Part shown: positions 1 through 64,000 of the stretch, in pieces
Position numbering within the stretch: position 1 is the stretch's first letter
Layout of the letters: every line of letters begins with the position of its first letter
NCBI GenBank assembly: GCA_022652945.1
Contig: JALCRV010000004.1
Location: 1-64,000 of the forward strand
DNA from: Bacilli bacterium
GTDB lineage: Bacteria > Bacillota_I > Bacilli_A > RFN20 > CAG-288
DNA length: 64,000 nucleotides
Direction: 5' to 3'
Translations under genes and position numbers: made by a program
The notes under the pieces: generated by a model
What the model was told of the DNA's origin: nothing
Database searches by the model: none
The model's input: only the letters and a program-made list of their open reading frames with translations

Positions 1-805
1 TCTGTTGCTGGTGTAGGAGATAGCAACACCTTCCGGAATAGTTCCGCTCACTGTTAAAGCCTTCTCAGTACCGTCATAAGTGTACGAGGCATCGTTGAAG
101 GAAAGACCAGAGACGTCATACGAGGCCTGGTTTATAACTAGTTTCGCCGTCATATCCGCCGGAAGAGTGTAATTCCCGGTCGAGTCGGAGAAATGGGCAA
201 TGACCGAGTAGATTCCAGCATCGATCTGCCCGTTGTTGGTGTAGGACACGGTGACCCCGGAAGGCAATGTGCCTGTTATGGCAAGCGAATGTGCAATGCC
301 ATCGTAGGTTACCGTCGAGCCCGAGAAGGAAATCCCGGACAGTGAGGACTTGGTGATGGTGAGGGTCGCATTCATCGAAGGTATCGCCTTGTGGTTGGAG
401 TCCACCGCAAAAGTCGCGGTGGCGTTCACCGAGCCTACGTTTGTCAGCGTGTTGTTGGTGTAAGTGACAGTGACTCCCTCAGGGAGGGTCCCGGAAACAA
501 CCAGGGTCTTCTCCGTCCCATCATATGTGTACGAGGCATCGTTGAAGGAAAGCCCGGAAGCGTCATAGGAAGCCTGGTTGATGACTAATTTGGCGGTCAT
601 ATCCGCCGGAAGAGTGTAATTCCTGGTCGAGTCGGAGAAATGGGCGACGACATCATAAGACCCGGCATCCGTCTGCCCGTTGTTCGTGTAGGACACGGTC
701 ACCCCGGAAGGCAAGGTGCCTGTTATAGACAATGAATGAGGGTTCCCGTCGTAAGTGACGGTCGAGCCGGAGAACGAGATCCCGGACAGAGACGACTTCG
801 AGACA
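1..805 (-). repeat. 447-bp higher-order tandem repeat inside MBG gene
   Basis: Two adjacent MBG modules form a two-module unit repeated at an exact 447-bp offset (149 codons). For example the same 10-mer begins at 151 and 598, and another shared block begins at 334 and 781. The last copy is cut by the window edge. Upstream modules (about 805-1470) share the fold but have diverged in DNA. Confidence 0.8.
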
Positions 806-1572
806 GTCAGCGTAGCGGTCTTGTCAGGTATATCGTTGTAGTTCTTGTTCGAATGGCTGAAGGATGCGACAGCGGTAAGCTTGCCGACATCGGTCAGGAC
901 ATTGTCCTTATATGAGACTGAAACTCCAATAGGAAGAGTGCCCTTTATCTCGATTCTCTTCTCCGTGCCGTCGTAGATATAGGAGGCAGAGTCGAATGTC
1001 ACCTTAGACATGTCGTAGTCCGCCTTGGAGATGGTCATGGTCGCCGTGAGGTCAGGCAGCTTGTTGTAGTTGCCGGTCGTGTCAGTGAAGGAGGCCACGA
1101 CACTATAAGTGCCTGCCTCCGTCATGCCGTTGTAGGCATAAGAGACAGTGACGCCTTCAGGCAATGTCCCACCTATAGCGAGTGAGTGGGGCTGTCCGTC
1201 ATATACAAAAGATTTCCCGACGAAGCTGATACCGCCGATGGAGGCCTTGGCGATCGTCATGTTGGCGGTAAGATCAGAGATAGGGGTATAGTTCTCGGCG
1301 GTCCCGGTGAACTTGGCCGTCACCTTGTACTCCCCGGCATTCACCTTCTGGTTGCCCTGGTAGCTGACGGAGACTCCGGAAGGCAGATCGCCTGAGACGA
1401 AGATCGAGTGCTCCTCGCCATCATACGTGAACGAGGAATCGTTGAAACTCACCTTCGACATATCATAGTTGGTGGCCGATGAACTGGTTGCAGAGCCTCC
1501 GCAGGAGCCGAGAAGGAACAATGAGGAAGCAAGAAGCAGTCCTCCGCATAATACTCCTAAGAATCTTTTCAT
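1..1572 (-). CDS. MBG-repeat surface lipoprotein (3' end outside window)
   Basis: The frame is open from ATG at 1572 to the window edge (524 codons, no stop), so the gene is partial. A strong GGAGG lies just upstream of the start. The protein opens with a lipoprotein signal peptide ending in a lipobox (LLGSC near residues 21-25) and a short Ser-rich stretch. Six full and one partial module of about 74 residues follow, each with a core like YDGxxHSLxIxGTLPxGVxV and ending in an AxLTITK-type strand. These match MBG-type immunoglobulin-like modules of bacterial surface proteins. It is likely anchored to the outer membrane leaflet as a stalk or adhesin; no enzymatic motif is visible. GC is clearly higher than in neighbouring genes, and some modules are almost identical at DNA level. 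The same module type occurs in the lipoprotein at 24433-26835. Confidence 0.85.
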   Translation of the reverse strand, partial: MKRFLGVLCGGLLLASSLFLLGSCGGSATSSSATNYDMSKVSFNDSSFTYDGEEHSIFVSGDLPSGVSVSYQGNQKVNAGEYKVTAKFTGTAENYTPISDLTANMTIAKASIGGISFVGKSFVYDGQPHSLAIGGTLPEGVTVSYAYNGMTEAGTYSVVASFTDTTGNYNKLPDLTATMTISKADYDMSKVTFDSASYIYDGTEKRIEIKGTLPIGVSVSYKDNVLTDVGKLTAVASFSHSNKNYNDIPDKTATLTVSKSSLSGISFSGSTVTYDGNPHSLSITGTLPSGVTVSYTNNGQTDAGSYDVVAHFSDSTRNYTLPADMTAKLVINQASYDASGLSFNDASYTYDGTEKTLVVSGTLPEGVTVTYTNNTLTNVGSVNATATFAVDSNHKAIPSMNATLTITKSSLSGISFSGSTVTYDGIAHSLAITGTLPSGVTVSYTNNGQIDAGIYSVIAHFSDSTGNYTLPADMTAKLVINQASYDVSGLSFNDASYTYDGTEKALTVSGTIPEGVAISYTSNR

Positions 1573-1862
1573 AAGCATTCCTCCATTGATTAATTGATTT
1601 TCCACTAGTAATAGATTTAATGACTCGGATTAAAAGCGAAAATGACTTCTTTAAGATAATGGCAATAAGGGAACTTAAAACAAATTGCCTTATGCGCTTA
1701 AATCATATTTAATACTAGTTCTAAGACAGGCTCATCCTTTGATACTTATGAATGCTTTAGATATTTGGAAAGATTTTAAGCTAAGAGTGCTTGGCATTCC
1801 GATATAACCAAATGCTTATGAAGAACCCAGCCGTATGTTGATAAATTTGCTTGTTATCCTTG

Positions 1863-2090
1863 TCAGAACTTAGTCCTTTTAATCACATAGTTTCTTCCTT
1901 TCGGGATATAAACCAGTTCCTTTTCCGGCTGATACTCTTGAAGATAACATCGGATATCAGAGATCACCCTTTTAAAAGTCGCAGGAGAAATATCAAGAGA
2001 AGACAAAATGTTCTCTTTTGTCACCTTGCTGTCAGGCAGCATCAATTGCTCATACACATAAAGAGCAACAATGATTCTCTTGGTTTTCAT
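1863..2090 (-). CDS. Small winged-helix DNA-binding-like protein (75 aa)
   Basis: The 75-residue protein has a helix-turn-helix pattern: a region around TKENILSSLDIS followed by a recognition-like helix ATFKRVISDIRCYL and a short basic wing. This resembles the isolated N-terminal HTH of DeoR or WYL regulators (SxxTxxRxIxxL pattern). No effector domain follows, so it may be a stand-alone DNA-binding subunit. No clear ribosome binding site precedes the ATG. A paralogue with the same start (MKTKRI), HTH and end lies at 2587-2811, with a small membrane protein between them. Function beyond DNA binding is not recognised. Confidence 0.6.
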   Translation of the reverse strand: MKTKRIIVALYVYEQLMLPDSKVTKENILSSLDISPATFKRVISDIRCYLQEYQPEKELVYIPKGRNYVIKRTKF

Positions 2091-2254
2091 ACGATTTTTA
2101 AATCCGATATAATTTTTTATAAAAGTCTTTTTGATTTAATTTAAATATTACGCTTGAGTCGGTATCAGCTTCTGATACTTATACCGGTAAAACGCCAAGA
2201 GTCTTAAATTTTCAAAACAACCAGCAATAGTTAAGTAAAAAAACGGTAGGTTTT

Positions 2255-2476
2255 TTAATTTAACTGTCTTGTTTTAATAATCTGTATGATATTCATCGTC
2301 AAATCTATCATTCCCCAGGCGAAAAAGAATGCGGCTTGATAGAAAAGATAATCCAGCCAGAATTCATATGGGAATTCTTTAAATATCAAAGAAAAGAGAT
2401 AAACACCCATCCCGATAAAGAAAGCATCCATTGTGATATCCATAATCCAAGGGAAAATCCAACGCTTATTTTTCAT
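2255..2476 (-). CDS. Small two-helix membrane protein
   Basis: A protein of about 73 residues, unusually rich in Phe, Trp, Tyr and Met, with two predicted membrane helices (about residues 8-30 and 41-62). It ends in a short basic tail (IIKTRQLN). An upstream in-frame ATG at 2488 exists, but the ATG at 2476 has AAGGA at a suitable distance and is preferred. It lies between two paralogous small winged-helix genes on the same strand. I do not recognise the family. Confidence 0.55.
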   Translation of the reverse strand: MKNKRWIFPWIMDITMDAFFIGMGVYLFSLIFKEFPYEFWLDYLFYQAAFFFAWGMIDLTMNIIQIIKTRQLN

Positions 2477-2586
2477 AATTTCCTTCATAGTTAAAATTCA
2501 AGCAAGCAATCAAAAGTAATTTGAAGAATATTTACTAATGTCAATTTTCGAGAAGACTACAAATACGCCAGACCTCGTCAAGCACA

Positions 2587-2811
2587 TTAAATCTGAACTT
2601 CTGTTAATTCATAAAGGTTTTCTTTTTTGATGTAGTTAAGTTCTTTTTCTTGTTGATATTCAATCAAATAGCATCTGATATCCGACATCGCCCTTTTAAA
2701 AGTGGCGGAGGAAACCTCCATCGAATCTGTCACTTCATCTTTTTTGACCTTCTCGCCTTTCAACAACTGCTCGTATATGAAAAGAGCTACTAGGATTCTT
2801 TTAGTCTTCAT
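2587..2811 (-). CDS. Small winged-helix protein, paralogue of 1863-2090
   Basis: The 74-residue protein begins MKTKRILVALFIYEQLL and has the same HTH layout as the gene at 1863-2090, including FKRAMSDIRCYLIEYQQEKEL. The open frame extends upstream to 2901, but the ATG at 2811 is preceded by AAGGAGAAAGG at good spacing and aligns with the start of the paralogue, so that start is chosen. It is probably a DNA-binding protein made only of a winged helix. Repeated DNA between the two genes suggests local duplication. The neighbour upstream is a membrane-anchored double-HTH regulator. Confidence 0.65.
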   Translation of the reverse strand: MKTKRILVALFIYEQLLKGEKVKKDEVTDSMEVSSATFKRAMSDIRCYLIEYQQEKELNYIKKENLYELTEVQI

Positions 2812-2976
2812 AATACCTTTCTCCTTTTTGGGAAAAAGGCGATCGCCTTGCGATAGATAATCGCTCTGCTTAAGCATCTTCATCATATAATCGGACGACA
2901 AAAAAAGCGCTTTACAATCAGGTATTTTACCTATACTGTTTTTCTTTTATAGTGAAAAAAAGTAGAGAAATAAGGT

Positions 2977-4506
2977 TTAGTACAGCGAATTCAGGTAATC
3001 GACATCCATGGAATAGAGAGAGGACCTTTCGGACTTAAAATTATAATAACGGTTGTCATAATCAAGTTGAGTCTTTTTAGAAATGTAATCAGCTTTAAAA
3101 GTCTCGCTGGCTGAAGCGGTCAGGTTGCCAGAACTATCGACATACCCCTTAGATTTTCCCGTCTCTAAAAAAGAATTAAAAGCATCTGATTCGGGAGCAA
3201 CAACAGAATCGCTATAGTTCATCGCATCAGACTGAGCTAAATCCCTCATAGTCGTCAGCTCATTAATCGCCATGCTTAAATCGTTAGGAGCTGGAGAAGG
3301 ACTTACCGTATATACCTTAGGCGTTGTGATTTCTTTGCCGCTTCCCGAAAAATCATAAATACAGATGTAGTATTTAGTGTCACTCGGGGCGGCATAGGGA
3401 ACATAAACTCCATCAAAAATAGCTTGGAAATAACCATTGTTAAGAGCGCTGTTGGTGCTTTCCACCTTATATGCCACCTGAACATAAGAAGGATCCGACT
3501 GAGAATAGTTCACTGTTTTATAACCGTGGGAAGTCCCAGTTGTAAAAGTTGAAGTATCGGTATCAAAACTCACATCCGGCTCCAAAGCCGAAGAAGAAAT
3601 GGAACTGGAAACGGAAGAACTAACAGGATTTTCTGAAGATGAAACCGAAGAGACGGTCTGCTCAGAGGAAGAACTGCTGACTTCTATTGAGGAACTTCTG
3701 GTGTTTTCCGAAGAGACAGCCGAAGCGGAATTGCTAGTATTTCCCGAAGAAATCGCTGAAGAAACCGTTTGTTCAGAAGAGGAAACAACGCTAGAGTTAG
3801 CAGAAGATGCTGAACTGCTGATTTCACTCGAGGAGCCGACTAAGGAAGATACTCCAGAAGACAAAGAAGAAGAAACAAAAGAAGTTTCCGAAGAGTCAGA
3901 AGAAACAAGACCCAAGGAATTGCTTTCAGTTCCTCTCTTATTAAGGTATCGAATCCCGGTGACAATTCCATAAGTCGCCCCTCCAGCCACAAAAACGATT
4001 AGGCCGATAGCAAGGATCAGTTTGCTTAGAGGCATCTTGGTTTTAACGATGACCGTCGGCCCTTTGATTTCCTGAGTAAGGAAGACTGAAGCCGTCTGGT
4101 TGGTGTATTTCAAGATTTCGCTGAAGACACTTAAGAAAGGAACCGAATGCCCGCCTTCATAGTTTTTCAGGCTGCGGCTGGAGATTTTTAGATCCTCCGC
4201 CAGCTTATCCAGACTTAGTCGGGCCTTCAGCCTAGCGTTTCTTAAATTAGAGGCGAAAAGCTTCCCATCGAATTCCTTATTCAAGTCGCAGGTATGATTG
4301 TTCTGGTCCTTGCCTGCTAAGAAAGAATCTGGATCGATATCCAAGAAACGACAGATTACTAACAAGGATTGGACGCTGATATCAGATTGCCCTTTTTCGT
4401 ATTTAGCCACCGCTTGCACCGAATAATGCATGGCCTCGGCTAAATCAGCTTGGGATTTTCCAAGCTGTTTTCTCTTTAAGGCGATTAAGGTTGAGTAGGA
4501 GTTCAT
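2977..4506 (-). CDS. Membrane-anchored regulator with two XRE-type HTH domains
   Basis: The 509-residue protein contains two successive XRE-type HTH domains (about residues 6-62 and 84-140), one transmembrane helix (about 158-180), a long Ser-rich low-complexity linker (about 190-315) and an extracellular domain of about 190 residues. The second HTH is less canonical. The topology (cytoplasmic HTH, single TM, extracytoplasmic domain) resembles RodZ or membrane one-component regulators, but the two HTHs and the Ser-rich stalk are unusual. The outer part has weak Ig-like features and no catalytic motif. It may sense an envelope signal or tether DNA to the membrane. No ribosome binding site precedes the ATG; an AT-rich -10-like sequence sits directly upstream, so the mRNA may be leaderless. 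Confidence 0.75.
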   Translation of the reverse strand: MNSYSTLIALKRKQLGKSQADLAEAMHYSVQAVAKYEKGQSDISVQSLLVICRFLDIDPDSFLAGKDQNNHTCDLNKEFDGKLFASNLRNARLKARLSLDKLAEDLKISSRSLKNYEGGHSVPFLSVFSEILKYTNQTASVFLTQEIKGPTVIVKTKMPLSKLILAIGLIVFVAGGATYGIVTGIRYLNKRGTESNSLGLVSSDSSETSFVSSSLSSGVSSLVGSSSEISSSASSANSSVVSSSEQTVSSAISSGNTSNSASAVSSENTRSSSIEVSSSSSEQTVSSVSSSENPVSSSVSSSISSSALEPDVSFDTDTSTFTTGTSHGYKTVNYSQSDPSYVQVAYKVESTNSALNNGYFQAIFDGVYVPYAAPSDTKYYICIYDFSGSGKEITTPKVYTVSPSPAPNDLSMAINELTTMRDLAQSDAMNYSDSVVAPESDAFNSFLETGKSKGYVDSSGNLTASASETFKADYISKKTQLDYDNRYYNFKSERSSLYSMDVDYLNSLY

Positions 4507-4706
4507 AGAAATATAATATATCTTTTTTTGATAACCATTCTATTCATTAGAAATATGTTTCACTAAAAAGACGGGCTTATCTCTTTGTTCTTTAAGAAAA
4601 TGACAAAATGTTAAAACCAGTGTCATTTGCTCGACGAATGGCCTTTTTAATTATTGATGAAAGGATAACCTCTCTTATGATAAAATCAAAAAAAGAGGTA
4701 ATTAAA

Positions 4707-6314
4707 GTGAGAAGGCATCAGCAGCTAACCGTATCCTTGGCTTTTATGTTTACGGCTGTTTCATGCCTTTTTTCTCTTGCTAGCTGCTCCACTACGACAA
4801 GTCAATCAACCTATAAATGTAATTTCTATTTCAATCAAGCGCTTTACTATTCATGTGAAGTTGCCGAAGGCGGGGAGGCGATTTATGAAGGAGGAACCCC
4901 GGCCAAAAAGAACGATGAGACTTTCTTTTACACTTTCCAAGGCTGGGACAAACCTTTAAGCCCCATCCATGAGAATACGGATTTCTATGCCGAATTCGCA
5001 TCAGAATACATCGATTACACCGTAATTTTGAAAAAGGAAGACCAAGAAGTTAAAAGGGTCACGATGCACCACGATGAATCTTTTACCTTTGATGGTGCTT
5101 CACTTAATTATTCGGATGAGTACCAGAATTATGTTTTCCAAGCTTGGGAGTATGTCCAAGATTCTTCAGGTTTAAAAGCAAGCGTCGTTTTCGAAGGAGA
5201 TAAAATCTCTGCGCCTTCGGGGAATTACTCTTCTCCGATTGTCTATCAAGCCACTTTTCAGGTTGTTACTCACGCCTTCGATGTCACTTTTTACGATGAA
5301 GACGGCACGTTCTTAAAGCAGGAGCGAGTTGAAAAAGGCCAAACTGCCACTCCCCCTCCCGATCCAGCAAAAGCCTCGGACCTTTATTTTGAATATTCCT
5401 TCAAAGGTTGGGATCAAGATATCAGTCTTCCAATCACGGAAGCGAAAGAATTCCACGCTGTCTATGCCCCGAAAGAAAGGATCTATACGACTAGATTTTT
5501 CGCTGATGATAAGACGACTTTGCTCTACCAAGCCCAAACCGGGTACAACGAAATCGTGACGTATCCATATGAATTCCCTGCCAAGGCAAGCTCTGATCCC
5601 GCTCTTCAATTTACTTTTATGGATTTTGAAAATGAAGATAAAAGCGTGATTTATTCTCCCCTCGTCAAATATTACGTCGCCGGAAACGTGGATCTATACG
5701 CCACCTATAAGCAAAGCGATGTCACATATAAAGTGACCTTTATCTATAAAGATAAAACGGTGGAGCAGCAAGTTAAGTACGGCAAAACCCCTGTCGATCC
5801 TTCCCCTAGTCCTCTTTACCTCGATAAGGATGCTCAACTTTACCGGATTACAGGTTATGATCATTCCTTAACCGAAGAGATTTACCAGGATACTACAATC
5901 CAGGCTTTATATGTCCTGGATATGTTCGAGACCTATTCGGTGATTCAGCAAGGATCTTACGTGTATACAAAGATGAAGCATACTTATTCCAACAATTCCA
6001 TCCAAGGTAACATCGATATTACTGAAGCGGCCGCCGATAGCATCAAAACAACCTTTAATATTTACCAATATGGGAAAAACACTATCATGCTAAAGCTGGA
6101 TGAATGTAACTTCACCCCAGCGGTCAATGAAGCCGTTCAGACACTGGTATATGATGGTATGTTTTATGCAATCTTAAACCAGGCATCCAAGATTTCTACC
6201 CTGAAGAAAGATATCAGCCATGAAGTCGGAGCCGCAACCACCGTTGATTATTACTATCAAACTAACGGTGAAAGAATTGCGATTGCGCTTGACCTAGTAG
6301 ATGTCAGTTATTGA
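4707..6314 (+). CDS. Lipoprotein with InlB-type B repeats
   Basis: The start is set at GTG 4707, which has GAGG upstream; the frame is open further to 4608 but gives a poor leader. The product (about 535 aa) has a type II signal peptide with lipobox LASC near residue 27. Four or more modules of 65-75 residues follow, with the Listeria-Bacteroides repeat signature: a strand such as YTVILKKED, then a turn, then FxGWDxxxxxIxxxTxxxAxY. A C-terminal domain of about 130 residues is unlike the repeats. Such repeats serve as surface spacers or adhesin modules. The same repeat type occurs near the N-terminus of the large BspA-like protein at 17169-21854. Role: probable cell-surface protein; ligand unknown. 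Confidence 0.75.
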   Translation: MRRHQQLTVSLAFMFTAVSCLFSLASCSTTTSQSTYKCNFYFNQALYYSCEVAEGGEAIYEGGTPAKKNDETFFYTFQGWDKPLSPIHENTDFYAEFASEYIDYTVILKKEDQEVKRVTMHHDESFTFDGASLNYSDEYQNYVFQAWEYVQDSSGLKASVVFEGDKISAPSGNYSSPIVYQATFQVVTHAFDVTFYDEDGTFLKQERVEKGQTATPPPDPAKASDLYFEYSFKGWDQDISLPITEAKEFHAVYAPKERIYTTRFFADDKTTLLYQAQTGYNEIVTYPYEFPAKASSDPALQFTFMDFENEDKSVIYSPLVKYYVAGNVDLYATYKQSDVTYKVTFIYKDKTVEQQVKYGKTPVDPSPSPLYLDKDAQLYRITGYDHSLTEEIYQDTTIQALYVLDMFETYSVIQQGSYVYTKMKHTYSNNSIQGNIDITEAAADSIKTTFNIYQYGKNTIMLKLDECNFTPAVNEAVQTLVYDGMFYAILNQASKISTLKKDISHEVGAATTVDYYYQTNGERIAIALDLVDVSY

Positions 6315-6660
6315 TTTCCTTCTGAAAAACTTACTTAAATCTTTTTATATTTCTAATCAGAATCAGCGGTTTTTCTTTAAGACTTCAGAAATGAATACTG
6401 TCTTTCAGGCATGACTTAAGAAAGTACCAGAAATATGTCGTAGTCTATTTTTATATATTTATTAATGGGTGGTAAATCAAATACTCGCTTTTAAATGTGC
6501 CAGTAGTTAACTGACCCCTTCTTCACTTTACTTAAAAATGCTAAAAAGCATTGTAAGTAAAGTTTCAATGCTTAAACTTTACTTAGAAGTATAAGGCAGA
6601 TGAATAAGTAAAGCTTCTCTGGCTTAGAAGATGGATGGATTCTTGATCGATAAATACAGA
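6315..6660. other. Intergenic region with inverted 10-mers
   Basis: No gene is supported here between two convergent genes. The notable content is a cluster of four 10-bp half-sites, listed separately. Confidence 0.5.
6525..6614. repeat. Cluster of four inverted 10-bp repeats
   Basis: ACTTTACTTA occurs at 6525-6534 and 6576-6585. Its reverse complement TAAGTAAAGT occurs at 6554-6563, and with one change at 6605-6614. The first pair encloses a second stem (ATGCT/AGCAT), so it can form a hairpin. No T-tract follows, so it is not a typical terminator. Confidence 0.6.
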
Positions 6661-6682
6661 TATAAAAAGAGCCTTTTTTATA
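6661..6682 (-). terminator. AT-rich terminator-like hairpin after flavodoxin gene
   Basis: An A/T-rich inverted repeat (TATAAAAA paired with TTTTTATA) surrounds GAGCC and overlaps the stop codon of the minus-strand flavodoxin-like gene. The stem is weak in GC, so the call is tentative. Confidence 0.3.
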
Positions 6683-7220
6683 TTTCCGTTCCGAATCTGT
6701 AGGCTTTCTTTAAGGTCTCCGCATCCTTTTTAGCCTCTAAAGGATCATTAAGGCCACCGAAATGAATACTGCCTTTTAAGTTAGAATTCGGGTAACAGGC
6801 AATCCAGCCACCTAAACCATGGATGGCTCTTTCTGCCGCTTCATCCGCTTCATCAGCGGAGACACTTAATAGATAGATATCCTTGAAGTTGGGGTTAGTA
6901 TCATATAAAGGATTGCAGCGGTCTAAGAAGGTTTTTAACTGTCCGCTCATCTCGTAATAATAAATAGGCGTCGCAAAGACGATGGCATCCGCCTTAGCAA
7001 TTATAGGCAGTATCTCTCCCATATCATCCTTAATGACACAATGCTTGGTCTTCTGGCAGGCTAGACAGCCGTGGCAGAAGGAGAGCTTTTTATCTTTTAA
7101 GGAGATGAAGATTACTTCATTTCCTTGTTCTTTAGCTCCTCTTTCGACTTCCTTAGCGAGGATTTCCGAATTGCTGCCAGCTCTTAAACTAGCGGAGACG
7201 ATGACGATTTTCTTTGACAT
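6678..7220 (-). CDS. Flavodoxin-fold FMN-dependent reductase
   Basis: The 180-residue protein begins with a flavodoxin-type Rossmann strand and a phosphate loop SASLRAGSNSE (about residues 9-19) as in NADPH-dependent FMN reductases. A cysteine cluster CHGCLACQKTKHC (about 49-61) follows, then the ATPIYYYEMSGQLKTFLDR block (about 84-103) that contacts the flavin in this family. It is likely a cytoplasmic FMN-binding oxidoreductase; the cysteines recall iron-sulfur flavoproteins. Substrate unknown. It follows the cyclophilin-like lipoprotein gene with an 18-bp gap, so the two are probably co-transcribed. This pairing of flavodoxin with cyclophilin-like-fold proteins is a recurring one in Firmicutes. 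Confidence 0.85.
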   Translation of the reverse strand: MSKKIVIVSASLRAGSNSEILAKEVERGAKEQGNEVIFISLKDKKLSFCHGCLACQKTKHCVIKDDMGEILPIIAKADAIVFATPIYYYEMSGQLKTFLDRCNPLYDTNPNFKDIYLLSVSADEADEAAERAIHGLGGWIACYPNSNLKGSIHFGGLNDPLEAKKDAETLKKAYRFGTEI

Positions 7221-7238
7221 ATTTTTTATTCCTTTCTT

Positions 7239-7730
7239 TTATTTCTTATTAAAGCTGATGTTGACATCTCCACTACCGACTTGTTCAGCTAGACCCGTCG
7301 GATTAAGGAGTCTTCCTAAATAGACGTAACTATAAGTGGTCTTAAAGCCTTGATAGAAAAGGACGAGACAATTATCGCTAAATAGCATCAGATCTCCTTC
7401 CTGGATGCTTTCGGGGACCTTGGCTTCATTTTGTTTAATTGAAGTGTTTAGATAGCAGTACTTTTCATTGCCGTTTAGTTCGTTCATCTGTACAGTCAAA
7501 GGCAAAAGGTCTTTAAAGGCCTTAACGGTCTTGGAGTCAGCTAAGTCCAGCTCATAAGTACTGTTCCCTATAACGACCTGATAAGTTATTTTCATTTCTG
7601 CTCCTTGTACGGAAGAAAGCGAAAGAGAGCTATCCTTAACCTTAGAAGACTCCGAATCTAAAGAGGCTGAAGACTTACTGCAGCCAGCTAAGAACGATAG
7701 AGCCAGTAAAGCAAAGATCAAGCGTTTCAT
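7239..7730 (-). CDS. Lipoprotein with cyclophilin-like fold domain
   Basis: The 163-residue protein has a lipoprotein signal peptide (lipobox LAGC, Cys 16) and a Ser-rich linker to about residue 45. A domain of about 115 residues follows, starting MKITYQVVIGNSTYELDL and including LMLFSDNCLVLFYQ and YVYLGRLLNPTGL. This matches the small cyclophilin-like fold domain often encoded beside flavodoxins (Cyclophil_like2 type). No isomerase active site can be asserted. AAGAAGGAAGA sits upstream of the ATG. It is the first gene of a probable two-gene operon with the FMN reductase. Confidence 0.75.
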   Translation of the reverse strand: MKRLIFALLALSFLAGCSKSSASLDSESSKVKDSSLSLSSVQGAEMKITYQVVIGNSTYELDLADSKTVKAFKDLLPLTVQMNELNGNEKYCYLNTSIKQNEAKVPESIQEGDLMLFSDNCLVLFYQGFKTTYSYVYLGRLLNPTGLAEQVGSGDVNISFNKK

Positions 7731-8075
7731 TCTTCCTTCTTCTACATTACTAAGATAGCACTAAGTTTATTTTAAGATAAGAAGGGTGGTTATGAGTTTA
7801 ATGGTTTTGCCATTTGTAAGCCTGTAAAAAACCTACAAACTCCTTTTCATTCAGAAAAGCCTAAATTGCTCGTCTTTCTTCCTCCTGACCATCCTTTTCG
7901 GCTCAGGTTTAAGCATGATGTGGGAGGCATTCATGGCCACCGCCCACTTGATCGTGTAAATCTCATACGCCTTGGCCGAGCACTCCTTCCTCTTCACCTT
8001 GCTCGGAGGGTAATTGCTTTATTATAAAATTAGGCAGATAATTAAATTTAATCTAGTAGGAAAAGGAGTCTTAAG
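7731..8075. other. Intergenic region with gene remnant and leader of M6 protease
   Basis: This divergent intergenic stretch contains the coding remnant described separately. It ends in an AAAAGGAG ribosome binding site for the gene at 8076. No further gene is supported. Confidence 0.5.
7854..8013 (-). pseudogene. Orphan coding remnant, GC-rich, possibly from a transposase
   Basis: Between two stops the minus frame encodes about 53 residues including AKAYEIYTIKWAVAMNASHI and a basic tail (KPEPKRMVRRKK). There is no start codon with a ribosome binding site. GC and codon use are much higher than in the flanking genes and resemble the insertion element at 47.3-48.3 kb. It looks like the 3' end of a lost gene. 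A transposase origin is a guess from composition and the basic C-terminus. Confidence 0.35.
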
Positions 8076-9803
8076 ATGAAAAAGAAATCAATCATTTGCA
8101 TCGGATTAAGCTTAGCGATGCTTCCTAGTTTATTCTCCTGTAACTTTTTCGGAACGGCCAGTTCTAAGACCAGCGCTAGTTCGATAGGTGAGAACACGAG
8201 TGTCTCGACAGCAGGAAGTTCTGCTGCTGCTTCAAGTAGCTTAGCAACTTCTTCTTCCAGCTCCAGTTCTAGTTCGGCTTCTGTAACTTCCTCAGATGAG
8301 AAAGCTTATGAACAGGTAGCGGATGCTGAAAAATACGATTTTAACAAAAATAAAAATCTGACTTGCATGGGCGATGCCACCCTTAACTCTCTCGGGACTA
8401 AGAAGATCTTAGTCATCCCGGTTACTTTTAAAAATTGCGCAACGTTTACTTCCGCTCAACTCGCTAAGATCAATAAAGCCTATAACGGTGAGGCTTCCGA
8501 TACAGGCTGGCAGAGCTTAAAGTCCTACTATGAGACTGCGAGTTATGGTAAATTGACCATTGAGAGCGTCATAGCTGATCCTTACGTTGTCCAAATGAAT
8601 GATTATGAAACTGATGCGACTATCGCTGATACCGCTAAGGATACCAGTTTTGAAGGAAGGGTCTACAACCAGACATATAGCACCGGACAATTAGCGGATG
8701 ATATTGTTAAAAGCTACAGTTCGAAATATAACATGGCTGATTTCGACCTAGATAATGATGGCCTGGTCGATGGTGTAGAAATGGTCTATATCGGCGGAAG
8801 AGAGTGGGTTAACGGCTCCGATGATCCGACCTCGGTCTGGTGGAACTTTACCTACATAGCTAACACAACCAACAACGAACCTAACACCCATATCGCTGGA
8901 GTCTATTTCTGGAGCCAGCTGACTATGTTGGAAAATGGTTACTATTCAACCGATATCGATACTCATACTCTGGTTCATGAGTCCGGGCATATGCTGGGCC
9001 TAGATGACTATTATTCTTATGATTACGACAGCAATGGCCGCGCTCCGGAAAACCCTTGTGGAATAGTGGATATGATGGATGGTAACATCGGTGATCAAAA
9101 CGCTTTCAGCAAATGGCTTTTAGGATGGACCAGCCCGAAGTATCTGACCGGCAAAGTCGATACGTTCGATCTGACCTTGAATTCCTTTGCGGATACCGGG
9201 GATTGCTTAATCTTACGCAATACCTCGACCGATCCGTGGAATGGAATGCCCTACGATGAATACCTGATGCTAGAGTATTACACTCCGACTAAGCTTAATG
9301 AGCAGGATAGCGTCATGGGCTATCCGGAATGGAAAAGAGCAGGAACAGGCGGCTGTTATAAAAAACCTGGCCTGAAAGTTTTCCACGTCGATGCCAGACT
9401 CGCTAATGTCGATACCTCAGACTTAAGCACTCTGGCTTATACGGATACGCTTTCAAGAAACTTATTCTACGCCGCTTCTAACACGGGCAGCTCTTCTATG
9501 GATATAAATACATCTAAAAAAACAGGTGAGAAGACTTATAATTCCCCTTATCGCTTAATCGAAGCGGTGCCGGCGACCGGAATCGATTATTTCGGGAGTT
9601 CGGATTATTCCCATCTCGGCGATCAGACAGTTCTCTTTGGAAATGTCCTTAACGGCTGCGGAGGTCTTACTTTCTCGATGGAGAAAATGAAGAGCATCTT
9701 CCCTAACGGGACATTATTTAACGATGGCAGCACTCTCGATTATGATTTCATGGTGACTAACCAGACGGATAGCAATATCACTTTGCATTTTAGCCGCGTT
9801 TAA
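8076..9803 (+). CDS. M6-family metalloprotease lipoprotein
   Basis: The 575-residue protein has a signal peptide with lipobox FSC (Cys near 24) and a Ser-rich linker (about 28-72). A protease domain follows with the zinc motif HTLVHESGHMLGLDDYY around residues 295-311; the HExGHxxGLDDY form is diagnostic of M6 peptidases (immune inhibitor A type). Before it lies FDLDNDGLVDGVEMVYIGG, a calcium-loop-like segment typical of these enzymes. It is probably an extracellular lipid-anchored zinc peptidase that degrades host or dietary protein. AAAAGGAG precedes the ATG and a clear terminator follows, so it is a single-gene transcript. Confidence 0.88.
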   Translation: MKKKSIICIGLSLAMLPSLFSCNFFGTASSKTSASSIGENTSVSTAGSSAAASSSLATSSSSSSSSSASVTSSDEKAYEQVADAEKYDFNKNKNLTCMGDATLNSLGTKKILVIPVTFKNCATFTSAQLAKINKAYNGEASDTGWQSLKSYYETASYGKLTIESVIADPYVVQMNDYETDATIADTAKDTSFEGRVYNQTYSTGQLADDIVKSYSSKYNMADFDLDNDGLVDGVEMVYIGGREWVNGSDDPTSVWWNFTYIANTTNNEPNTHIAGVYFWSQLTMLENGYYSTDIDTHTLVHESGHMLGLDDYYSYDYDSNGRAPENPCGIVDMMDGNIGDQNAFSKWLLGWTSPKYLTGKVDTFDLTLNSFADTGDCLILRNTSTDPWNGMPYDEYLMLEYYTPTKLNEQDSVMGYPEWKRAGTGGCYKKPGLKVFHVDARLANVDTSDLSTLAYTDTLSRNLFYAASNTGSSSMDINTSKKTGEKTYNSPYRLIEAVPATGIDYFGSSDYSHLGDQTVLFGNVLNGCGGLTFSMEKMKSIFPNGTLFNDGSTLDYDFMVTNQTDSNITLHFSRV

Positions 9804-9827
9804 AAGACTGTTAAAGAATCCTTTATA

Positions 9828-9853
9828 GCCTCGGGGCTGACCCGAGGCTTTTT
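9828..9853 (+). terminator. Rho-independent terminator of M6 protease gene
   Basis: An 8-bp perfect stem GCCTCGGG / CCCGAGGC with a 5-base loop is followed by TTTTT, 25 bases after the stop codon. Confidence 0.9.
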
Positions 9854-9885
9854 AGATATTTAAAGAAGTAACATGTGAGCAATCT

Positions 9886-11181
9886 TTAAAGGAACATCGC
9901 CATATAAAGAGGCAAGGAAATCAAGTTGTCTTTTACACCAATATTGCCATCGGTCAGCTTTATACCTTTTAAAGAAGGCTTTTCTTGAAGAATAGTTCTT
10001 AAAGAACGAGAGCATTTACTTCCAGCTTTCACTTCCAAAAGGAAAGGAACACCGGAAGAAGAAATCACAAAGTCCAACTCTAGATTATTGTTGCGTGTGT
10101 AATAGTATAGGGAATAACCACGTAGAGCGAGCATTTGACTGATGCCGTTTTCAAAGATTGCGCCTTTATATATACCTAATTCCCCGTTAATTATTTGAGC
10201 GTTAGTCCCATCGTCCAACATGGATACTAAAAGTCCGGTATCAGCCATATATATCTTAAAGAATCCCTCCTTTATTTGAGCAGTCAAAGGAGGTTCAAGA
10301 CTCGATAAACAATTACATGTTCTGATTATCCTTCCATCCAGAAGCCAATCTAGACTTCCGAGGTATTTATTGCTTCGGCCTTTTTTATCGAAGAAACGAT
10401 AAGAGAACTTTTTGTTCTCTTTGGCTAATTGAGCGGGAACACTTTCAAAGCAGGCCTTGGCCTTGACCTTTTCAGTCGAGACTGCATATTTAGCGATATC
10501 ATTTTTATAGTCTCTGACAATAGCTCTTTGAATCAGCAGGACTTTTGTGTAGTTCCATTCATTCACGAAAGAATCAACGCAGGCTGGCATACCGCCAATC
10601 ACTAAGTATTGGCGGAACAGTTCCAGCATCTTTTTATTCATCGCTTCATTTACCGGGGTCAAAGAATCAAAAGATTGCTTTAAGGTCTTGATAACCATCT
10701 CACTGACACCATTGGCCCAAAGGAATTCTTCAAAGTCCAAAGGCTCCATATTGAGGTATTCGACATACCCGGTCGGATACGAAGAGACTTTTTGAAAAGA
10801 AATGCCGAGCATCGAACCGGAGGCAATCACATCGAATCTTTTATCCTGGGCAAAGAATTTCAAAGCTGTCCGTGCGTTTGGACAAGCTTGAATTTCATCG
10901 AAGAATAACAGAGTCTTATGCGGTACCAGTTTCAAGCCAAAAGCTTTGTAAAGAGAAATATTCGCAAGAATCGTTGTTATATCAAGATCGCCATCAAATA
11001 TCCTCTGAAAAGATGGGTTCTCAACGAAATTCATTTCTATGACATTTTCATAATTGCTTTTGGCGAATTCGCGAATAGAAAAGGTCTTCCCTACCTGTCT
11101 AGGCCCTTGGACAATTAAGCAAAGATGGTCCTTTTTTTCCTTCCATTCAGATAATGCCTTCTCTATCTTTCTTTTGAGCAT
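9886..11181 (-). CDS. AAA ATPase with DUF4143 domain
   Basis: The start at ATG 11181 has GGAGGTG at 8 bases; an upstream in-frame TTG at 11187 is less likely. The 431-residue protein has Walker A (QGPRQVGKT, about 25-33), Walker B (LLFFDEIQACP, about 93-103), a sensor-like ASGSMLGI, and a C-terminal DUF4143 region with a nuclease-like strand pair (LELDFVI ... PFLLEVKAG). This is the AAA_14/DUF4143 ATPase family, common as scattered single genes. Their biological role is unsettled; defence, toxin-like and DNA-related roles have been proposed. It stands alone here, preceded by four regularly spaced repeats that may control it. Confidence 0.88.
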   Translation of the reverse strand: MLKRKIEKALSEWKEKKDHLCLIVQGPRQVGKTFSIREFAKSNYENVIEMNFVENPSFQRIFDGDLDITTILANISLYKAFGLKLVPHKTLLFFDEIQACPNARTALKFFAQDKRFDVIASGSMLGISFQKVSSYPTGYVEYLNMEPLDFEEFLWANGVSEMVIKTLKQSFDSLTPVNEAMNKKMLELFRQYLVIGGMPACVDSFVNEWNYTKVLLIQRAIVRDYKNDIAKYAVSTEKVKAKACFESVPAQLAKENKKFSYRFFDKKGRSNKYLGSLDWLLDGRIIRTCNCLSSLEPPLTAQIKEGFFKIYMADTGLLVSMLDDGTNAQIINGELGIYKGAIFENGISQMLALRGYSLYYYTRNNNLELDFVISSSGVPFLLEVKAGSKCSRSLRTILQEKPSLKGIKLTDGNIGVKDNLISLPLYMAMFL

Positions 11182-11235
11182 ATACAATCACCTCCATAAA
11201 TATCCCTTAATCAGGCAAGATTTAATTGTATGATA

Positions 11236-11344
11236 ACACTTATTTAATACTTATAAAACACAAATATTACACTTTTTATGTAGCACAATAAATGCAAAAT
11301 TACACTTTTTAAATGATTTATGCGATCATAAAGAACACTTTTTA
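11236..11344. repeat. Four ACACTT-N-TTTA repeats with exact 33-bp period
   Basis: ACACTTTTTA begins at 11269, 11302 and 11335, and a variant ACACTTATTTA at 11236. The spacing is 33 bp each time, about three helical turns. The array lies upstream of the DUF4143 ATPase gene, where it reads TAAAAAGTGT in the gene's direction. It looks like an operator array or iteron set. Outside the 10-mers the units are only AT-rich, not conserved. Confidence 0.65.
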
Positions 11345-11425
11345 ATGCGGGCGATATTGAACAACGCATAAAAAAGCATCGGCAATCAGCCATTAATCAA
11401 TGAAAGTGAGCATTAAGAAACCTTT

Positions 11426-11791
11426 TTAAATAATCGCATCCGCTGTCGAGACATTCGTCGCGATAGGAATATCGTAAACTGCTGCGATCCTTAATAAGGC
11501 TTTGACATCCGGATCATGAGGTTGGACCTGCAGAGGATCCCAGAGGAAGACGATAATATCGATCTCTTTTTGAGCAACCGCCGCTCCGATTTCTAAATCT
11601 CCTCCTAAAGGGCCGGGGAGAAAGGCTTTAACTGGAAGCCCGATTGCTTCCTGAATCAGTTTAGCGGTATGTCCGGTGCCACATAACTCATAATCCTTTA
11701 ATCTTTCGACGTTCCTTTTAGCCCAAGCAACAATCTCCGGCTTCTTGTTATCGTGAGCGATTAAGGCGAGGACCTTTTTCTTTTGTGCCAT
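11426..11791 (-). CDS. mgsA: Methylglyoxal synthase
   Basis: The 121-residue enzyme converts dihydroxyacetone phosphate to methylglyoxal and phosphate, a bypass of lower glycolysis. Recognisable elements are IAHDNKK (11-17), the phosphate loop GTGHTAKLI (38-46), LPGPLGGD with the catalytic Asp 65, and WDPLQVQPHDPDVKALLR with His 92. The order and spacing match the MgsA family. It is at the short end of the family, stopping right after the last conserved strand (TNVSTADAII). It is monocistronic on the minus strand with GGAAAAG upstream of the start. Confidence 0.93.
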   Translation of the reverse strand: MAQKKKVLALIAHDNKKPEIVAWAKRNVERLKDYELCGTGHTAKLIQEAIGLPVKAFLPGPLGGDLEIGAAVAQKEIDIIVFLWDPLQVQPHDPDVKALLRIAAVYDIPIATNVSTADAII

Positions 11792-11996
11792 ATTTATCTT
11801 TTCCTTCTTTTTTCAGTTTACTATCACTAGAAAAAGTATAACAGAAATATTAGGTATAGTGCCGTAAGAGAAATTAAATAAGTCTACCTAAAGCTAAATA
11901 TTTCCGTGTAGTTTACTTCGCCATCCAAAAAGAGATAATTTCAAAATATACATATTGTATATTTTATGGTATATTAAATGTAACGGAGGATTGAGA

Positions 11997-13334
11997 ATGC
12001 GCTGCTATATCTTAAGAGCCACAACTTCGGGAATCCGCAATCTCGTCAATCCGGTTACTATTGAGTTCTGCGGATCAAAGATTACCTATAACATCAAGCT
12101 TAACGGCAATAATATCAGAGCCATTTACGGAGCTAACGGCTCCGGTAAATCCGCTTTGATTTTGTCGTTTCTTTTCGCTAAAAACCTGATGCATGAGCCT
12201 TACTATCTAAAAAGCAAAAGCCAAAAGCATTTTGATGACTTACTGAATAAGAAAACGAATACGTTCTTTTTTAAATGCGATTTTGCGGTTTTTGATGAGA
12301 AACGCAACAATAAGAAAATAGGCGTTTTTTCTTACTTAATAGAAGTCAAGAAAGTGAATGGCTCCTACCGGATCACCCATGAAAGATTAGCGGAGAACAA
12401 GGCTATTTCCCTGAATCGGGAAACGTCTTTGATTCTCGAATCCCAGGACGGGAAAATGATTTGCAATCCTTCGATAAACGATCTCTTTTTAACCGAGTTT
12501 CAAGATAAGACTAAAAACCTGCTTTCCGATACTTCATTTGTTTCCCTGCTTCTATCAAATGTTACCGATTTCCTTAAAGACAAAAAGAACAAACTATCCG
12601 AGACGATGATGAAGTTAGTCTACGCTGATATGTTTGCTCTTGCGTTAAAGATCTTCGTTCAAAACGAGGATCTGCATCTTTCATATTTCCTTTCTCCTAA
12701 GACTCTCCAGGAATACCAGGAAATGAGTCCTGATAACATTAAGTCCCTTTTTATCTCGGATTACCTGACCTCGTCAGCTCCGTTAACCAAGGTTAAAAAG
12801 GGAGAATATGAACGATTTGTCAAGTATACTGAGCGCCTTTCACGTTTTATAAAAATCTTTAAAGCCTCGCTTCAAAAAATCAAGATTGTTAAAAAGGAAG
12901 ACGAGAACTATTATTACTGCACCAATAATCTTGTCTATCCTGATTATGAAGTCAGCGAAGAATTTGAAAGCACAGGCATAAAAAAGCTGATTGCTTTGTT
13001 TCCTTTCCTCGATGGAGCAGATAAAGGGGATATCGTCTTTATCGATGAATTAGATGCCAATATCTCCGGGGTCTATCTAGAAAAGCTCATCGAGGTCATC
13101 TCTCTTTATGGTAAGGGACAGTTAATTTTTACCGCCCATTCTGTAGAGCCGATGCATTACCTTTATAAATTCTCTAAGAGCGTATATTTCTTAGGTGAAG
13201 AAAATCTCTTAGTATCTTGGATTAAAAATGCCAATTACCGTCCTTATACGCTTTATCAAGAAGGTATGATTGAAGGCTGCCCTTTCAATGTCGAACCCTT
13301 CGACTTTCTTTCGGCATTCGGAGAAGGCAAATAA
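11997..13334 (+). CDS. AAA_15/ABC-type ATPase, RloA-like, solitary
   Basis: The ATG at 11997 has GGAGG upstream; the longer frame from 11955 lacks one. The 445-residue protein has Walker A GANGSGKS (45-52), a long helical insertion, and Walker B FIDELDANISG followed by the switch-like FTAHSVEPM (about 345-385). This is the pattern of the AAA_15/AAA_21 (RecF/SMC-related) ATPases found in RloA and Abi-type proteins. No TOPRIM, HNH or other nuclease domain is fused. No RloB-like or nuclease partner is adjacent; the next gene, convergent, is an oxidase-fold protein. It may be a defence ATPase acting alone or a remnant of a pair. Confidence 0.72.
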   Translation: MRCYILRATTSGIRNLVNPVTIEFCGSKITYNIKLNGNNIRAIYGANGSGKSALILSFLFAKNLMHEPYYLKSKSQKHFDDLLNKKTNTFFFKCDFAVFDEKRNNKKIGVFSYLIEVKKVNGSYRITHERLAENKAISLNRETSLILESQDGKMICNPSINDLFLTEFQDKTKNLLSDTSFVSLLLSNVTDFLKDKKNKLSETMMKLVYADMFALALKIFVQNEDLHLSYFLSPKTLQEYQEMSPDNIKSLFISDYLTSSAPLTKVKKGEYERFVKYTERLSRFIKIFKASLQKIKIVKKEDENYYYCTNNLVYPDYEVSEEFESTGIKKLIALFPFLDGADKGDIVFIDELDANISGVYLEKLIEVISLYGKGQLIFTAHSVEPMHYLYKFSKSVYFLGEENLLVSWIKNANYRPYTLYQEGMIEGCPFNVEPFDFLSAFGEGK

Positions 13335-13418
13335 AAGATGCAATTGATCATCTGCGTAGAGACGGACTCAAAATGCTGATCCAATAGAAAAACTTTGACT
13401 CTTTTAAATCTTTCGAAA

Positions 13419-13934
13419 TTATTCTTCCATCTCTAAATGCTGTCTTTCCCCGACTCCAGCTTTTTTAAAGTCTGAATTAAGGAAATCGAAGCTTGAAGGA
13501 ATGACCTTTAATAGATAAAGAGGATCCTTCAGTTTCCTTAAGGATTCAACGGGTAATTTCTTATATTCCAAGATCTTAATGTATTCCTCCGAGAACGGAG
13601 CAATCAGTATTCCTTTTCCTTGAACCTGTAAGCCTTTTAAGTTCCCGAAGCCTTGATACTTATCAAAGACCGCAATGGAGACATTATCATTCTTTTCTAA
13701 GCCGATAAACTTCTTCCCGCCTTCCGTAAAGAAATAAAAGGCTCCTTGATAGTAAGTGTATTCAATCGGAGTGCAACGGATGTAAGTCCCTTCTCCGGTC
13801 GCTAAAGCGCAGGTATTGTTCTCTAAGAGATACTTTTCAATCTCCTTTATTAAAGCTTCCCTTTCCATCTTAACGGAAGTTAAGTCCTTTTTAATCCAGT
13901 ATTCCTGGGCGTTCTGATACGCTTCTTTATCCAT
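13419..13934 (-). CDS. Pyridoxamine 5'-phosphate oxidase-fold flavoprotein
   Basis: The start is placed at ATG 13934 because AAGAGGAG lies 7 bases upstream; the frame extends to 13961. The protein of about 171 residues has the split-barrel pattern: NTCALATGEGTYIRCTPIEY, YQGAFYFFTEGGKKFIGLEKN and NVSIAVFDKYQGFGNLKGLQ. These fit the PPOX / flavin-nucleotide-binding family (FMN or F420 binding). It is probably a cytoplasmic FMN-dependent reductase or oxidase of unknown substrate. It is a single gene separated from the upstream membrane protein genes by a strong terminator. Confidence 0.78.
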   Translation of the reverse strand: MDKEAYQNAQEYWIKKDLTSVKMEREALIKEIEKYLLENNTCALATGEGTYIRCTPIEYTYYQGAFYFFTEGGKKFIGLEKNDNVSIAVFDKYQGFGNLKGLQVQGKGILIAPFSEEYIKILEYKKLPVESLRKLKDPLYLLKVIPSSFDFLNSDFKKAGVGERQHLEMEE

Positions 13935-13975
13935 AGATAAGCTCCTCTTTTCTTCTTTCATATTATGGCACCATT

Positions 13976-14030
13976 AAAGAAAAATGGCCGAGATTTCAAA
14001 TGGATTTTTCCTTTTGAAATCGAGGGCCAT
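13976..14030 (-). terminator. Terminator between membrane-protein operon and PPOX gene
   Basis: On the minus strand a two-part stem (ATGGCC/GGCCAT at 14030-14025 and 13989-13984, GATTTCAAA/TTTGAAATC at 14021-14013 and 14000-13992) is followed by TTTTTCTTT. It lies 36 bases after the stop of the gene at 14066-14398. Confidence 0.85.
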
Positions 14031-14065
14031 CAATGTAAATGATAAGACTTAGTCCGAGTTACGAT

Positions 14066-14398
14066 TTAAATATTCAAGAATAGTAAGCAGATCTGAGGGA
14101 CCATTAAGATGAAAGCGGCGAAGACATTAGAATAAACAGATAGATCGCTCGGGTCTCCTTCATCTTTGTCCTTCGCATTCCAAAATAAGAACCAATGGAG
14201 GCTGAAGCGAGCAAGAGGTTCAGCGTAGCGGACAAAGAAAGGCCCCATAAAGGAAAAGAGACCAAAGAGTAAAGAGATATAAAGCGGAAAGGGTCTAAAG
14301 AGGGCAACAAAGACGGTACCTAAGATAGACGCTAAAAGAAGGATCACAAAGAAAATATCCTCGTAATAGTCTTCAATGAATGATTTGAAGTCTTCCAT
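14066..14398 (-). CDS. Small membrane protein
   Basis: A 110-residue protein with an acidic N-terminus and three hydrophobic segments (about 15-35, 38-58 and 90-109). The middle region contains an acidic loop (KDKDEGDPSD). AAAGGAGGG precedes the ATG. It lies 15 bp downstream of the gene at 14414-14869 and is probably co-transcribed with it. I do not recognise a family. Confidence 0.6.
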   Translation of the reverse strand: MEDFKSFIEDYYEDIFFVILLLASILGTVFVALFRPFPLYISLLFGLFSFMGPFFVRYAEPLARFSLHWFLFWNAKDKDEGDPSDLSVYSNVFAAFILMVPQICLLFLNI

Positions 14399-14413
14399 GT
14401 TCCTATCCCTCCT

Positions 14414-14869
14414 TTAAAAGCAGTAAGCGTAACGTCCGCTGATCGAGGTGACCGTCAAACTTAAATCCGCATCATCTAAGACCCAGGAAGAAGGTACGTT
14501 ATTTAAAAGAACATCTCCGACCCAAGTAGCAAATATGGCCGGCGTAACCGACAGTTTATTAGTAGTCGCGCTTTCTTCAACAACATTAGTGCCTTTAACG
14601 ATATAAGTAAAACTAAGTTCGGGGATGTTGTGGTATTTCTCTGCATAGATCGTTAAAAGGTAAATGACTTTTTCCTGCCCGCTTTTAGGGGAAGAAGAGG
14701 AGGTAGGGGAAATCTGGATTCTCAGATATTTAGAATAATTATCCATCGTCAAAGCACCTGATGACTTATCAGTGCGGTTATTAAAAGCGACAACACAGCC
14801 AACGATCGTCATAATCAGAACCATGGCGGTTATGCTTAGTTTACTGATCATCATGCTTTTTTCTGTCAT
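14414..14869 (-). CDS. Single-pass exported protein of unknown function
   Basis: The 151-residue protein has an N-terminal hydrophobic helix (about residues 11-31, SITAMVLIMTIVGCVVAF), then a Ser/Thr-rich extracytoplasmic domain with beta-type patterns (YLRIQISPTSS, LSFTYIVKG, DLSLTVTSISGRYAYCF). The helix could be a membrane anchor or a pilin-like N-terminus, but no prepilin peptidase motif is visible. GGAAGGGAAG precedes the start. It is the first of two genes that end at the terminator at 13976-14030. Confidence 0.55.
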   Translation of the reverse strand: MTEKSMMISKLSITAMVLIMTIVGCVVAFNNRTDKSSGALTMDNYSKYLRIQISPTSSSSPKSGQEKVIYLLTIYAEKYHNIPELSFTYIVKGTNVVEESATTNKLSVTPAIFATWVGDVLLNNVPSSWVLDDADLSLTVTSISGRYAYCF

Positions 14870-15060
14870 CTGACTTCCCTTCCTTTCTTAAGACAATAAT
14901 AGATACATCAAATCTCAATTACAATCATCAAAAAAATATTTTTTTCAAATATCTGTTATTAAGGTCTTTAAGCTTAAATCATCTAAGTATAGAAAGATAA
15001 GAATAATGAAGAATCAGCATCTTTTTTCATAAGTCTCCGATAAAAGAGAATAAAGGAATA

Positions 15061-15100
15061 AATAAAAAGCTCCTTAAGCTTTTTAAAGGCCTAAGGAGCT
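15061..15100 (-). terminator. Terminator of BspA-like gene
   Basis: On the minus strand AGCTCCTTA (15100-15092) pairs with TAAGGAGCT (15076-15068) and is followed by TTTTATT. It lies just after the final stop of the BspA-type gene. Confidence 0.88.
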
Positions 15101-15128
15101 AGAAAGCCTGGAAAGTCTTTTTTAGTCT

Positions 15129-17168
15129 TTACCAGAGAGTCGGGACACCAGAGACATAATGCCAAGCCCCGCTGGTATTCGTTTCCGCATACCAGTAATA
15201 ATGACCGGTGAAGGAAGAGCTCCAAGAAGTGGACCAAGCCGAAGGCTGGCTGGTTGCTTCGCAGTAGATCATAAGATTAGTGCAACCGCTGAAAGCGGAA
15301 TTTCCTACTTTCGTGACGCTAGAAGGAATCACTAAGGTCGTTAAGCCTGTACAATCCTGGAAGGCCCAATCTTCGACGACGGTGTCATTCCACCCGTTGA
15401 TCGTCAGATTAACCGCTTTCTGGTCACAGATGGAAGCGAATTTCCAGCCATCGTAAGGCAGAGTCAAGGAAGCAAGATTCGTGCAGCCTTTAAAAGCCGA
15501 ATAATCAATGCTAGTCACCGAGGAAGGAACAACTAGAGAGGTCAACCCTGTGCAGTAAGCAAAGGCGGACTGACCAATCGTCGTGACTGAGGTAGGAATC
15601 GTAATAGAAGTCAAACTAGAGCAGTTATAGAAGGCCACCCGATCGATCGTCGTGACACTCGAAGGAATCTCAAAGGAAGTTAAAGACGTCTTGGTCGGGC
15701 AAGTGATTAACTCAGTGCCCGCTTTGTTGAAGAGAATGCCATTAATGACTTGGTAATTAGGATTCGCGGCATCGAGAGTAATTGTCTCTAACGAAGAGCA
15801 GCCGTCGAAGATACTTCCACCGATACTCGTCACGGAGGACGGGATGGTGACACTGGTTAAACCGGTGCAGTTATAGAAAGCCAGTGTGCCGATAGAAGTC
15901 ACCGTATCAGGAATGACTAAGGAAGTAAGACCTTTATACCCATCAAAGACATAATTGGCCATCGAGGTAACAGTCCAAGCGTTAATCGTCAACTGTAAAG
16001 CGGAAGGATAGTAATAAGTTTGGGCCAGTTCAATCGCCGTGCTTCCCGTGAAAGCCGTCTTGTTGAAGAGCTCGTAGAAGACCCAGCCGGTATAAGGCAG
16101 AGTCAGACTCACCAGATTCGGGCAGTTACCGAAGGCACCTACGTTAATGGTGGTAACAGTAGACGGAATCACCAAGCTAGTAAGCCCAGCGCATTGATCG
16201 AAAGCATAAGAAGTGATCGTATCCGTATTCCAAGCGTTGATGGTGAAGGCTAAGTTTAAATTATCGGAGATACCGCGGAAGAACCAGCCGGTGTACGGGA
16301 GAGTAAGACTAGTAAGCCCGCTGCAGCCGAAGAAAGCTTTGGTCCCGATAACATCTACCGAGGTTGGAATCTCTATGGAAGTCAGATTAGTTGCGCCTTG
16401 GAAAGCGTAAGCCCCGATTGAACCGACTCCAGAAGGAGCGACAAAGGAGGTCTCGCTCTTCTTAGCCGGATAGGCCACTAACGTCGTCCCATCGAAGCTA
16501 TAAAGGACGCCATCGACAGCTTTATAGCTCTGGCTGCCCGCTTCAACGATAAAGGCAGTTAAACCGCTGCAGCCTTCAAAGGCTCCATCCAAGATAGAAG
16601 TGACATTAGCCCCGATTGTGACGGTGCTAAGCCAAGTCGGATAAGAATGGTCGAACAAATTGTACAGGGATTTAGTGGCAATAATATTGGAGTCGATAGT
16701 TAAATTCACTAAGCCCGTGCAACCTCCAAGGATACCGTTAGCCCCAATAGTGGTGACGGTAGAAGGAATCCTTAAGGAAGTAAGACCGGTGCAATCATTG
16801 AAGGCGTAAGCATTGATTTTCGTAATCGAGGATGGGATTTCAAAAGAAGTAAGTTCCTTATATCCGCTGAAAGCGTAAGAAGCCATTTCCGTCGTATTCC
16901 AGCCGTTAATTGTCAAGACCAAACCAGTCGGATAGTAATAAGTAGAGGTCCGGACAATCGCCGTGCTGCCGGTAAAGTTAGTCGTACCGAATAATGAACC
17001 GAAGTCCCAGCCGGTGTAAGGCAAGGTCAAAGAGGTTAAAGCAGCGCAGCTAGTAAAGACTCCTGACCCAATACTTGTAACGCTAGTCGGAATCTCTAGA
17101 GAGGTAAGCCCGCTGCAACCGAAGAAAACCTGAGCTCCGATGGTGGTTAAGGAAGACGGAAGCTCAAT
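15129..17168 (-). pseudogene. C-terminal part of BspA-like protein, cut off by in-frame stop
   Basis: This stretch is in the same frame as the gene at 17169-21854 and directly continues its leucine-rich repeats after a TAA codon (17169-17171). It encodes about 680 residues of LRR_5 units (LTSLxIPSSVTSIGxxAFxxCTG) and ends with the closing segment GAWHYVSGVPTLW. There is no ATG with a ribosome binding site near its start; the first available start (TTG at 17030) lies inside a repeat. It was therefore not an independent gene. Full length without the stop would be about 2,240 residues. Possible explanations are a real nonsense mutation, readthrough or a sequencing error. Confidence 0.8.
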
Positions 17169-20100
17169 TTAGGTAAGCCCACTGCAGCCGCCGAAGGCAA
17201 AATAGCCAAGGCTCGTGACAGAAGAAGGAATAACTAAGGTCGTTAAGCCTGTGCAATCCTGGAAAGCGTAACTACCGATGGTAGTAACTGAATTAGGAAT
17301 GTCGATAGAAGTTAGTCCACTGCAGCCATAGAAAGCGTAATCCGCAATAGACTTCTGGGAGGTCCCATTCACCGTAACGACTAGGGCGGAAGGATAGTAA
17401 TAAGTGGTGGATTTATAAGTTATCGAAGCGCAGTTGGTGAAAGACCAACTGCCGAATAGAGTAGCGAAGACCCAGCCGGTGTAAGGCAGAGTAAGACTAG
17501 TAAGACCGGAGCAGCCATCGAAGACATTAGTCCCGATGCTAGTTACCGTGGTCGGAATCTCAATCGAAGTCAGAGCCGTGCAGTTATAGAAAGCGTTATT
17601 CGGGATTGAAGTAGTGTTGCAGCTGTTGATCTCAAGGCTGGTAAGTGAAGTCGGATAAGAGCCATCAAAGACGGTAGATAAAGTCCCGCCGTTATAAGGC
17701 ATAGTCAGACTAACTAAGTTAGAGCAGTTAGCAAAGGCGGAAGTCCCGATGCTCTTGACAGAAGAAGGAATCACTAAGGAAGTAAGACCTGTGCAGTATT
17801 TAAAAGCAGAATCCCCGATTGAAGTAACGGAAGACGGAATCTCAATAGACTTTAAAATACTGACATTATTGAAAGCGGAAGCCGCAATGGAAGTGCCGTA
17901 AACGCCGTTAATTGTTAATTCCGTCAGCGTAGCAGGAACGTTGCCGAAACCGAATAAGGCGTCAAAGGTCCAGCCCGTATAAGGAAGAGTCAAAGAAGTA
18001 AGCGCCGAGCAGCCTTGGAAAGCATCGTCTCCAATACGGGTGAAGGTGGCAGGGATCACTAAAGAAGTAAGTCCATTGCAGCCGTAGAAAGCGTAGGAAG
18101 CGACGCTCGTTCCGTTCCAACCGTTGATGACAAATTCCATATTGGAAGGATAATAATATTTCGTCCCTGAATAATTGACACTGGCGCTGGAAGTAAAGTC
18201 CGTCGTACCGAATAGAGTAGCGAAGACCCAGCCGGAATAGGAAACAGTAACAGAGGTTAAGCCGGTGCAACCAGCGAAGAAACCTTTCGGAAGCGCTAAG
18301 ACGCCCGTTCCGATGGTGACTTTCGTAAGCCAGGTTGGATCCTGACCAAAGATCTGATTTAAAGTCAAAGCCGCTAAAACATTAGCATCGATGGAGATTT
18401 CACTGATCCCGTTGCAGCCGGAGAGAATCTTGGTCCCAAGAGAAGTAACGGAAGACGGAATCCCTAAATAAACTAAGCCGGTGCAATCTTTAAAGGCATA
18501 AGCGCCGATCGCGGTGATAGATGTAGGAATCGTCAGAGTTGTTAAAGAGCTATCTTCAGCGAAGGCATATTCTCCGATGGAGTTGATTGAAGAAGGAATC
18601 ACGTAACTGGCTCCTTTGGCGTTCGGATAGGCCAGTAAGGCACCTTCTGAAGAGACCAAGACACCATCGATAGACTGATAATGAGTATTCCCTGTCTTAA
18701 CGACAATACTAGCAAGGGCCTTGCAGCCGTTGAAGGCCTGAGTATTAAGCGAGGTGACATTCTCCCCGATGGTTACGGTTTGGATAGTATTGCTTGTTCC
18801 AAAGAGCGTAGTTAAAGTAGTTGCCCCTAAGATATCGTTCTGAATCGTAAGCGAAGTGACCTTAGAGTTGTTATAGAAGCAATAATCTCCAATGGAGGTA
18901 AGATTTGCGGAAAGATCGATCGTTGTCAGGTTGGTGCAATTGGAGAAGGCATTGTCCCCTAGCGTCGTAACCGAGGACGGAATGATAAGAGAGCTAAGAC
19001 CGCTTAAGCCTTTGAAAGCAGTATCGCCGATGGCAGTGACATGAGAGCCAATCGTAAGGTTCCTGATCCAGGTCGCTGAGACATAACCGAAGAGCTTTGT
19101 CATCGTCGTGGAAGCGATGATGGTGGAGTCGATCGAGACCCAATCGATTGCAACGCAGCCGTCAAAGGCATAGTCAGCGATCGAGGTGATCGTAGAAGGA
19201 ATCACCAGTTGATTGAGCGAGGTGCAGCCTTTAAAAGCATATCCTTCGATAGTCGTAACATTCGAAGGCAGTTCAAGTGAGGTTTGATTTAAGCATGCAC
19301 AACCTGCAAAGGCATAAGAGACGATCGAAGTTGTCGTAAAGCCGGTGATATTGACCTTTAAAGCATTAGGCCAGTAATAAGCGGTGTAGTAAACCTGATA
19401 GGAATGGCTATCAGTAAATGAGGTAGTACCAAAAAGCTTAGCGAAGACCCAGCCGGTATAATCAAGATTCACAATGGCTAATCCGGTTAAACCAGCAAAG
19501 TAACCGTCGATCGGGTTAATCCCTGTTCCAAGGGTGACTTCTGTTAAAGCAGCTAAAGTCGAGACACCGAAGTAGGAAACTAAGCTGTGGGAAGAAGTCA
19601 AAGCGCTGGAATCGATTTCGATTTCGCTTAAAGCGGTGCAGCCGGTGAAGCACTGAAGCGCCGAATTGTTAGTGTTGAAGGTGACATTCTTGACAGTGGA
19701 AGGAACCTTTAAGAAAGTCAGATCCTTGCAGCCGTAGAAAGCGGTATTCCCGATGGTGACGACATTAGCAGGAATCTCATAAGAGGTGCCTTTATGCCAA
19801 GGATAGGCGATTAAGGTCTGCTGATCTTTGCTGAAGAGCACACCATCGATGGAACTGAAGGTGGTGTTAGCGGCGTCGACATTGAAAGCCTCAAGGTTAG
19901 TGACCTTGGCGAAGGATGTATAGGAATAGTAAGTGACATGGCTGCCGAAGTCGACGGTCGTAAGGCTGATGAGATCATCGGAACTCGACTGCCCTAAGAA
20001 CAAATCCTTGATGGTGTATTTATTGCGTAAAATATCTGAATCAATCAAAATCTCTTTGACACTGACGGAGCCTTGGAAGGCATATTCCTCGATGGAAGTG

Positions 20101-21854
20101 ATAGAGGAAGGAAGAATTATCTTCTTTAAACCCGGGGCCCAGACTCTTTGCGTCTTGATGGTCGTCATGGATTCAGGGAAAGTCAGCTCTTCTAGATATT
20201 TGCTGCGGATACCGATTTGGTCAATCGCAGTGACCGTCGCCGGAATTACGTAAGTAGTAAGAGGATTGGATTCCGAAATGAGCATCAAAGTCGTCATGTC
20301 GTGGTCGAAAAGGATGCCGTTAACTGAAACGTAGAAGGAGTTAGCCGGATCGACAATAATCTCAGCTAAATTATGGCAATTGCTGAAAGCATCGGAAGAA
20401 AGCAGGGTAACTGAACTAGGAATCGTTACACTAGTTAGCCCCGTGCAGAAATGGAAAGCGAGAGAAGAGATTGTCAAGATCGAATCAGGAATCTCAATCG
20501 AAGTCACAGCCGATTGATTAATGAAAGCATTAACCCCGATAGCAGTGACCGGTAAAAGTTTATATGTTGTCGGGATGATGACCTCGGTCGCACTGCCGTA
20601 ATACCCGCTGACCGCATAAGACTTGCCGTCGCTGCTAAGAGTATATTCAAGTCCATAAGTGGCTTTAAGATAAACCGCTGTAAAGGTCGTCTTACCGGTA
20701 ATCGGCTGACTAAGATCCTGATCCCAGCCGTTAAAGATATATTCATAAGTATCAGTATGGTCTATCGTTGGAGTAGTACCATTATATGTTGCCGTCTGGA
20801 GGTAAGTGACATCCTCAGTTAAGAGAACTGTCCCATCCTGATTCTGGAAGGTGACCGAATAAGTATTGATGGTCCACTTGGCATAAAGGGTCGTATTGCC
20901 TTTCACCGTATCGGTCGCAAAATCCCAGGCTTCAGTTAAGGCTTCATCCTTATACCAGCCGCTGAAGGAATACCCTTCTTTAGTGGGAGCTGTCGGAGCG
21001 GTAAGAGTCTTTCCGTAATTCACACCTTGGGAAGCTAGAGTTGTTCCGCCGTTAGTCTGGAAGTCAACTTTATATTCATTTAAAGTCTCGCTGAACTGAG
21101 CCTTAACTGTCGTATTCCCTTCGATATAGGAATAATCGACATCCCAGCTGCTAAAAGTATAGGAATACTGTTGGTCGGAAGGTTTAGTCGGAGTCTCACC
21201 ATCGTAGGTTGCTCCTTTGCCGTATTCGACCTGATAAGTCTTTAAGACTTCATCGTTATAGTTAACGAAAGTCACGGTGTAGACATTGGTGACTCGATCG
21301 TACACCGCATTAAAAATCATATTGGACTGGATGTTCTCTAAAGAACCATCCCAGCCTTTAAAGGTATAGGTATATTGAGCGGTCTTACCTCTGATGGGGT
21401 CATCATGGGGATAGACAGCTGTCTCGCCTTTTAAGACGCTGAGATTAGCTAACTCGGTTCCATCCCAATCCTTGAAGATAACTTTATAGTAGACGGCTAC
21501 CTCGGAGGAAGAGACGTAAGAGGAGGAAGAAGAGTTCTCGCTGGAGACTTCTGAAGATACAGAGGAAGATACTTCAGAAGATACTGAAGAGCTTTCGGAA
21601 GAAACCGAAGAATTAACTGAGGAGGAGTTTTCCGATGAAACTACACTGGAGTTTTCACTGGAAGAGATAGAACTAATTAGAGCGGAGCTGGAGTTTGGGG
21701 AGCTTATAGCAGAAGAGCTTGCCGCTTCTGAAGAAGCTGAGCTCGAGCTAGCCGCTAAGGAGCTTGAAACTGTGGAGAAGAAGTCGCAGCTAGCTAAGGC
21801 GAATAGACTTCCCGCCATTAAAATCCCGATAAAAAGCCTTAATTTTTTATTCAT
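17169..21854 (-). CDS. Giant BspA-like leucine-rich-repeat surface lipoprotein
   Basis: The start is taken at ATG 21854 (MNKKLRLFIG), with GGGGG 11 bases upstream; the frame opens at 21887. About 1,561 residues are read before a TAA. The order is: signal peptide with lipobox LASC (about 24), Ser-rich linker (to about 125), four or five InlB/Listeria-Bacteroides-type modules (about 130-420, e.g. YTYTFKGWDGSL), then dozens of 22-24-residue BspA-type (LRR_5) repeats. Longer insertions containing LPYTGW and YYYPSAL recur. Such proteins are surface adhesins in gut and oral bacteria, some binding host matrix or other bacteria. The last codons before the stop (GGCSGLT) continue in the next feature, so the gene is disrupted. 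Confidence 0.88.
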   Translation of the reverse strand: MNKKLRLFIGILMAGSLFALASCDFFSTVSSSLAASSSSASSEAASSSAISSPNSSSALISSISSSENSSVVSSENSSSVNSSVSSESSSVSSEVSSSVSSEVSSENSSSSSYVSSSEVAVYYKVIFKDWDGTELANLSVLKGETAVYPHDDPIRGKTAQYTYTFKGWDGSLENIQSNMIFNAVYDRVTNVYTVTFVNYNDEVLKTYQVEYGKGATYDGETPTKPSDQQYSYTFSSWDVDYSYIEGNTTVKAQFSETLNEYKVDFQTNGGTTLASQGVNYGKTLTAPTAPTKEGYSFSGWYKDEALTEAWDFATDTVKGNTTLYAKWTINTYSVTFQNQDGTVLLTEDVTYLQTATYNGTTPTIDHTDTYEYIFNGWDQDLSQPITGKTTFTAVYLKATYGLEYTLSSDGKSYAVSGYYGSATEVIIPTTYKLLPVTAIGVNAFINQSAVTSIEIPDSILTISSLAFHFCTGLTSVTIPSSVTLLSSDAFSNCHNLAEIIVDPANSFYVSVNGILFDHDMTTLMLISESNPLTTYVIPATVTAIDQIGIRSKYLEELTFPESMTTIKTQRVWAPGLKKIILPSSITSIEEYAFQGSVSVKEILIDSDILRNKYTIKDLFLGQSSSDDLISLTTVDFGSHVTYYSYTSFAKVTNLEAFNVDAANTTFSSIDGVLFSKDQQTLIAYPWHKGTSYEIPANVVTIGNTAFYGCKDLTFLKVPSTVKNVTFNTNNSALQCFTGCTALSEIEIDSSALTSSHSLVSYFGVSTLAALTEVTLGTGINPIDGYFAGLTGLAIVNLDYTGWVFAKLFGTTSFTDSHSYQVYYTAYYWPNALKVNITGFTTTSIVSYAFAGCACLNQTSLELPSNVTTIEGYAFKGCTSLNQLVIPSTITSIADYAFDGCVAIDWVSIDSTIIASTTMTKLFGYVSATWIRNLTIGSHVTAIGDTAFKGLSGLSSLIIPSSVTTLGDNAFSNCTNLTTIDLSANLTSIGDYCFYNNSKVTSLTIQNDILGATTLTTLFGTSNTIQTVTIGENVTSLNTQAFNGCKALASIVVKTGNTHYQSIDGVLVSSEGALLAYPNAKGASYVIPSSINSIGEYAFAEDSSLTTLTIPTSITAIGAYAFKDCTGLVYLGIPSSVTSLGTKILSGCNGISEISIDANVLAALTLNQIFGQDPTWLTKVTIGTGVLALPKGFFAGCTGLTSVTVSYSGWVFATLFGTTDFTSSASVNYSGTKYYYPSNMEFVINGWNGTSVASYAFYGCNGLTSLVIPATFTRIGDDAFQGCSALTSLTLPYTGWTFDALFGFGNVPATLTELTINGVYGTSIAASAFNNVSILKSIEIPSSVTSIGDSAFKYCTGLTSLVIPSSVKSIGTSAFANCSNLVSLTMPYNGGTLSTVFDGSYPTSLTSLEINSCNTTSIPNNAFYNCTALTSIEIPTTVTSIGTNVFDGCSGLTSLTLPYTGWVFATLFGSWSFTNCASITYKSTTYYYPSALVVTVNGTSQKSIADYAFYGCSGLTSIDIPNSVTTIGSYAFQDCTGLTTLVIPSSVTSLGYFAFGGCSGLT

Positions 21855-22050
21855 AACAAGAGAATCCCCCTTAATAACAAACGGCAATTTTTATATTAAT
21901 TATTTTAAAACTAAAATGGTTAAAGAACAATCCACATTTATTCTGGCTTATGACAAAAGCCTGATAATGCTTAAGCATTTTGAAATGTAAAAGTTGTTCC
22001 TTCGTTTAAAAGAAAAAGACTCATTCAAGGAATTTTTTAAAAGATGGAAC

Positions 22051-22073
22051 AGGCTTGCTTACTAAGCAAGCCT
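22051..22073. terminator. Perfect 10-bp hairpin downstream of PD-(D/E)XK gene
   Basis: AGGCTTGCTT (22051-22060) and AAGCAAGCCT (22064-22073) form a perfect stem with a 3-base loop. It lies 35 bases beyond the stop of the minus-strand gene at 22108. No strong T-tract follows on that strand, so termination there is plausible but not certain. Confidence 0.5.
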
Positions 22074-22107
22074 GAATGATCCTTGTTTTGTCAGTTTAAA
22101 TAGAAGA

Positions 22108-23001
22108 TTACTTCAACGGTATATATTGCTCAAAGAGACGGTAATTAGATTCTGTTAAGCCTTCCATCTTTTGAGCTTCTTCATAAGCGAAAAGGACTTT
22201 TAAATGAGAAGAGATCAACTGCTGAATAAAAGAGCTAGTGATAAAACTGTGAATCTGGCTTTCTAAGGTCTTATAGATCTCATCTTCACAGGGCTTATAA
22301 AAGAGAAAGAGGAGAGTAGAGTCTTTCCCTTCTCTTTTTCTGACCCCAAGAAGATGAGCTATCGCTTGCTTAGCATCAAAACGAATCTTTTCTTCTTCCT
22401 TAAAGCCTAAAAGAGTCTTCGGTAACTGAAACTCCCCTTCCTTATTTAAAGGAGGTCTTTTAAAGTCTTTAACATACTCTTCAAAGTGCCTGGCGTAAGA
22501 GAGACGGAAATTAAGAGAGTAAGAAGTAAAGATTTCATGGCATTTTGCTTCGATGAAGATCTCTTTACTTCCGTCTGTTAGGTAGGCATCAAGCTGAGGA
22601 GAAATCCCTCCGCGCTGGAAAGGCAAAGGATATTCGGCTTGAAGCCGATAATCGGCTTTTAAGCCGAAGAGCTTACTTAAAGAGGATCTCTCCGCTTTTA
22701 AGATAGCTTCTACGATAAACCTAGAAGAGGAAGCGACTGAAGCCATCTTAGGAGGAAGAAGGCATTTATATTTAGAGTCGTATTTTTCTGTTAGTTCCCC
22801 ACCTTCACCGTCTTCATAAGCCTCGTAAGCATTTTGATGTTTTCCGTTTAAGGGAATCTTCTTTAGTTCTTCCTTATAGGAATTAAAGACTTCTTTCGTG
22901 AAGTAAAGAGTATAGAGTTTTCCGTTTAAAGAGTAACCGAAGTCTTGGAGATCTTTTTCCGCTTGGTTTTTAATTTGTTGATCAAAGGTTTTTTTATTCA
23001 T
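22108..23001 (-). CDS. PD-(D/E)XK nuclease-like protein (PGN_0703 type)
   Basis: The 297-residue protein has a likely nuclease core: a helix, then PQLDAYLTDGSKEIFIEAKCHE (about residues 135-156), where Asp and E-x-K fit the PD-(D/E)XK motif. The whole layout (N-terminal KKTFDQQIKNQAEKDL, central SRFIVEAIL helix, C-terminal LLFLFYKPC) resembles the PGN_0703 family of putative restriction endonucleases. No methyltransferase or other partner is next to it, so its target is unknown. It is a single gene, upstream of the BspA-like gene on the same strand. Confidence 0.65.
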   Translation of the reverse strand: MNKKTFDQQIKNQAEKDLQDFGYSLNGKLYTLYFTKEVFNSYKEELKKIPLNGKHQNAYEAYEDGEGGELTEKYDSKYKCLLPPKMASVASSSRFIVEAILKAERSSLSKLFGLKADYRLQAEYPLPFQRGGISPQLDAYLTDGSKEIFIEAKCHEIFTSYSLNFRLSYARHFEEYVKDFKRPPLNKEGEFQLPKTLLGFKEEEKIRFDAKQAIAHLLGVRKREGKDSTLLFLFYKPCEDEIYKTLESQIHSFITSSFIQQLISSHLKVLFAYEEAQKMEGLTESNYRLFEQYIPLK

Positions 23002-23421
23002 GTTTTAGGTAACTTCCTTTTTTATTTAGAGTTATATCTGAGTTAGATGTTGTTGCTTTCATTATAGAAGGAAAATGAAGTAAGGAATGATTACTTTTAA
23101 AGAGTTAAGTAAAAGTCTTACCTTTTTAAGTCGGGATTTAAAGAATGAATAAATCAAAGGCAATTTAGAAATAGGAAAAGGCAAAGTCATTCTTGCTTAA
23201 ATGCCTAGAATGTCTAGGTATTTCTTTTTTTATGGAATTCTGATGGGATTTCAGATATACTTTTAATAGAAATGATACAAGTGTTTTTACCTAAAAAACC
23301 TAGGAGGAATAGGCTTTTCAACATTTTGTTGATTTCATTTACCAAATTGTTGATAGACAATAAGTTGAGTTAAATCCATTATTAGTGTTGTAGGTGCCTT
23401 ATATAAGGAGCATATAAAACT
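23002..23421. other. Intergenic region with hairpin and palindromic site
   Basis: Between divergent genes. CCTAGA/TCTAGG (23204-23209 and 23213-23218) followed by TTTCTTTTTTT could terminate a short plus-strand transcript. CAACATTTTGTTG at 23319-23331 is a palindrome about 90 bases before the HTH gene at 23422, a position suited to an autoregulatory operator. No open frame with a ribosome binding site is seen. Confidence 0.4.
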
Positions 23422-24393
23422 ATGAGTATCGGTGAGAATATCAGAAAGTTCAGAGAGAGTAAAAACCTGACTCAGAAGGATCTAGCTGAAAAGCTTTCAG
23501 TCACTCCCCAAGCTCTCTCCCGCTGGGAGAATGATAATGTCGAGCCTTCGCTCGACTCTATCAGACAGATGTCAGAGATTTTTGGAGTGAGCCTAGATGA
23601 ACTGATCAATGATAAGGCGGAAGCTAAACCGGAGGAAGTCGTTCCCCTTCCGGTTGCTGAAGTAAAAGAGGCGGAGCCGGTTAAGGAAGCGGAGGAAGTA
23701 AAGGCGGAAGAACCGGTTAATACTGAGCCGGCAGTTATCGGTACCTGCGCCAGATGCGGAAAAGAGATCCATAGCGGTGAGTCTTATCAAAGCGGATATG
23801 TCACCACTAAAAAGGTCAGCTACGGCCGTAATAGATACCATGAGCAGACTGGTTTTGTTTTAAGCAATGATTACGGAGCCGACGCTTTGTTCTGTCAAGA
23901 CTGCGCGGATCAGATGACTGAAGAAGAACAAAAAGCTGAAGCGAATAAGGCCTACGCTTTAAGAGAACATAATAAGAAAGTCATGACTTGGAGTATCGTT
24001 GTCGGGGCTTTAGCTTTGGTGATCGTCATCTTAATCGCTAGTTTCCAAGTACAAGCTAATCCGCAGACCGGGATTATTTTATTTTGTCTTTCTCCTTTAC
24101 TTACTTATCTCTTCTTTTCCTTAATGTATGTGCTCTTAAGCGATAACACTTTTGTCAGCGAGATGTTTATGGATATCTTAGAGTTCGGGTTTGTGAAGAT
24201 GCCAGGAGTGATCTTCTCTTTTAGCCTTGATGGGGTTATCTCGTTAATTGTAATTAAGATTATCCTCGGTCTTTTAGCCTTTGGTATTTTCTTAGCCGTC
24301 TTGGCGTTTGCGATTGCTTTCTGCGGTTTCTTTTCCCTGTTTATGTTCCCGGTAGCACTGAGCAGAAATAAGAATCCAGGGGGATCCGATTAA
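23422..24393 (+). CDS. XRE-family HTH protein with zinc ribbon and membrane domain
   Basis: The 323-residue protein has an XRE HTH (about 5-58: ENIRKFRESKNLTQKDLAEK ... TPQALSRWEN), then an acidic Glu/Pro/Val-rich linker (about 62-105). A zinc-binding pair follows (CARCGKEI near 109-116 and CQDC near 157-160). The C-terminal half holds about three to four membrane helices. It is a membrane-attached DNA-binding regulator. The signal it senses is unknown; the zinc site could be structural or a metal/redox sensor. AAGGAG sits 11 bases upstream. The lipoprotein gene at 24433 follows after 39 bp and is probably in the same transcript. A palindrome upstream (23319-23331) may be its own operator. 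Confidence 0.78.
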   Translation: MSIGENIRKFRESKNLTQKDLAEKLSVTPQALSRWENDNVEPSLDSIRQMSEIFGVSLDELINDKAEAKPEEVVPLPVAEVKEAEPVKEAEEVKAEEPVNTEPAVIGTCARCGKEIHSGESYQSGYVTTKKVSYGRNRYHEQTGFVLSNDYGADALFCQDCADQMTEEEQKAEANKAYALREHNKKVMTWSIVVGALALVIVILIASFQVQANPQTGIILFCLSPLLTYLFFSLMYVLLSDNTFVSEMFMDILEFGFVKMPGVIFSFSLDGVISLIVIKIILGLLAFGIFLAVLAFAIAFCGFFSLFMFPVALSRNKNPGGSD

Positions 24394-24432
24394 GTCGAAT
24401 TTAACAGCAATTAGAAGAAAGGAAAAATATAT

Positions 24433-26835
24433 ATGAAAAAGAAGATTATGTTGGTCGCCTTCAGTTCCTTGTTGTTGCTGTCCGCTTGCGGTGGGACTTC
24501 TCTTCCTGTAGAGTCCCTTTCTGCAGCGACTTCTGAAACCGGCAATTCGCTTAACAGCGAATTAAAGGAGTTTACCGGTTTAGTCTTTAATGGTGAGAGC
24601 CTGACTTACGATGGAAAGCCCCATTACTTAACTGTCGAAAACGTGCCGGAAGGAGCCGAAGTGACTTACTCTGGTAACGGTTATGTGGAGGCTGCCGAAT
24701 ATGTTATTACGGCCACCATTAAAAAAGACGGATATAAGGATAAGACGATGGAGGCCAAGTTAAAGATCTATTGTGCGTATTTAAATGATGGAAAACTAGC
24801 AGAGTTAGGAATCAGTTTTAAAGACGCTACCTATCCTTTCGATGGAGAAGTCCATCAGGTCCAGTTGGTCGGAGATCTTCCGGCTGGAACAAACTTTTAT
24901 TATATGATCGGACCTGAAAAAGGCAATTCAGCTATCGAGGTCGGAGAGTACCAGGTGACCTGTAATTTAGGAATTCCGAATTACTATGCTTACACGATGA
25001 CAGCCAAATTGACAATTACAGCGGAGGCGAAGACTCTCTATTCTTCCGTGGTTGGCTCCAGCATCCTTTTCCAGAACGATTTAGATAACGATACCCTTTA
25101 CGCCTATAATACCAGCCTTAAGAAGTTATCTAATGATGTGAGCGGAGGATTTTCCGGAACTGGCAATATCAGCTTCGGCATTGTTAAGAGTCTTTATGGC
25201 AAAGCGGTTTATAGCTATGTGGAAGATGGCCAAGGCGGAATTAAAAAGACGAAGGTCTTAGAAGGCATCGGAGTTAAGCTATTAGCGGCTGTCGATAGCA
25301 CTCATTTCTATTATTCCGTCCATAATCTGACGCTTAATAAAGCAGATGACGGAATCTATTTTTACGATACGACCAAAGCCGGAGAAGACTATTTCGGTGA
25401 CAAAATCATCAACGATGATTTTGCTACCGATATGACTGTTTCTGGTGGAGTCCTTTATTACGTAAATAGCGAGAAGAACATTGTCTCTTATACGGGTGGA
25501 GTTAAGACCACTTACTTTGTCGATGGGAATGTTTACGATCTGACCGCTAAAAATAATTGTCTTTACTACAATAAAGGCAGTATCGCCGCTAAAGGGCTTT
25601 ATAGATTAGATATCGCCTCGAAGAAAGAGACTAAGCTTACTATCGATAACGGTAAAGATCTTTCTATCATCGGCAATAACCTTTATTACGTCAATAAAGA
25701 TTTGCTTTCGAGCAATATTTTCGGTAAAGGCATCTATAGGATTCCGCTGGATGGAACCTTCGGAGATCTCAGCGGTACGAGAGTGGTCGATGGATCTAAT
25801 GATAAAGTGGGCTCTTTAGCCACCGATGGTACTTCCCTTTACTATTACCGCTTCAATACTTCTCATTTCTATAAGAACTCCGCTTCCGGTGAAGCGGAAG
25901 CGGATCTGATGGCTTCGTTTGTGAAGCCGGAAGATAATACATTAGTCGGCTGTGCCTTTAATAAGTATTTCCGTGAGCAGGTCTACTTCCTAAATATGAA
26001 GGATGCCGGTTGTCTTTATAAGTATGACCTGAAGACGAGGAAGACCATTAAGGTCCTGCCTTATTCGGTTAGCAACATCTATTTCAATGGTGAATATATG
26101 TATTTCGGATCCTATATCCTTACTAATTATGCGGAGTGGAGGATGAGTCTAGAGACGAAGGTTATTACAAAGATCTCTACTGATCGTTGTGAGAGTCTGA
26201 GGTTTACCGATACAAAGATTTACTACATTAATGTCGGACCTAGTAAATCCACTCTTCATTCGATGGATTTAGATGGTAAGAACGATATAGAGATCGTCAG
26301 CGATGGTATGGATCCCTTCTCTTTAGAAGTTATTGATGATAAAGCCTATTCAATCAGAGATCCGGCGGTGGGATATAAGAAACTAGCCATTACTAATCTA
26401 ACAACCAGGACTGTCTCAGTCAGCGACAATAAGTGCTTGTCATTCGTAATGGGAGAACATAATAGACTCTATTTAAATAATGGAGCGGATAAGAAAATAG
26501 ACCTTTATGAAACTGGCTCTAGTTCCTCGTTGGGTTCCTTAGTAGAAGGGGCACCTAAACTTACTGATTTAGCCTTTGTGAATGGTCATTTATATGCTAA
26601 GAATGCAGATGAGGATAAGTTAGTGGTTTTACAGGATAATGCCTTAACTGCTTTAGCTGACATTTCAGCGTCTAGTATCACGGGAGAAAGAGAGCCAGGG
26701 ACGCCTATCTTCTTTACGGCAGCAAAGACATCTTGGGGTCTAGATAATTACCCGGTTACGACTTATGTGAAAGGAACCAGCGATGGGGCGCTGTATTCCT
26801 TTGATAAAAAGTTAAAACAGTTAGTAAGTGTCTAA
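24433..26835 (+). CDS. Lipoprotein with MBG-like modules and DUF5050-type propeller
   Basis: The 800-residue protein has a signal peptide with lipobox LSAC (Cys 19). Two Ig-like MBG modules follow (about 40-115 and 120-198; YDGKPHYLTVENVPEGAEVTY, FDGEVHQVQLVGDLPAGT). From about 205 to the end there is a long run of beta-strand units of the form GxxLYYVN ... IYRIPLDG, as in DUF5050 beta-propeller domains. It is probably a surface-bound binding protein; no catalytic residues are evident. GAAAGGA precedes the ATG. It follows the zinc-ribbon HTH membrane protein by 39 bp, suggesting a regulator/surface-protein pair. The MBG modules are relatives of those in the gene at 1-1572. Confidence 0.75.
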   Translation: MKKKIMLVAFSSLLLLSACGGTSLPVESLSAATSETGNSLNSELKEFTGLVFNGESLTYDGKPHYLTVENVPEGAEVTYSGNGYVEAAEYVITATIKKDGYKDKTMEAKLKIYCAYLNDGKLAELGISFKDATYPFDGEVHQVQLVGDLPAGTNFYYMIGPEKGNSAIEVGEYQVTCNLGIPNYYAYTMTAKLTITAEAKTLYSSVVGSSILFQNDLDNDTLYAYNTSLKKLSNDVSGGFSGTGNISFGIVKSLYGKAVYSYVEDGQGGIKKTKVLEGIGVKLLAAVDSTHFYYSVHNLTLNKADDGIYFYDTTKAGEDYFGDKIINDDFATDMTVSGGVLYYVNSEKNIVSYTGGVKTTYFVDGNVYDLTAKNNCLYYNKGSIAAKGLYRLDIASKKETKLTIDNGKDLSIIGNNLYYVNKDLLSSNIFGKGIYRIPLDGTFGDLSGTRVVDGSNDKVGSLATDGTSLYYYRFNTSHFYKNSASGEAEADLMASFVKPEDNTLVGCAFNKYFREQVYFLNMKDAGCLYKYDLKTRKTIKVLPYSVSNIYFNGEYMYFGSYILTNYAEWRMSLETKVITKISTDRCESLRFTDTKIYYINVGPSKSTLHSMDLDGKNDIEIVSDGMDPFSLEVIDDKAYSIRDPAVGYKKLAITNLTTRTVSVSDNKCLSFVMGEHNRLYLNNGADKKIDLYETGSSSSLGSLVEGAPKLTDLAFVNGHLYAKNADEDKLVVLQDNALTALADISASSITGEREPGTPIFFTAAKTSWGLDNYPVTTYVKGTSDGALYSFDKKLKQLVSV

Positions 26836-26907
26836 TAACAAAGTTACATTATAATAAGGCATCTTTTAAATCTGGGCTTGTGGCATCGTCAATAATAAGA
26901 CAAGTTT

Positions 26908-29900
26908 TTAGGCTTCAAAATATTTCAGAAGCATCTCTAATTGTTTTTTTGCGGCTCCACGGATTAGAAATTTATGCTTTGACTGGTTATTATAGTTCCT
27001 TAAGCAGTTGTAGCAAGATGTGTTGATATCGCAACAATCATGGCTTACCGTTGCCAAGCCCTCCTGAAATGCGGCTTTTAGATTGCTTATTTCGAGCAGT
27101 CGCCTTACATGGCCTGCTCCACCAGGCACGGAATCAAACAGGATGAATTGAGTAGATTTTCCCGAATCATGCCCACCGAAGATAACTGTTCCGTTAATAT
27201 CATTTCTTTCAATATCAAATGCTTTAGATATCCCCTCAAGAATGGCATAAAGGGTGGAATAGGCTTCTTCTATATTTAGGTCACGTTTTAGCTCTAATTT
27301 AACCACATCTGTGATAAAGATATACCCCAATCCAGTATGGTGCAGTTCCATGTTGCTGCAGACACTTCCATTCCTGTTGCGATGTTCTGTTTGGCTCAAA
27401 TAAGTTGGATGGCCATATTGTTTATGTATCTCTGCGTAACCACATTTAGGACAATAATAAAAATCATGGCTATTCATTATGAGAAGTTCATCGTTCCTGC
27501 AACAAGTTACTTTTATCATCCCTTTTATTTCGTATTCTTTGTCTACAGGAACTCCTCTTCCCAAATAAACAATTTCATTTGCGTATGTTCTTACCGGTTT
27601 TAGAACAGAATTACTTCTATTTTGGTTTGTCGCAGTAAAACCGAAAGTAGGTATCATAAAATAATTTTCGCCATTAATAGAACTGACGGCGGAACAATAT
27701 TCGCATTGATGATTTGGTTCAAATTTGACATCGGAAATATTAATTCTTTTACATGTTGGACAATAATAATAGTAAATTCTCTTCAATGGATTTCTTGTTT
27801 CGGTGCTAGAAAACGGCAAATTAATGTAATGAGAAGTGTACTTTTTCTTACCCATAATCAATTCAGACTCTGGAGCGTATTCCGAAAGAGCAATGGCCAT
27901 ATCTCTTGTGGGATTATGTGACTGATCCACTCTTCCTGTATAAGGATCAATCATGTCTAATTTTATGGTATCAATAGGAAAACCATAACGCGGTATTACG
28001 TTGTGGTAAGACAAAACACTAATCAAGGAAGTGTCTTGATTTCCATCACCATGAAGTAAGGTTTTTATTCTTCCTCTGCAATAATCCCTGTATTCATGAT
28101 CCTCTTCATAATTGTTAGCCGACGTTATCAATTGATCAATTTCATTTTTTATGTCTTGATTCATTAATAACAGTTTATTCTCATCATCCGGCATGTTCGT
28201 AAACCATTTCATATCTAAAAAATCCGTGGCGAAATGAATTTCATGCCCCTTACGCCCAATTATCCAGTTATCAATAGTGTCTTTGAGCTCAGAAACAATT
28301 GGCTTTTGCTTTATAAACTCGCAAAGATCGGTAACATGAGCTAAAAATGCCTCAACATCTTTGTAGGCCTCTGGATGACTTCTGAAGTAAAGACCTATCG
28401 CGGTTGCCATAAAATGGCGAATGGCAATCTTCTCGTTTTCCAACACAACATAAGGAGGTTTAATATTTCCGCCAATCATTTTCTTGGGCTCGTTAAAGAA
28501 GGTGTAGTCATGTGACATATTACTGCAAAAAGTATAAATCATGGCAGAACAGCCAGCCTTACGACCAGCCCTGCCAGCTCTTTGAACGTAATTTGCCGGA
28601 GTTGGGGGAACATTTCTCATGAGAACGGTTGAAAGTGAACCTATATCGATCCCCATTTCAAAAGTGGTTGTGCAACTCAGCACATTAATTTTCTTATCTT
28701 TAAAATCTTTTTGGTACTTTCTTGCTACATCTTTTCTCAATTCAGCAGTATGTTCCTGGCAAATTATTCTTTCCATAGGCTTTGTCATAAATTCTTTTCG
28801 GTAATAATCTCCTTGGAAATAAAGGTCAGGATTAATTGGAATAAGTTCGCCATCGCAATCGGAAGATTGGCATTTTCCGTTCAAGTTGTAAATTGTAACA
28901 TTGCCACATTTTTGGCAGGCAAAATATGACAATTGTTTGTATGAATAAAGCGAATATGAGTAAACATCAATAACAAAACTGTCTGAGCCATCAAAAATCG
29001 GAATGATAATGTTCAAATGCTTTCCAAACTGCCACAAGCATTCAGCTAATTTCGCGGCTCTATCACCATCAAGCCCTAAAACATGTTTTAGATATTTAAT
29101 CAATTTGTTGTTTTCACCACGTACTGGTAAGAAAGATCTAGCAGCTTTATTAGTCGCCTTACTTTTTAAAGGCGCTTGGAGTACAATCGGCATAATCGAG
29201 CTTCTATATGGTAAATTTTTATCCAGCTCTTCTTTTTCGCAATCCAAATTCTTATACTTTATTGCTGGTGCTGTCCTAAATATGTCAAGGCCGATATTCA
29301 ACAAGTCATCAATTTGCTGAAAAGACAAATCAAACCCTTTCTCTTTAAAAAGATTAACCACATCTTCTTCTGAAAACTGATCTTCAAAATTATGCAATGC
29401 TTTTTTTACATCAATTTTAAAAGCATAAAGACCTTTTTCTTCAGAACCGTTTCGACCATCAATTTTAAGAAGGTCTCTCAAAATAGCAAACCAAGACTCA
29501 TTTCTAATCTCGCCATCACTTTGAAAATGAAAGGCCTTTTGTCTATAAATTGAGGAGACATTTTCGAAAAGTTCGCTCATCGACAAAACTCCGGAAGGCG
29601 ATTTGTCTAGGGCTCTCCACACAACGGCTTTTCTTTCAAGTCTATCTTCATTATGCGTGAAAAACATGGAGAAAAATGCCGCCTGTTGGCGCCCATCAGA
29701 AAAGGCCAACAATTGTTTCAAATCATTGCTTGTCTGGGGCTCTTGTTGTTCATCATCAAGATTTAGCAACAAAGTTTTTCCGATAGAACTTTGGGGGATA
29801 CTCCGCTCATCAGTTTCCATGGATTCTAAAATGTTTTGCGTAAGTAAGGCAGTGGCGCTATCTTTTCCAATATGAAAGCCTACAACCGCACCATTATCTT

Positions 29901-31638
29901 CCCTATGATTGCAAATCAAGCACTTTTTAACTTTGTTTGTACTCTCGACTTGAATAATTGTATTTTCGAACTCTTCACCACACAAACATTTTTCAGCATT
30001 GATGTCGTTCTTTTTATGAATAGACCCGCATTTGCTGCAAATTACATACTCACGTTCAGCTATGTCAGGGATATCTTCTTTTTCTTCTTCCGAGAGAGAA
30101 TCCTCTAAAATAAAATAATCCACTTGTCTAGCTGATTCATCATTGTTTTCCTCATCTACCTCAAAGGAGTCTACCTGTTGAAAGTAATCAAGATTCTTGT
30201 CACCACGGCGAATTCTTCCTGTTAAATATGGTGTACCGCAAAATTCACAAATTGAAACAATAAACGCCTTAAATCCATCAATTTGCTCTGTTTTTTTTAA
30301 CTCCAAAGCCGGGTGCGGTTTTAGTGTAATATAAGCACCTTCAGGTGCTCGAACAAAACTATGGTATTTAAGAGTAAATATTTGAATTCCATAATCAGAT
30401 TCAGCTTTTGCAAGCAATTCAATCAAATCCGAAAGTTCATCTTCTGAAATGTCTTCGATTTTTCGAAAGTTTTCTAGAAGCTCATCAAATGAAGGAATAT
30501 CTTTCGATAGTTCATAAAGTGTAAAAACATTTTCATCATGTTCCAAGAGGAGATAAAGCATCTTCGGAATGGAAAAGTCATCATTGCTTTTCGTGTATTC
30601 ATTTTCAATGTTTTTGACAAAAATTGAGTCACAAATGTTCTTGGTCAATTCCGAATAAACTCGTCCAGGCAATTTATATTTAATATTACTTTTATCTAGA
30701 TTGATTCTATCTGCAAAAATAACGTCTTCTGGCAAAAAAGTGCATGATGTTAAATCGGTAGCAAATTCAGCTACTTTTTCCGCATCTTCCCTACCGTTGC
30801 CAAGGGTTGCTGAAGTAAGTATAAATTGTGGGATTTTTTTTGCAAACCCTATTAGACGTCTCATTAAATACCCTATTTCAATTGCCTCTGTTCCTCTATA
30901 AGAATGAGCTTCATCCAAAACAACATATTTCCAATTGGTCATTGAACCAGAATTAATAATCGCCTCATCATTCGGCCTAATCAAAATATAATCAAGCATT
31001 GAATAATTAGTAAAAAGAATTTGCGGAGGATTCGCTCTCATTTCTTCTCGACTCATAAGTTCATTGGCTAATCCCGGATTTTTATTATCCCTTTTTATTT
31101 GTTCAGGAGTTTCTCCGTTATAAAAGCCAAAAGTAATTTGTGGGAAAACAGATAGAATATTTCTTAACCTCTCAACCTGATCATTAATTAAGGCGTTCAT
31201 TGGGAAAATTAGAATAGCTCTTATTCCTGCGAATCCAATGCCAGCTTTACTTTCTTTAATCAATTCATTGATAATCGGATATAAATAACATTCCGTTTTG
31301 CCTGATCCAGTCCCAGTTGTTACAACAATATTTTTTCCTGCGCCGACTTTATTTATAGCTTCTTCCTGATGCAAATATAAAGGGCGATCAACATTCTCGG
31401 GAATTGCATCAATAAATTCAGGCTCAAGTCGTGATGCCGCAACAAGTTGACGAATAGTAGGTCCCTTTTTAAAAGGAAGATACACACTTAAATATGGCCC
31501 TTTAAACAAATCATATTGCTTTAAACGTTCTCGAAATAATTCATCGTAAACCTTATCTTTGATTCGAAATGTCGATTGAATATAATCAGCAAATTCTTTT
31601 TTAACAAATTTGGCTTGTTTTATAGGACTGTTTTTCAT
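26908..31638 (-). CDS. Large SF2 helicase with DUF1998-type C-terminus
   Basis: The ATG at 31638 has AGGAGG upstream; the frame extends to 31794 but overlaps the preceding gene. The 1,576-residue protein has Walker A TGTGSGKTE (about 106-114), the DEAH box VLDEAHSYRGTEAIE (about 240), LTSATLGN (about 274) and the C-terminal helicase motifs GIDIGSLSTVL (about 995) and QRAGRAGRKAG (about 1022). Several CxxC zinc sites are scattered through it, and a cysteine cluster CCDINTSCYNCLRNYN ends the protein (about 1535-1550). This is the DUF1998 helicase class, which includes MrfA (DNA repair), DrmA (DISARM) and DruE (Druantia). It lies 13 bp downstream of the 913-aa gene and is surely co-expressed. 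A defence role is inferred from the island context. Confidence 0.85.
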   Translation of the reverse strand: MKNSPIKQAKFVKKEFADYIQSTFRIKDKVYDELFRERLKQYDLFKGPYLSVYLPFKKGPTIRQLVAASRLEPEFIDAIPENVDRPLYLHQEEAINKVGAGKNIVVTTGTGSGKTECYLYPIINELIKESKAGIGFAGIRAILIFPMNALINDQVERLRNILSVFPQITFGFYNGETPEQIKRDNKNPGLANELMSREEMRANPPQILFTNYSMLDYILIRPNDEAIINSGSMTNWKYVVLDEAHSYRGTEAIEIGYLMRRLIGFAKKIPQFILTSATLGNGREDAEKVAEFATDLTSCTFLPEDVIFADRINLDKSNIKYKLPGRVYSELTKNICDSIFVKNIENEYTKSNDDFSIPKMLYLLLEHDENVFTLYELSKDIPSFDELLENFRKIEDISEDELSDLIELLAKAESDYGIQIFTLKYHSFVRAPEGAYITLKPHPALELKKTEQIDGFKAFIVSICEFCGTPYLTGRIRRGDKNLDYFQQVDSFEVDEENNDESARQVDYFILEDSLSEEEKEDIPDIAEREYVICSKCGSIHKKNDINAEKCLCGEEFENTIIQVESTNKVKKCLICNHREDNGAVVGFHIGKDSATALLTQNILESMETDERSIPQSSIGKTLLLNLDDEQQEPQTSNDLKQLLAFSDGRQQAAFFSMFFTHNEDRLERKAVVWRALDKSPSGVLSMSELFENVSSIYRQKAFHFQSDGEIRNESWFAILRDLLKIDGRNGSEEKGLYAFKIDVKKALHNFEDQFSEEDVVNLFKEKGFDLSFQQIDDLLNIGLDIFRTAPAIKYKNLDCEKEELDKNLPYRSSIMPIVLQAPLKSKATNKAARSFLPVRGENNKLIKYLKHVLGLDGDRAAKLAECLWQFGKHLNIIIPIFDGSDSFVIDVYSYSLYSYKQLSYFACQKCGNVTIYNLNGKCQSSDCDGELIPINPDLYFQGDYYRKEFMTKPMERIICQEHTAELRKDVARKYQKDFKDKKINVLSCTTTFEMGIDIGSLSTVLMRNVPPTPANYVQRAGRAGRKAGCSAMIYTFCSNMSHDYTFFNEPKKMIGGNIKPPYVVLENEKIAIRHFMATAIGLYFRSHPEAYKDVEAFLAHVTDLCEFIKQKPIVSELKDTIDNWIIGRKGHEIHFATDFLDMKWFTNMPDDENKLLLMNQDIKNEIDQLITSANNYEEDHEYRDYCRGRIKTLLHGDGNQDTSLISVLSYHNVIPRYGFPIDTIKLDMIDPYTGRVDQSHNPTRDMAIALSEYAPESELIMGKKKYTSHYINLPFSSTETRNPLKRIYYYYCPTCKRINISDVKFEPNHQCEYCSAVSSINGENYFMIPTFGFTATNQNRSNSVLKPVRTYANEIVYLGRGVPVDKEYEIKGMIKVTCCRNDELLIMNSHDFYYCPKCGYAEIHKQYGHPTYLSQTEHRNRNGSVCSNMELHHTGLGYIFITDVVKLELKRDLNIEEAYSTLYAILEGISKAFDIERNDINGTVIFGGHDSGKSTQFILFDSVPGGAGHVRRLLEISNLKAAFQEGLATVSHDCCDINTSCYNCLRNYNNQSKHKFLIRGAAKKQLEMLLKYFEA

Positions 31639-31651
31639 AGTTAGATTCCTC

Positions 31652-34393
31652 CTAAAATTTAATCTTGAATTCATCACCAACAGGCAATAAACACGAATCT
31701 CCATCAAACACAGAAAGCGGATAAGATGTGTTATCAACCAACATTCCATCTTTATCCATATCCAGCAATAGTATATAAGCAGTCTTATCTTCAAATATTT
31801 CTAAGAAAGTGACCACCACATCTGTTTTTTTGAAAAAAGGAACTCTTTCCTTGTGAGAATCTAATTTATATATTTTCCCCAAAAAATCACCATCATCTGT
31901 TTTAGCGACAATATTTACAAATATATTGGAAACAGCGGCGTTTTTATGCTCATACCCTTTGAATAAAAAAGATACATGAGTTATTTGAAAGGTCATGCCT
32001 ATGCACGCATCAATGTTTGCTAAGAAAAATGATCCTTGAGTATTGGGAAAGACATAGTCTTGTGGATCACTCGACCAAAATCCAGAACGCTCACAAAGAA
32101 AATAATTATAAGTTGTAAAACTTTTCCCTTTCCAACTAATCGGCCCTTGGTAAAGTAAATACTCAGGCGTACTTTTTGATTCATTATTTTTTTCAAAAAG
32201 ACAAACAGATACTTTATTAGGGCCTTTTACATTAATGGAAAAGTCAGCGGAGGAAGCAAAGATAGCTCCTTGAGGCGCGGATAAAATCGACACTTTGTCA
32301 TGTAAGTAGCAGAAAAAGCCAAACTTCTCAATCTCATCTTCACAAAAGGCGACTCTAATTGACTTTTTGCTGAGATAATTCAGCAAAAAGCCTATAGAAA
32401 AAACAACATCCCCGCCTTCCCTTCTTAAGCTACCTGTCTCCGAAAGAATGTTTCCCTTCTCGTCATAAATTTTGAGTGAGGAATTTTTACTAAGGGCCTT
32501 AATTCTCAAAAGTGAACTCGGCTTCAATTCGGAAAGAAAAACTGGGTCATCAGGAGTCATTATTCCGCTATCATCTATTGAAAATATCGTTGGAATTGAA
32601 ATTATATGATATATGCAGGGGACGTTAAAAACCATAAAGTTAAGTTGAATCAAATCCTGACTAAGCGGCACTCTTGCATCCAAGCATTTAAAAAAAGATG
32701 ATTGAATCCTAATAATATTCTCATCCCTGCTCAGTGTCTCACCGACTATTGAAAACTGTTCATCAACAAAAATCCTATAATCACAAAGAAGGCCCTTTTT
32801 GCCATTCGAATCATCTATACAAATAATCCTATGAAAGCCATTGCTTAAGGGTGGCAAATAAAGACGTAAGAGATCAAACGATGCTGTATGAGAAGATTGG
32901 ATATCAACTTTTTCATTATCAATATAAAGCAATAATCCGATGGCATTTTCCCTTTTAATAATCAAAGAAGAAACTGATGTGTAAACATTACATGAATCCA
33001 GACTAATTTTCGATTTGCATGAAGCACGTTGAACAAGGCAACCATCAATACCAGGTTTAATATCTTTTGAAAAAACCATTTGTCGATCATTTAGAAGAAA
33101 ACGTTGAAGCCTCTTAACATTAAACGACACCAATGAGTAACTACCGATTGATTTTATAAAATAAGCATCTTTAGGAAAAGAATGTGCAAAAGCAAAAACA
33201 GTTCCAACGTAGTCGGAATCGATCTGAATCTCTTCCCCTTGATCATTGAAAAGCAAGTAATCTCTGCAAAGGGAATCTTTGCTATCATATAAAATCCTCT
33301 CGCCACACATGACCTTATAACGAAGCAAACCCAGCGGTTCGTCAATAACATATGACTCACCATTTAAACGATAGCCCCCAAATATCTCCGAGATGCTTGG
33401 TTTAGAAAACACTTTTATTCCACTTGATAAAATGATGTTTACAGCAATTTTCCTAGCGTCACAGTCAGAGGGTATATTAATGTCAAAAGTATTTAAAAGG
33501 CATTTTGCATTCGAAAATGTCAGAAATGGCAGCCTTTTGTGACAAAATTTTCGATCCTTGGCGTTTTTCTTTGAAGCAGTCGAATATTGACTAGCCCATA
33601 TTGAAAATTCTTTGAAATAATAAGAATTGTCGTCAACATTTAGGCCGTTACTCCATTGGTCAATTTTCTTTAAGCACTCAATTGAAAGAGAAATTAAATC
33701 AGCAATATATTTACCTCCAGAAACAATGACGGCTTTTGTATATTGAGACAATTTATATGTCTTTTTCATACCGGAAATAGAAACGTCAAGCTCATCATTT
33801 GACACATTGCTAGACAAAAGACTGCTTAATCCTTTGTAAATATAGGCAAAACTATTAAATAATTCCTGGTCGTTAAATGCAGTAATGTCGTAATTGAAAT
33901 TCACCCGATAAATATCTAATATAAAATCCAAGAAGTATGTTATCCAGTTCGCCGAAACTATTGCCATCATTAGAGGGACTGCGATGATACTGGTTTTATT
34001 AAAATAATCACTTGGGAATTGTTTAATAATCCTTCTTATTACGCTATCAGTTTTTTCACTTGGAAAAGAGTCATATAAATTCCGGTATACTTCTCTTAAA
34101 TGTTCCCATACTCTATCATCATATTTTCTAATACAATTTAACGATACTGAAAGTATTACCTTTTCAACATCCTTTCCTGCAATAGGAGTACTTTGATTAT
34201 TAATGTAAAAGCGTATAACGCTCTGAGCAACCTTATGTATATGCTCTACAACGTTTGTGTCCTCACAAAAGATTCGCAAAAACCTATAGCAAGTTCCTGT
34301 TTTTTCTAAATTATCCAAAGCATCAGATAACAAAGAATCACAGTCTGACCGGTTTGGTATAGTATCGTCCATTTGACCGACTAAAAAATTCAT
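31652..34393 (-). CDS. Large uncharacterised partner of DUF1998 helicase
   Basis: The 913-residue protein has no motif I recognise. The first 300 residues look helical; the remainder is a long run of beta-strand-type segments (e.g. IGLLLYIDNEKVDIQSS, LLRIKALSKNSSLKIYDEKG), possibly several Ig-like or beta-sandwich domains. No signal peptide or membrane helix is seen, so it is cytoplasmic. Its stop is 13 bp before the helicase start, implying one transcript. The arrangement of a large unknown protein with a large DUF1998 helicase recalls Druantia type III (DruH-DruE), but I cannot claim homology. No ribosome binding site precedes the ATG; a TAAAAT box 6 bases upstream could give a leaderless mRNA. 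Confidence 0.7.
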   Translation of the reverse strand: MNFLVGQMDDTIPNRSDCDSLLSDALDNLEKTGTCYRFLRIFCEDTNVVEHIHKVAQSVIRFYINNQSTPIAGKDVEKVILSVSLNCIRKYDDRVWEHLREVYRNLYDSFPSEKTDSVIRRIIKQFPSDYFNKTSIIAVPLMMAIVSANWITYFLDFILDIYRVNFNYDITAFNDQELFNSFAYIYKGLSSLLSSNVSNDELDVSISGMKKTYKLSQYTKAVIVSGGKYIADLISLSIECLKKIDQWSNGLNVDDNSYYFKEFSIWASQYSTASKKNAKDRKFCHKRLPFLTFSNAKCLLNTFDINIPSDCDARKIAVNIILSSGIKVFSKPSISEIFGGYRLNGESYVIDEPLGLLRYKVMCGERILYDSKDSLCRDYLLFNDQGEEIQIDSDYVGTVFAFAHSFPKDAYFIKSIGSYSLVSFNVKRLQRFLLNDRQMVFSKDIKPGIDGCLVQRASCKSKISLDSCNVYTSVSSLIIKRENAIGLLLYIDNEKVDIQSSHTASFDLLRLYLPPLSNGFHRIICIDDSNGKKGLLCDYRIFVDEQFSIVGETLSRDENIIRIQSSFFKCLDARVPLSQDLIQLNFMVFNVPCIYHIISIPTIFSIDDSGIMTPDDPVFLSELKPSSLLRIKALSKNSSLKIYDEKGNILSETGSLRREGGDVVFSIGFLLNYLSKKSIRVAFCEDEIEKFGFFCYLHDKVSILSAPQGAIFASSADFSINVKGPNKVSVCLFEKNNESKSTPEYLLYQGPISWKGKSFTTYNYFLCERSGFWSSDPQDYVFPNTQGSFFLANIDACIGMTFQITHVSFLFKGYEHKNAAVSNIFVNIVAKTDDGDFLGKIYKLDSHKERVPFFKKTDVVVTFLEIFEDKTAYILLLDMDKDGMLVDNTSYPLSVFDGDSCLLPVGDEFKIKF

Positions 34394-34454
34394 ATTATTA
34401 TTTTATCTTAATTCAATAAGAGATAAAAGCAAAACAGAAAACCAAAAGTGTATT

Positions 34455-35210
34455 GTTAAGTGACAAACTCAACGCAACAGGTACTCATTTCTAGAAGCGA
34501 CATTTAAGGACTGATTTAATGAATTCTTCCTTTAAAGCCTTTCCCTTGACTGAATATCTATAATAATTCCCTGTACATATAAGCCAGATAATCTTATCTA
34601 AAGCATAAGGAGTAATCTTCCCTGCTTCAGCTGTTTTAATAACAGCCTTAAAACAGCTCCAAGGATCATTCTTAGCTAAACCAGTCTGATAGAAGACATC
34701 TATCAGATGTAGGTCTGGTTTAGGATAATCCAGATATCCTAATTCCTTTAACCAATCACAGGCTAAGGCCAAACCCATACCATGGATCTCTTTACCTAAC
34801 ATTAAAGGTAAGGCTTCTTTGGTATAAAGATTTAAAGAGAAGTTCTGGATGAACTTATCAAACTCCTGATAGCTATTAAAAGAAGATAGAAAGCGGGCTC
34901 CGTCGATTAAAGAGATGGAGTATTGTCTCCAGGTATTCTGAGGGCTTTGGATGTTCTTAATCTTAAAATGGGAAGCGAAGGCATCAAGTAAAGAGTCTGG
35001 ATTATATTTCTTAAGGATTGCCTGATAATCCAGATCGCAAAGGATTGAATCTATTTCATCCTTCCTTTTTAAGTAGTTAATGACTTTGGGCCTTGATTGA
35101 TAGTCTTGCATCGTAGAGACAAAAGCCTGAAAGACACCTTTTAGATCAGTACATTTAAAATCAGGCTTAGATATGAAGTCATCTATTTGTTCTTAGTTAA
35201 GTGACAAACT
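34455..35210. repeat. 15-bp direct repeats flanking a gene
   Basis: GTTAAGTGACAAACT occurs at 34455-34469 and again at 35196-35210 in the same orientation, 741 bp apart. The two copies bracket the gene at 34491-35111. They may mark the edges of an inserted or exchanged segment, or be a shared regulatory site. Confidence 0.65.
34491..35111 (-). CDS. Possible HhH-GPD-type DNA glycosylase-like protein
   Basis: The 206-residue protein has a segment LGKEIHGMGLALACDWLKEL (about 104-123) that fits a helix-hairpin-helix, followed by PKPDLHLIDVF, where an Asp sits in the place of the catalytic Asp of endonuclease III-type glycosylases. The assignment is by pattern only. The reading frame stays open and protein-like upstream of the ATG at 35111, to 35192 (includes FKCTDLKGVFQAFVSTMQDY). 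No ATG, GTG or TTG with a ribosome binding site is found there, so the 5' end may be truncated or use an unusual start. The gene lies between two 15-bp direct repeats and between the AbiH-like gene and the 913-aa gene. Confidence 0.5.
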   Translation of the reverse strand: MQDYQSRPKVINYLKRKDEIDSILCDLDYQAILKKYNPDSLLDAFASHFKIKNIQSPQNTWRQYSISLIDGARFLSSFNSYQEFDKFIQNFSLNLYTKEALPLMLGKEIHGMGLALACDWLKELGYLDYPKPDLHLIDVFYQTGLAKNDPWSCFKAVIKTAEAGKITPYALDKIIWLICTGNYYRYSVKGKALKEEFIKSVLKCRF

Positions 35211-35325
35211 TATGGTCTTTTCAATTAAAAAGATATTTGCCATATTATCAAAACATGTGAAGAAGCGATGGAGCAAATAATGTTGGGGAATGTCGCCATG
35301 AAGAAAATGATCCGCCTTTTTCTTT

Positions 35326-36549
35326 TTAAGAAGCCTCGGGATATTTCAAGGAGGAAAAAGGATTTATTTCTCTAACTTCGATTGTGTCTGTATTCACCAA
35401 ATTAGATAATAGATTCCCATTACCAGAGCAATAAATATCATAGGCATAGATCAATCTTTCAACTCTTTGCTTGATTTCTTTTATTGCATCTTCCTTTGTT
35501 TGGCAATCATGTATGGAATATTTAAAAATGATTTTTTGCCCATGTTTTTTTTGCAATTCGATAGTATCAAAAAATTGAAAGAAATAGGGATAGTCTTGTT
35601 CATTCAAAGAATGCCCGAAGAAAACAATGGTCTTGGGAGTGAAATTGGTTTCACGTTTGTCTAAGTTTTCCCGAATACTAAGTTCAAATTGTCGAGAGGC
35701 CTTTGTGAAAATATAGGAAGGATCTTGCGGATTATTGGGCTTTGAGATTCCAAATATCAGGGTACAACTCGAATCTGAAATTTGACCATGGATATGGCGT
35801 AAAGAATATTTCAGCCCATATGCGGGAAGATAGTTAAACGTCTCGATAGAAAGGGGTAAATTTCCATCTGACAATAGTAAAACAAGAGAATCTCTTCTTG
35901 CTATATATTCTCCTTTGTTAGTAACTAATTGATTTAGCAAATATTTACCAAACCTATTTTCAAAAGAAAGAAGCTGTGACAAAAGAGTTTCATAAAAAGA
36001 GTCGTTATCTTGATAAACGGTTGAAAATGGCTTAAATAAAAAACTATTACACAAAGTCTCAACTAAAAAGGAATCATCAGGAGAAAAATTTAAACCGGAG
36101 TATGTAATAGATTGATCATGGAAATGGTCTGACGAGCCCTGTTCCTCATATTGAATTATCATTTCGCGGATTATGGCCCAATTTATCACATGTTTTTTGT
36201 TATTTGGCTTTTCAAAAGTTGATGAGATTACAGATTCTAAATCACACCAACCGATTTTCTCAGGGCTTGCTTTGAAAGAATAGATAAGAAAAACTATATC
36301 CCAAATAGTGAAATTCGAAAAAGACTGTGTTTCTTTCAGCAAATTGTGTGGATACCAACTGCAGTTAATATCTCCGTATTGGATGGTATCTCGCATATAA
36401 CCATATACACTACGAAAAGTTGGATTTGTATTAACTTGGTCGTTAAAAAAGTCGGCATATCGCGTTTTTAGGCCACACGCCAAATCAAATCCATTGCCAA
36501 TTATTAAGAGGGTGGGATTAGTCAAATCAACAAAATTATCAGTCTGCAT
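35326..36549 (-). CDS. AbiH-family abortive infection protein
   Basis: The 407-residue protein opens with TLLIIGNGFDLACGLKTRYADFF (about 13-35), the hallmark of the AbiH family, and near its end has VFFGHSLNEQDYPYFFQFFD. AbiH was described as a lactococcal phage abortive infection protein; its mechanism is unknown, though the GNGFDL loop suggests nucleotide binding. It is cytoplasmic with no membrane helices. It lies 98 bp downstream of three overlapping unknown genes on the same strand and could belong to their transcript. There is no strong ribosome binding site upstream. Confidence 0.85.
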   Translation of the reverse strand: MQTDNFVDLTNPTLLIIGNGFDLACGLKTRYADFFNDQVNTNPTFRSVYGYMRDTIQYGDINCSWYPHNLLKETQSFSNFTIWDIVFLIYSFKASPEKIGWCDLESVISSTFEKPNNKKHVINWAIIREMIIQYEEQGSSDHFHDQSITYSGLNFSPDDSFLVETLCNSFLFKPFSTVYQDNDSFYETLLSQLLSFENRFGKYLLNQLVTNKGEYIARRDSLVLLLSDGNLPLSIETFNYLPAYGLKYSLRHIHGQISDSSCTLIFGISKPNNPQDPSYIFTKASRQFELSIRENLDKRETNFTPKTIVFFGHSLNEQDYPYFFQFFDTIELQKKHGQKIIFKYSIHDCQTKEDAIKEIKQRVERLIYAYDIYCSGNGNLLSNLVNTDTIEVREINPFSSLKYPEAS

Positions 36550-36647
36550 ATTTCATAAAGTTCTCAGCTTGTTCAATCACCTTTTGATCCCTCAATAACT
36601 TGCTCGCCGGTGAAAATCAATTCTCCTGCTTAAATATGCGCGAAACA

Positions 36648-37220
36648 TTATTTTCCGCCGCCTTCTTTCCCAAATATTTCAATAAATACAGGATCATTGC
36701 CTTCGCTTTTCCCCAAAAAGTTCTTAAGTGACTTCTTTCGATTTTTATCCATCGATTTAAACAATTGATTTCTTTTTGAGCGATCCATTTTTTTAACCAC
36801 TTCCCATATTTCTGTAGAATCATAATCTTTAAAGAAATTGCTTTTAAAGGAATTTTTAAGCAAATATTTGGAAAATAAAACTATTGCATTCAAATTGACT
36901 GGAACAATTTCAACATGTTCGCAGCCCAAAATCGCTGTTTTTTCAATGCGCAAATCATCCATGTGGCAGCCAAATTCACTCAAATCTGATTCAGGAACGC
37001 AAGCTAGTCTTAAAATTGATGAGAGATAACCAACAGTTTTCAAAACGGTCTCTATGGCTATTTTATCTACCGATTCATTATCGACGCTTTCTGTTTTGTA
37101 AAATGACCATTCGTTTTTTTGTGCTCTTAAATCTATCGTTATAGCTTCCCCAGATAAATGAGAATAATCATCAACGCCGATCCAACGTGATTTTTCAAAT
37201 CCTCGCAAAAAGAATGCCAT
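36648..37220 (-). CDS. Unknown protein, third gene of compact operon
   Basis: The 190-residue protein has an N-terminal beta-like half (FEKSRWIGVDDYSHLSGEAI) and a strongly basic C-terminus (KKMDRSKRNQLFKSMDKNRK) that could bind nucleic acid. It starts 2 bases after the stop of the preceding gene (TAAATATG), so translation is coupled. No known motif is seen. Together with the two upstream genes it forms an operon of unknown function next to abiH. Confidence 0.6.
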   Translation of the reverse strand: MAFFLRGFEKSRWIGVDDYSHLSGEAITIDLRAQKNEWSFYKTESVDNESVDKIAIETVLKTVGYLSSILRLACVPESDLSEFGCHMDDLRIEKTAILGCEHVEIVPVNLNAIVLFSKYLLKNSFKSNFFKDYDSTEIWEVVKKMDRSKRNQLFKSMDKNRKKSLKNFLGKSEGNDPVFIEIFGKEGGGK

Positions 37221-37222
37221 AT

Positions 37223-37843
37223 TTAGGAAATTCTCTTCTGAACTTTTTTCAACGAATTCTCAAGCTCTTTTATTTTAATGGAGCTATGCACATAGTTTTT
37301 AGCAATCTTTTCATGCCGATAACAGTTAAGCAAAACAATACCTTTTTCTACCAGAGTTGGATTACTGCTAAACAGAGAAAAATCAATTAAATCACCAATG
37401 ACTTTTTCGCTATATGAGACATGTGCAAATAGCAAATCATCTATGAATTTTATAACTGAGCATTCGCCTTCACTTATGGCGTTATTTGCCAAATCATCGA
37501 TTTTTAAATCAGATGTCTTTAAAATTTCTTCCAGTTTAGTGGAGCCAGAAAAATCATCTTCATCTTCTAATTCATCATTAAAAGCCTCAGGTTTATTAAG
37601 ATCTAGATTGTAATTTGACAAAGGGACCGCCATGCGGGCTTTAGTTGGAAAAACGGTGCATACATCTTCACTTTGCAATGCTGAATGAGTAACAACAGAG
37701 GGTTTGACAGGCGATAATTTTTCGCTTTGCAAAATAATTCCATTATAATAATTAAAAGTTAAAGAAGAATTTGAAAAGTCATTTAATCCAAAAGCTGTGG
37801 AAATTGCAACTAATGATAAAAGTAAGTTAGCAGATTTTTTCAT
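37223..37843 (-). CDS. Unknown protein, second gene of compact operon
   Basis: The 206-residue protein starts with MKKSANLLLSLVAISTAFGL, which looks hydrophobic enough for an anchor or signal segment but lacks a clear cleavage site. The middle is acidic (EAFNDELEDEDDFSG) and the C-terminus is helical and basic. Its ATG overlaps the TGA of the upstream gene (ATGA), a sign of translational coupling. No family is recognised. It may be a linker between the other two products of the operon. Confidence 0.55.
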   Translation of the reverse strand: MKKSANLLLSLVAISTAFGLNDFSNSSLTFNYYNGIILQSEKLSPVKPSVVTHSALQSEDVCTVFPTKARMAVPLSNYNLDLNKPEAFNDELEDEDDFSGSTKLEEILKTSDLKIDDLANNAISEGECSVIKFIDDLLFAHVSYSEKVIGDLIDFSLFSSNPTLVEKGIVLLNCYRHEKIAKNYVHSSIKIKELENSLKKVQKRIS

Positions 37844-38553
37844 CTACTTTTTTCCTTAAAGAAAAGCTCCATAGTCTCGATGCCGGCTTTTATTAATTCT
37901 AAAACAAATGGCTTTATATCTTCAGAACTAAATGAGTTTCTTATAGGTTCTGGATAAACAAACGTATTGGTGTCTAAATCAAAAATAAGTGACTCCTTGG
38001 ATACCAGATTTGACGGATTGTCTTTGCTTTCCTGGATAAATGTTTGCCCAGGTTGAGCAGTAACTATTGAGTTAATTAATTTATTACGTATTGTTATTCG
38101 CCTGTTGAAGCGAATCAAGGCTTCACAAATTCCATCCCCAAACAAATCATTCAAATTCAAATAAGTGGATAAGTAATTATCATTTACTTCATAAACAACT
38201 AATTGAGAAGCAACAGCAATTCGACTGACATTAATAGACGTCTGTTTAATAAGGTCAGAATAAAAGCTATTGATTTGTTCCAAATTATCATTTGAATCAG
38301 TATCCTCGAGTATTGCATCAATTCGATTTGTCCGAAATACAATCTTAATATTAGGCGAAGAAATGCAATTTCTTGTCAGCAATTGTGGACCGTTTGGTTC
38401 AACCCCGGTAGAAAAACTAGCCTTTGCGTCAACATCCTTTTGAAACAAAGAAAAGGCCACAGAAAAAACATTTTTTGAGTCGTCAAACATCTGAAACTCC
38501 CCAAAAATCGATACCATAAGCATTTGTGTTAGAGTTGTTTTATCAGATGTCAT
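37840..38553 (-). CDS. Unknown protein, first gene of compact operon
   Basis: The 237-residue protein appears to be a mixed alpha/beta cytoplasmic protein. It has no HTH, nuclease or ATPase motif that I can see. Recognisable stretches include NIKIVFRTNRIDAILED and NRRITIRNKLINSIVTAQPG. It leads a three-gene cluster with 4-base overlap to the next gene. The cluster precedes an AbiH-like gene, hinting at a defence role. Confidence 0.58.
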   Translation of the reverse strand: MTSDKTTLTQMLMVSIFGEFQMFDDSKNVFSVAFSLFQKDVDAKASFSTGVEPNGPQLLTRNCISSPNIKIVFRTNRIDAILEDTDSNDNLEQINSFYSDLIKQTSINVSRIAVASQLVVYEVNDNYLSTYLNLNDLFGDGICEALIRFNRRITIRNKLINSIVTAQPGQTFIQESKDNPSNLVSKESLIFDLDTNTFVYPEPIRNSFSSEDIKPFVLELIKAGIETMELFFKEKSR

Positions 38554-38968
38554 GATTCCTTTTGCCGTCCTATGTTTTAATTATACACATTTCGAACAAA
38601 TTTTTCTCTGGCTAGCCTCGCCGGCCAAATGCAATTACCTGTCAAAACTGTCTTAGGAAAATCATTGTTAAGGCAATTTGTTTGGAAATCCACAATACAG
38701 AGTCGCTAATAATCTAGACTAGCCATGCTATACAGCCTGAATGCCTGAAGGATGTCTTTTCATGAAATTTATGATTTTTTACGAACATATTGTCATTGAA
38801 AATCTTGAAGTAGATTTCGCTTGTTACTTTGAATGTTGCAGTATTAACTTATCAACTTCTATTAGTCCACTCTTTTGAATACGCACTATCGGCCTGATCA
38901 AATGTTCGAAAAAAGTCAATCAAACTAAAGTGAAGTTATCATGTCTTATTTGATAAATAAAAAAACAG
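38554..38968. other. Intergenic region, 415 bp
   Basis: No clear gene. One short plus-strand frame at 38762-38878 (38 codons, begins MKFMIFYEHIV) has GAAGGA 10 bases upstream, but its composition gives no support. No terminator-like hairpin was recognised. Confidence 0.35.
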
Positions 38969-40840
38969 TTATCTCAATCTTCCCTTAATGTATTCTCTTA
39001 GCGCCTGATCCTTGCAGTAAATAAAGCATCCCTTCTGGCCTCTTGTCATAAGTACCTTATAAGTATCTCTGATAAGCCTGTCTGCTAAAGCATCATCTTT
39101 GCAGGTCCTGATTTTAGAAGAGTTGTCATCTTTGGATATAGCGTTTTTATCCGTAACCACTTTCCCATCTCGATAAATCAAATCATCTCCAATGATGACC
39201 CCGACATAATCAAACTCCAAACCCTGGCAGGTATGAATACAGCCAACTTCTTCAAAAGACGATGGAAGGATAGCCCAAAGTTCACTGTTTTCATCTAAGT
39301 TCCATCTTGCCTTAAAGCCATTGTCGAGGTAGATATCATAATCATCCCGATGGAACTTCACATCCCAATCGAAGCAATAGCCAGCCACCATTCTGGCTTT
39401 ATTGTTAATCTGATTCAGTTGTCTTAGTTCATCCCTCATCTGATTAGGATCATCGAAGACTTTCATTTTAAAGCCTTCTAAATCAAGGCATTTATTAGCT
39501 GTCTGCTTAATGCCTAATAAATCATCGATAAAAGCGATGTAGCCATCGCTGCCATTGCAGCGGAACTGGCTGGAAAGGACTAAGTCGTCCCCGTGGAAGA
39601 TATGATTATCATCAATTCCAAGTTCCCGTGCCCAGGCAATGATTCCATCTACAGAGCCAATATCATTCACCGTGATTCTCTGATCTTCATCAATAAAGAA
39701 AATCGATAAAGTGGCAGCATTAATACACTCTTTAATTTGATTTTGTCCGTGGTAGTCTCTTCCATACTTTTTAACTAAACGATGGGCTTCATCAATTAAA
39801 AGACAGTCATAAGAATTAACCGGAACCTCGCATAAGCCAAAAGGAGACCTAAAAAGCGAATTAATATTAACTTGCTTTTTAATATCATTCTTCGAAAGCA
39901 AATTCAGATAGCATTTACGAGGGGCGCTGTTTTTAGTGACGTAAGCTACATTACTACCGGTCCTAAGTAAGTCACAGAGAAGATTGATTGCCAGGACCGA
40001 TTTCCCGGTCCCTGGCCCGCCTTGAATAATCATTACTCTCTTATGGCCATCTTTGTTACAATCGGCCATAGCTTTAATGCAGGCATCATAAACCGTGGAT
40101 TGTTCATCCATCAGCTGGAACTCTTTATTTCCTCTTAGCATACTTGCTAAACAATCCTGCAAGGCTTTTGCCGGTCTGATTTTACCGTTGTCGATCTTAT
40201 AGAGCAATTCTCCATCGGAACTCTTCTTTGTGATGAATCTAAGGATGAAATCCCTCAGTTTCATCATATCAGTCTTAAGGAATAAAGGAGCCTCTTCAAT
40301 CCAGGTCTTATAGATAGGATCCTCAATGATATATCTATCCGCTTCTCTATAGTTATGGCAGTAAGAGCAAGGATATAAATGAATGTTCTTATCAGCTACA
40401 ACTTCGGAATAATTCATGATATGGACAGCATAAGAATAAGCTTGGTAGCAAGGATGGGCTTCTACTCTTACAGCACCACCGGTAAAAGCGCGGACACTAT
40501 GGGTCTGAAGATCATCAACTTTTTCTACGGTAGACCATTGCTTAAGTTCAATGATTATTACATTGTCTTTTCCATAGTCATCGCTGCCAGAAATGATAAA
40601 GTCTACTCTTTTAGATGTTTGAGGAATGTTATATTCGATATCAATATCACAGTTAAGAGGAATCCGCGGGTCATCTAAAACGTTATGCATGAACTGCATA
40701 CTGTTATTCCAAGCATTGTATTCGCTGCTATTCTGATCGTTGATTCCGTGTTTAATCAGAGCCTCTTTAACATAATCAGCAATCATGTTGTTGATTACAT
40801 CGTGATCAAAGTTAGCTTTGGTATTGTGATATACAAGCAT
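38969..40840 (-). CDS. PD-(D/E)XK nuclease fused to DUF2075 helicase-like domain
   Basis: The ATG at 40840 has GGAGG 6 bases upstream. The 623-residue protein has an N-terminal nuclease-like core RVDFIISGSDDYGKDNVIII followed by ELKQWS (about 75-105), giving the D...ExK arrangement. A DUF2075 / Schlafen-type SF1 ATPase domain follows with GGPGTGKS (about 273-280), LLIDEAHRL (about 348) and the C-terminal IRDTYKVLMTRGQKG. The family is predicted to be a DNA/RNA helicase-nuclease; many members sit in defence loci. A clear paralogue, same size and order, lies at 52502-54373 on the opposite strand. It is transcribed alone, away from a 545-bp gap. Confidence 0.83.
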   Translation of the reverse strand: MLVYHNTKANFDHDVINNMIADYVKEALIKHGINDQNSSEYNAWNNSMQFMHNVLDDPRIPLNCDIDIEYNIPQTSKRVDFIISGSDDYGKDNVIIIELKQWSTVEKVDDLQTHSVRAFTGGAVRVEAHPCYQAYSYAVHIMNYSEVVADKNIHLYPCSYCHNYREADRYIIEDPIYKTWIEEAPLFLKTDMMKLRDFILRFITKKSSDGELLYKIDNGKIRPAKALQDCLASMLRGNKEFQLMDEQSTVYDACIKAMADCNKDGHKRVMIIQGGPGTGKSVLAINLLCDLLRTGSNVAYVTKNSAPRKCYLNLLSKNDIKKQVNINSLFRSPFGLCEVPVNSYDCLLIDEAHRLVKKYGRDYHGQNQIKECINAATLSIFFIDEDQRITVNDIGSVDGIIAWARELGIDDNHIFHGDDLVLSSQFRCNGSDGYIAFIDDLLGIKQTANKCLDLEGFKMKVFDDPNQMRDELRQLNQINNKARMVAGYCFDWDVKFHRDDYDIYLDNGFKARWNLDENSELWAILPSSFEEVGCIHTCQGLEFDYVGVIIGDDLIYRDGKVVTDKNAISKDDNSSKIRTCKDDALADRLIRDTYKVLMTRGQKGCFIYCKDQALREYIKGRLR

Positions 40841-41385
40841 AAAGACCTCCAAAAAGTGAGAATAAATAGAAGACTTATAAAAGAATTATATATTAAAAGT
40901 GAGGTGAAATATTAAACTTTTTAAAGGTCATAAAAGAAGGCACTAATTTATCCTAAAAATGAACATCACGAATTCCAAAAACTATGAAGTGCCAAAGAGA
41001 GACGATAAATAACAAAAGCACAACTTCATTCATTTAATAAAGTTTCACTTCAACGTATTATTCCGCTTTTATGTGATGAAGCTTTATAAAATCTGTATCG
41101 TGTGACTTTCAAAGAAAATAAAAGCCGGATTTTTTGGTTATTCTTATTTTACGGCAGGGGAAAAAATTAACATATCTCGAGAATTAAATTTAACTTTAAC
41201 AATAAAATCAATTGGTCTTTATAAGTGACAGTTATAATAGCACATCATATGATTAACATCTGACACGTATCAAATTCGTATGACGGCTAATAACAAAAGC
41301 ATTTCTTTTATGTCTTCATGTCCATTTGACAATTGCCTAATTTTTAATGCGTGATTATAATTAAAATATACTAGGAGATATAAAT
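40841..41385. other. Intergenic region, 545 bp
   Basis: An AT-rich divergent gap between the DUF2075 gene and the zinc-ribbon gene. It must hold both promoters. I see no RNA gene, repeat array or coding frame in it. Confidence 0.4.
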
Positions 41386-41787
41386 ATGGCGATAATTAAA
41401 TGTCCTGAATGCGGCAAAGAGATTTCTGATAAAGCTAAGGCCTGTCCTAATTGTGGATACCCTATTTCTTCTGCGAATGATGGCATTGTAAAAATCAAGT
41501 TTCAGATGTTTGTCAATGGCTTTGGCAACCATGCAAATCAGAAGGTTATTGTTAAAGTTGGTAAAAAGATTATTTGGAAAGGCAGGTCTGGTCAAGTTGC
41601 AGAATTGAAGTTTGATAAGGCCACTTCTGTTCTCATCAGATACAAAGGCAGTCTTACTGGGAATCGTGGAACTGTTAAAGGAATCATCGATCCTTCTAAG
41701 AGCACTAGATATAATGTCAACGCTGAACATGGAATTCTGTTTACTAGGCTTGTTTTGTCCACCGTCGATGTAATTGATGCTGATTAA
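41386..41787 (+). CDS. Zinc-ribbon protein
   Basis: The 133-residue protein starts with a double-CxxC zinc ribbon: CPECGKEISDKAKACPNCGY (6-25). A domain of about 100 residues follows with beta-type pattern (NQKVIVKVGKKIIWKG, TSVLIRYKGSLTG). Zinc-ribbon proteins of this kind are common small regulators or adaptors. AGGAG lies 8 bases upstream. A terminator follows at 41829-41860, so the gene is monocistronic and not part of the methyltransferase operon downstream. Confidence 0.75.
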   Translation: MAIIKCPECGKEISDKAKACPNCGYPISSANDGIVKIKFQMFVNGFGNHANQKVIVKVGKKIIWKGRSGQVAELKFDKATSVLIRYKGSLTGNRGTVKGIIDPSKSTRYNVNAEHGILFTRLVLSTVDVIDAD

Positions 41788-41828
41788 TCATTTTTGGAAT
41801 AGTCTTTTTTTAACTATTATCTTCGTTA

Positions 41829-41860
41829 GGTCAGGCCAATTCCGTTAGCCTGACCTTTTT
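41829..41860 (+). terminator. Terminator after zinc-ribbon gene
   Basis: GGTCAGGC (41829-41836) pairs perfectly with GCCTGACC (41848-41855) and is followed by TTTTT. Confidence 0.9.
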
Positions 41861-42083
41861 GCTTGATTATTCTTCCTCTCTTTATCGCATTAAAGAGCTC
41901 CTTGGCAAACCTTCTTTCGGTCATTCTATTCCTTATCTTCCTTATGACGATTCACTTGTTGCAATCAAACCTGTCTGTGTCCAGCTTAAGCATCTCTTTG
42001 CGTTTACCTTGTCACTTGATAAAGTGCCCATTAGACCTTTCGTTCTTTTTTTTATCGTTTGGAAGAAGTAAAATAATAAAGAT

Positions 42084-43382
42084 ATGTCACAAAAAGCACC
42101 TGCTATGGTAAAAAAACTATTGCCATCTAAATTTGCAGAACTCAAAGATGATTGGAGTAATCCGGATACCAAAGAACACAAGATGCATTCTATACATCAG
42201 TATCCAGCCAAGTTTCCTTCCTTTATAGCATCAAAAGCTTTCGAATATGCTGAAGGTCACGGCATTGATGTGCATACTGTAGGGGACGTTTTTTGTGGCT
42301 GCGGTACTGTCGCATTAGAATCGGAACTTCATGGAGACAATTTTTGGGGATGTGATATTAGCCCTGTTGCGGTCATGATTGCGAAAGCTAAAAGCCATGT
42401 CTATTCGACTTCCAGACTTCAAAAGCTTTTTGACATAGTAAAAACTTCTTACTCCGCCTCAGTAAATGATGAGCCTCCACAACTCGGAAGCCAAAGAATA
42501 GCCTTTTGGTTCGAAAAAAGACAAATAGTCAAATTGGCTAAAATAAAGAATTCCATAGACATGTACACTGCTAGGAATTCAAAATACAGGGATGCTTTTT
42601 ATTGCATTTTTTCATCAATTCTTAAGCCTTGTTCCCGTTGGCTTTCCCAATCAATTAAGCCACAGGTTGATCCTTGCAAGGTGCCAGCCGACCCCTTTGT
42701 TCTCTTTGAAAAACAGTTTATCCGATTCAAAAAAGCCTCTGAAGAAATAAACATCGATCTTAATAAGCAGAAGATCCGCAAAGCTTCTGTTGAAATCAAA
42801 AAAAAGAATATTTTATCCGCAAAGCCTCGGCCAAAAGTTGATATCATTATCTCAAGCCCTCCTTATGTTACTTCCTATGAGTACGCAGATCTTCATCAGC
42901 TTTCCACTCTTTGGCTAGGATACGCTGAAGACTATCGCGATTTGCGGAAAGGAACAATCGGGAGCTCCTACGGAAGCACTGAAAACGATTTTTCCAGATA
43001 CAAGCTCAATTACGTCGGGGAAGAAATTGTTAACGAGCTTCAAAAAAGAAGAGTGGAGCCTTCAAAGGTGCACGCAGTTGCCAGATATTACTCCGATATG
43101 GAAACAGTATCCAAGCGCTGTTATGGATTACTCAAACCTGGAGGCATGGCGCTTTTTGTGGTTGGAGATACCGAGTTCAAAAAAGTAAAAATCAGGAATT
43201 GTGACCATTTGTGGGAATGTATGCAACAAGCAGGGTTTTCGGAATTAGATTGTTGGAAGCGGAGAATCTGCGGAAAAACACTGTCTCCCTATCGTGATGG
43301 GAATGGTCGTTTTTCTAAAGACGCACAGCAGCGACAAATATATCGCGAAGAATATGTGATAGTGGGGAGGAAAATGTCATGA
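42084..43382 (+). CDS. DNA methyltransferase (SPPY-type), first gene of kinase operon
   Basis: The 432-residue protein contains the SAM-binding motif I GDVFCGCGTVALE (about 67-79) and the catalytic motif IV SSPPYVTSYEYAD (about 257-269). An N-terminal HQYPAKFPSFI block (about 38-48) is typical of a class of DNA amino-methyltransferases. SPPY suggests N4-cytosine or N6-adenine methylation of DNA. A long insertion between the motifs may carry target recognition. The TGA stop overlaps the next gene's ATG (ATGA), so it is translationally coupled to the histidine kinase-like gene. No restriction endonuclease is encoded next to it. It starts after a terminator, so the operon is independent of the zinc-ribbon gene. 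Confidence 0.85.
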   Translation: MSQKAPAMVKKLLPSKFAELKDDWSNPDTKEHKMHSIHQYPAKFPSFIASKAFEYAEGHGIDVHTVGDVFCGCGTVALESELHGDNFWGCDISPVAVMIAKAKSHVYSTSRLQKLFDIVKTSYSASVNDEPPQLGSQRIAFWFEKRQIVKLAKIKNSIDMYTARNSKYRDAFYCIFSSILKPCSRWLSQSIKPQVDPCKVPADPFVLFEKQFIRFKKASEEINIDLNKQKIRKASVEIKKKNILSAKPRPKVDIIISSPPYVTSYEYADLHQLSTLWLGYAEDYRDLRKGTIGSSYGSTENDFSRYKLNYVGEEIVNELQKRRVEPSKVHAVARYYSDMETVSKRCYGLLKPGGMALFVVGDTEFKKVKIRNCDHLWECMQQAGFSELDCWKRRICGKTLSPYRDGNGRFSKDAQQRQIYREEYVIVGRKMS

Positions 43383-45655
43383 ACGAAACGCTGAAAATCA
43401 AACCATACGCAAGGCTTATTACGATGCTAGGCGATCAGCTAATAAAAGATGAATCGGTCGCTTTGTCAGAACTTATCAAAAATTCCTATGATGCTGACGC
43501 TTCTTGCGTCATAGTTTCTTTTATTGGTTTTTCCGATGAGATGAAGCCGCTTGACGGCGCGAGAATAGAGATTTCCGACAATGGCTCAGGAATGACGGAA
43601 AACGTCATTAAAGATTCATGGCTGAATCCTGCAACCCCTGGTAAATATAATCTTATTCTTTCTGGAAAAGACCATACTCCGAGCGGACGTATTATTCAAG
43701 GGGAAAAAGGCATTGGTAGATTTTCTATTTTCAAATTAGGAAAGACCATTAAAATGGTGACGACCCCACAGAAGTTTTTAGGTGGCAACCCCGTTGATGA
43801 AGCAATTGGCCCCCGCTTCATTGTTGATTATGATTTTTCAATGTTTGACGATTCTTTTTCTGATTCTTCTGGCAAGAACCTTTATCTCGATGAGTTAGGC
43901 GTTTCTTTTAGCTCCTCAGAAGATCTGAGTTGCATCTATCCCAAATCCAAACCATATGGAACGAAATTAATCATATCAAACCTGCGTGGGACATGGGGAA
44001 ATGACAAAATTAAAAAAGTCCAAAAATCAATTGCAAGAATGTTGCCGATATTTGAGGACGGGGACGAAAACAATAAGAAGCGTGACGACTCTGTTTCTTC
44101 CATCGACTTTCCGTCTACCGAAGAGAAACAAAACAAATCTTTTGATGTCAAGATATTGAAAAATGGCGAACCTTTTTTATCTGAAAATGATCAAAAAGCC
44201 AGGCTAATCAATTTGCTTCACTCGGATAAACCTGCCATCAAGATTTCTAAGGGTCATTTCAATTCAGACACTTTAACCTACACCTACGAAGAAAACGGAA
44301 GTCCAAAAGCAATTGTGCTAGCGCAAGGGACGCGCCTTTCCGCTCTGAAGGAGGGTCGAGATATCTTGAGCAATGGTTCCGTTTCATGCGGACCGTTCGA
44401 TTTCGAATTTTATATTTTCGACCCAGCCGCATCAATAGACGATGAGCCCGAACACCGCCTTGAGAAAGATGAATACGACATCATTAAGGAACACCGCATT
44501 TACCTTTACCGGGATGGGATTCGTGTCATGCCATATGGAGATCCTGAAGATGATTGGCTTGGCATTGATATGCTTAGAGGTGTTGAAAAAGCCAGCTCTT
44601 TTATGAGTAACGACCAAACCGTTGGTTGTATTAGAATCTCGCGAACAGAAAACCCATTTTTACAAGACAAAACAAGTAGAGAAGGCTTAATTGAGAATGG
44701 CAGGGCGACGACCGATTTTGTTGCCGCCATTCGTTTGTTCCTCAGGTGGATTCGTTCTGATTCATACATGACGTACATCCAAACCAAAGATAGAAAGAAA
44801 GAAGAGAATCGATTGGCCTCTGAGACAACCCTTAAAGTCATCGCTGATGCTAAGGAAAAGTTCAAGAACTTTCCTGAGATTATCCCTGCTCTCGACAAAA
44901 TTGCCGCTAGTTACTCCTCGGATAAGAGTGAATACGAGAGACGGCTGGAAGTAACCGACCGACTGGCCGGGGTAGGAATGTCGATTGAGACCACCTCACA
45001 TGACGTCAATCTCTTTTTGGGAAGAGCGGCGGATGGGGTTGACATTCTTATTTCAGGGGCATCGGCAGGCTCCAAACTCTCTGAAGAAGAACTACTAGCA
45101 AAACTAATTGCAGTAAGAGGTGACCTTTCTTTCGCCCAAAAGCAAATGGATAACATTGGTATTCTTTATCCTGGAACAAGAGCAAAGCCCAAAAATGTGA
45201 ACGTTTGGGCCATTGCTGAAAAAATAAGGCAAATTTACGCTTTTCAATTTAACAAAAATAATATTTCCTGTGATATTCAGATGCCGAGTTCCCCTCTGAT
45301 TGTAAATACTGTGGACGCCGTTCTCTTACAAACGTTTATCAACCTTTTTGATAATTCGTTGTTTTGGTTAAAAACATGCGCCGTTGGTGAAAAGAAAGTG
45401 TCCATCTCAGTCGATTCAGAATCAAAGAAAGTAATCTTTTCCGATAATGGCCCAGGCATACCGGATTCGGACATTGGCTTTGTGTTTAAACCGTTTTTCT
45501 CGCGTAAGGGAGATGATGGTAAGGGTCTTGGTCTTTACATTGCAAAACAGCTTTTGGAAAGATATGGGTTCTCAATTGGTTTGATTACCGCACAGGAAGA
45601 CAAGATTCTTCCCGGAGCGAACTTTCAAATTGATTTTGCATCAGCTAGGAGGTAG
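43379..45655 (+). CDS. Cytosolic histidine kinase with two GHKL ATPase domains
   Basis: The 758-residue protein has an N-terminal GHKL ATPase of the Hsp90/MutL/MORC type: ELIKNSYDADA (31-41), EISDNGSGM (64-72) and GEKGIGRFS. Near the middle is a dimerisation/phosphoacceptor-like helix LAGVGMSIETTSHDVNLFLG with His 541. A C-terminal HATPase_c follows with FINLFDNSLFW (about 650), DNGPGI (about 689) and GKGLGLYIAKQL (about 713). No membrane helix or signal peptide is seen, so it is cytoplasmic. Two ATPase folds around a kinase-like His box is an unusual layout; MORC/MutL-like GHKL proteins have been described in restriction-modification contexts. Coupled to both neighbours, it probably signals to the receiver-like protein downstream. 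Confidence 0.82.
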   Translation: MNETLKIKPYARLITMLGDQLIKDESVALSELIKNSYDADASCVIVSFIGFSDEMKPLDGARIEISDNGSGMTENVIKDSWLNPATPGKYNLILSGKDHTPSGRIIQGEKGIGRFSIFKLGKTIKMVTTPQKFLGGNPVDEAIGPRFIVDYDFSMFDDSFSDSSGKNLYLDELGVSFSSSEDLSCIYPKSKPYGTKLIISNLRGTWGNDKIKKVQKSIARMLPIFEDGDENNKKRDDSVSSIDFPSTEEKQNKSFDVKILKNGEPFLSENDQKARLINLLHSDKPAIKISKGHFNSDTLTYTYEENGSPKAIVLAQGTRLSALKEGRDILSNGSVSCGPFDFEFYIFDPAASIDDEPEHRLEKDEYDIIKEHRIYLYRDGIRVMPYGDPEDDWLGIDMLRGVEKASSFMSNDQTVGCIRISRTENPFLQDKTSREGLIENGRATTDFVAAIRLFLRWIRSDSYMTYIQTKDRKKEENRLASETTLKVIADAKEKFKNFPEIIPALDKIAASYSSDKSEYERRLEVTDRLAGVGMSIETTSHDVNLFLGRAADGVDILISGASAGSKLSEEELLAKLIAVRGDLSFAQKQMDNIGILYPGTRAKPKNVNVWAIAEKIRQIYAFQFNKNNISCDIQMPSSPLIVNTVDAVLLQTFINLFDNSLFWLKTCAVGEKKVSISVDSESKKVIFSDNGPGIPDSDIGFVFKPFFSRKGDDGKGLGLYIAKQLLERYGFSIGLITAQEDKILPGANFQIDFASARR

Positions 45656-45657
45656 AA

Positions 45658-47112
45658 ATGGCATCTGAAAATGATATCAGTTTTATCAAAGCAATAGGCG
45701 ATTTTTCGGTAATTGTTGACGATTGCGTGAATGACGGAACTGAGCCGAAGCCGGAGATTGCAACGGTTGGAGAAGGGATTAATGTTATAGACTCGATTCG
45801 ACTCTTCCTTCTGAAAAATCACATTCCAGTTGTTTGCTATCGAACTGTCCCGTCCGATCCATCGGTTTTCTCCGGTGCTTCTCTTTCAATCATCGATTGG
45901 GACATGACTTCTATTACTGCAGCAAGAGCGGTTGTGGAGGAAAGTGTGAAAGACATGATTGAGGAGCATGTCAAGAGGTTTTTTTCTCCTGTTTTGATTG
46001 TAACTAGCGAATCATTAGATGTAATCAAAAGTGCTTTGGAAGAAGAAGACTGGTATCCAAAGAACACTAAGCGGATCATTTTGAAAAAAAAGGACGATTT
46101 TAAGATTGACGGCTTTTTTTCTGATAAAAGGTTCGTCGCCTTTTTACAAGATACTTTTTCCCGTTTTCCATCATTGAAGGTCCTCAGTGAATGGCATCAA
46201 GCGATGCTAGATGGAGGAAACGAGCTCTTCACAGAAATGTCCGAATTGTCACCTTCTTGGGCTAAGACTCTCTTCGATAATTTTGCTGATGGAGAAAATG
46301 ATGTCGGCCTCGCACTAGAGTCAAAAAGAAGACATTTTGGTTCTTTTTTGTGCACCAATCTTCTTGGGAGGGTGGACTTTACCTTTAAATCTTTGGAGTC
46401 TGAAGAAGAGTTGCCCGTTGACACGACTCTAGGAAAGGTTGGCGAAACGCCCAACTATTTATTAGAAAGAATCGTTGAGCATTCGAGATTAGTTCTTTTA
46501 GGTGATGAGAACAATGGTGTCTCAGCAAAGCCTCACGCTGGTGACCTTTTTGTTTTTAATAAAAATGAGTCACTGCTTAAAGATTATGTAGATCTAGACC
46601 AACTTCTCGAAAATGAAGACTATTGCCTTTTAAACATCAGAGCACAGTGTGATTTCGCCAGGAAGAAAAAAGATGTTTATCCCAAACTTTATTGCCTCCT
46701 TGGAACTTTCAGCAATACCTTGAAGAAATCAGGCGGAGCCAAATATCCTATAATCGTGAAAAATGATCGCATAATTGACTCTGACAATAAATCCCATCTT
46801 TTTTCTGAAATAACCGGTTATCAAGAATCAGAATTGAAGCAGCTTGAAAGGGTTCTTAACGAGGAAGATCCCACGCGATGTGGCGGAGATTATTCAGAGA
46901 AGCCATCAGAGGCAATCGTTTCCTGCGTTTTGGGACACAATAGCGTTTCTTTTCAGTTTCACTCCTTGTTTGTGATTCCCTTTGAGGCAATCAAGTCTTT
47001 GCGAAAGGCTACCCTCCTAGACCCATACCTATCAAGGGTTCAACAAAAGTTTTCTTTGTATATGGTTAGAGTTGGCGTCCCAAATACCCCGCTGAATGAT
47101 TTATACAAGTAG
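45658..47112 (+). CDS. Receiver-like protein, probable effector of kinase operon
   Basis: The 484-residue protein begins 2 bases after the kinase stop, with AGGAGG inside the kinase's last codons. Residues 16-145 look like a response regulator receiver domain: VIVDDC with the acidic pair Asp 21-Asp 22, SIIDWDM with Asp 80 as possible phosphoacceptor, VLIVTSE with Thr 116, and RIILKKK with Lys 143-145. The receiver is stretched by a loop before Asp 80. The remaining 340 residues (e.g. LFVFNKNESLLKDYV, YCLLNIRAQCDFARKKKD) match no family I know and are the likely output or effector part. Function is inferred from gene order. Confidence 0.6.
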   Translation: MASENDISFIKAIGDFSVIVDDCVNDGTEPKPEIATVGEGINVIDSIRLFLLKNHIPVVCYRTVPSDPSVFSGASLSIIDWDMTSITAARAVVEESVKDMIEEHVKRFFSPVLIVTSESLDVIKSALEEEDWYPKNTKRIILKKKDDFKIDGFFSDKRFVAFLQDTFSRFPSLKVLSEWHQAMLDGGNELFTEMSELSPSWAKTLFDNFADGENDVGLALESKRRHFGSFLCTNLLGRVDFTFKSLESEEELPVDTTLGKVGETPNYLLERIVEHSRLVLLGDENNGVSAKPHAGDLFVFNKNESLLKDYVDLDQLLENEDYCLLNIRAQCDFARKKKDVYPKLYCLLGTFSNTLKKSGGAKYPIIVKNDRIIDSDNKSHLFSEITGYQESELKQLERVLNEEDPTRCGGDYSEKPSEAIVSCVLGHNSVSFQFHSLFVIPFEAIKSLRKATLLDPYLSRVQQKFSLYMVRVGVPNTPLNDLYK

Positions 47113-47285
47113 TTTGAATTCATTCCTACTTAGTTTTCATTTTGTTTTGCTTAGATACAATAAGCATTTTCAATTTATGTCTGCAAGCAAATAACTAACT
47201 TGTCGTTTAAATAAAACTCGTTTTGCAAGCATCTCACAATTTGTCCACCACGAAAATGAATATTACGCCATTTTAAATAAATTTG

Positions 47286-48302
47286 ATGATTTTACTAAAG
47301 TGTTGCTGAGTCGAAGATTGGTTTTGAGCTAGAATATTCTTGCCAAACAACAGGATCTCCCGTGGCGGCCTGCTGATGTTGTTTGGCGATAACCTCTTGC
47401 CAGGACGCCACCCGAGATCCAAAACAAGAGGCTTTTTGTATGGAAGAGAAATGCCCTTACTGCGGATCATGCCATGTGAAGAGGAACGGAAGGTCTGGAA
47501 ACGGGAAGCAGAGGCGTCTCTGCCTCGCATGCGGAAGGTCCTTCGTGAAAGAGACGCATACGGTCTTCGCCTCGAGGAAGCTCGGCGAGGAGAAATTCAG
47601 GATGCTGATAGCGCTCATCATCAGGGATGCGACTGTCGAAACCATCAGCGAATGCCTCGGGGTCTTGTCCAAGACAGCCTACGTATGGAGGATGAAGCTC
47701 TACGGCTGCTTCGCCGGATACCAGAAAAGCCTTGTCCTAAAGGGGAAAGTCTGGATAGATGAGACGATGTTCCCTGTGTCAGGCGGGAAGATATGCTTCG
47801 GGGAAGGCGGAAGAAAGCTGAGAGGAGCGAGCAGGAACCAGACGGTCGTCTGCGCCGGGATAGACAGAGGATGGCACAGGATCGCCTTCGTCGCGGGCCG
47901 GGGCCATATCAGCTCCGCCAGGTGCCTTGAGGTCTACGGCCCTCACGTCGAGCGAGGCTCAGAGCTTGTGCACGACGGCACATTCTCGCACGACAGGCTG
48001 GTAAAGGAGAAAGGCCTGAAAGGGACGACGTGCAAGTCGACGGTTAAGTCCTTCAGGCCTCTGATGAAGCCGATAGACGACTTCTGCGCGATGATAAAGA
48101 GAAACAAGGTCATCCATATGGGAGGGATGGATGATTACCTCCAGAATTACCTTGACTGGATAACGTTCAAGCCTTGCCTAAGAAGCCTGAAGATGGATGA
48201 AAAGATAAGGAAAGTGGAAGCATACTGCTTCCATTCAAGGGTGGTGTTCCGCGTAAAAGACCGCTACTGTGGCATTATGCAGCAACACTTTGGTAAAATC
48301 AT
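47286..48302 (+). mobile_element. IS1595-like insertion sequence
   Basis: Terminal inverted repeats of 23 bp with one mismatch lie at 47286-47308 and 48280-48302. Outside them the similar 10-mers ATTTTAAATA (47270-47279) and ATTTTTAATA (48308-48317) may be a worn target duplication, so the true ends could lie a few bases further out. It encodes one DDE transposase and is markedly GC-richer than the host sequence. Confidence 0.85.
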
Positions 48303-48315
48303 TGAATATTTTTAA
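47440..48315 (+). CDS. IS1595-family (ISXO2-like) transposase
   Basis: The start at ATG 47440 is preceded by AAGAGG; the frame is open back to 47383. The 291-residue protein has an N-terminal zinc ribbon (CPYCGSCHVKRN ... CLACGRSF), an HTH (TVETISECLGVLSKTAYVWRM) and a DDE catalytic core: KVWIDETMF, NQTVVCAGIDRG and LVHDGTFSH, with a closing YLDWITFKPC. This order is that of ISXO2-type transposases. Its stop codon lies just beyond the conserved inverted repeat. The frame is intact, so the element may be active. GC-rich codon use differs from neighbours, a sign of recent arrival. Confidence 0.88.
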   Translation: MEEKCPYCGSCHVKRNGRSGNGKQRRLCLACGRSFVKETHTVFASRKLGEEKFRMLIALIIRDATVETISECLGVLSKTAYVWRMKLYGCFAGYQKSLVLKGKVWIDETMFPVSGGKICFGEGGRKLRGASRNQTVVCAGIDRGWHRIAFVAGRGHISSARCLEVYGPHVERGSELVHDGTFSHDRLVKEKGLKGTTCKSTVKSFRPLMKPIDDFCAMIKRNKVIHMGGMDDYLQNYLDWITFKPCLRSLKMDEKIRKVEAYCFHSRVVFRVKDRYCGIMQQHFGKIIEYF

Positions 48316-48526
48316 TATTATTTTCAAAAACCATATTAAGAATTTCTAATGGGACAGAAGAAATATTATTTCCATAACATCCTTGTCCAGCAAAAAGATC
48401 AAGATAAACAATTTCCTTATAGGTTAAATTACTAGAATATCTTACGCTATTAATAATTCGGAGATATATGCCAAAATAATAAGAAGCAAATTTAGTTTTA
48501 GAAAGACTAGCATCATCAGGATTCAA
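48306..48526 (-). pseudogene. Truncated three-Cys-motif-partner (TcmP)-like gene
   Basis: About 70 residues remain: a helix LSKTKFASYYFGIYLRIINS, then EIVYLDLFAGQGCYG, where DLFAGQGxxG matches the methyltransferase-like core of TcmP proteins (three-Cys-motif partner). The frame ends at the insertion-element boundary. No continuation appears on the far side of the element, so the 3' part was lost. The 5' end is also unclear: an ATG further upstream comes into frame only if the T7 run near 48526 loses one base. TcmP proteins occur with restriction-like and phage-related genes. The reading is by motif and fold pattern. Confidence 0.6.
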
Positions 48527-48797
48527 AAAAACTTTTTTGCAACTTCATTTCCTTCTTTTGTTCGTTTAACTTTTTCTCCCCTTAATAATATTAACAAAAA
48601 TTCATTTATCGTTGAAGTCCAAATTTCCAGCACTATATATCGGCCTAAAATCAGTCAGAATAGACATCAAGCATAATAAAGAGCAGAAAATCAAACTTTT
48701 TCTCAAATCACCAATACCCATTTGGCCGATAAACGACTCACAAATCCCATGAGTTTTCCAATGGATATGCTTTCATAAGCAGAAATATCTAGGCAAA

Positions 48798-50858
48798 TTA
48801 ATGGGGATAATTTCGGGTAATTAATTGGTGCCTTTTTGCCAAATTCTGAATCTCATCATCTTTCAATCTTTCATCATCGCGATGAACCGCAAGAATAGAG
48901 CACTCATTTCTTCTGATATAAGCAATGTAAATAAGACTTAAATTCTTTTGCTCCTTGTAATAAAAATAAATATAGCTTAACACCAACTTGTGATCAAAGG
49001 ACGTAACCGGTCTGTCAGCAAAAATCAAAGAAAAATCCAGCCCATTTTTTTCTGTTATTCTTAAAGCTAAAGGGGCCTTTTTTTCTTTTCTCAAATCCTG
49101 TATTTTTCTGTAAAATGACTCTTGATCTTCCGGGCTTGAATCAAGAATATGAAGCATAATTTCAAATAGTTGTCTGTCTGTGTTTGAATTTAGAGCGACT
49201 GATAGCCACTCTGCTGTTTTCGAGAAGCAAAAAACAGGTTTAGAATTAGGAGAGATACCAAGTGCGCATTGAGAATAGTATATTTCAATGTCTCGTCCCC
49301 AATCAGAGTCACAAAAATAGATGCCTGTATCAGCCTCGTTGCTTCTATCTTTCATATTTTGTTCTAACAATCCGCTTAAATTCATCGTTTTATAGCAAAA
49401 TAGTCCTAAAATGGTCATTTCGTCATCAATAATGAATCTTTTATCTTTACAGCCAATCATTCTCTCTTGAAAATATTTGACAGTGAAAAGAGGGCTATTT
49501 AGAAAATCCATAACCATAATAAGATCAAATACATTAATAACAACAACGTTTACGCCCAAACCCGAGCCTTGGTTTCTCATGTTGAAACCAGGAAGATAAG
49601 CACCCATTTCTTCAAAAGTTACACAAATAGGTATAGCTTCAGCCACTTCTTTCTCATCAATGGAACGAATCACTTTATTATCATTTCCAACAATATCCAG
49701 CTTGTGTTTTAATGACAATGTAGCTAAAACTCTTTGGCATTGTTTTATTCCTTTTTCGATAAGAAGCTTATAAGATTCCCCGACTTTTTCCGGGCTTTCA
49801 AAAACTGAATCAGGAGTAACCTTGCCTCCTTTAACTTCTACAATAAAGAGAATTCCTTTATAGAGACAAAGGCCGTCATTTTCAAATCCAAATCCTTTAC
49901 CTTCTGAAAAATGATTGTTTTTTAAATATTCACAACCGGGAAAATACTTAATAAATTGATTTGCGACAAAAGTCTCAAAGGACTTTTTTTCATTTGATGA
50001 CCATTCCTCGTGCACTTCGGTTAGGAAGTGATGATTAATATATCCTTCCAAGCAACGAATAAACCTTGAAGAAACAAGGTCTAATGAGAAGCAGTAAATA
50101 TTTCCATCTGAATTGATAAATATTTTCCTGAATTTGTCTATAGGCGCCATTAATGAGCCAAGAAAAAAAGCATTTTCATTCAACGATCCAAATTCAGCAG
50201 ACATGAATTCAGCAATTGGCCAGATTTTGTCGTCTTTTGGAACAATAAAACAATCTGTTTGTCTATATCTGGAGTAGTTATCTATAAATTCTCTAAAAGT
50301 AATTTTCGATGGGACATGGAATCCTATGAAATTGTCATAAACTTTATAAAGCCATTGTTTGATATAACCTGCGTCAAAATCAAGATGCTTTTTTAAAAAG
50401 TCATTCTCAGAATCCAAAACAAAATCAAGAATTTTACCTTTAAACGGCATTAAAACCTCGGTGATTTCGTTTTGGCAATATCTAATTTCCTCAAGATTAT
50501 CATCAACGGTATTTTCATTGGCACATTTGAAATTTACAATCGTTTTATTGATAGAATAAACAAGGGATAGCAAATCTTCATAATTCAATCTTCTATTACC
50601 AGGTACAATTTTATGGGTCATCAGAAAAGCAAATAAGAAAATAAATGCATTATCCACTCCACAATAATTCTTGCCCCCTACTTTGTAATCGGGAAAACAA
50701 GTGGTAAGCAACAGAAATGAAGAATCGCTTAATTTTCCAAGAAGATCAATCAAATCAACACCAAATAATAAGTCCTTGATACAATCAAAATCCGGGAGTC
50801 CTTTTTTGCTTTTTTCGATGCTGTTTTCAAAAGCATGTGACGTTTCTTTTTTACTCAT
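48798..50858 (-). CDS. Predicted PD-(D/E)XK nuclease, partner of AlbA_2 protein
   Basis: The ATG at 50858 overlaps the end of the upstream gene by 8 bases; the frame is open to 50924. The 686-residue protein is cytoplasmic. Mid-protein a nuclease-like core is visible: FENDGLCLYKGILFIVEVKG (about 345-364), where Asp and E-x-K fit a PD-(D/E)XK nuclease. The N-terminal third is helical and the C-terminal third mixed; no helicase or methyltransferase motif is seen. Overlap with the AlbA_2 gene implies coupled translation and a joint complex. It is likely an effector nuclease of a defence unit; the exact family is not recognised. Confidence 0.62.
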   Translation of the reverse strand: MSKKETSHAFENSIEKSKKGLPDFDCIKDLLFGVDLIDLLGKLSDSSFLLLTTCFPDYKVGGKNYCGVDNAFIFLFAFLMTHKIVPGNRRLNYEDLLSLVYSINKTIVNFKCANENTVDDNLEEIRYCQNEITEVLMPFKGKILDFVLDSENDFLKKHLDFDAGYIKQWLYKVYDNFIGFHVPSKITFREFIDNYSRYRQTDCFIVPKDDKIWPIAEFMSAEFGSLNENAFFLGSLMAPIDKFRKIFINSDGNIYCFSLDLVSSRFIRCLEGYINHHFLTEVHEEWSSNEKKSFETFVANQFIKYFPGCEYLKNNHFSEGKGFGFENDGLCLYKGILFIVEVKGGKVTPDSVFESPEKVGESYKLLIEKGIKQCQRVLATLSLKHKLDIVGNDNKVIRSIDEKEVAEAIPICVTFEEMGAYLPGFNMRNQGSGLGVNVVVINVFDLIMVMDFLNSPLFTVKYFQERMIGCKDKRFIIDDEMTILGLFCYKTMNLSGLLEQNMKDRSNEADTGIYFCDSDWGRDIEIYYSQCALGISPNSKPVFCFSKTAEWLSVALNSNTDRQLFEIMLHILDSSPEDQESFYRKIQDLRKEKKAPLALRITEKNGLDFSLIFADRPVTSFDHKLVLSYIYFYYKEQKNLSLIYIAYIRRNECSILAVHRDDERLKDDEIQNLAKRHQLITRNYPH

Positions 50859-52137
50859 TTTCCGCCTTTTCCACAAAAACATGTTCTGTAGGCAAAGCAT
50901 CATTGAAGATATCCTGAAAACCATTTTCTTTTCGCCATCGTTTGTGCATTCTCATCATGGCTTGAGAACTCGCAATTTTACGTTTCAGCGCATTTTTTTC
51001 CAATTCACTGGCGCAGTCAATAAGCTTTCCAACAAAATACTGTTCCTTTTGAATCCAAGCAACCATATCGCAATACTCATTCAGATGCAGCATTACAAAT
51101 TCTTTTAAATGTGCCACCTCATCCTCATCTTCATATAAATCAACAACCTCAAACACTCTACGAACAGCTTCCTTAGATTCAGAATTGTAATTGTTGCGAA
51201 GGCAAAAGAAAACAATCGAAAAGTCAATTGAATCTTTTGTGAAATACCGAAATGAGTAATTCTCGTTGGAACTTTTATTTTCAATGAACCTTTCTTCTGG
51301 AACCGGGACTTCTGCCCGTCCCCCGTCAAGTTCCTCCATAGTACAACAATATATGACACGACTCCACAAAAAGAGTCTTAACGTAAAGGATACAGGTTTA
51401 AAGTCTGTTTGAATGACTTGATAAATAGTCTGAGTTTGTTTTTCGTCATCGCTCGAATCAAGATCGAACAATATCGCATAAGCAGGATTGGTTTTATAAA
51501 AAAGCAAATAACTCAATCCACTTTCTTCATAATTGGGTGACCACATTTTGACATCTTTTAGATATATTCGAAATTGTTCAAGCGGATCAAAAATATCCTC
51601 GTTCCCAAACTTCCTCTTCCAAAGGTTTTCGATAATGTTCCTATCAGCATTTTGGTCCCGTGGAGTATTCGTTGCTTGATTTCGGACAATTATTCCTATC
51701 CCCGCTCTTTTCCTGTAATCTCCTTTTGAGGGATAAGACTTTGTCAGGAAAAATGGAATGTTATGGGAATTGGATTCAATTACTATGACATCAAGTCTTT
51801 TTTCCTGAATTTTAATTGATGTTATACGAAAATCCGGGCGTATCCCACCCGAGAAAGGTGCCTCTCTTATTATTTGAGTGACTTCATCATTTTTTTCGTT
51901 TAAATGAATAGTCTCATCAACGCCTTTTATTTCGCCAGCATTTGTAACTCCGATAATTATATATGATAAATCATTATAGGTTGAGTTCGAAAAAGCAAGA
52001 AAGTCCATAATAAGATTGCCATTATCATCAGGGCCATACCATTCTTCTTTAAAATCATAATAGGCACTTTCAGTCTTGGAATCTTTGAGAATATCTTCAA
52101 TTGTTTTTGACAATGTTTGCTCGTTTATTTTAATCAT
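50851..52137 (-). CDS. AlbA_2 (Schlafen-type) domain protein
   Basis: The ATG at 52137 has GGAAAGG upstream and is chosen over 52155. The 428-residue protein starts with an AlbA_2 domain: SAYYDFKEEWYG, IMDFLAFSNSTYNDLSYIII and GVTNAGEIKGVDE (about 20-70), which match the Schlafen/AlbA_2 nucleic-acid-binding fold. A long region without recognised motifs follows. AlbA_2 proteins often accompany nuclease or toxin genes in defence loci. It overlaps the nuclease gene downstream by 8 bases. It probably recognises a nucleic acid or nucleotide signal that controls its partner. Confidence 0.75.
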   Translation of the reverse strand: MIKINEQTLSKTIEDILKDSKTESAYYDFKEEWYGPDDNGNLIMDFLAFSNSTYNDLSYIIIGVTNAGEIKGVDETIHLNEKNDEVTQIIREAPFSGGIRPDFRITSIKIQEKRLDVIVIESNSHNIPFFLTKSYPSKGDYRKRAGIGIIVRNQATNTPRDQNADRNIIENLWKRKFGNEDIFDPLEQFRIYLKDVKMWSPNYEESGLSYLLFYKTNPAYAILFDLDSSDDEKQTQTIYQVIQTDFKPVSFTLRLFLWSRVIYCCTMEELDGGRAEVPVPEERFIENKSSNENYSFRYFTKDSIDFSIVFFCLRNNYNSESKEAVRRVFEVVDLYEDEDEVAHLKEFVMLHLNEYCDMVAWIQKEQYFVGKLIDCASELEKNALKRKIASSQAMMRMHKRWRKENGFQDIFNDALPTEHVFVEKAENE

Positions 52138-52501
52138 TTTTGACCTTTCCTTCACCTATCGCTTACTAAGGCAAGAAATTCCAAATTCCGTTCAATAATA
52201 AGACATTCGCTCACTTATAAGAAAAATTTTTCTTTTTAAAATTATAGCATTATTAGCAAAAGGAAAGGGAAGACGAAAAGAGATTTTCCATTGGTCAGGG
52301 CCGTTTTTTACAAAAAGTATAAGCTTTGATTTTAAATATAAACGGTTTCCCCATATGAAATCACCTTTTTTATGCAAAGTTAGAAATTTTATTCAAGTAT
52401 AAAACAGGGGCTTGGAGCTCACTTCCAACTGAAAGATGTAAAAAAAGATTATAATAAAGTCATTAAAAAGAATTATTTAAACATCAAAGTGGAAAACAGA
52501 C
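52138..52501. other. Divergent intergenic region, 364 bp
   Basis: No gene is supported. TATAAT at about 52450 may be the -10 box of the plus-strand DUF2075 gene; a good -35 box is not evident. Confidence 0.35.
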
Positions 52502-54373
52502 ATGATAGTTTATGAAAATGCCCTAAATGACTTTATATCCCAATGCAACAAAGGCATCATTGCTGATGAAGTTGCTAAGAAGATGCAAGTAGAAGGAATT
52601 CCTTTTGGTCATCCCGAAGAAAACTCCTGGGTAAATTCCCTCCCTTTCGTTGCTAAGGCTTTAGATGATGATTCTATAGATAAGAACATAAATTTAGCTA
52701 TCGAATATCAGTTCTCTTTAAATAAGAAGCGTATTGATGTCATAGTCTATGGTCAGAATGAGGAAAAAGAAGACTCCCTGGTTGTTATAGAACTTAAACA
52801 ATGGAGCACCGCCACTGATTCTAAAAAGCCAAACTACGTCTTTACCAATGGAGGTGGCGGTGCTCAAGATTACCTCCATCCTTCCTTCCAGGCTTATGCC
52901 TATGGCTGTACCTTAAAAGGCTTTAATTCTGTCATTCAGGATCAGCATGTCGATGTTGAGTCATGTTCCTATCTTCATAATATGGATAACGGATATGAAG
53001 ATATCTTAAGGAACCCAGCAAAATACCCTTTTGTTTCTCAAAGCCCAGTCTTCCTCAAAGATGATGAAGACAAACTCAGAGATTTCATTAAGAAATACGT
53101 CAGATATGGGCGCAAAAAGCTAATCTACGAAATAGATAACGGATCTATCAGACCTTCCAAAAACTTTTCTAATATGCTTTATCAGGCTTTAAAAGGCCAA
53201 CCTATTTTTACTTTAGATGATGAGCAAGCCAATTCAGTCTCCACTATCATCTATGAAGTTACTTCCGCAATTGAGCACAGAAGACGTAAAACTATAATCA
53301 TCAAAGGTGGACCTGGCAGCGGTAAATCTGTTGTAGCCATCAACGCTTTAGGGCAGCTAATCCATCCTCAAAACGGAGAGCCTAATAATGCCGTTTACTG
53401 TACTACCAACTTCACTCCTCGGACTCTTTTCTCCGAACTGTTAGTCAAAGATGACTACAAGAAAAAAGCCATCGATAATCTATTTAGAACCTTAGCGACC
53501 TTTTCAAGGTCTAGAGAATGTGAATTTGATTGTGTCTTAATGGATGAGTCTCATCGTGCTTTCGAGTGGAAGTTCGGCCAAGGAATCAAGAAAGATGTCG
53601 ATATGGCTGAAAAAGTCTTCTACTCTTCCTTAGTCAATGTCTTCTTTATCGATGAAGACCAAGTGGTGACTAAACACGACTATCTCACCATCGACTTAAT
53701 TAAGAAGTACGCTGAGAAATATAACTCCGAGTTAATCGAGGGTGAGGATTTACATCTCACCTCACAATTCAGATGTATGGGTGGGCAGAACTATATCGAC
53801 TTTATTAATTGCTTCCTTGGATATAGCTCCCAGAAAGTCCGTCTCCGCTCAAAGAACTACGACTTTCAGGTCTTTGATACCCCGACAGAGATGTATGACA
53901 AGATCAAAAATCTTCAGATAGATTTCCCTAGAACAAGATTACTGGCCGGTTACACCCATGAATGGGTCAGCAATGAGAAGAATCCTAAATGCGATGCTTC
54001 TAAATATGACTTTGATATGGATGGTCATCGTTTCTTAATGAGATGGAACCGGAAGGTTGATTGGTCCTTCATTAATGATACAGATCAAAACGACCGAATC
54101 GGATGTATTCATACGATTCAAGGCGTGGATATGGATTACGCCGGAGTCATCATCGGTAAAGATTTAATTTATCGCGATGGCCATATAGTCTTCGACAAGA
54201 CTCAGAATGCCAAATCTGATACCGACAGCGGTATCAGAACGGCTGATGAGGCTTTAGCTGAGAGAATGATTAGAAACACTTATAAGGTACTGCTTACTAG
54301 AGCTATATACGGAACATACGTATACTGCGAAGACAAAGCGTTAAACAATTATTTAAAAACTATCATTATTTAA
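52502..54373 (+). CDS. PD-(D/E)XK nuclease fused to DUF2075 domain, paralogue
   Basis: The 623-residue protein has the same layout as the gene at 38969-40840: nuclease-like core RIDVIVYGQNEEKEDSLVVI followed by ELKQWS (about 77-103), Walker A GGPGSGKS (about 269-276), LMDESHRAF (about 346) and a closing IRNTYKVLLTRAIYG. The DEAH-type box reads DESH here. It is transcribed on the plus strand, alone. The two paralogues lie on either side of the methyltransferase-kinase operon and the insertion element, so one may be a copy specialised for a different trigger. Function as helicase-nuclease is predicted from the family only. Confidence 0.82.
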   Translation: MIVYENALNDFISQCNKGIIADEVAKKMQVEGIPFGHPEENSWVNSLPFVAKALDDDSIDKNINLAIEYQFSLNKKRIDVIVYGQNEEKEDSLVVIELKQWSTATDSKKPNYVFTNGGGGAQDYLHPSFQAYAYGCTLKGFNSVIQDQHVDVESCSYLHNMDNGYEDILRNPAKYPFVSQSPVFLKDDEDKLRDFIKKYVRYGRKKLIYEIDNGSIRPSKNFSNMLYQALKGQPIFTLDDEQANSVSTIIYEVTSAIEHRRRKTIIIKGGPGSGKSVVAINALGQLIHPQNGEPNNAVYCTTNFTPRTLFSELLVKDDYKKKAIDNLFRTLATFSRSRECEFDCVLMDESHRAFEWKFGQGIKKDVDMAEKVFYSSLVNVFFIDEDQVVTKHDYLTIDLIKKYAEKYNSELIEGEDLHLTSQFRCMGGQNYIDFINCFLGYSSQKVRLRSKNYDFQVFDTPTEMYDKIKNLQIDFPRTRLLAGYTHEWVSNEKNPKCDASKYDFDMDGHRFLMRWNRKVDWSFINDTDQNDRIGCIHTIQGVDMDYAGVIIGKDLIYRDGHIVFDKTQNAKSDTDSGIRTADEALAERMIRNTYKVLLTRAIYGTYVYCEDKALNNYLKTIII

Positions 54374-54400
54374 AATGTAGTCGAAATCTAATGGATTTGT

Positions 54401-57400
54401 TTAAGCCTTGGGCAAGTCCTCATAGACAGTTCGGATTGTTTCATCATCAATCGGGGTTTCTCCAATATCAACAGAAGTATATTTCTGATCAATTACATGT
54501 AACACATCTTGTGAAACAAGAGAGTCAATGATTTTGAAGATTTTTTCTTTCTTGTGCGCTTTTAGACTACCATAGCCTTCACAATGCAATAGGTCGAAAA
54601 TCTCAATAGGCTTATCTGACAAACCAACCAGGAAATAGACGAGAGTTTTTTTGGCAAACTTAAAACCGGGCCTCACGCTATAAGTTTTCCGAATTACTTT
54701 CACGATTTCTTCGATAATATTCTTTAAAGGCTCACCATCAAGCATTAATTTGTTGCCTATGCCTAATCTCAGGCTATTCTCTGCTAGTTTTGATTCATCC
54801 TGGCTAAAATACTTTTGATCAACAGTATAATTACATCCTGAACCATCTGGTTTATAATTTGTGCACCCCAAAAAACGTTGGCCCGACTTGTCTTTTGTTC
54901 CCTTGACTGCCTTTACAATCAAATATCCAGTTGCACAATTCGGACATTTAGTAATAGCCAAGGGCCCACCTCTAATATCGTTAGTAACAAATCCGCAAAT
55001 CTCAGGATCGTTGGAGCAAACATAAATAGACATATTCAGACGCTTGTTTTCCCTTTTCTGTAAAGGATAGCCACAAATTGGGCATCTTCTTCTAAGATCA
55101 ACACTAGTTCTCGGCTTCAAAGATGTTCCAATAAGGGCAATTTTCGAAGGATTATTTTTTTGAATCTCTGTAATAAAAATTGAAGGATGAAATTCGGGAG
55201 TAACAATAAACACCTTGTTCTTTGTTCTCGTTAAAGCGACATAGAAGAGCCGTCTTTCTTCAGCATAATCAACGGAATCCTTTTCATTGAGCACAAGTTT
55301 CATGACAGCATCATCCTCAATTTTAGATGGAAATCCCAGGACATCATCTTTTCCATTAATGATGATTACATTGTCATAAGTAAGACCTTTAGAGCTGTGA
55401 GCAGTCATGGACTCAATATGAAGCTTTGGATATTTTTTTGAAATTACTCTAAACCTATCGGAATTGGGAACAAAGAAATCTGTAAGCCTGTCCAAATTCT
55501 TCCTATCCCAATTATATCGGCCGATAATAAGAACCCTTGAATCGAATCCATACTTTTTGACGATCTCATCGAAAGACTCCTGAATCGCCTCACCAAGATG
55601 ATAATATGGGCCTTTAAGATCCCCATCTTCGTAAATATCCTTATATGTGACCAGAACAACTGGATTACTTTCTCTTTTGTTTGATTTCAAGTCCTTTTTA
55701 ATTTGCTCAGGATTTTTCATTACAAAGCTTCCCGCAACATCAATTAGTTCCTGGGAATTTCTATGTGTATATGTCAGTTTAAGAACTTGAGCATAGCCGA
55801 CCTTTTCCTTAAAGTGAGTAAACAAAGAAATATCTGATCCAGTAAATCGATAGATTGATTGCCAATCATCACCGACTGCGGTTATCTTTGCATCAGAAGC
55901 TTTAGACAACTTCTCGCATAAATCAAACCTTTGCAAAGAAATATCTTGATATTCATCAACAAAAATATAGTCATAAGGAAGTTTTTTACCGGTTTTTATA
56001 TACTCATCCAAAATATTGGCAGCTTTGTTGATCATATCCTCGAAATCAATGCCATTTTTAAGCTGTAGTTGCTTCTGATATTCCAGATAACATTCTTGAG
56101 CAAGTTTTATGAAAAGACGCGTGCGAGAGTTCTTGCATGAAACCTTCCATTCATCAAACTGTTCATTCGGGAGATTTAAAATCTTGAATCGCGAGACAAA
56201 GACTTCTATTAGCTGCACAAATTTGTTGAAATATTTATCTTTAGCAGTTTGTAAGAGTTGTAAATATATGTCGGAATCACTCTTGGTGATAAGTGTAAAG
56301 CCTGCTTGAATTAATTCTTCCTTTAGATGATAAATTTTATCATGCCCATCATTGTAGGACGAAAAAGTATAAATGAGTTTTGTACCATGAAGCTTGTGAA
56401 GACTAATTTTGTCGATAATTTGTTGCTTGTATTTCTTCAGTTCATCTTCATTGTAACGCTGGCTTAAGCCCGCTTCAGTAATGCCAAAATGTTCATAATA
56501 GACAACATTATTACCTTGTTTTAAAAGGAAATCAGGAGTGTAAGGTTTTAAGGAACCTTCGAAACAATATGGATATATCGGCTCATACTCATAATCTATT
56601 CCATTAATAAACAAGAAATTTGCCAATGAGGCTTCTTCGGCAGATCTGACTCGCTCATCGCACATAGTAACATGCTTTTTTTCTAAGTCATTTTGATATT
56701 GCTGTACAGACTCTAGGAGATCACCTTTCAAGGTTGTGACATTGTCGTCTTGAAGCATTTTAAAGAGAGTCGCAGTATCCTGAACTTCGAAAGGCTCGTT
56801 CAAATAAGAAGCGAAGAAAAGTACAGCTTCAGACACGAAGGTTGAGTCTGTCAGTTTTTCTTTCATAAAATCTGAAATACATTTATAGGCAAAACCGCCG
56901 CCAAAGACATTTGTAGGCTCCTGTTCGTTACCTTTAATTATGGTATAACCAATTGAGTGAAAGGTAGAGATCTTGGCTGGTATATCTAATTTTTCGTTAA
57001 TTCTTTCGCGTAACTCATTTGTCGCCTTTTTTGTAAAAGAAACCACAAGTATCTTATGAGGGTCGACATGTTTCACATCAACTAAATATTTTACTTTCGC
57101 TTCGATAGTCGTTGTCTTACCCGATCCTGCTCCCGCTACAACAAGAGTATATTTCTCATCGGACAAAACAACTCTCCTTTGCTCATTGTCAAGATTGATA
57201 TTGGGGTCATCATTTTTTAAACATCTATCTAAAAACGACTTATCAGAAATTAAGTGTCTACGAACAAACACGTCGTTGTGAATATCAAATAAACCCCTTA
57301 AACTCAAATATTTATCTAATGCAGCCGAAACATTTCTACTTTTTATTTTCTTCTTATTGCACCACTCATTAAGCAGGTCTTTTTGCTTAATATCAATAAG

Positions 57401-57556
57401 CATCTCAAAGAAAGAAGAAAATTTGGCCTTTAAATCGTCAAAATCTGTTGAAGTCAAAAAAGCATCGCATTCTAAATTGCGATTTAAATCATCAGTAAAT
57501 TGAGCAATGGTAATGTATTCTTTACTATTGCGTTTTTCAAAGAATAAAAATCCCAC
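54401..57556 (-). CDS. UvrD/HelD-family SF1 helicase with zinc fingers and RQC-like end
   Basis: A GTG start at 57556 has GGAG at 5-6 bases. The 1,051-residue protein has Walker A VVAGAGSGKTTT (about 139-150) and the helicase motif VDEYQDISLQRFDL (about 533-546). Between them is a segment PYTPDFLLKQGNNVVYYEHF (about 348-367), which has the PD...E pattern of a PD-(D/E)XK-like insertion as in helicase IV-type proteins. After motif VI (FYVALTRTKNKVF) come three zinc-finger-like CxxC sets (CPICGYPL, CPNCATGYL, CTNYKPDGSGC; about 820-905). A C-terminal RQC-like winged helix follows (about 950-1035). The protein is predicted to unwind DNA in repair or defence. It closes the defence island. Confidence 0.85.
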   Translation of the reverse strand: MGFLFFEKRNSKEYITIAQFTDDLNRNLECDAFLTSTDFDDLKAKFSSFFEMLIDIKQKDLLNEWCNKKKIKSRNVSAALDKYLSLRGLFDIHNDVFVRRHLISDKSFLDRCLKNDDPNINLDNEQRRVVLSDEKYTLVVAGAGSGKTTTIEAKVKYLVDVKHVDPHKILVVSFTKKATNELRERINEKLDIPAKISTFHSIGYTIIKGNEQEPTNVFGGGFAYKCISDFMKEKLTDSTFVSEAVLFFASYLNEPFEVQDTATLFKMLQDDNVTTLKGDLLESVQQYQNDLEKKHVTMCDERVRSAEEASLANFLFINGIDYEYEPIYPYCFEGSLKPYTPDFLLKQGNNVVYYEHFGITEAGLSQRYNEDELKKYKQQIIDKISLHKLHGTKLIYTFSSYNDGHDKIYHLKEELIQAGFTLITKSDSDIYLQLLQTAKDKYFNKFVQLIEVFVSRFKILNLPNEQFDEWKVSCKNSRTRLFIKLAQECYLEYQKQLQLKNGIDFEDMINKAANILDEYIKTGKKLPYDYIFVDEYQDISLQRFDLCEKLSKASDAKITAVGDDWQSIYRFTGSDISLFTHFKEKVGYAQVLKLTYTHRNSQELIDVAGSFVMKNPEQIKKDLKSNKRESNPVVLVTYKDIYEDGDLKGPYYHLGEAIQESFDEIVKKYGFDSRVLIIGRYNWDRKNLDRLTDFFVPNSDRFRVISKKYPKLHIESMTAHSSKGLTYDNVIIINGKDDVLGFPSKIEDDAVMKLVLNEKDSVDYAEERRLFYVALTRTKNKVFIVTPEFHPSIFITEIQKNNPSKIALIGTSLKPRTSVDLRRRCPICGYPLQKRENKRLNMSIYVCSNDPEICGFVTNDIRGGPLAITKCPNCATGYLIVKAVKGTKDKSGQRFLGCTNYKPDGSGCNYTVDQKYFSQDESKLAENSLRLGIGNKLMLDGEPLKNIIEEIVKVIRKTYSVRPGFKFAKKTLVYFLVGLSDKPIEIFDLLHCEGYGSLKAHKKEKIFKIIDSLVSQDVLHVIDQKYTSVDIGETPIDDETIRTVYEDLPKA

Positions 57557-57701
57557 AATTTCTCCAAATTGGACCTACAATTGTTGATTATATCACACAA
57601 CAGTCAATTCTTTTTACCGCAAATGAAACGGTAAGATTATTTTGTTAAAAAAATTATTTTATTTCATATTTGAAAATAAAAGAACGGCAAAAGGAACGTA
57701 C

Positions 57702-57812
57702 ATGAATATGGCAATAAACAATGGACTTTATAAACTTTCAAGAAGGAAACTGGTAATAGGCAACTGGTTTGGCCTTCATTGTGGGCTACATACTAGATAT
57801 CCTATTTTTTAA
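57702..57812 (+). CDS. Candidate micro-protein (36 aa)
   Basis: ATG at 57702 is preceded by AAAAGGAA at 7 bases. The 36 codons encode a basic and aromatic peptide beginning MNMAINNGLYKLSRRKLVIG and ending HTRYPIF. No family is recognised. A good ribosome binding site is the only support; it may be a gene remnant. Confidence 0.3.
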   Translation: MNMAINNGLYKLSRRKLVIGNWFGLHCGLHTRYPIF

Positions 57813-57947
57813 TAACAAGCAAAATGATCTTTGGTATAGATTTAGATTATTTCAAAAAGTTATGCATTAATATGGTCAAAATCGTTTCTTTCTAATCCCT
57901 TCTCCATTGCTTCTAAATATAAATCTCAATAAACTAAAACTAGGAAT

Positions 57948-57953
57948 TATAAT
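57948..57953 (+). promoter_or_regulatory. -10 box of esterase-like gene, possible leaderless transcript
   Basis: A perfect TATAAT ends 7 bases before the preferred ATG at 57961, so transcription would begin at or very near the start codon. No good -35 box was seen. Confidence 0.35.
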
Positions 57954-57960
57954 TAAATAT

Positions 57961-58605
57961 ATGCCCCATCTTTCCCTTCCCATCAAAGCTACTGATCAAT
58001 CCCCCTTCCTCGTCTACATAAGCTTTGAAGACGACAATAATGAACTAATAAGTCTAATAAAGAAGTCTAACTTAAAAGACTTCACTTTAATGATTATCTC
58101 CGGCTTTAACTGGGATGAAGATCTAACTCCCTATCCTGCTTCTCCTATCTATAAAGGAGAACACTACTTAGGAAAAGCCCAAGAAACATATAAATGGATA
58201 GAAGAACAAATAACAGAGTCTATTAAAGGCCTTAACAAAGAGCCTTCTATTTATGGCATCATCGGCTATTCCATCTCGGGTCTATTTGCCTTCACTTCTT
58301 CTTACTTCTCCTCTAAGTTCTCCTTAATCGCTTCCTGCTCTGGTTCCTTATGGTATCCAGATCTCTTAACCTGGATCAACTCTAAAAAGACCTTAATCAC
58401 TCCTAAAAAGGTCTATCTCTCTTTAGGAGACAAAGAAAAAGAAACAAAGAATCCTGTTCTCTCTTCGGTCGAAGAGAGAACCCTCCAGATAAAAGACTAT
58501 CTGGAAAAGAAAGACATTCCCTGTCTTTTTGAATTCAACCCGGGCAATCACTTTAAAAACGTCCCTTTAAGAGTCTTTAAAGGAATAAAGAACCTGCTTA
58601 GTTAA
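57961..58605 (+). CDS. Esterase-like alpha/beta hydrolase
   Basis: The start is placed at ATG 57961 (MPHLSLPIKA); the frame is open from a TTG at 57907. The 214-residue protein has the core of an alpha/beta hydrolase: YGIIGYSISGLFAF, where GYSISG is the G-x-S-x-(S)-G nucleophile elbow, a later Asp in LSLGDKEKE, and a His in FNPGNHFKNVP. These could form the Ser-Asp-His triad of the putative esterase family (PF00756 type). It lacks a signal peptide and is likely cytoplasmic. Substrate unknown. It faces a DUF697-like membrane protein gene tail to tail. Confidence 0.7.
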   Translation: MPHLSLPIKATDQSPFLVYISFEDDNNELISLIKKSNLKDFTLMIISGFNWDEDLTPYPASPIYKGEHYLGKAQETYKWIEEQITESIKGLNKEPSIYGIIGYSISGLFAFTSSYFSSKFSLIASCSGSLWYPDLLTWINSKKTLITPKKVYLSLGDKEKETKNPVLSSVEERTLQIKDYLEKKDIPCLFEFNPGNHFKNVPLRVFKGIKNLLS

Positions 58606-58649
58606 CAAAAGCTTTTTATATAAACAATGGCTAAAAGCTTCAAGCGCTT

Positions 58650-59663
58650 TTAAGCCTTCACTAACTCACCTTTCTTCTCGCCCTTTTTAACTGCGGTCTT
58701 AATCTCTTTCTCCACGATCGCACAGTTCTCCTTCAAATCACTCTCATCCTCTAAGCTAATCCCATCCAGGATATCCTGCAGACGGTATTCCTTCTCTAGA
58801 TACTTAAGAGTCTGAAATCCGATAATCGAAGTAAAGGTCGCATTAGTCATCCCTTGGACGGTGGAATCAATCACCGTCTCAATAATCGATCCTAAGATCG
58901 GAATACTCTTCGTTACCCCTCCGATTCCTTTAACAACTGTATTCCCAATACTGGCATCCTCTAAACCATAAGCCGCGAAGGAATTCATAATAACCGTCGA
59001 AAAGATCCTTCCTAACTTCGCATCGCTCGGTCTAAAACCATAAAGGAAGATAATATCCTTAATCATCTGAAGATTAATAGTCGTGACTAAAGCCACATCG
59101 AAAGCGTTATTCTGAGAAATCGCAGTCAAGACCGCCGATTTAATCGCTGCCTTCCTGATAATAGAATTCGCGCTCTTCTTCACTGAGTCTTTATAAAGGA
59201 GGGTCAGATTCGTCTTAATCCCTTCTTCATCATTACTAGTAACCGCAATGGCTAACTTCCCGACTACTTTCTCGTCATACCACTTCACCATATCAACCTT
59301 AGAAGACAAATCGATAATCTTCTCAGAAATCTCTTTTCTTAAAGCCTTATTATGAGCCTTAGCTGCTCTAGCGTTCTTAATAGAGACATTCGTCAAAAAA
59401 TACCCGGTCCTAAAGATCTTCACGACCGGAACAATAAAAGCAAAGATATAAAAGATCACAGAGACCGCGATTGTCGCATATCCGAAATACTCATTTAACT
59501 CATAAGCCTTAGTACAGATAAAAAACAAACACGTAAAGATAATCACTCCGATCGCCAAAGCAAAAATCCTTGAGAAAGCCTTCGGAGCTCTCGAATTCTC
59601 CCTCCTGACATATTTATCTTCATAATCATAAATCGACATGGTTTCTTTTTTCTCTTCCGCCAT
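58650..59663 (-). CDS. DUF697/YcjF-like membrane protein
   Basis: The 337-residue protein has a charged N-terminus, two membrane helices (about 32-52 and 60-82), and a C-terminal half of helical, Gly/Ala-rich segments such as GNTVVKGIGGVTKSIPILGS as in DUF697 (YcjF-related) proteins. The terminus is Lys/Glu-rich. GAGAGG precedes the ATG. The role of these proteins is unknown; they often accompany GTPases, but none is adjacent here. It is monocistronic and convergent with the esterase-like gene. Confidence 0.65.
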   Translation of the reverse strand: MAEEKKETMSIYDYEDKYVRRENSRAPKAFSRIFALAIGVIIFTCLFFICTKAYELNEYFGYATIAVSVIFYIFAFIVPVVKIFRTGYFLTNVSIKNARAAKAHNKALRKEISEKIIDLSSKVDMVKWYDEKVVGKLAIAVTSNDEEGIKTNLTLLYKDSVKKSANSIIRKAAIKSAVLTAISQNNAFDVALVTTINLQMIKDIIFLYGFRPSDAKLGRIFSTVIMNSFAAYGLEDASIGNTVVKGIGGVTKSIPILGSIIETVIDSTVQGMTNATFTSIIGFQTLKYLEKEYRLQDILDGISLEDESDLKENCAIVEKEIKTAVKKGEKKGELVKA

Positions 59664-59751
59664 AAGTTAATCCTCTCTTGTTATAGTTATTCTATACTTT
59701 TTATTAATCTAATCCTAAAGGAAACCTGTTCCTTCTTAAATTCAACTTCCT

Positions 59752-59788
59752 AGTCTTTAAGGGCCTAAGCCCTTAAAGACTCTCTTTT
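59752..59788. terminator. Strong hairpin in a divergent promoter region
   Basis: AGTCTTTAAGGGC (59752-59764) and GCCCTTAAAGACT (59769-59781) form a perfect 13-bp stem with a 4-base loop, followed on the plus strand by CTCTTTT. It lies between divergent genes, so no annotated transcript obviously ends there. It could terminate a short RNA or act in the leader of a flanking gene. Confidence 0.45.
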
Positions 59789-59857
59789 AAGAACGTAAGT
59801 TTTAAATAAAAAGGCTTATAATTAAAAGAAAGAAAAAAGCTGGAATTTATTCTTAAA

Positions 59858-61162
59858 ATGGAAACCCCTGAATTAAAGACTTACCAAATCCCCGCCTTAG
59901 ATCTCCTTCATTACTACTTCAAGGACGGGAAAATCTCCGGAGTCATCTATTACGAAATAACCTTAAAAGAAGAAATCTCGAAAGATATCTTAAAAGAAGC
60001 TTTAGGTCTAGCCTTGAAAGATATCCCGCACTTCTCTTTAACTCCTATCATCGTCCATAACGAAATACGCTTTAAGGAAAATAAAGAAGAACCTCTCGTC
60101 CTTACTGATAAAACCAGAGTTAACCTCGCTTCCAAGGAAGTAAACAATTTCCTTTTTGCTGTTATCGTAAAAGAAAGAACTATTCATTTTCACTTCCATC
60201 ATTCCTTAGCGGATGGGAGAGGTTGTCTTAACTTTCTAAAAAACGTCCTTTTCCATTACTACACCTTAAAAGGCGAAAAGATCGATCCGGAAGGATTGAT
60301 CCTTTTAAAGGAAAAGGAAGGCATGTTTAAGCCTTATGCCGAGAGCCATATAGTTAAAGACAATAAACCCTTCGGAAAATATAATATCTCTCCAGATGTC
60401 GATATGTTCCATATCCCGGATGCTCCCGTTTTAAAAGCGACAGGACAAGGACAGCTATATCAGATCAAATGTCCGATGAAACCGATCTTGGATTACTCTA
60501 AAAGGAGCGATTCCACCCCGGTCCCCTTCCTAGCAATCATGCTTTATAACGCCTTGCGTCAAGCTTATAAGACTGAAGACAAATTAATCATCGGCGGGAG
60601 CGCCGTTGATTATCGTGTTATTTTTAAAGACGAAGTCATTAACAATGCTGCCGGCGGGACCATCCTTCCTTGCTTCAGCCGTATGAAGGACTTAGATCTC
60701 CCGACCCAGATGACAATCATCCGCGCCAGGCTTGATCTAGAGTTACAAAAAGAAAACCTCATCGCGGATATGCAAGACTTTATTAATCGTACTGAGGCCT
60801 TTAAGAGCATCCCTTTACCAGTTGAACAAGTCCCAGGGCTCATCTATTCCAAGATATCAGCTATGAAATCTCAAAGAGACTTTTATATCTCATATGTCGG
60901 AGGCGTCCGCTTCCCACATCAAATGCAGGAGCATATCCAAGACTTAGAAGTCTCCTTCCCGCCTTTTTTAATGCCTAACTACATCATGGGCATCGAAACT
61001 AACGGCATCTTAAATATCTCCTTAACCCAAGGATTTACTAACCCCGCCTTAAGCGAGAACTTATATAAACTCCTGAAAAAGGAAATCCCGGAGACTATCT
61101 TAATTAACCGGGGCATCCAAGACTACGACGAATTAGATTTATCGAAAGTCGAAAAGCTATAA
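59858..61162 (+). CDS. Condensation/alcohol acetyltransferase-like acyltransferase
   Basis: The 434-residue protein has HFHHSLADGRG (about 112-122), the HHxxxDG catalytic motif of the chloramphenicol acetyltransferase/condensation superfamily. A second conserved-type block, PVPFLAIMLYNALRQA, follows. It resembles stand-alone alcohol acetyltransferase-like proteins of Firmicutes, which transfer acyl groups from CoA or a carrier. No carrier or synthetase gene is nearby, so it acts alone. A TATAAT box lies about 35 bases upstream. Its stop overlaps the end of the convergent GH3 gene by 6 bases. Confidence 0.7.
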   Translation: METPELKTYQIPALDLLHYYFKDGKISGVIYYEITLKEEISKDILKEALGLALKDIPHFSLTPIIVHNEIRFKENKEEPLVLTDKTRVNLASKEVNNFLFAVIVKERTIHFHFHHSLADGRGCLNFLKNVLFHYYTLKGEKIDPEGLILLKEKEGMFKPYAESHIVKDNKPFGKYNISPDVDMFHIPDAPVLKATGQGQLYQIKCPMKPILDYSKRSDSTPVPFLAIMLYNALRQAYKTEDKLIIGGSAVDYRVIFKDEVINNAAGGTILPCFSRMKDLDLPTQMTIIRARLDLELQKENLIADMQDFINRTEAFKSIPLPVEQVPGLIYSKISAMKSQRDFYISYVGGVRFPHQMQEHIQDLEVSFPPFLMPNYIMGIETNGILNISLTQGFTNPALSENLYKLLKKEIPETILINRGIQDYDELDLSKVEKL

Positions 61163-63532
61163 CTGCGTCTTTCTGCCTCCGGAACCGAGGCTATGAAGAA
61201 TCGAGAGAATGACTTTCACATCCTCCTCGTTGCCTTTCTTTTGGCAGAGGAGTTCAAATGAAGCTTTAAAAGCTTCCTTCTTCTCTTCCGGTAACATTAA
61301 CTCATACTGCCTTAAAGGCACCATGGCGAGCAAATCCGCCATCGTCTTGTTCGTATGTAAGGCCAGCTGCATTAAAAGGAACTGGACAGCTTTATTGTCC
61401 TTTGATGCGGCCTTTAAGGAAATGTCATCTTGTAAGGCATTATAAGGATCCAAAGCATCCTTCGCTAAAGGCCTATGTCCCAGATGACGGAAGAAAGAGG
61501 AGGATGGGAGGTTATTCACCCTCCCAAGAAAATACTCCTCCGCCTCTTCTACCCTATTAGCAGAAGCCTCACCTTTTAAGAAAAGATTAAAAGTAGCCTT
61601 AATATCCGTAACCGAGGAAGCTAAATAGATTGTAAAGACCCCGTTCTCGATCTCCCACCGCTGATCGGCTGGATCGTAACTTTTTAACATCTCATCCGTC
61701 AGTTCCAAACTTAAACGTTTCTTCTCGCCCTTTTCTAACTTCACCTTACAAAAAGCAATCAATTCTTTCGAAGGTGTATAAATCTTCCCATCCGGCTTCT
61801 TCACAAAGACAAAATAAGTCTCCTGACCAACCATCGACCCGACATTAGTTAAAGAGAATGATAACTGCCTGCCATTTAAGATGCAGTCATCATATTGGAA
61901 CTTAGTATAGGAAAGCCCCGCTCCGAAAGGAAAAAGAACCTTTTTACCAACCGTCTCATAGTAACGGTATCCGACATACATCCCCTCTTCATACCACACC
62001 GCTTGATTCCCGCCTGGGAAGTAACGGTAAGAAGGAGTGTCTTCCAGCTTTAAAGGGAAAGTCTCCGCTAGTTTCCCGGAAGGGTTAACCTTCCCGAAAA
62101 CAAGATCAGCCATCCCTTCTCCTCCTCCTTCTCCTGGGAGGTAACATTCTAAAAGTCCCTTAATCGAATTGATAAAAGGCATCTCCACGGGCGCTCCGTT
62201 AGTTAAGATCACCCCGACCTGCGGATTAACTAGGCAAATCTCCTCCAGCAATCTTAACTGATTAGAAGGTAAATTCAGACTGGTCCGATCGACCCCTTCG
62301 GTAATAAGGCTATCAGCTAAGAAAAGCACAACTTTCTGATGCTTTTTAGCTAACTGAATAGCTTCGTCTATTAGCTCCAGATTATCTTCTTTTCCTTCAT
62401 ACCCCGCAGCGTAAGGCAGTCTCTTCTTAAAAGCCAAAAACGCTTCATAAGGTGAGACCTCCTTATAAGCATTTACATGGGAAGAACCTTCCCCTTGAAA
62501 AACAGGATGCTTACAGCAATCCCCGATTAAGCAGAAATCATCATCCTGCTTTAAAGGGAAAAAGCTCTCGTCATTCTTTAAAAGGACCATCCCGTTCTCC
62601 GCTAACTCCACAGCTAAAAGATGGTCATTCACAAAATCAATAGGCTTAAGAGGTTTTTCTTCTACCTGACACTTATTAACTAAATCCTTAACTCTCCTGA
62701 CACAGCTATCGATCTCATCTTCCGAAAGCTGCTGCTCCTCATAAGCTTTTAAAGCGACATCAAGAGTCGTCCGTCCGGAAAAAGGCATCTCTAAATCAGT
62801 CCCGGCCTTAATAGCCTTCACTTTATCCCCCATCCCGCCCCAATCAGTCATCACCAACCCTTCAAAGCCCCATTCCTTCCTCAGCACATCTGTTAGAAGC
62901 CTCAGATTATCTGAAGAATGGACTCCGTTAATCCGGTTATAAGAACTCATCACCGCCCAAGGCTGGCTCTTCTTCACAGCAATCTCAAAAGGCCTTAAGT
63001 AAATCTCCCTTAAAGTCCTTTCATCCACCTCAACGCTGATGGAACTGCGGTACGTCTCCTGATTGTTTGCAGCAAAATGCTTCAGACAAGCCCCGATTCC
63101 TTCTTTTTGAATCGCTTGCACATAACTGCTCGCTAACTGACCGGAAACCAAAGGATCCTCTGAAAGATATTCAAAAGAACGTCCGCATAAAGGCGAACGC
63201 TTAATATTAATCCCCGGACCTAAGACCACATTAACCCCTAAAGCCTTAGCCTCCTGACTGATAGCTTTGCCAAGCTTGGCAAAGCTATCAGGATCAAAGG
63301 AGGAAGCATTAAGGCTGGCGCATGGAAAAGAAACTGAAGGTAAGGAAGTCTTTAAAAGACTATCCTGATCCTTTTGCTCACCTTCGACTCTTAACCCGGA
63401 AGGGCCATCAGCCACGCGGATACTTGCTAAATGAAGAGAAGGACAAGGATAGGTATGCCACTCATCCTTCCCCATCAATAGACGAAGCTTTTCTTCCAAG
63501 TTTAAAGCGAAAGACGAATTATGGTTCGTCAT
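61157..63532 (-). CDS. GH3 beta-glucosidase
   Basis: The ATG at 63532 is preceded by AAAGGAG; a TTG two codons earlier is less likely. The 791-residue protein has the glycoside hydrolase family 3 layout: N-terminal barrel with LGPGINIKRSPLCGRSFEYL, KHFAANNQE and GLVMTDWGGMGD (Asp as likely nucleophile, about 234), then the alpha/beta sandwich and a fibronectin III-like end (LSFSLTNVGSMVGQETYFVF). It lacks a signal peptide, so it probably acts in the cytoplasm on imported beta-glucosides. The upstream gene resembles a sugar-binding protein, which fits a sugar-uptake context. A 34-bp perfect palindrome lies inside the coding region. Confidence 0.92.
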   Translation of the reverse strand: MTNHNSSFALNLEEKLRLLMGKDEWHTYPCPSLHLASIRVADGPSGLRVEGEQKDQDSLLKTSLPSVSFPCASLNASSFDPDSFAKLGKAISQEAKALGVNVVLGPGINIKRSPLCGRSFEYLSEDPLVSGQLASSYVQAIQKEGIGACLKHFAANNQETYRSSISVEVDERTLREIYLRPFEIAVKKSQPWAVMSSYNRINGVHSSDNLRLLTDVLRKEWGFEGLVMTDWGGMGDKVKAIKAGTDLEMPFSGRTTLDVALKAYEEQQLSEDEIDSCVRRVKDLVNKCQVEEKPLKPIDFVNDHLLAVELAENGMVLLKNDESFFPLKQDDDFCLIGDCCKHPVFQGEGSSHVNAYKEVSPYEAFLAFKKRLPYAAGYEGKEDNLELIDEAIQLAKKHQKVVLFLADSLITEGVDRTSLNLPSNQLRLLEEICLVNPQVGVILTNGAPVEMPFINSIKGLLECYLPGEGGGEGMADLVFGKVNPSGKLAETFPLKLEDTPSYRYFPGGNQAVWYEEGMYVGYRYYETVGKKVLFPFGAGLSYTKFQYDDCILNGRQLSFSLTNVGSMVGQETYFVFVKKPDGKIYTPSKELIAFCKVKLEKGEKKRLSLELTDEMLKSYDPADQRWEIENGVFTIYLASSVTDIKATFNLFLKGEASANRVEEAEEYFLGRVNNLPSSSFFRHLGHRPLAKDALDPYNALQDDISLKAASKDNKAVQFLLMQLALHTNKTMADLLAMVPLRQYELMLPEEKKEAFKASFELLCQKKGNEEDVKVILSILHSLGSGGRKTQL
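63258..63291. repeat. 34-bp perfect palindrome inside GH3 gene
   Basis: The sequence centred on AAGCTT (63272-63277) reads the same on both strands over 34 bp without a loop (left arm begins CTGATAGCTTTGCC). It lies in the coding region near residues 81-91 of the GH3 enzyme. Confidence 0.8.
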
Positions 63533-63600
63533 GAGCAATCATCTCCTTTCGGTTTTTTGAGGCTAGGCCTCTATATAAGTAAGACTAAATTTAACAGTAT

Positions 63601-64000
63601 TTAGGCGTTCTTAACCCGATCCATTACGGTAGTCAGCATATCGCTAGTAAGCTTAACTACACTCGCTTCAGAAGCCGAGCAAGCCCCGACGAAATACTTG
63701 TTATAATCCGCATCGTTATTAACCGCTGTCTTAATCGTCGGATATTCATCTTCATAAACCGTCGAAGAAGCTCCGCAGATGACATAAACCTTCTTGGCGA
63801 TCGCTTCTTCGATACCAGCGAGTCTTTGTCCCGCCGAACCATCGGTATTAATCATCACCGCATCGCACCCCGCATTAACTAAATCATCCACCGTGGCCTT
63901 AAAATCATTAGTCCCGGCCGTATAATACTGCGACTGGAAATTAAACTCAACATTATAAAGCGGAGCGATATAGTACTTCAGATAGTTGTTATACATAGTG
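63601..64000 (-). CDS. Sugar-binding-protein-like gene, partial (5' end outside window)
   Basis: At least 133 codons are open to the window edge. The sequence has the pattern of a type 1 periplasmic binding protein lobe: DLVNAGCDAVMINTDGSAGQ, EEAIAKKVYVICGA and DYNKYFVGACSASEASVV. The stop follows shortly after the point where the second lobe should begin, so the visible protein lacks the C-terminal lobe. It may be a truncated gene or a shortened variant. The GH3 gene follows 68 bp downstream on the same strand, suggesting sugar uptake and hydrolysis together. Confidence 0.55.
   Translation of the reverse strand, partial: TMYNNYLKYYIAPLYNVEFNFQSQYYTAGTNDFKATVDDLVNAGCDAVMINTDGSAGQRLAGIEEAIAKKVYVICGASSTVYEDEYPTIKTAVNNDADYNKYFVGACSASEASVVKLTSDMLTTVMDRVKNA

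Follow-up and report, generated by a model that had tools for sequence, protein, structure and literature searches.

A helicase gene and its upstream partner

The window (the whole stretch of 64,000 nucleotides analysed here) carries on its minus strand two intact, co-directional ORFs, one coding for a 913-aa protein and lying 5' of the other, which codes for a large helicase. The partner stop codon (31652-31654) and the start codon of the helicase (ATG, 31638) are 13 bp apart, in agreement with the spacing and position given in the original prediction, and a strong ribosome-binding site for the helicase, found by direct reading of the sequence, overlaps that stop codon, suggesting that the two genes are translationally coupled. 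A longer helicase ORF of 1,628 aa with a TTG start was rejected as an unsupported upstream extension, the 1,576-aa version being the better model. The features of the pair are:

31652..34393, minus strand: partner gene, 913 aa, intact ORF; DruH-like, probable sensor or scaffold
33584..34351, minus strand: partner residues 15-270, predicted to form a helical N-terminal domain (AlphaFold2 model; hhalign to the DruH N-terminal domain)
31655..33526, minus strand: partner residues 290-913, predicted to form tandem Ig/FnIII-like beta-sandwiches (AlphaFold2 model and fold search)
31648..31653, minus strand: helicase ribosome-binding site AGGAGG, overlapping the partner stop codon
26908..31638, minus strand: DruE-family (YprA-like) SF2 helicase, 1,576 aa (PADLOC DruE1 E 7.6e-172, DruE3 E 4.1e-156)
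30799..31371, minus strand: DEAD/DEAH helicase domain, residues 90-280 (PF00270 E 6.7e-25; Walker A and DEAH intact)
28558..28776, minus strand: helicase C-terminal domain, residues 955-1027 (PF00271 E 1.3e-13)
27001..27249, minus strand: MZB/DUF1998 zinc-binding domain, residues 1464-1546 (PF09369 E 2.6e-10, genome search)

Judged by its sequence, the helicase is clearly a DruE. It unites the DEAD/DEAH core, the Helicase_C domain and an intact DUF1998/MZB domain in one chain that matches the DruE profiles, with its core motifs intact—Walker A (GTGSGKT, 109-115), DEAH (242-245) and SAT (276-278)—and with eight CxxC motifs. The DrmA (DISARM), DpdJ and BREX helicases fall far behind DruE in the PADLOC scores, and the best match among the sequences of solved structures is 9tu7_Y (E 3.3e-79), the Druantia III helicase. 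The chain stops about 30 residues past the MZB domain, which leaves no room for C-terminal PLD nuclease domains, and the helicase hence lacks a nuclease. The DruE of E. coli Druantia III, for which the solved structure gives 2,108 aa, carries two PLD domains past the MZB domain (PMC13192584).

Several further genes lie on the upstream side of the pair. Directly upstream of the partner is a 206-aa gene (34491-35111) with a very weak match to a DNA glycosylase (E 0.012), and just upstream of the pair is an AbiH-family gene (35326-36549; PF14253 E 3e-21). A Schlafen group 3-type helicase (38969-40852; PF09848 E 6e-91) has an N-terminal extension that looks nuclease-like, and a divergent three-gene run (42084-47112) codes for a DNA methyltransferase, a GHKL ATPase and a 484-aa protein for which a PHROGs search returned no match.

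The partner family across genomes

None of the PADLOC, Pfam, NCBIfam and PHROGs profiles matches the 913-aa protein, which is thus as unrecognized as originally predicted. A single-sequence search of 279 genomes of the order found it in its own genome and in none of the other 278, and comparable searches of plasmids, viral contigs and genome contigs returned no relative. Such searches are too weak for this protein; a search led by the helicase, combined with a reading of the upstream gene, worked. It yielded relatives within the same class and 80 further loci. At 72 loci a gene coding for 700-1,970 aa lies directly upstream of the helicase on the same strand, and 64 of these 72 upstream genes—a few of them duplicate or near-identical, with 61 kept in the alignment—fall into one BLAST component with the window protein (E below 1e-4). 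The loci were selected by the helicase alone and the upstream gene was read afterwards; hence, the test of pairing is unbiased, and the pairing is not due to chance.

Three more partners were added to the family by profile (99.2%), and cyanobacterial DruE loci also carry it (profile 98.5%, E 2.4e-14). At two cyanobacterial loci (L048:4358-7989 and L049:4155-7986), a further gene, about 310 aa in length, sits between the partner relative and DruE; at the first of these, PADLOC recognizes neither the partner relative nor this further gene. The cyanobacterial hit prompted a look at a kinship with DruB/DruC of Druantia I, which was rejected: the DruB/DruC-like profile and that of a 955-aa Nitrosococcus protein gave no match.

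Compared at the same loci, the partners share 22-26% identity and the helicases 36-40%, the partner being the faster to diverge. DruH is likewise reported to diverge faster than DruE (PMC13192584). This pattern of sequence change would fit a sensor that faces the phage, although it could have other causes. In a tree of 70 helicases (a quick search with SH-aLRT support only), 46 sequences with this partner group with eight whose partners are different or unresolved in a single supported clade, which is separate from, and beside, that of the DruH-paired DruE proteins.

The identification of the helicase also bears on whether the pair belongs to defence at all, as it could instead represent a helicase for DNA repair accompanied by a structural protein. 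Repair helicases, MrfA among them, do occur in the YprA family (PMC12458937). However, the window helicase scores as a DruE and not as a repair helicase, the partner gene goes undetected in the 278 other genomes of the order, and the pair adjoins the AbiH-family gene and other defence-like genes. We regard a repair function as very improbable.

The family varies around and within the partner. Where DruE is at least 1,694 aa long, a homologous gene for a NERD-nuclease/UvrD-like helicase follows no more than 13 bp downstream at 14 of 17 loci. Among loci with a shorter DruE, such a gene follows at 1 of 38. The window locus has a short DruE and no NERD/UvrD-type gene; its Schlafen-type helicase (38969-40852) was considered as a counterpart of this third gene and rejected, as it is not that gene. 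In three Chloroflexota genomes, the partner carries a complete sigma-70 factor, with regions 1.2, 2, 3 and 4, fused to its C-terminus. The respective loci are:

L033, L038, L039, L056, L058, L061, L074, L081, L087, L092, L097, L105, L113, L125: NERD/UvrD-type gene directly after DruE
L100:5930-9967, L106:5927-9967, L127:5742-9776: partner-sigma-70 fusions

Two other partners have distinctive ends, one with Sel1 repeats at the C-terminus (L035:11814-15143) and one with an N-terminal domain matching phrog_3989 (L054:6787-10002). A more far-reaching and tentative possibility is that the family, spread over Bacillota, Chloroflexota, Bacteroidota, cyanobacteria and archaea, represents a separate class of modular sensors of infection, with variable ends that plug DruE motors into different outputs such as the NERD-nuclease helicase or the complete sigma-70 factor. 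If so, one branch would link the sensing of phage to transcription.

Architecture of the partner and its possible relation to DruH

The AlphaFold2 model of the partner (mean pLDDT 78.6) places helices in residues 15-270 and strands in residues 290-913, bearing out the division into a helical N-terminus and a long beta-rich region that had been proposed from the translation; residues 14-290 modelled alone reach a pLDDT of 89.2 and a pTM of 0.86. The further claim of an unknown fold survives in part. Most of the proteins that Foldseek and VIA-align list for the beta region are of the Ig/FnIII type (best Z 8.4). These matches are generic and indicate the fold class only, and this part of the protein is probably a string of ordinary Ig/FnIII-like sandwiches. 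The claim holds for the helical domain, for which nothing exceeds Z 5.3 among the listed solved structures. DruH is not among the listed fold matches; its structure, 9tud, is represented by a sequence, but the fold library may lack it.

Across the family, conservation is strongest at positions that are mainly hydrophobic, aromatic, glycine or proline, without a recognizable catalytic set, which would be more in keeping with a scaffold for binding than with an enzyme. At two of the conserved positions in the N-terminal domain the window protein itself deviates from the consensus, with M143 in place of H and S147 in place of P, a point against its taking the role of DruH. The pattern of conservation weighs against the partner being a nuclease or toxic effector that DruE restrains or delivers, an idea that derives its appeal from the lack of a nuclease in the window DruE and from the DruH-DruE work, in which dimeric DruH nicks DNA (PMC13192584) and the DruH of M. 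smegmatis is toxic without DruE (PMC13192584, PMC13316683). With mainly hydrophobic and glycine/proline conservation and no nuclease profile matching the partner, we consider such an effector unlikely.

The original prediction held that a significant match to a DISARM or Druantia component would make this a known system; none of the DruH, DISARM and Druantia profiles matches the partner directly. With E values up to 0.1 allowed, neither PADLOC DruH3 nor NCBIfam NF038336 (YjiT_fam) finds the window protein, and the DruH models of both collections match true DruH and none of the six partner-family members tested alongside. Scans of viral contigs for DruH returned no loci. A full-length hhalign comparison of the partner family with DruH is null. 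Within-family controls reach 95-100% for most pairs, but two pairs with the Chloroflexota subset failed too; hence, the full-length test is not fully sensitive.

Side-by-side reading of the sequences pointed to an N-terminal pattern common to the partner and DruH. With hhalign restricted to this part, the family scores 24.5 against 11 DruH-type sequences and 37.3 against 14 (E 5.4e-7, probability 86%), the result varying with the alignment (probability 28-86%, E 1e-4 to 5e-7); the nulls do not exceed 8.7 when columns are shuffled (60 shuffles) or 11.2 when the comparison is with unrelated families (15 families). Among the nine region pairs compared, only N-terminal against N-terminal scores, with a collinear match, and no DruH-like match is detectable for the C-terminal region of the partner. 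The aligned region contains the DruH patch 63-137, in which mutations abolish or enhance defence (PMC13192584, PMC13316683). The link was conceived by inspection and then tested on alignments that included the inspected sequences, and the homology is for this reason only suggestive: the partner may be a distant cousin of DruH by way of its N-terminal domain, a relationship that is not proven. An earlier conclusion that the two are unrelated, drawn from the full-length null, was reversed by the restriction to the N-terminal domain and the addition of DruH sequences.

That conclusion nevertheless persists as an alternative, in which the pair forms a separate DruE-based class, the resemblance to type III extends to the number of genes and nothing else, and the N-terminal similarity reflects convergence of short helical domains. 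The null full-length comparison, the helicase clade apart from the DruH-type DruE proteins and the different accessory genes (the NERD-helicase third gene and the sigma-70 fusions) would all accord with it. It has to contend with an N-terminal match that is collinear, lies far above both the shuffled and the real-family nulls and involves the corresponding part of both proteins. We take it to be a minor but credible possibility.

A probable Druantia type III-like module and its relation to known systems

Our preferred reading, held with moderate confidence, is that the pair constitutes a two-gene anti-phage module resembling Druantia type III, in which a DruH-like sensor acts with a nuclease-less DruE motor. 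Its role in defence, the sensing by the partner and the targeting of DNA are modelled on the published DruH-DruE work. The partner would take the role of DruH, its helical N-terminal domain being regulatory and its chain of Ig/FnIII-like domains most likely recognizing a structural protein of the phage or some other sign of infection. Once triggered, the partner would license DruE, which could then load on 3'-single-stranded replication intermediates and block replication of the phage DNA. As this DruE has no nuclease, any damage to DNA would have to be inflicted by the partner or by host nucleases (e.g., RecBCD-like enzymes), or result from stalling alone.

Defence annotation tools will call the helicase DruE and leave the partner blank; hence, many systems of the Druantia-like kind, in Bacillota as in further phyla, are likely to be overlooked or recorded as incomplete. 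With the partner family defined, and with evidence of a DruH-type regulatory domain in it, there is also a handle on how DruE is switched on and how its nuclease is replaced.

Among known systems, DISARM shares a DUF1998 helicase module with the pair. However, the window helicase is far closer to DruE (8e-172) than to DrmA (2e-17), its DUF1998 domain is in the same chain as the helicase, and PADLOC finds no DrmB or DrmC among the neighboring genes scanned. Nor does PADLOC match any of the neighboring window genes to the Druantia I/II components that accompany DruE (DruA-D; DruF/G/M). ARMADA (PMC12458937) has a YprA/DruE-like helicase related to Druantia, but the window operon is of two genes, and neither a BrxHII-like helicase nor a PglX-like methyltransferase is present in it or among the neighboring genes scanned.

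The likeness to Druantia type III noted in the original prediction holds, with a helicase that is clearly DruE and a partner whose N-terminal domain is suggestively linked to that of DruH by profile comparison. Both have two co-directional genes, the large partner first and DruE second (PMC13192584, PMC13316683), and the partner appears to combine a helical N-terminal domain with Ig-like domains, as published for DruH (PMC13192584). The window pair differs from type III in that no DruH or YjiT model recognizes its partner, its DruE is without the two PLD domains and this DruE belongs to a clade other than that of the DruH-paired forms.

This clade is probably the "Druantia Type III-like" branch of the YprA family (representatives GIH50614.1 and MES1925543.1) delineated by Bell et al. 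in their 2025 preprint (PMC12458937), the main text of which makes no mention of DruH or of a partner family. A helicase branch of this kind had thus been noted before, and the partner family is what is missing from current models. Bell et al. describe a distinct branch of DruE whose helicases are most often without a nuclease domain—the same combination as seen in the window.

What the first reader, a model, noticed from the sequence alone, without database searches (positions are those of the whole stretch)
42084..47112. Operon of DNA methyltransferase, dual-GHKL histidine kinase and receiver-like protein
Three tightly coupled genes (ATGA overlap, then a 2-base gap) join a SPPY-type DNA methyltransferase, a soluble kinase with two GHKL ATPase folds around a SHDVN His box (His 541), and a protein with receiver-like residues (Asp 21-22, Asp 80, Thr 116, Lys 143-145) plus a 340-residue unknown C-terminus. 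No restriction nuclease is adjacent. The layout suggests phosphosignalling that links DNA modification to an effector, possibly in phage defence. GHKL ATPases of MutL/MORC type have been described in restriction-modification operons, and two-component-derived defence (Detocs) is known, but I know of no system with this exact set.
Basis: partly seen in the sequence, partly recalled or inferred. Interest (0 to 1): 0.82.

Follow-up and report, generated by a model that had tools for sequence, protein, structure and literature searches.

The report
Methylase, DNA-clamp kinase and toxin-fold receiver
Three genes that almost always travel together across many bacterial phyla and some archaea encode a DNA-marking enzyme, a kinase fused to a MORC/Hsp90-like clamp, and a phosphate receiver attached to a toxin-like fold, which looks like a self-contained defence switch that may fire when unmarked DNA appears.

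Summary
All three ORFs, both junctions and every named residue are as described. The trio is real and widespread: of the 80 best kinase homologues in GTDB species genomes, plus three other finds and the window, 80 of 84 loci carry MTase, kinase and receiver protein in the same order and strand, with gaps of a few bases; two of the four exceptions are cut by contig ends. His541, Asp542, receiver Asp21, Asp80 and Lys145 are invariant. The kinase model joins an Hsp90/MORC-type ATPase clamp to an ordinary DHp-CA kinase core. The third protein has a receiver fold and a C-terminal domain that matches MazF/PemK toxins in structure (Z 10.9, 112 of 115 residues) but not detectably in sequence. No fourth gene recurs, so the receiver protein is the likely effector. 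The kind is partly known: Bellieny-Rabelo et al. 2021 described paraMORC-like kinases (HEF_HK) linked to receiver-like proteins (Response_reg_2) and methylases. The window's clade escapes both Pfam models, uses a TSPPY methylase, and the shared MazF-like output domain appears not to have been recognised. Best reading: methylation-guarded abortive or restrictive defence. The anatomy is well supported; the function is inferred.

The parts
42084..43382 (+). DNA methyltransferase, motif I (FCGCG, residues 70-74) before motif IV (SPPY, 258-261); most likely N4-cytosine or N6-adenine type
   Evidence: PF01555 N6_N4_Mtase E 1.9e-11; PADLOC MTase_II E 2.1e-34; SPPY in 81 of 82 full-length family members
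43379..45655 (+). Soluble dual-GHKL sensor kinase
43400..44797 (+). Kinase residues 8-473: Hsp90/TRAP1/MORC-like ATPase plus middle domain (putative clamp and sensor)
   Evidence: VIA Z 14.9, rmsd 4.5, 297 residues with TRAP1 4iyn; Foldseek SMCHD1 6mw7 1.4e-9 and MORC2-DNA 9cdh 1.7e-8; E31, N35, D67, G69, G71, K110, G111, G113 invariant
44882..45166 (+). Kinase residues 502-596: DHp helical hairpin with phosphoacceptor His541 (44999-45001)
   Evidence: two long helices in the model; aligned with HK853 DHp-CA, Z 17.0; H541 D542 48/48
45182..45652 (+). Kinase residues 602-758: catalytic ATP-binding domain
   Evidence: VIA Z 17.2, rmsd 2.0, 147 residues with ThkA 3a0t; N655, D658, N659, D689, G691, G693, G716, G718 invariant
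45658..46107 (+). Third protein residues 1-150: divergent receiver domain, Asp80 at 45895-45897
   Evidence: AF2 model pLDDT 85 with D80 at the end of strand 3; VIA Z 11.2, rmsd 2.7, 119 residues with KdpE 4kfc
46123..46497 (+). Third protein residues 156-280: helical middle region
   Evidence: secondary structure of the model
46525..47076 (+). Third protein residues 290-473: output domain with MazF/PemK fold; invariant or near-invariant G295, D296, N326, R328, C331, D332, P456, R471
   Evidence: VIA Z 10.9, rmsd 3.1-3.5, 112 of 115 residues with S. aureus MazF 4mzm/4mzp; BFVD PemK/MazF toxin prob 0.99, TMt 0.69; conservation

Best explanation
The trio is a self-contained, methylation-guarded two-component defence unit. 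The methyltransferase marks the cell's own DNA at one sequence. The kinase carries an ATP-driven Hsp90/MORC-like clamp as its sensor; on meeting unmarked DNA, or a state that invading phage or plasmid DNA produces, it activates its DHp-CA core, autophosphorylates His541 and passes the phosphate to Asp80 of the third protein. Phosphorylation releases the MazF-fold output domain, which then damages nucleic acid or halts growth (most simply as an RNase-type toxin). Shown here by sequence and prediction: gene order, co-inheritance, phosphorelay residues, and the clamp, DHp, CA, receiver and MazF folds. Inferred: what the sensor reads, phosphotransfer itself, the activity of the output domain, and the defence role.
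For: Strict trio in 80/84 loci of many phyla. Kinase and receiver-protein distances correlate at r 0.86, kinase-MTase 0.67, MTase-receiver 0.56, against shuffled maxima below 0.19. Catalytic and phosphoacceptor residues invariant. Folds of clamp, DHp-CA, REC and MazF-like domains. No recurrent fourth gene among 103 flanking proteins, so the effector should be inside the trio. The output-domain profile recovers, after iteration, 10 of 13 second genes of more distant dual-GHKL kinases; the three without it (L023, L169, L170) have separate Vsr, REase or HNH genes nearby. Mobile or sporadic: absent full-length from 97 related genomes, GC 41% against 35% flanks. The window neighbourhood holds AbiH and Schlafen genes.
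Against: The output domain has no significant sequence match to PemK/MazF (HHalign probability under 1%), and the residues conserved in it (N-x-R-P/A-x-C-D after the second strand) do not look like the MazF Arg/Thr catalytic pair, so MazF-type RNase activity is not shown. Fold similarity shows no function. Flanking genes of the homologues are mixed, with only some restriction or defence genes. No published phage assay was found.
Confidence: 0.45

Rival explanations
1. Restriction-modification with a phospho-gated nuclease: the output domain cleaves unmethylated DNA directly, the MORC-like clamp recognising or translocating DNA as in paraMORC and HgiDII-type systems; the cell survives.
For: The kinase N-terminus matches the BbrUII/HgiDII restriction enzyme model at residues 16-129 (E 2.1e-14); MORC/paraMORC proteins live in R-M operons (PMC2292703); the three related loci without the output domain have separate nucleases nearby.
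Against: No known DNase motif in the third protein; its fold match is MazF, not a DNase; the HgiDII match is far below its cut-off (53 of 550 bits).
Confidence: 0.2
2. Epigenetic regulator: the kinase senses a cell signal and the receiver protein regulates transcription or the methyltransferase; no killing is involved. This is close to the suggestion of Bellieny-Rabelo et al. 2021.
For: Canonical HK/RR anatomy; that paper reports induction of the related genes under stress in Pectobacterium and suggests a signalling role over R-M (PMC8011034).
Against: No HTH or other DNA-binding domain in the third protein; the MazF-like fold points to a toxin ancestry; sporadic distribution and plasmid carriage fit mobile conflict systems better.
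Confidence: 0.2
3. Addiction module: the third protein is a toxin held off while the DNA stays methylated, so loss of the operon kills the cell; it serves the mobile element more than the host.
For: Found on conjugative and other plasmids; MazF fold.
Against: Many copies are on chromosome-sized contigs; the fused kinase clamp is elaborate for a simple addiction device. Not exclusive with defence.
Confidence: 0.1

Closest known systems
HEF_HK / Response_reg_2 two-component-like elements with R-M genes (Bellieny-Rabelo et al. 2021, PMC8011034)
   Same: Soluble kinase with N-terminal HATPase_c_3, H-box and C-terminal HATPase_c; adjacent divergent receiver protein; DNA methylase upstream; relation to paraMORC. 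The C-terminal output domain seems shared.
   Different: Window kinase and receiver match neither PF19191 nor PF19192; mostly C5 methylases there, TSPPY methylase in a fixed three-gene order here; the MazF-like output domain is not described there.
paraMORC / MORC R-M operons (Iyer et al. 2008, PMC2292703)
   Same: GHKL ATPase module next to DNA methylases (and Vsr in related loci).
   Different: No SFII helicase or nuclease partner here; the ATPase is fused to a histidine kinase core.
BbrUII/HgiDII family restriction enzymes (NF050001)
   Same: N-terminal GHKL ATPase similarity over residues 16-129.
   Different: Score far below the family cut-off; the rest is a kinase.
Detocs (from own knowledge)
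   Same: Histidine kinase and receiver-linked effector in a defence-type operon.
   Different: No phosphate-buffer second protein and no nucleosidase effector domain found; a DNA methyltransferase and an Hsp90/MORC-like sensor instead.
MazF/PemK toxins (PF02452)
   Same: Fold of the output domain.
   Different: No profile match; fused to a receiver; no antitoxin gene; different conserved residues.

Membership tests
HEF_HK / Response_reg_2 class | Match to PF19191 in the kinase | tested here: not met
   No hit for the window kinase at E<=10; 3 of 48 clade members, best E 0.018; the positive control L025 hits at 7.1e-6.
HEF_HK / Response_reg_2 class | Match to PF19192 in the receiver protein | tested here: not met
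   No hit for the window protein; 7 of 74 clade members, best 1.6e-5; control L025 hits at 3.8e-19.
HEF_HK / Response_reg_2 class | HATPase_c_3 + His domain + HATPase_c architecture, adjacent receiver protein and DNA methylase | tested here: met
Two-component system | DHp with phosphoacceptor His and CA domain; receiver fold with acidic pair, Asp, Thr/Ser, Lys | tested here: met
Two-component system | Phosphotransfer His to Asp | not testable with these tools
   needs biochemistry
MazF/PemK toxin | MazF fold | tested here: met
   Z 10.9, 112 of 115 residues; BFVD PemK/MazF prob 0.99; predicted model, not a solved structure
MazF/PemK toxin | PF02452 sequence profile | tested here: not met
   No hit for the window protein and none among the listed families for 74 members; HHalign probability <1%
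MazF/PemK toxin | Catalytic Arg/Thr pair | tested here: inconclusive
   No residue-level superposition was available; by order of strands the conserved N326/R328/C331/D332 fall after strand 2, not where MazF keeps its Arg
Type II restriction-modification | Methyltransferase plus cognate restriction endonuclease | tested here: not met
   No nuclease domain recognised in the trio or recurrently beside it
Detocs | Receiver fused to a nucleosidase effector | tested here: not met
   No Pfam or PADLOC hit in the third protein; output domain has MazF fold
BbrUII/HgiDII restriction enzyme | Whole-protein match above the NCBIfam cut-off | tested here: not met
   53 bits against a cut-off of 550

The most novel reading that the evidence does not exclude
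A phosphorelay-controlled immune system in which a MORC-like DNA clamp reads the methylation state of DNA and switches on, through His-Asp phosphotransfer, a toxin-fold effector. The whole published HEF_HK/Response_reg_2 class would share this effector and form one large, unrecognised family of methylation-guarded abortive systems found in bacteria and archaea.
Probability: 0.35. Interest if true: 0.85.

Novelty: new variant of a known kind. Interest (0 to 1): 0.66.

Why it matters
If right, it would show two-component phosphorelay used as the decision step of a restriction-like system: self is marked by methylation, an Hsp90/MORC-type ATPase is the sensor, and a toxin-fold receiver protein is the output. 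It would give a testable function to several hundred published but uncharacterised HEF_HK/Response_reg_2 pairs and a bacterial model in which a MORC-like ATPase has a direct signalling readout.

Tried and rejected
Chance operon: rejected, 80 of 84 loci keep the trio. A fourth, hidden nuclease gene: flanking proteins show no recurrent family. Direct sequence link of the output domain to MazF/PemK: HHalign with 54 PemK sequences from related genomes gave under 1% probability; a profile of the third protein against PDB sequences found nothing. Membership in the two published Pfam domains: not met. Plasmid searches with the receiver protein alone found nothing or one record; the kinase is the better bait. 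Papers: searches for Detocs-like, MazF-receiver and GHKL-methylase defence systems turned up the 2021 study and, in DefensePredictor (PMC13092281), only a figure legend that lists HATPase and REC domains among predicted, not validated, systems. The structure list for the third protein is dominated by receivers, so families other than MazF for the output domain are not excluded.

Full report
What is there. The window lies in a 2.09 Mb assembly (G000). The trio has 41% G+C against 35% on both sides, and no full-length kinase occurs in 97 related genomes, so it was most likely acquired. An IS1595-like element with 39-base inverted repeats sits just downstream at 47270-48318. AbiH, two Schlafen group 3 helicases and a Schlafen AlbA_2 gene (PADLOC candidate PDC-S50) lie within 12 kb, so this is a defence-rich stretch.

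The trio is a conserved unit. A kinase alignment used against one genome per GTDB species found 357 relatives; the best 80 (34-45% identity) come from Firmicutes, Bacteroidota, Pseudomonadota, Planctomycetota, Verrucomicrobiota, Acidobacteriota, Actinomycetota, Nitrospirota, Elusimicrobia, Cloacimonadota, Omnitrophota, Patescibacteria, Gemmatimonadota and archaea among others (names are record titles). Together with an IMG/VR contig, an Allorhizobium plasmid, a faecal scaffold and the window, 80 of 84 loci have MTase, kinase and receiver protein in that order on one strand, usually overlapping or a few bases apart. Of the four others, L067 and L107 are cut by contig ends, L103 has a shortened kinase and no receiver gene, and L106 lacks a detectable MTase. 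Pairwise distances of kinase and receiver protein correlate at r = 0.86, of kinase and MTase at 0.67, of MTase and receiver protein at 0.56; 500 label shuffles never exceeded 0.19 (relatedness of hosts is not separated out). The window's receiver protein is the most diverged part (median 24% identity to the others, against 40% for the kinase and 44% for the MTase).

The methyltransferase has motif I before motif IV and a SPPY motif, SPPY being kept in 81 of 82 family members. From general knowledge SPPY is commoner in N4-cytosine enzymes; the modified base is not settled. Several alpha-, beta- and gammaproteobacterial loci carry a second SPPY methylase of about 397 aa beside the trio.

The kinase. 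Pfam sees two GHKL ATPases. The model (pLDDT 80.6, pTM 0.72) has residues 8-473 like Hsp90/TRAP1 (Z 14.9, rmsd 4.5, 297 residues), SMCHD1 and DNA-bound MORC2 (Foldseek E 1.4e-9 and 1.7e-8), then two long helices with His541 in the first, then a CA domain (Z 17.2, rmsd 2.0, 147 residues with ThkA; HK853 aligned over DHp and CA at Z 17.0). ATP-binding residues of both modules and H541-D542 are invariant in 48 sequences. It is therefore a working-looking histidine kinase whose input domain is a MORC/Hsp90-like clamp.

The third protein. No Pfam or PADLOC family matches it, and NCBIfam gives only a chance-level hit (E 0.14). The model (pLDDT 85, pTM 0.80) gives a receiver fold at 12-172 (Z 11.2, rmsd 2.7, 119 residues with KdpE) with Asp80, Asp21, Thr116 and Lys145 at the strand ends where receivers keep them. 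Residues 290-473 match MazF toxins (Z 10.9, rmsd 3.1-3.5, 112 of 115 residues; six MazF entries in the top 50); a library of viral models independently returns a PemK/MazF toxin (prob 0.99, TM 0.69 by target). Sequence comparison does not support homology to PemK, and the clade's own signature, GDxF ... NIR(P/A)xCD ... RxxLxPY ... RxG, is different. Hence fold like MazF: supported; MazF-type RNase: only a proposal.

Link to the published class. Bellieny-Rabelo et al. 2021 (PMC8011034) described HEF_HK kinases with HATPase_c_3 and HATPase_c, adjacent Response_reg_2 proteins (91.6% linkage in 644 regions) and nearby methylases, mainly C5. Their two Pfam domains hit the Pantoea control (L025) but not the window proteins, so the window belongs to a sister clade. 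A profile of the window clade's output domain finds the same domain in Campylobacter and Pseudoalteromonas receiver proteins (1.6e-13 and 1.8e-7) and, after iteration, in 10 of 13 second genes of dual-GHKL kinases (E-values are for small sets). The three without it (L023, L169, L170) lie in loci with a separate Vsr, type II restriction enzyme or HNH gene. L165 has the domain and also a Vsr gene, and the sample is small, so this is a hint, not a test.

Mechanism. Since no other gene recurs, the trio should hold modification, sensing and effect. The best reading is a defence unit in which methylation protects self, the clamp kinase detects unmodified or invading DNA, and His541-Asp80 phosphotransfer frees the output domain. 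Anatomy and conservation are computed; the trigger, the phosphotransfer and the output activity are inferred. Alternatives (phospho-gated DNA restriction, gene regulation, plasmid addiction) share most of this anatomy and are not excluded.

Verdict. Its basic parts are prior art in a 2021 bioinformatic paper; the strict SPPY-methylase trio, its breadth, the clamp-kinase model and the MazF-like output domain go beyond what I found published in the open-access library searched. Preprints and subscription papers were not searchable.

Noticed in passing
window 47270-48318: IS1595-like insertion element with 39-base inverted repeats (85%) directly downstream of the trio.
   Followed up: partly
window 35326-36549, 38969-40852, 50851-52155, 52502-54373: AbiH family gene, two Schlafen group 3 helicase genes on opposite strands either side of the trio, and a Schlafen AlbA_2 gene matching PADLOC candidate PDC-S50: a defence-rich island.
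   Followed up: partly
L022 3349-4539 (-); L047, L050, L055, L067, L069, L080: A second SPPY methylase of about 397 aa beside the trio in proteobacterial loci, mostly divergent; perhaps for the other strand of an asymmetric site.
   Followed up: partly
L021 (IMG/VR contig): The trio lies between an integrase-like ORF and an ORF that by eye looks like a filamentous-phage Zot ATPase, so it may be phage cargo.
   Followed up: no
L024, L171 (Campylobacter conjugative plasmids): A related kinase and response regulator with a C5 methylase on the opposite strand; 41 Campylobacter plasmid records carry a kinase match.
   Followed up: partly
L023, L169, L170: Dual-GHKL kinase loci whose second gene lacks the TPxCD output domain but which have separate Vsr, type II REase or HNH genes.
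   Followed up: partly
L108 (Flavonifractor plautii): The kinase ORF is split in two, probably a frameshift.
   Followed up: no
window 45658-47112, residue 452: The window protein has Thr where 67 of 74 homologues have Arg in the output domain, and it is unusually diverged; its activity may be altered.
   Followed up: no
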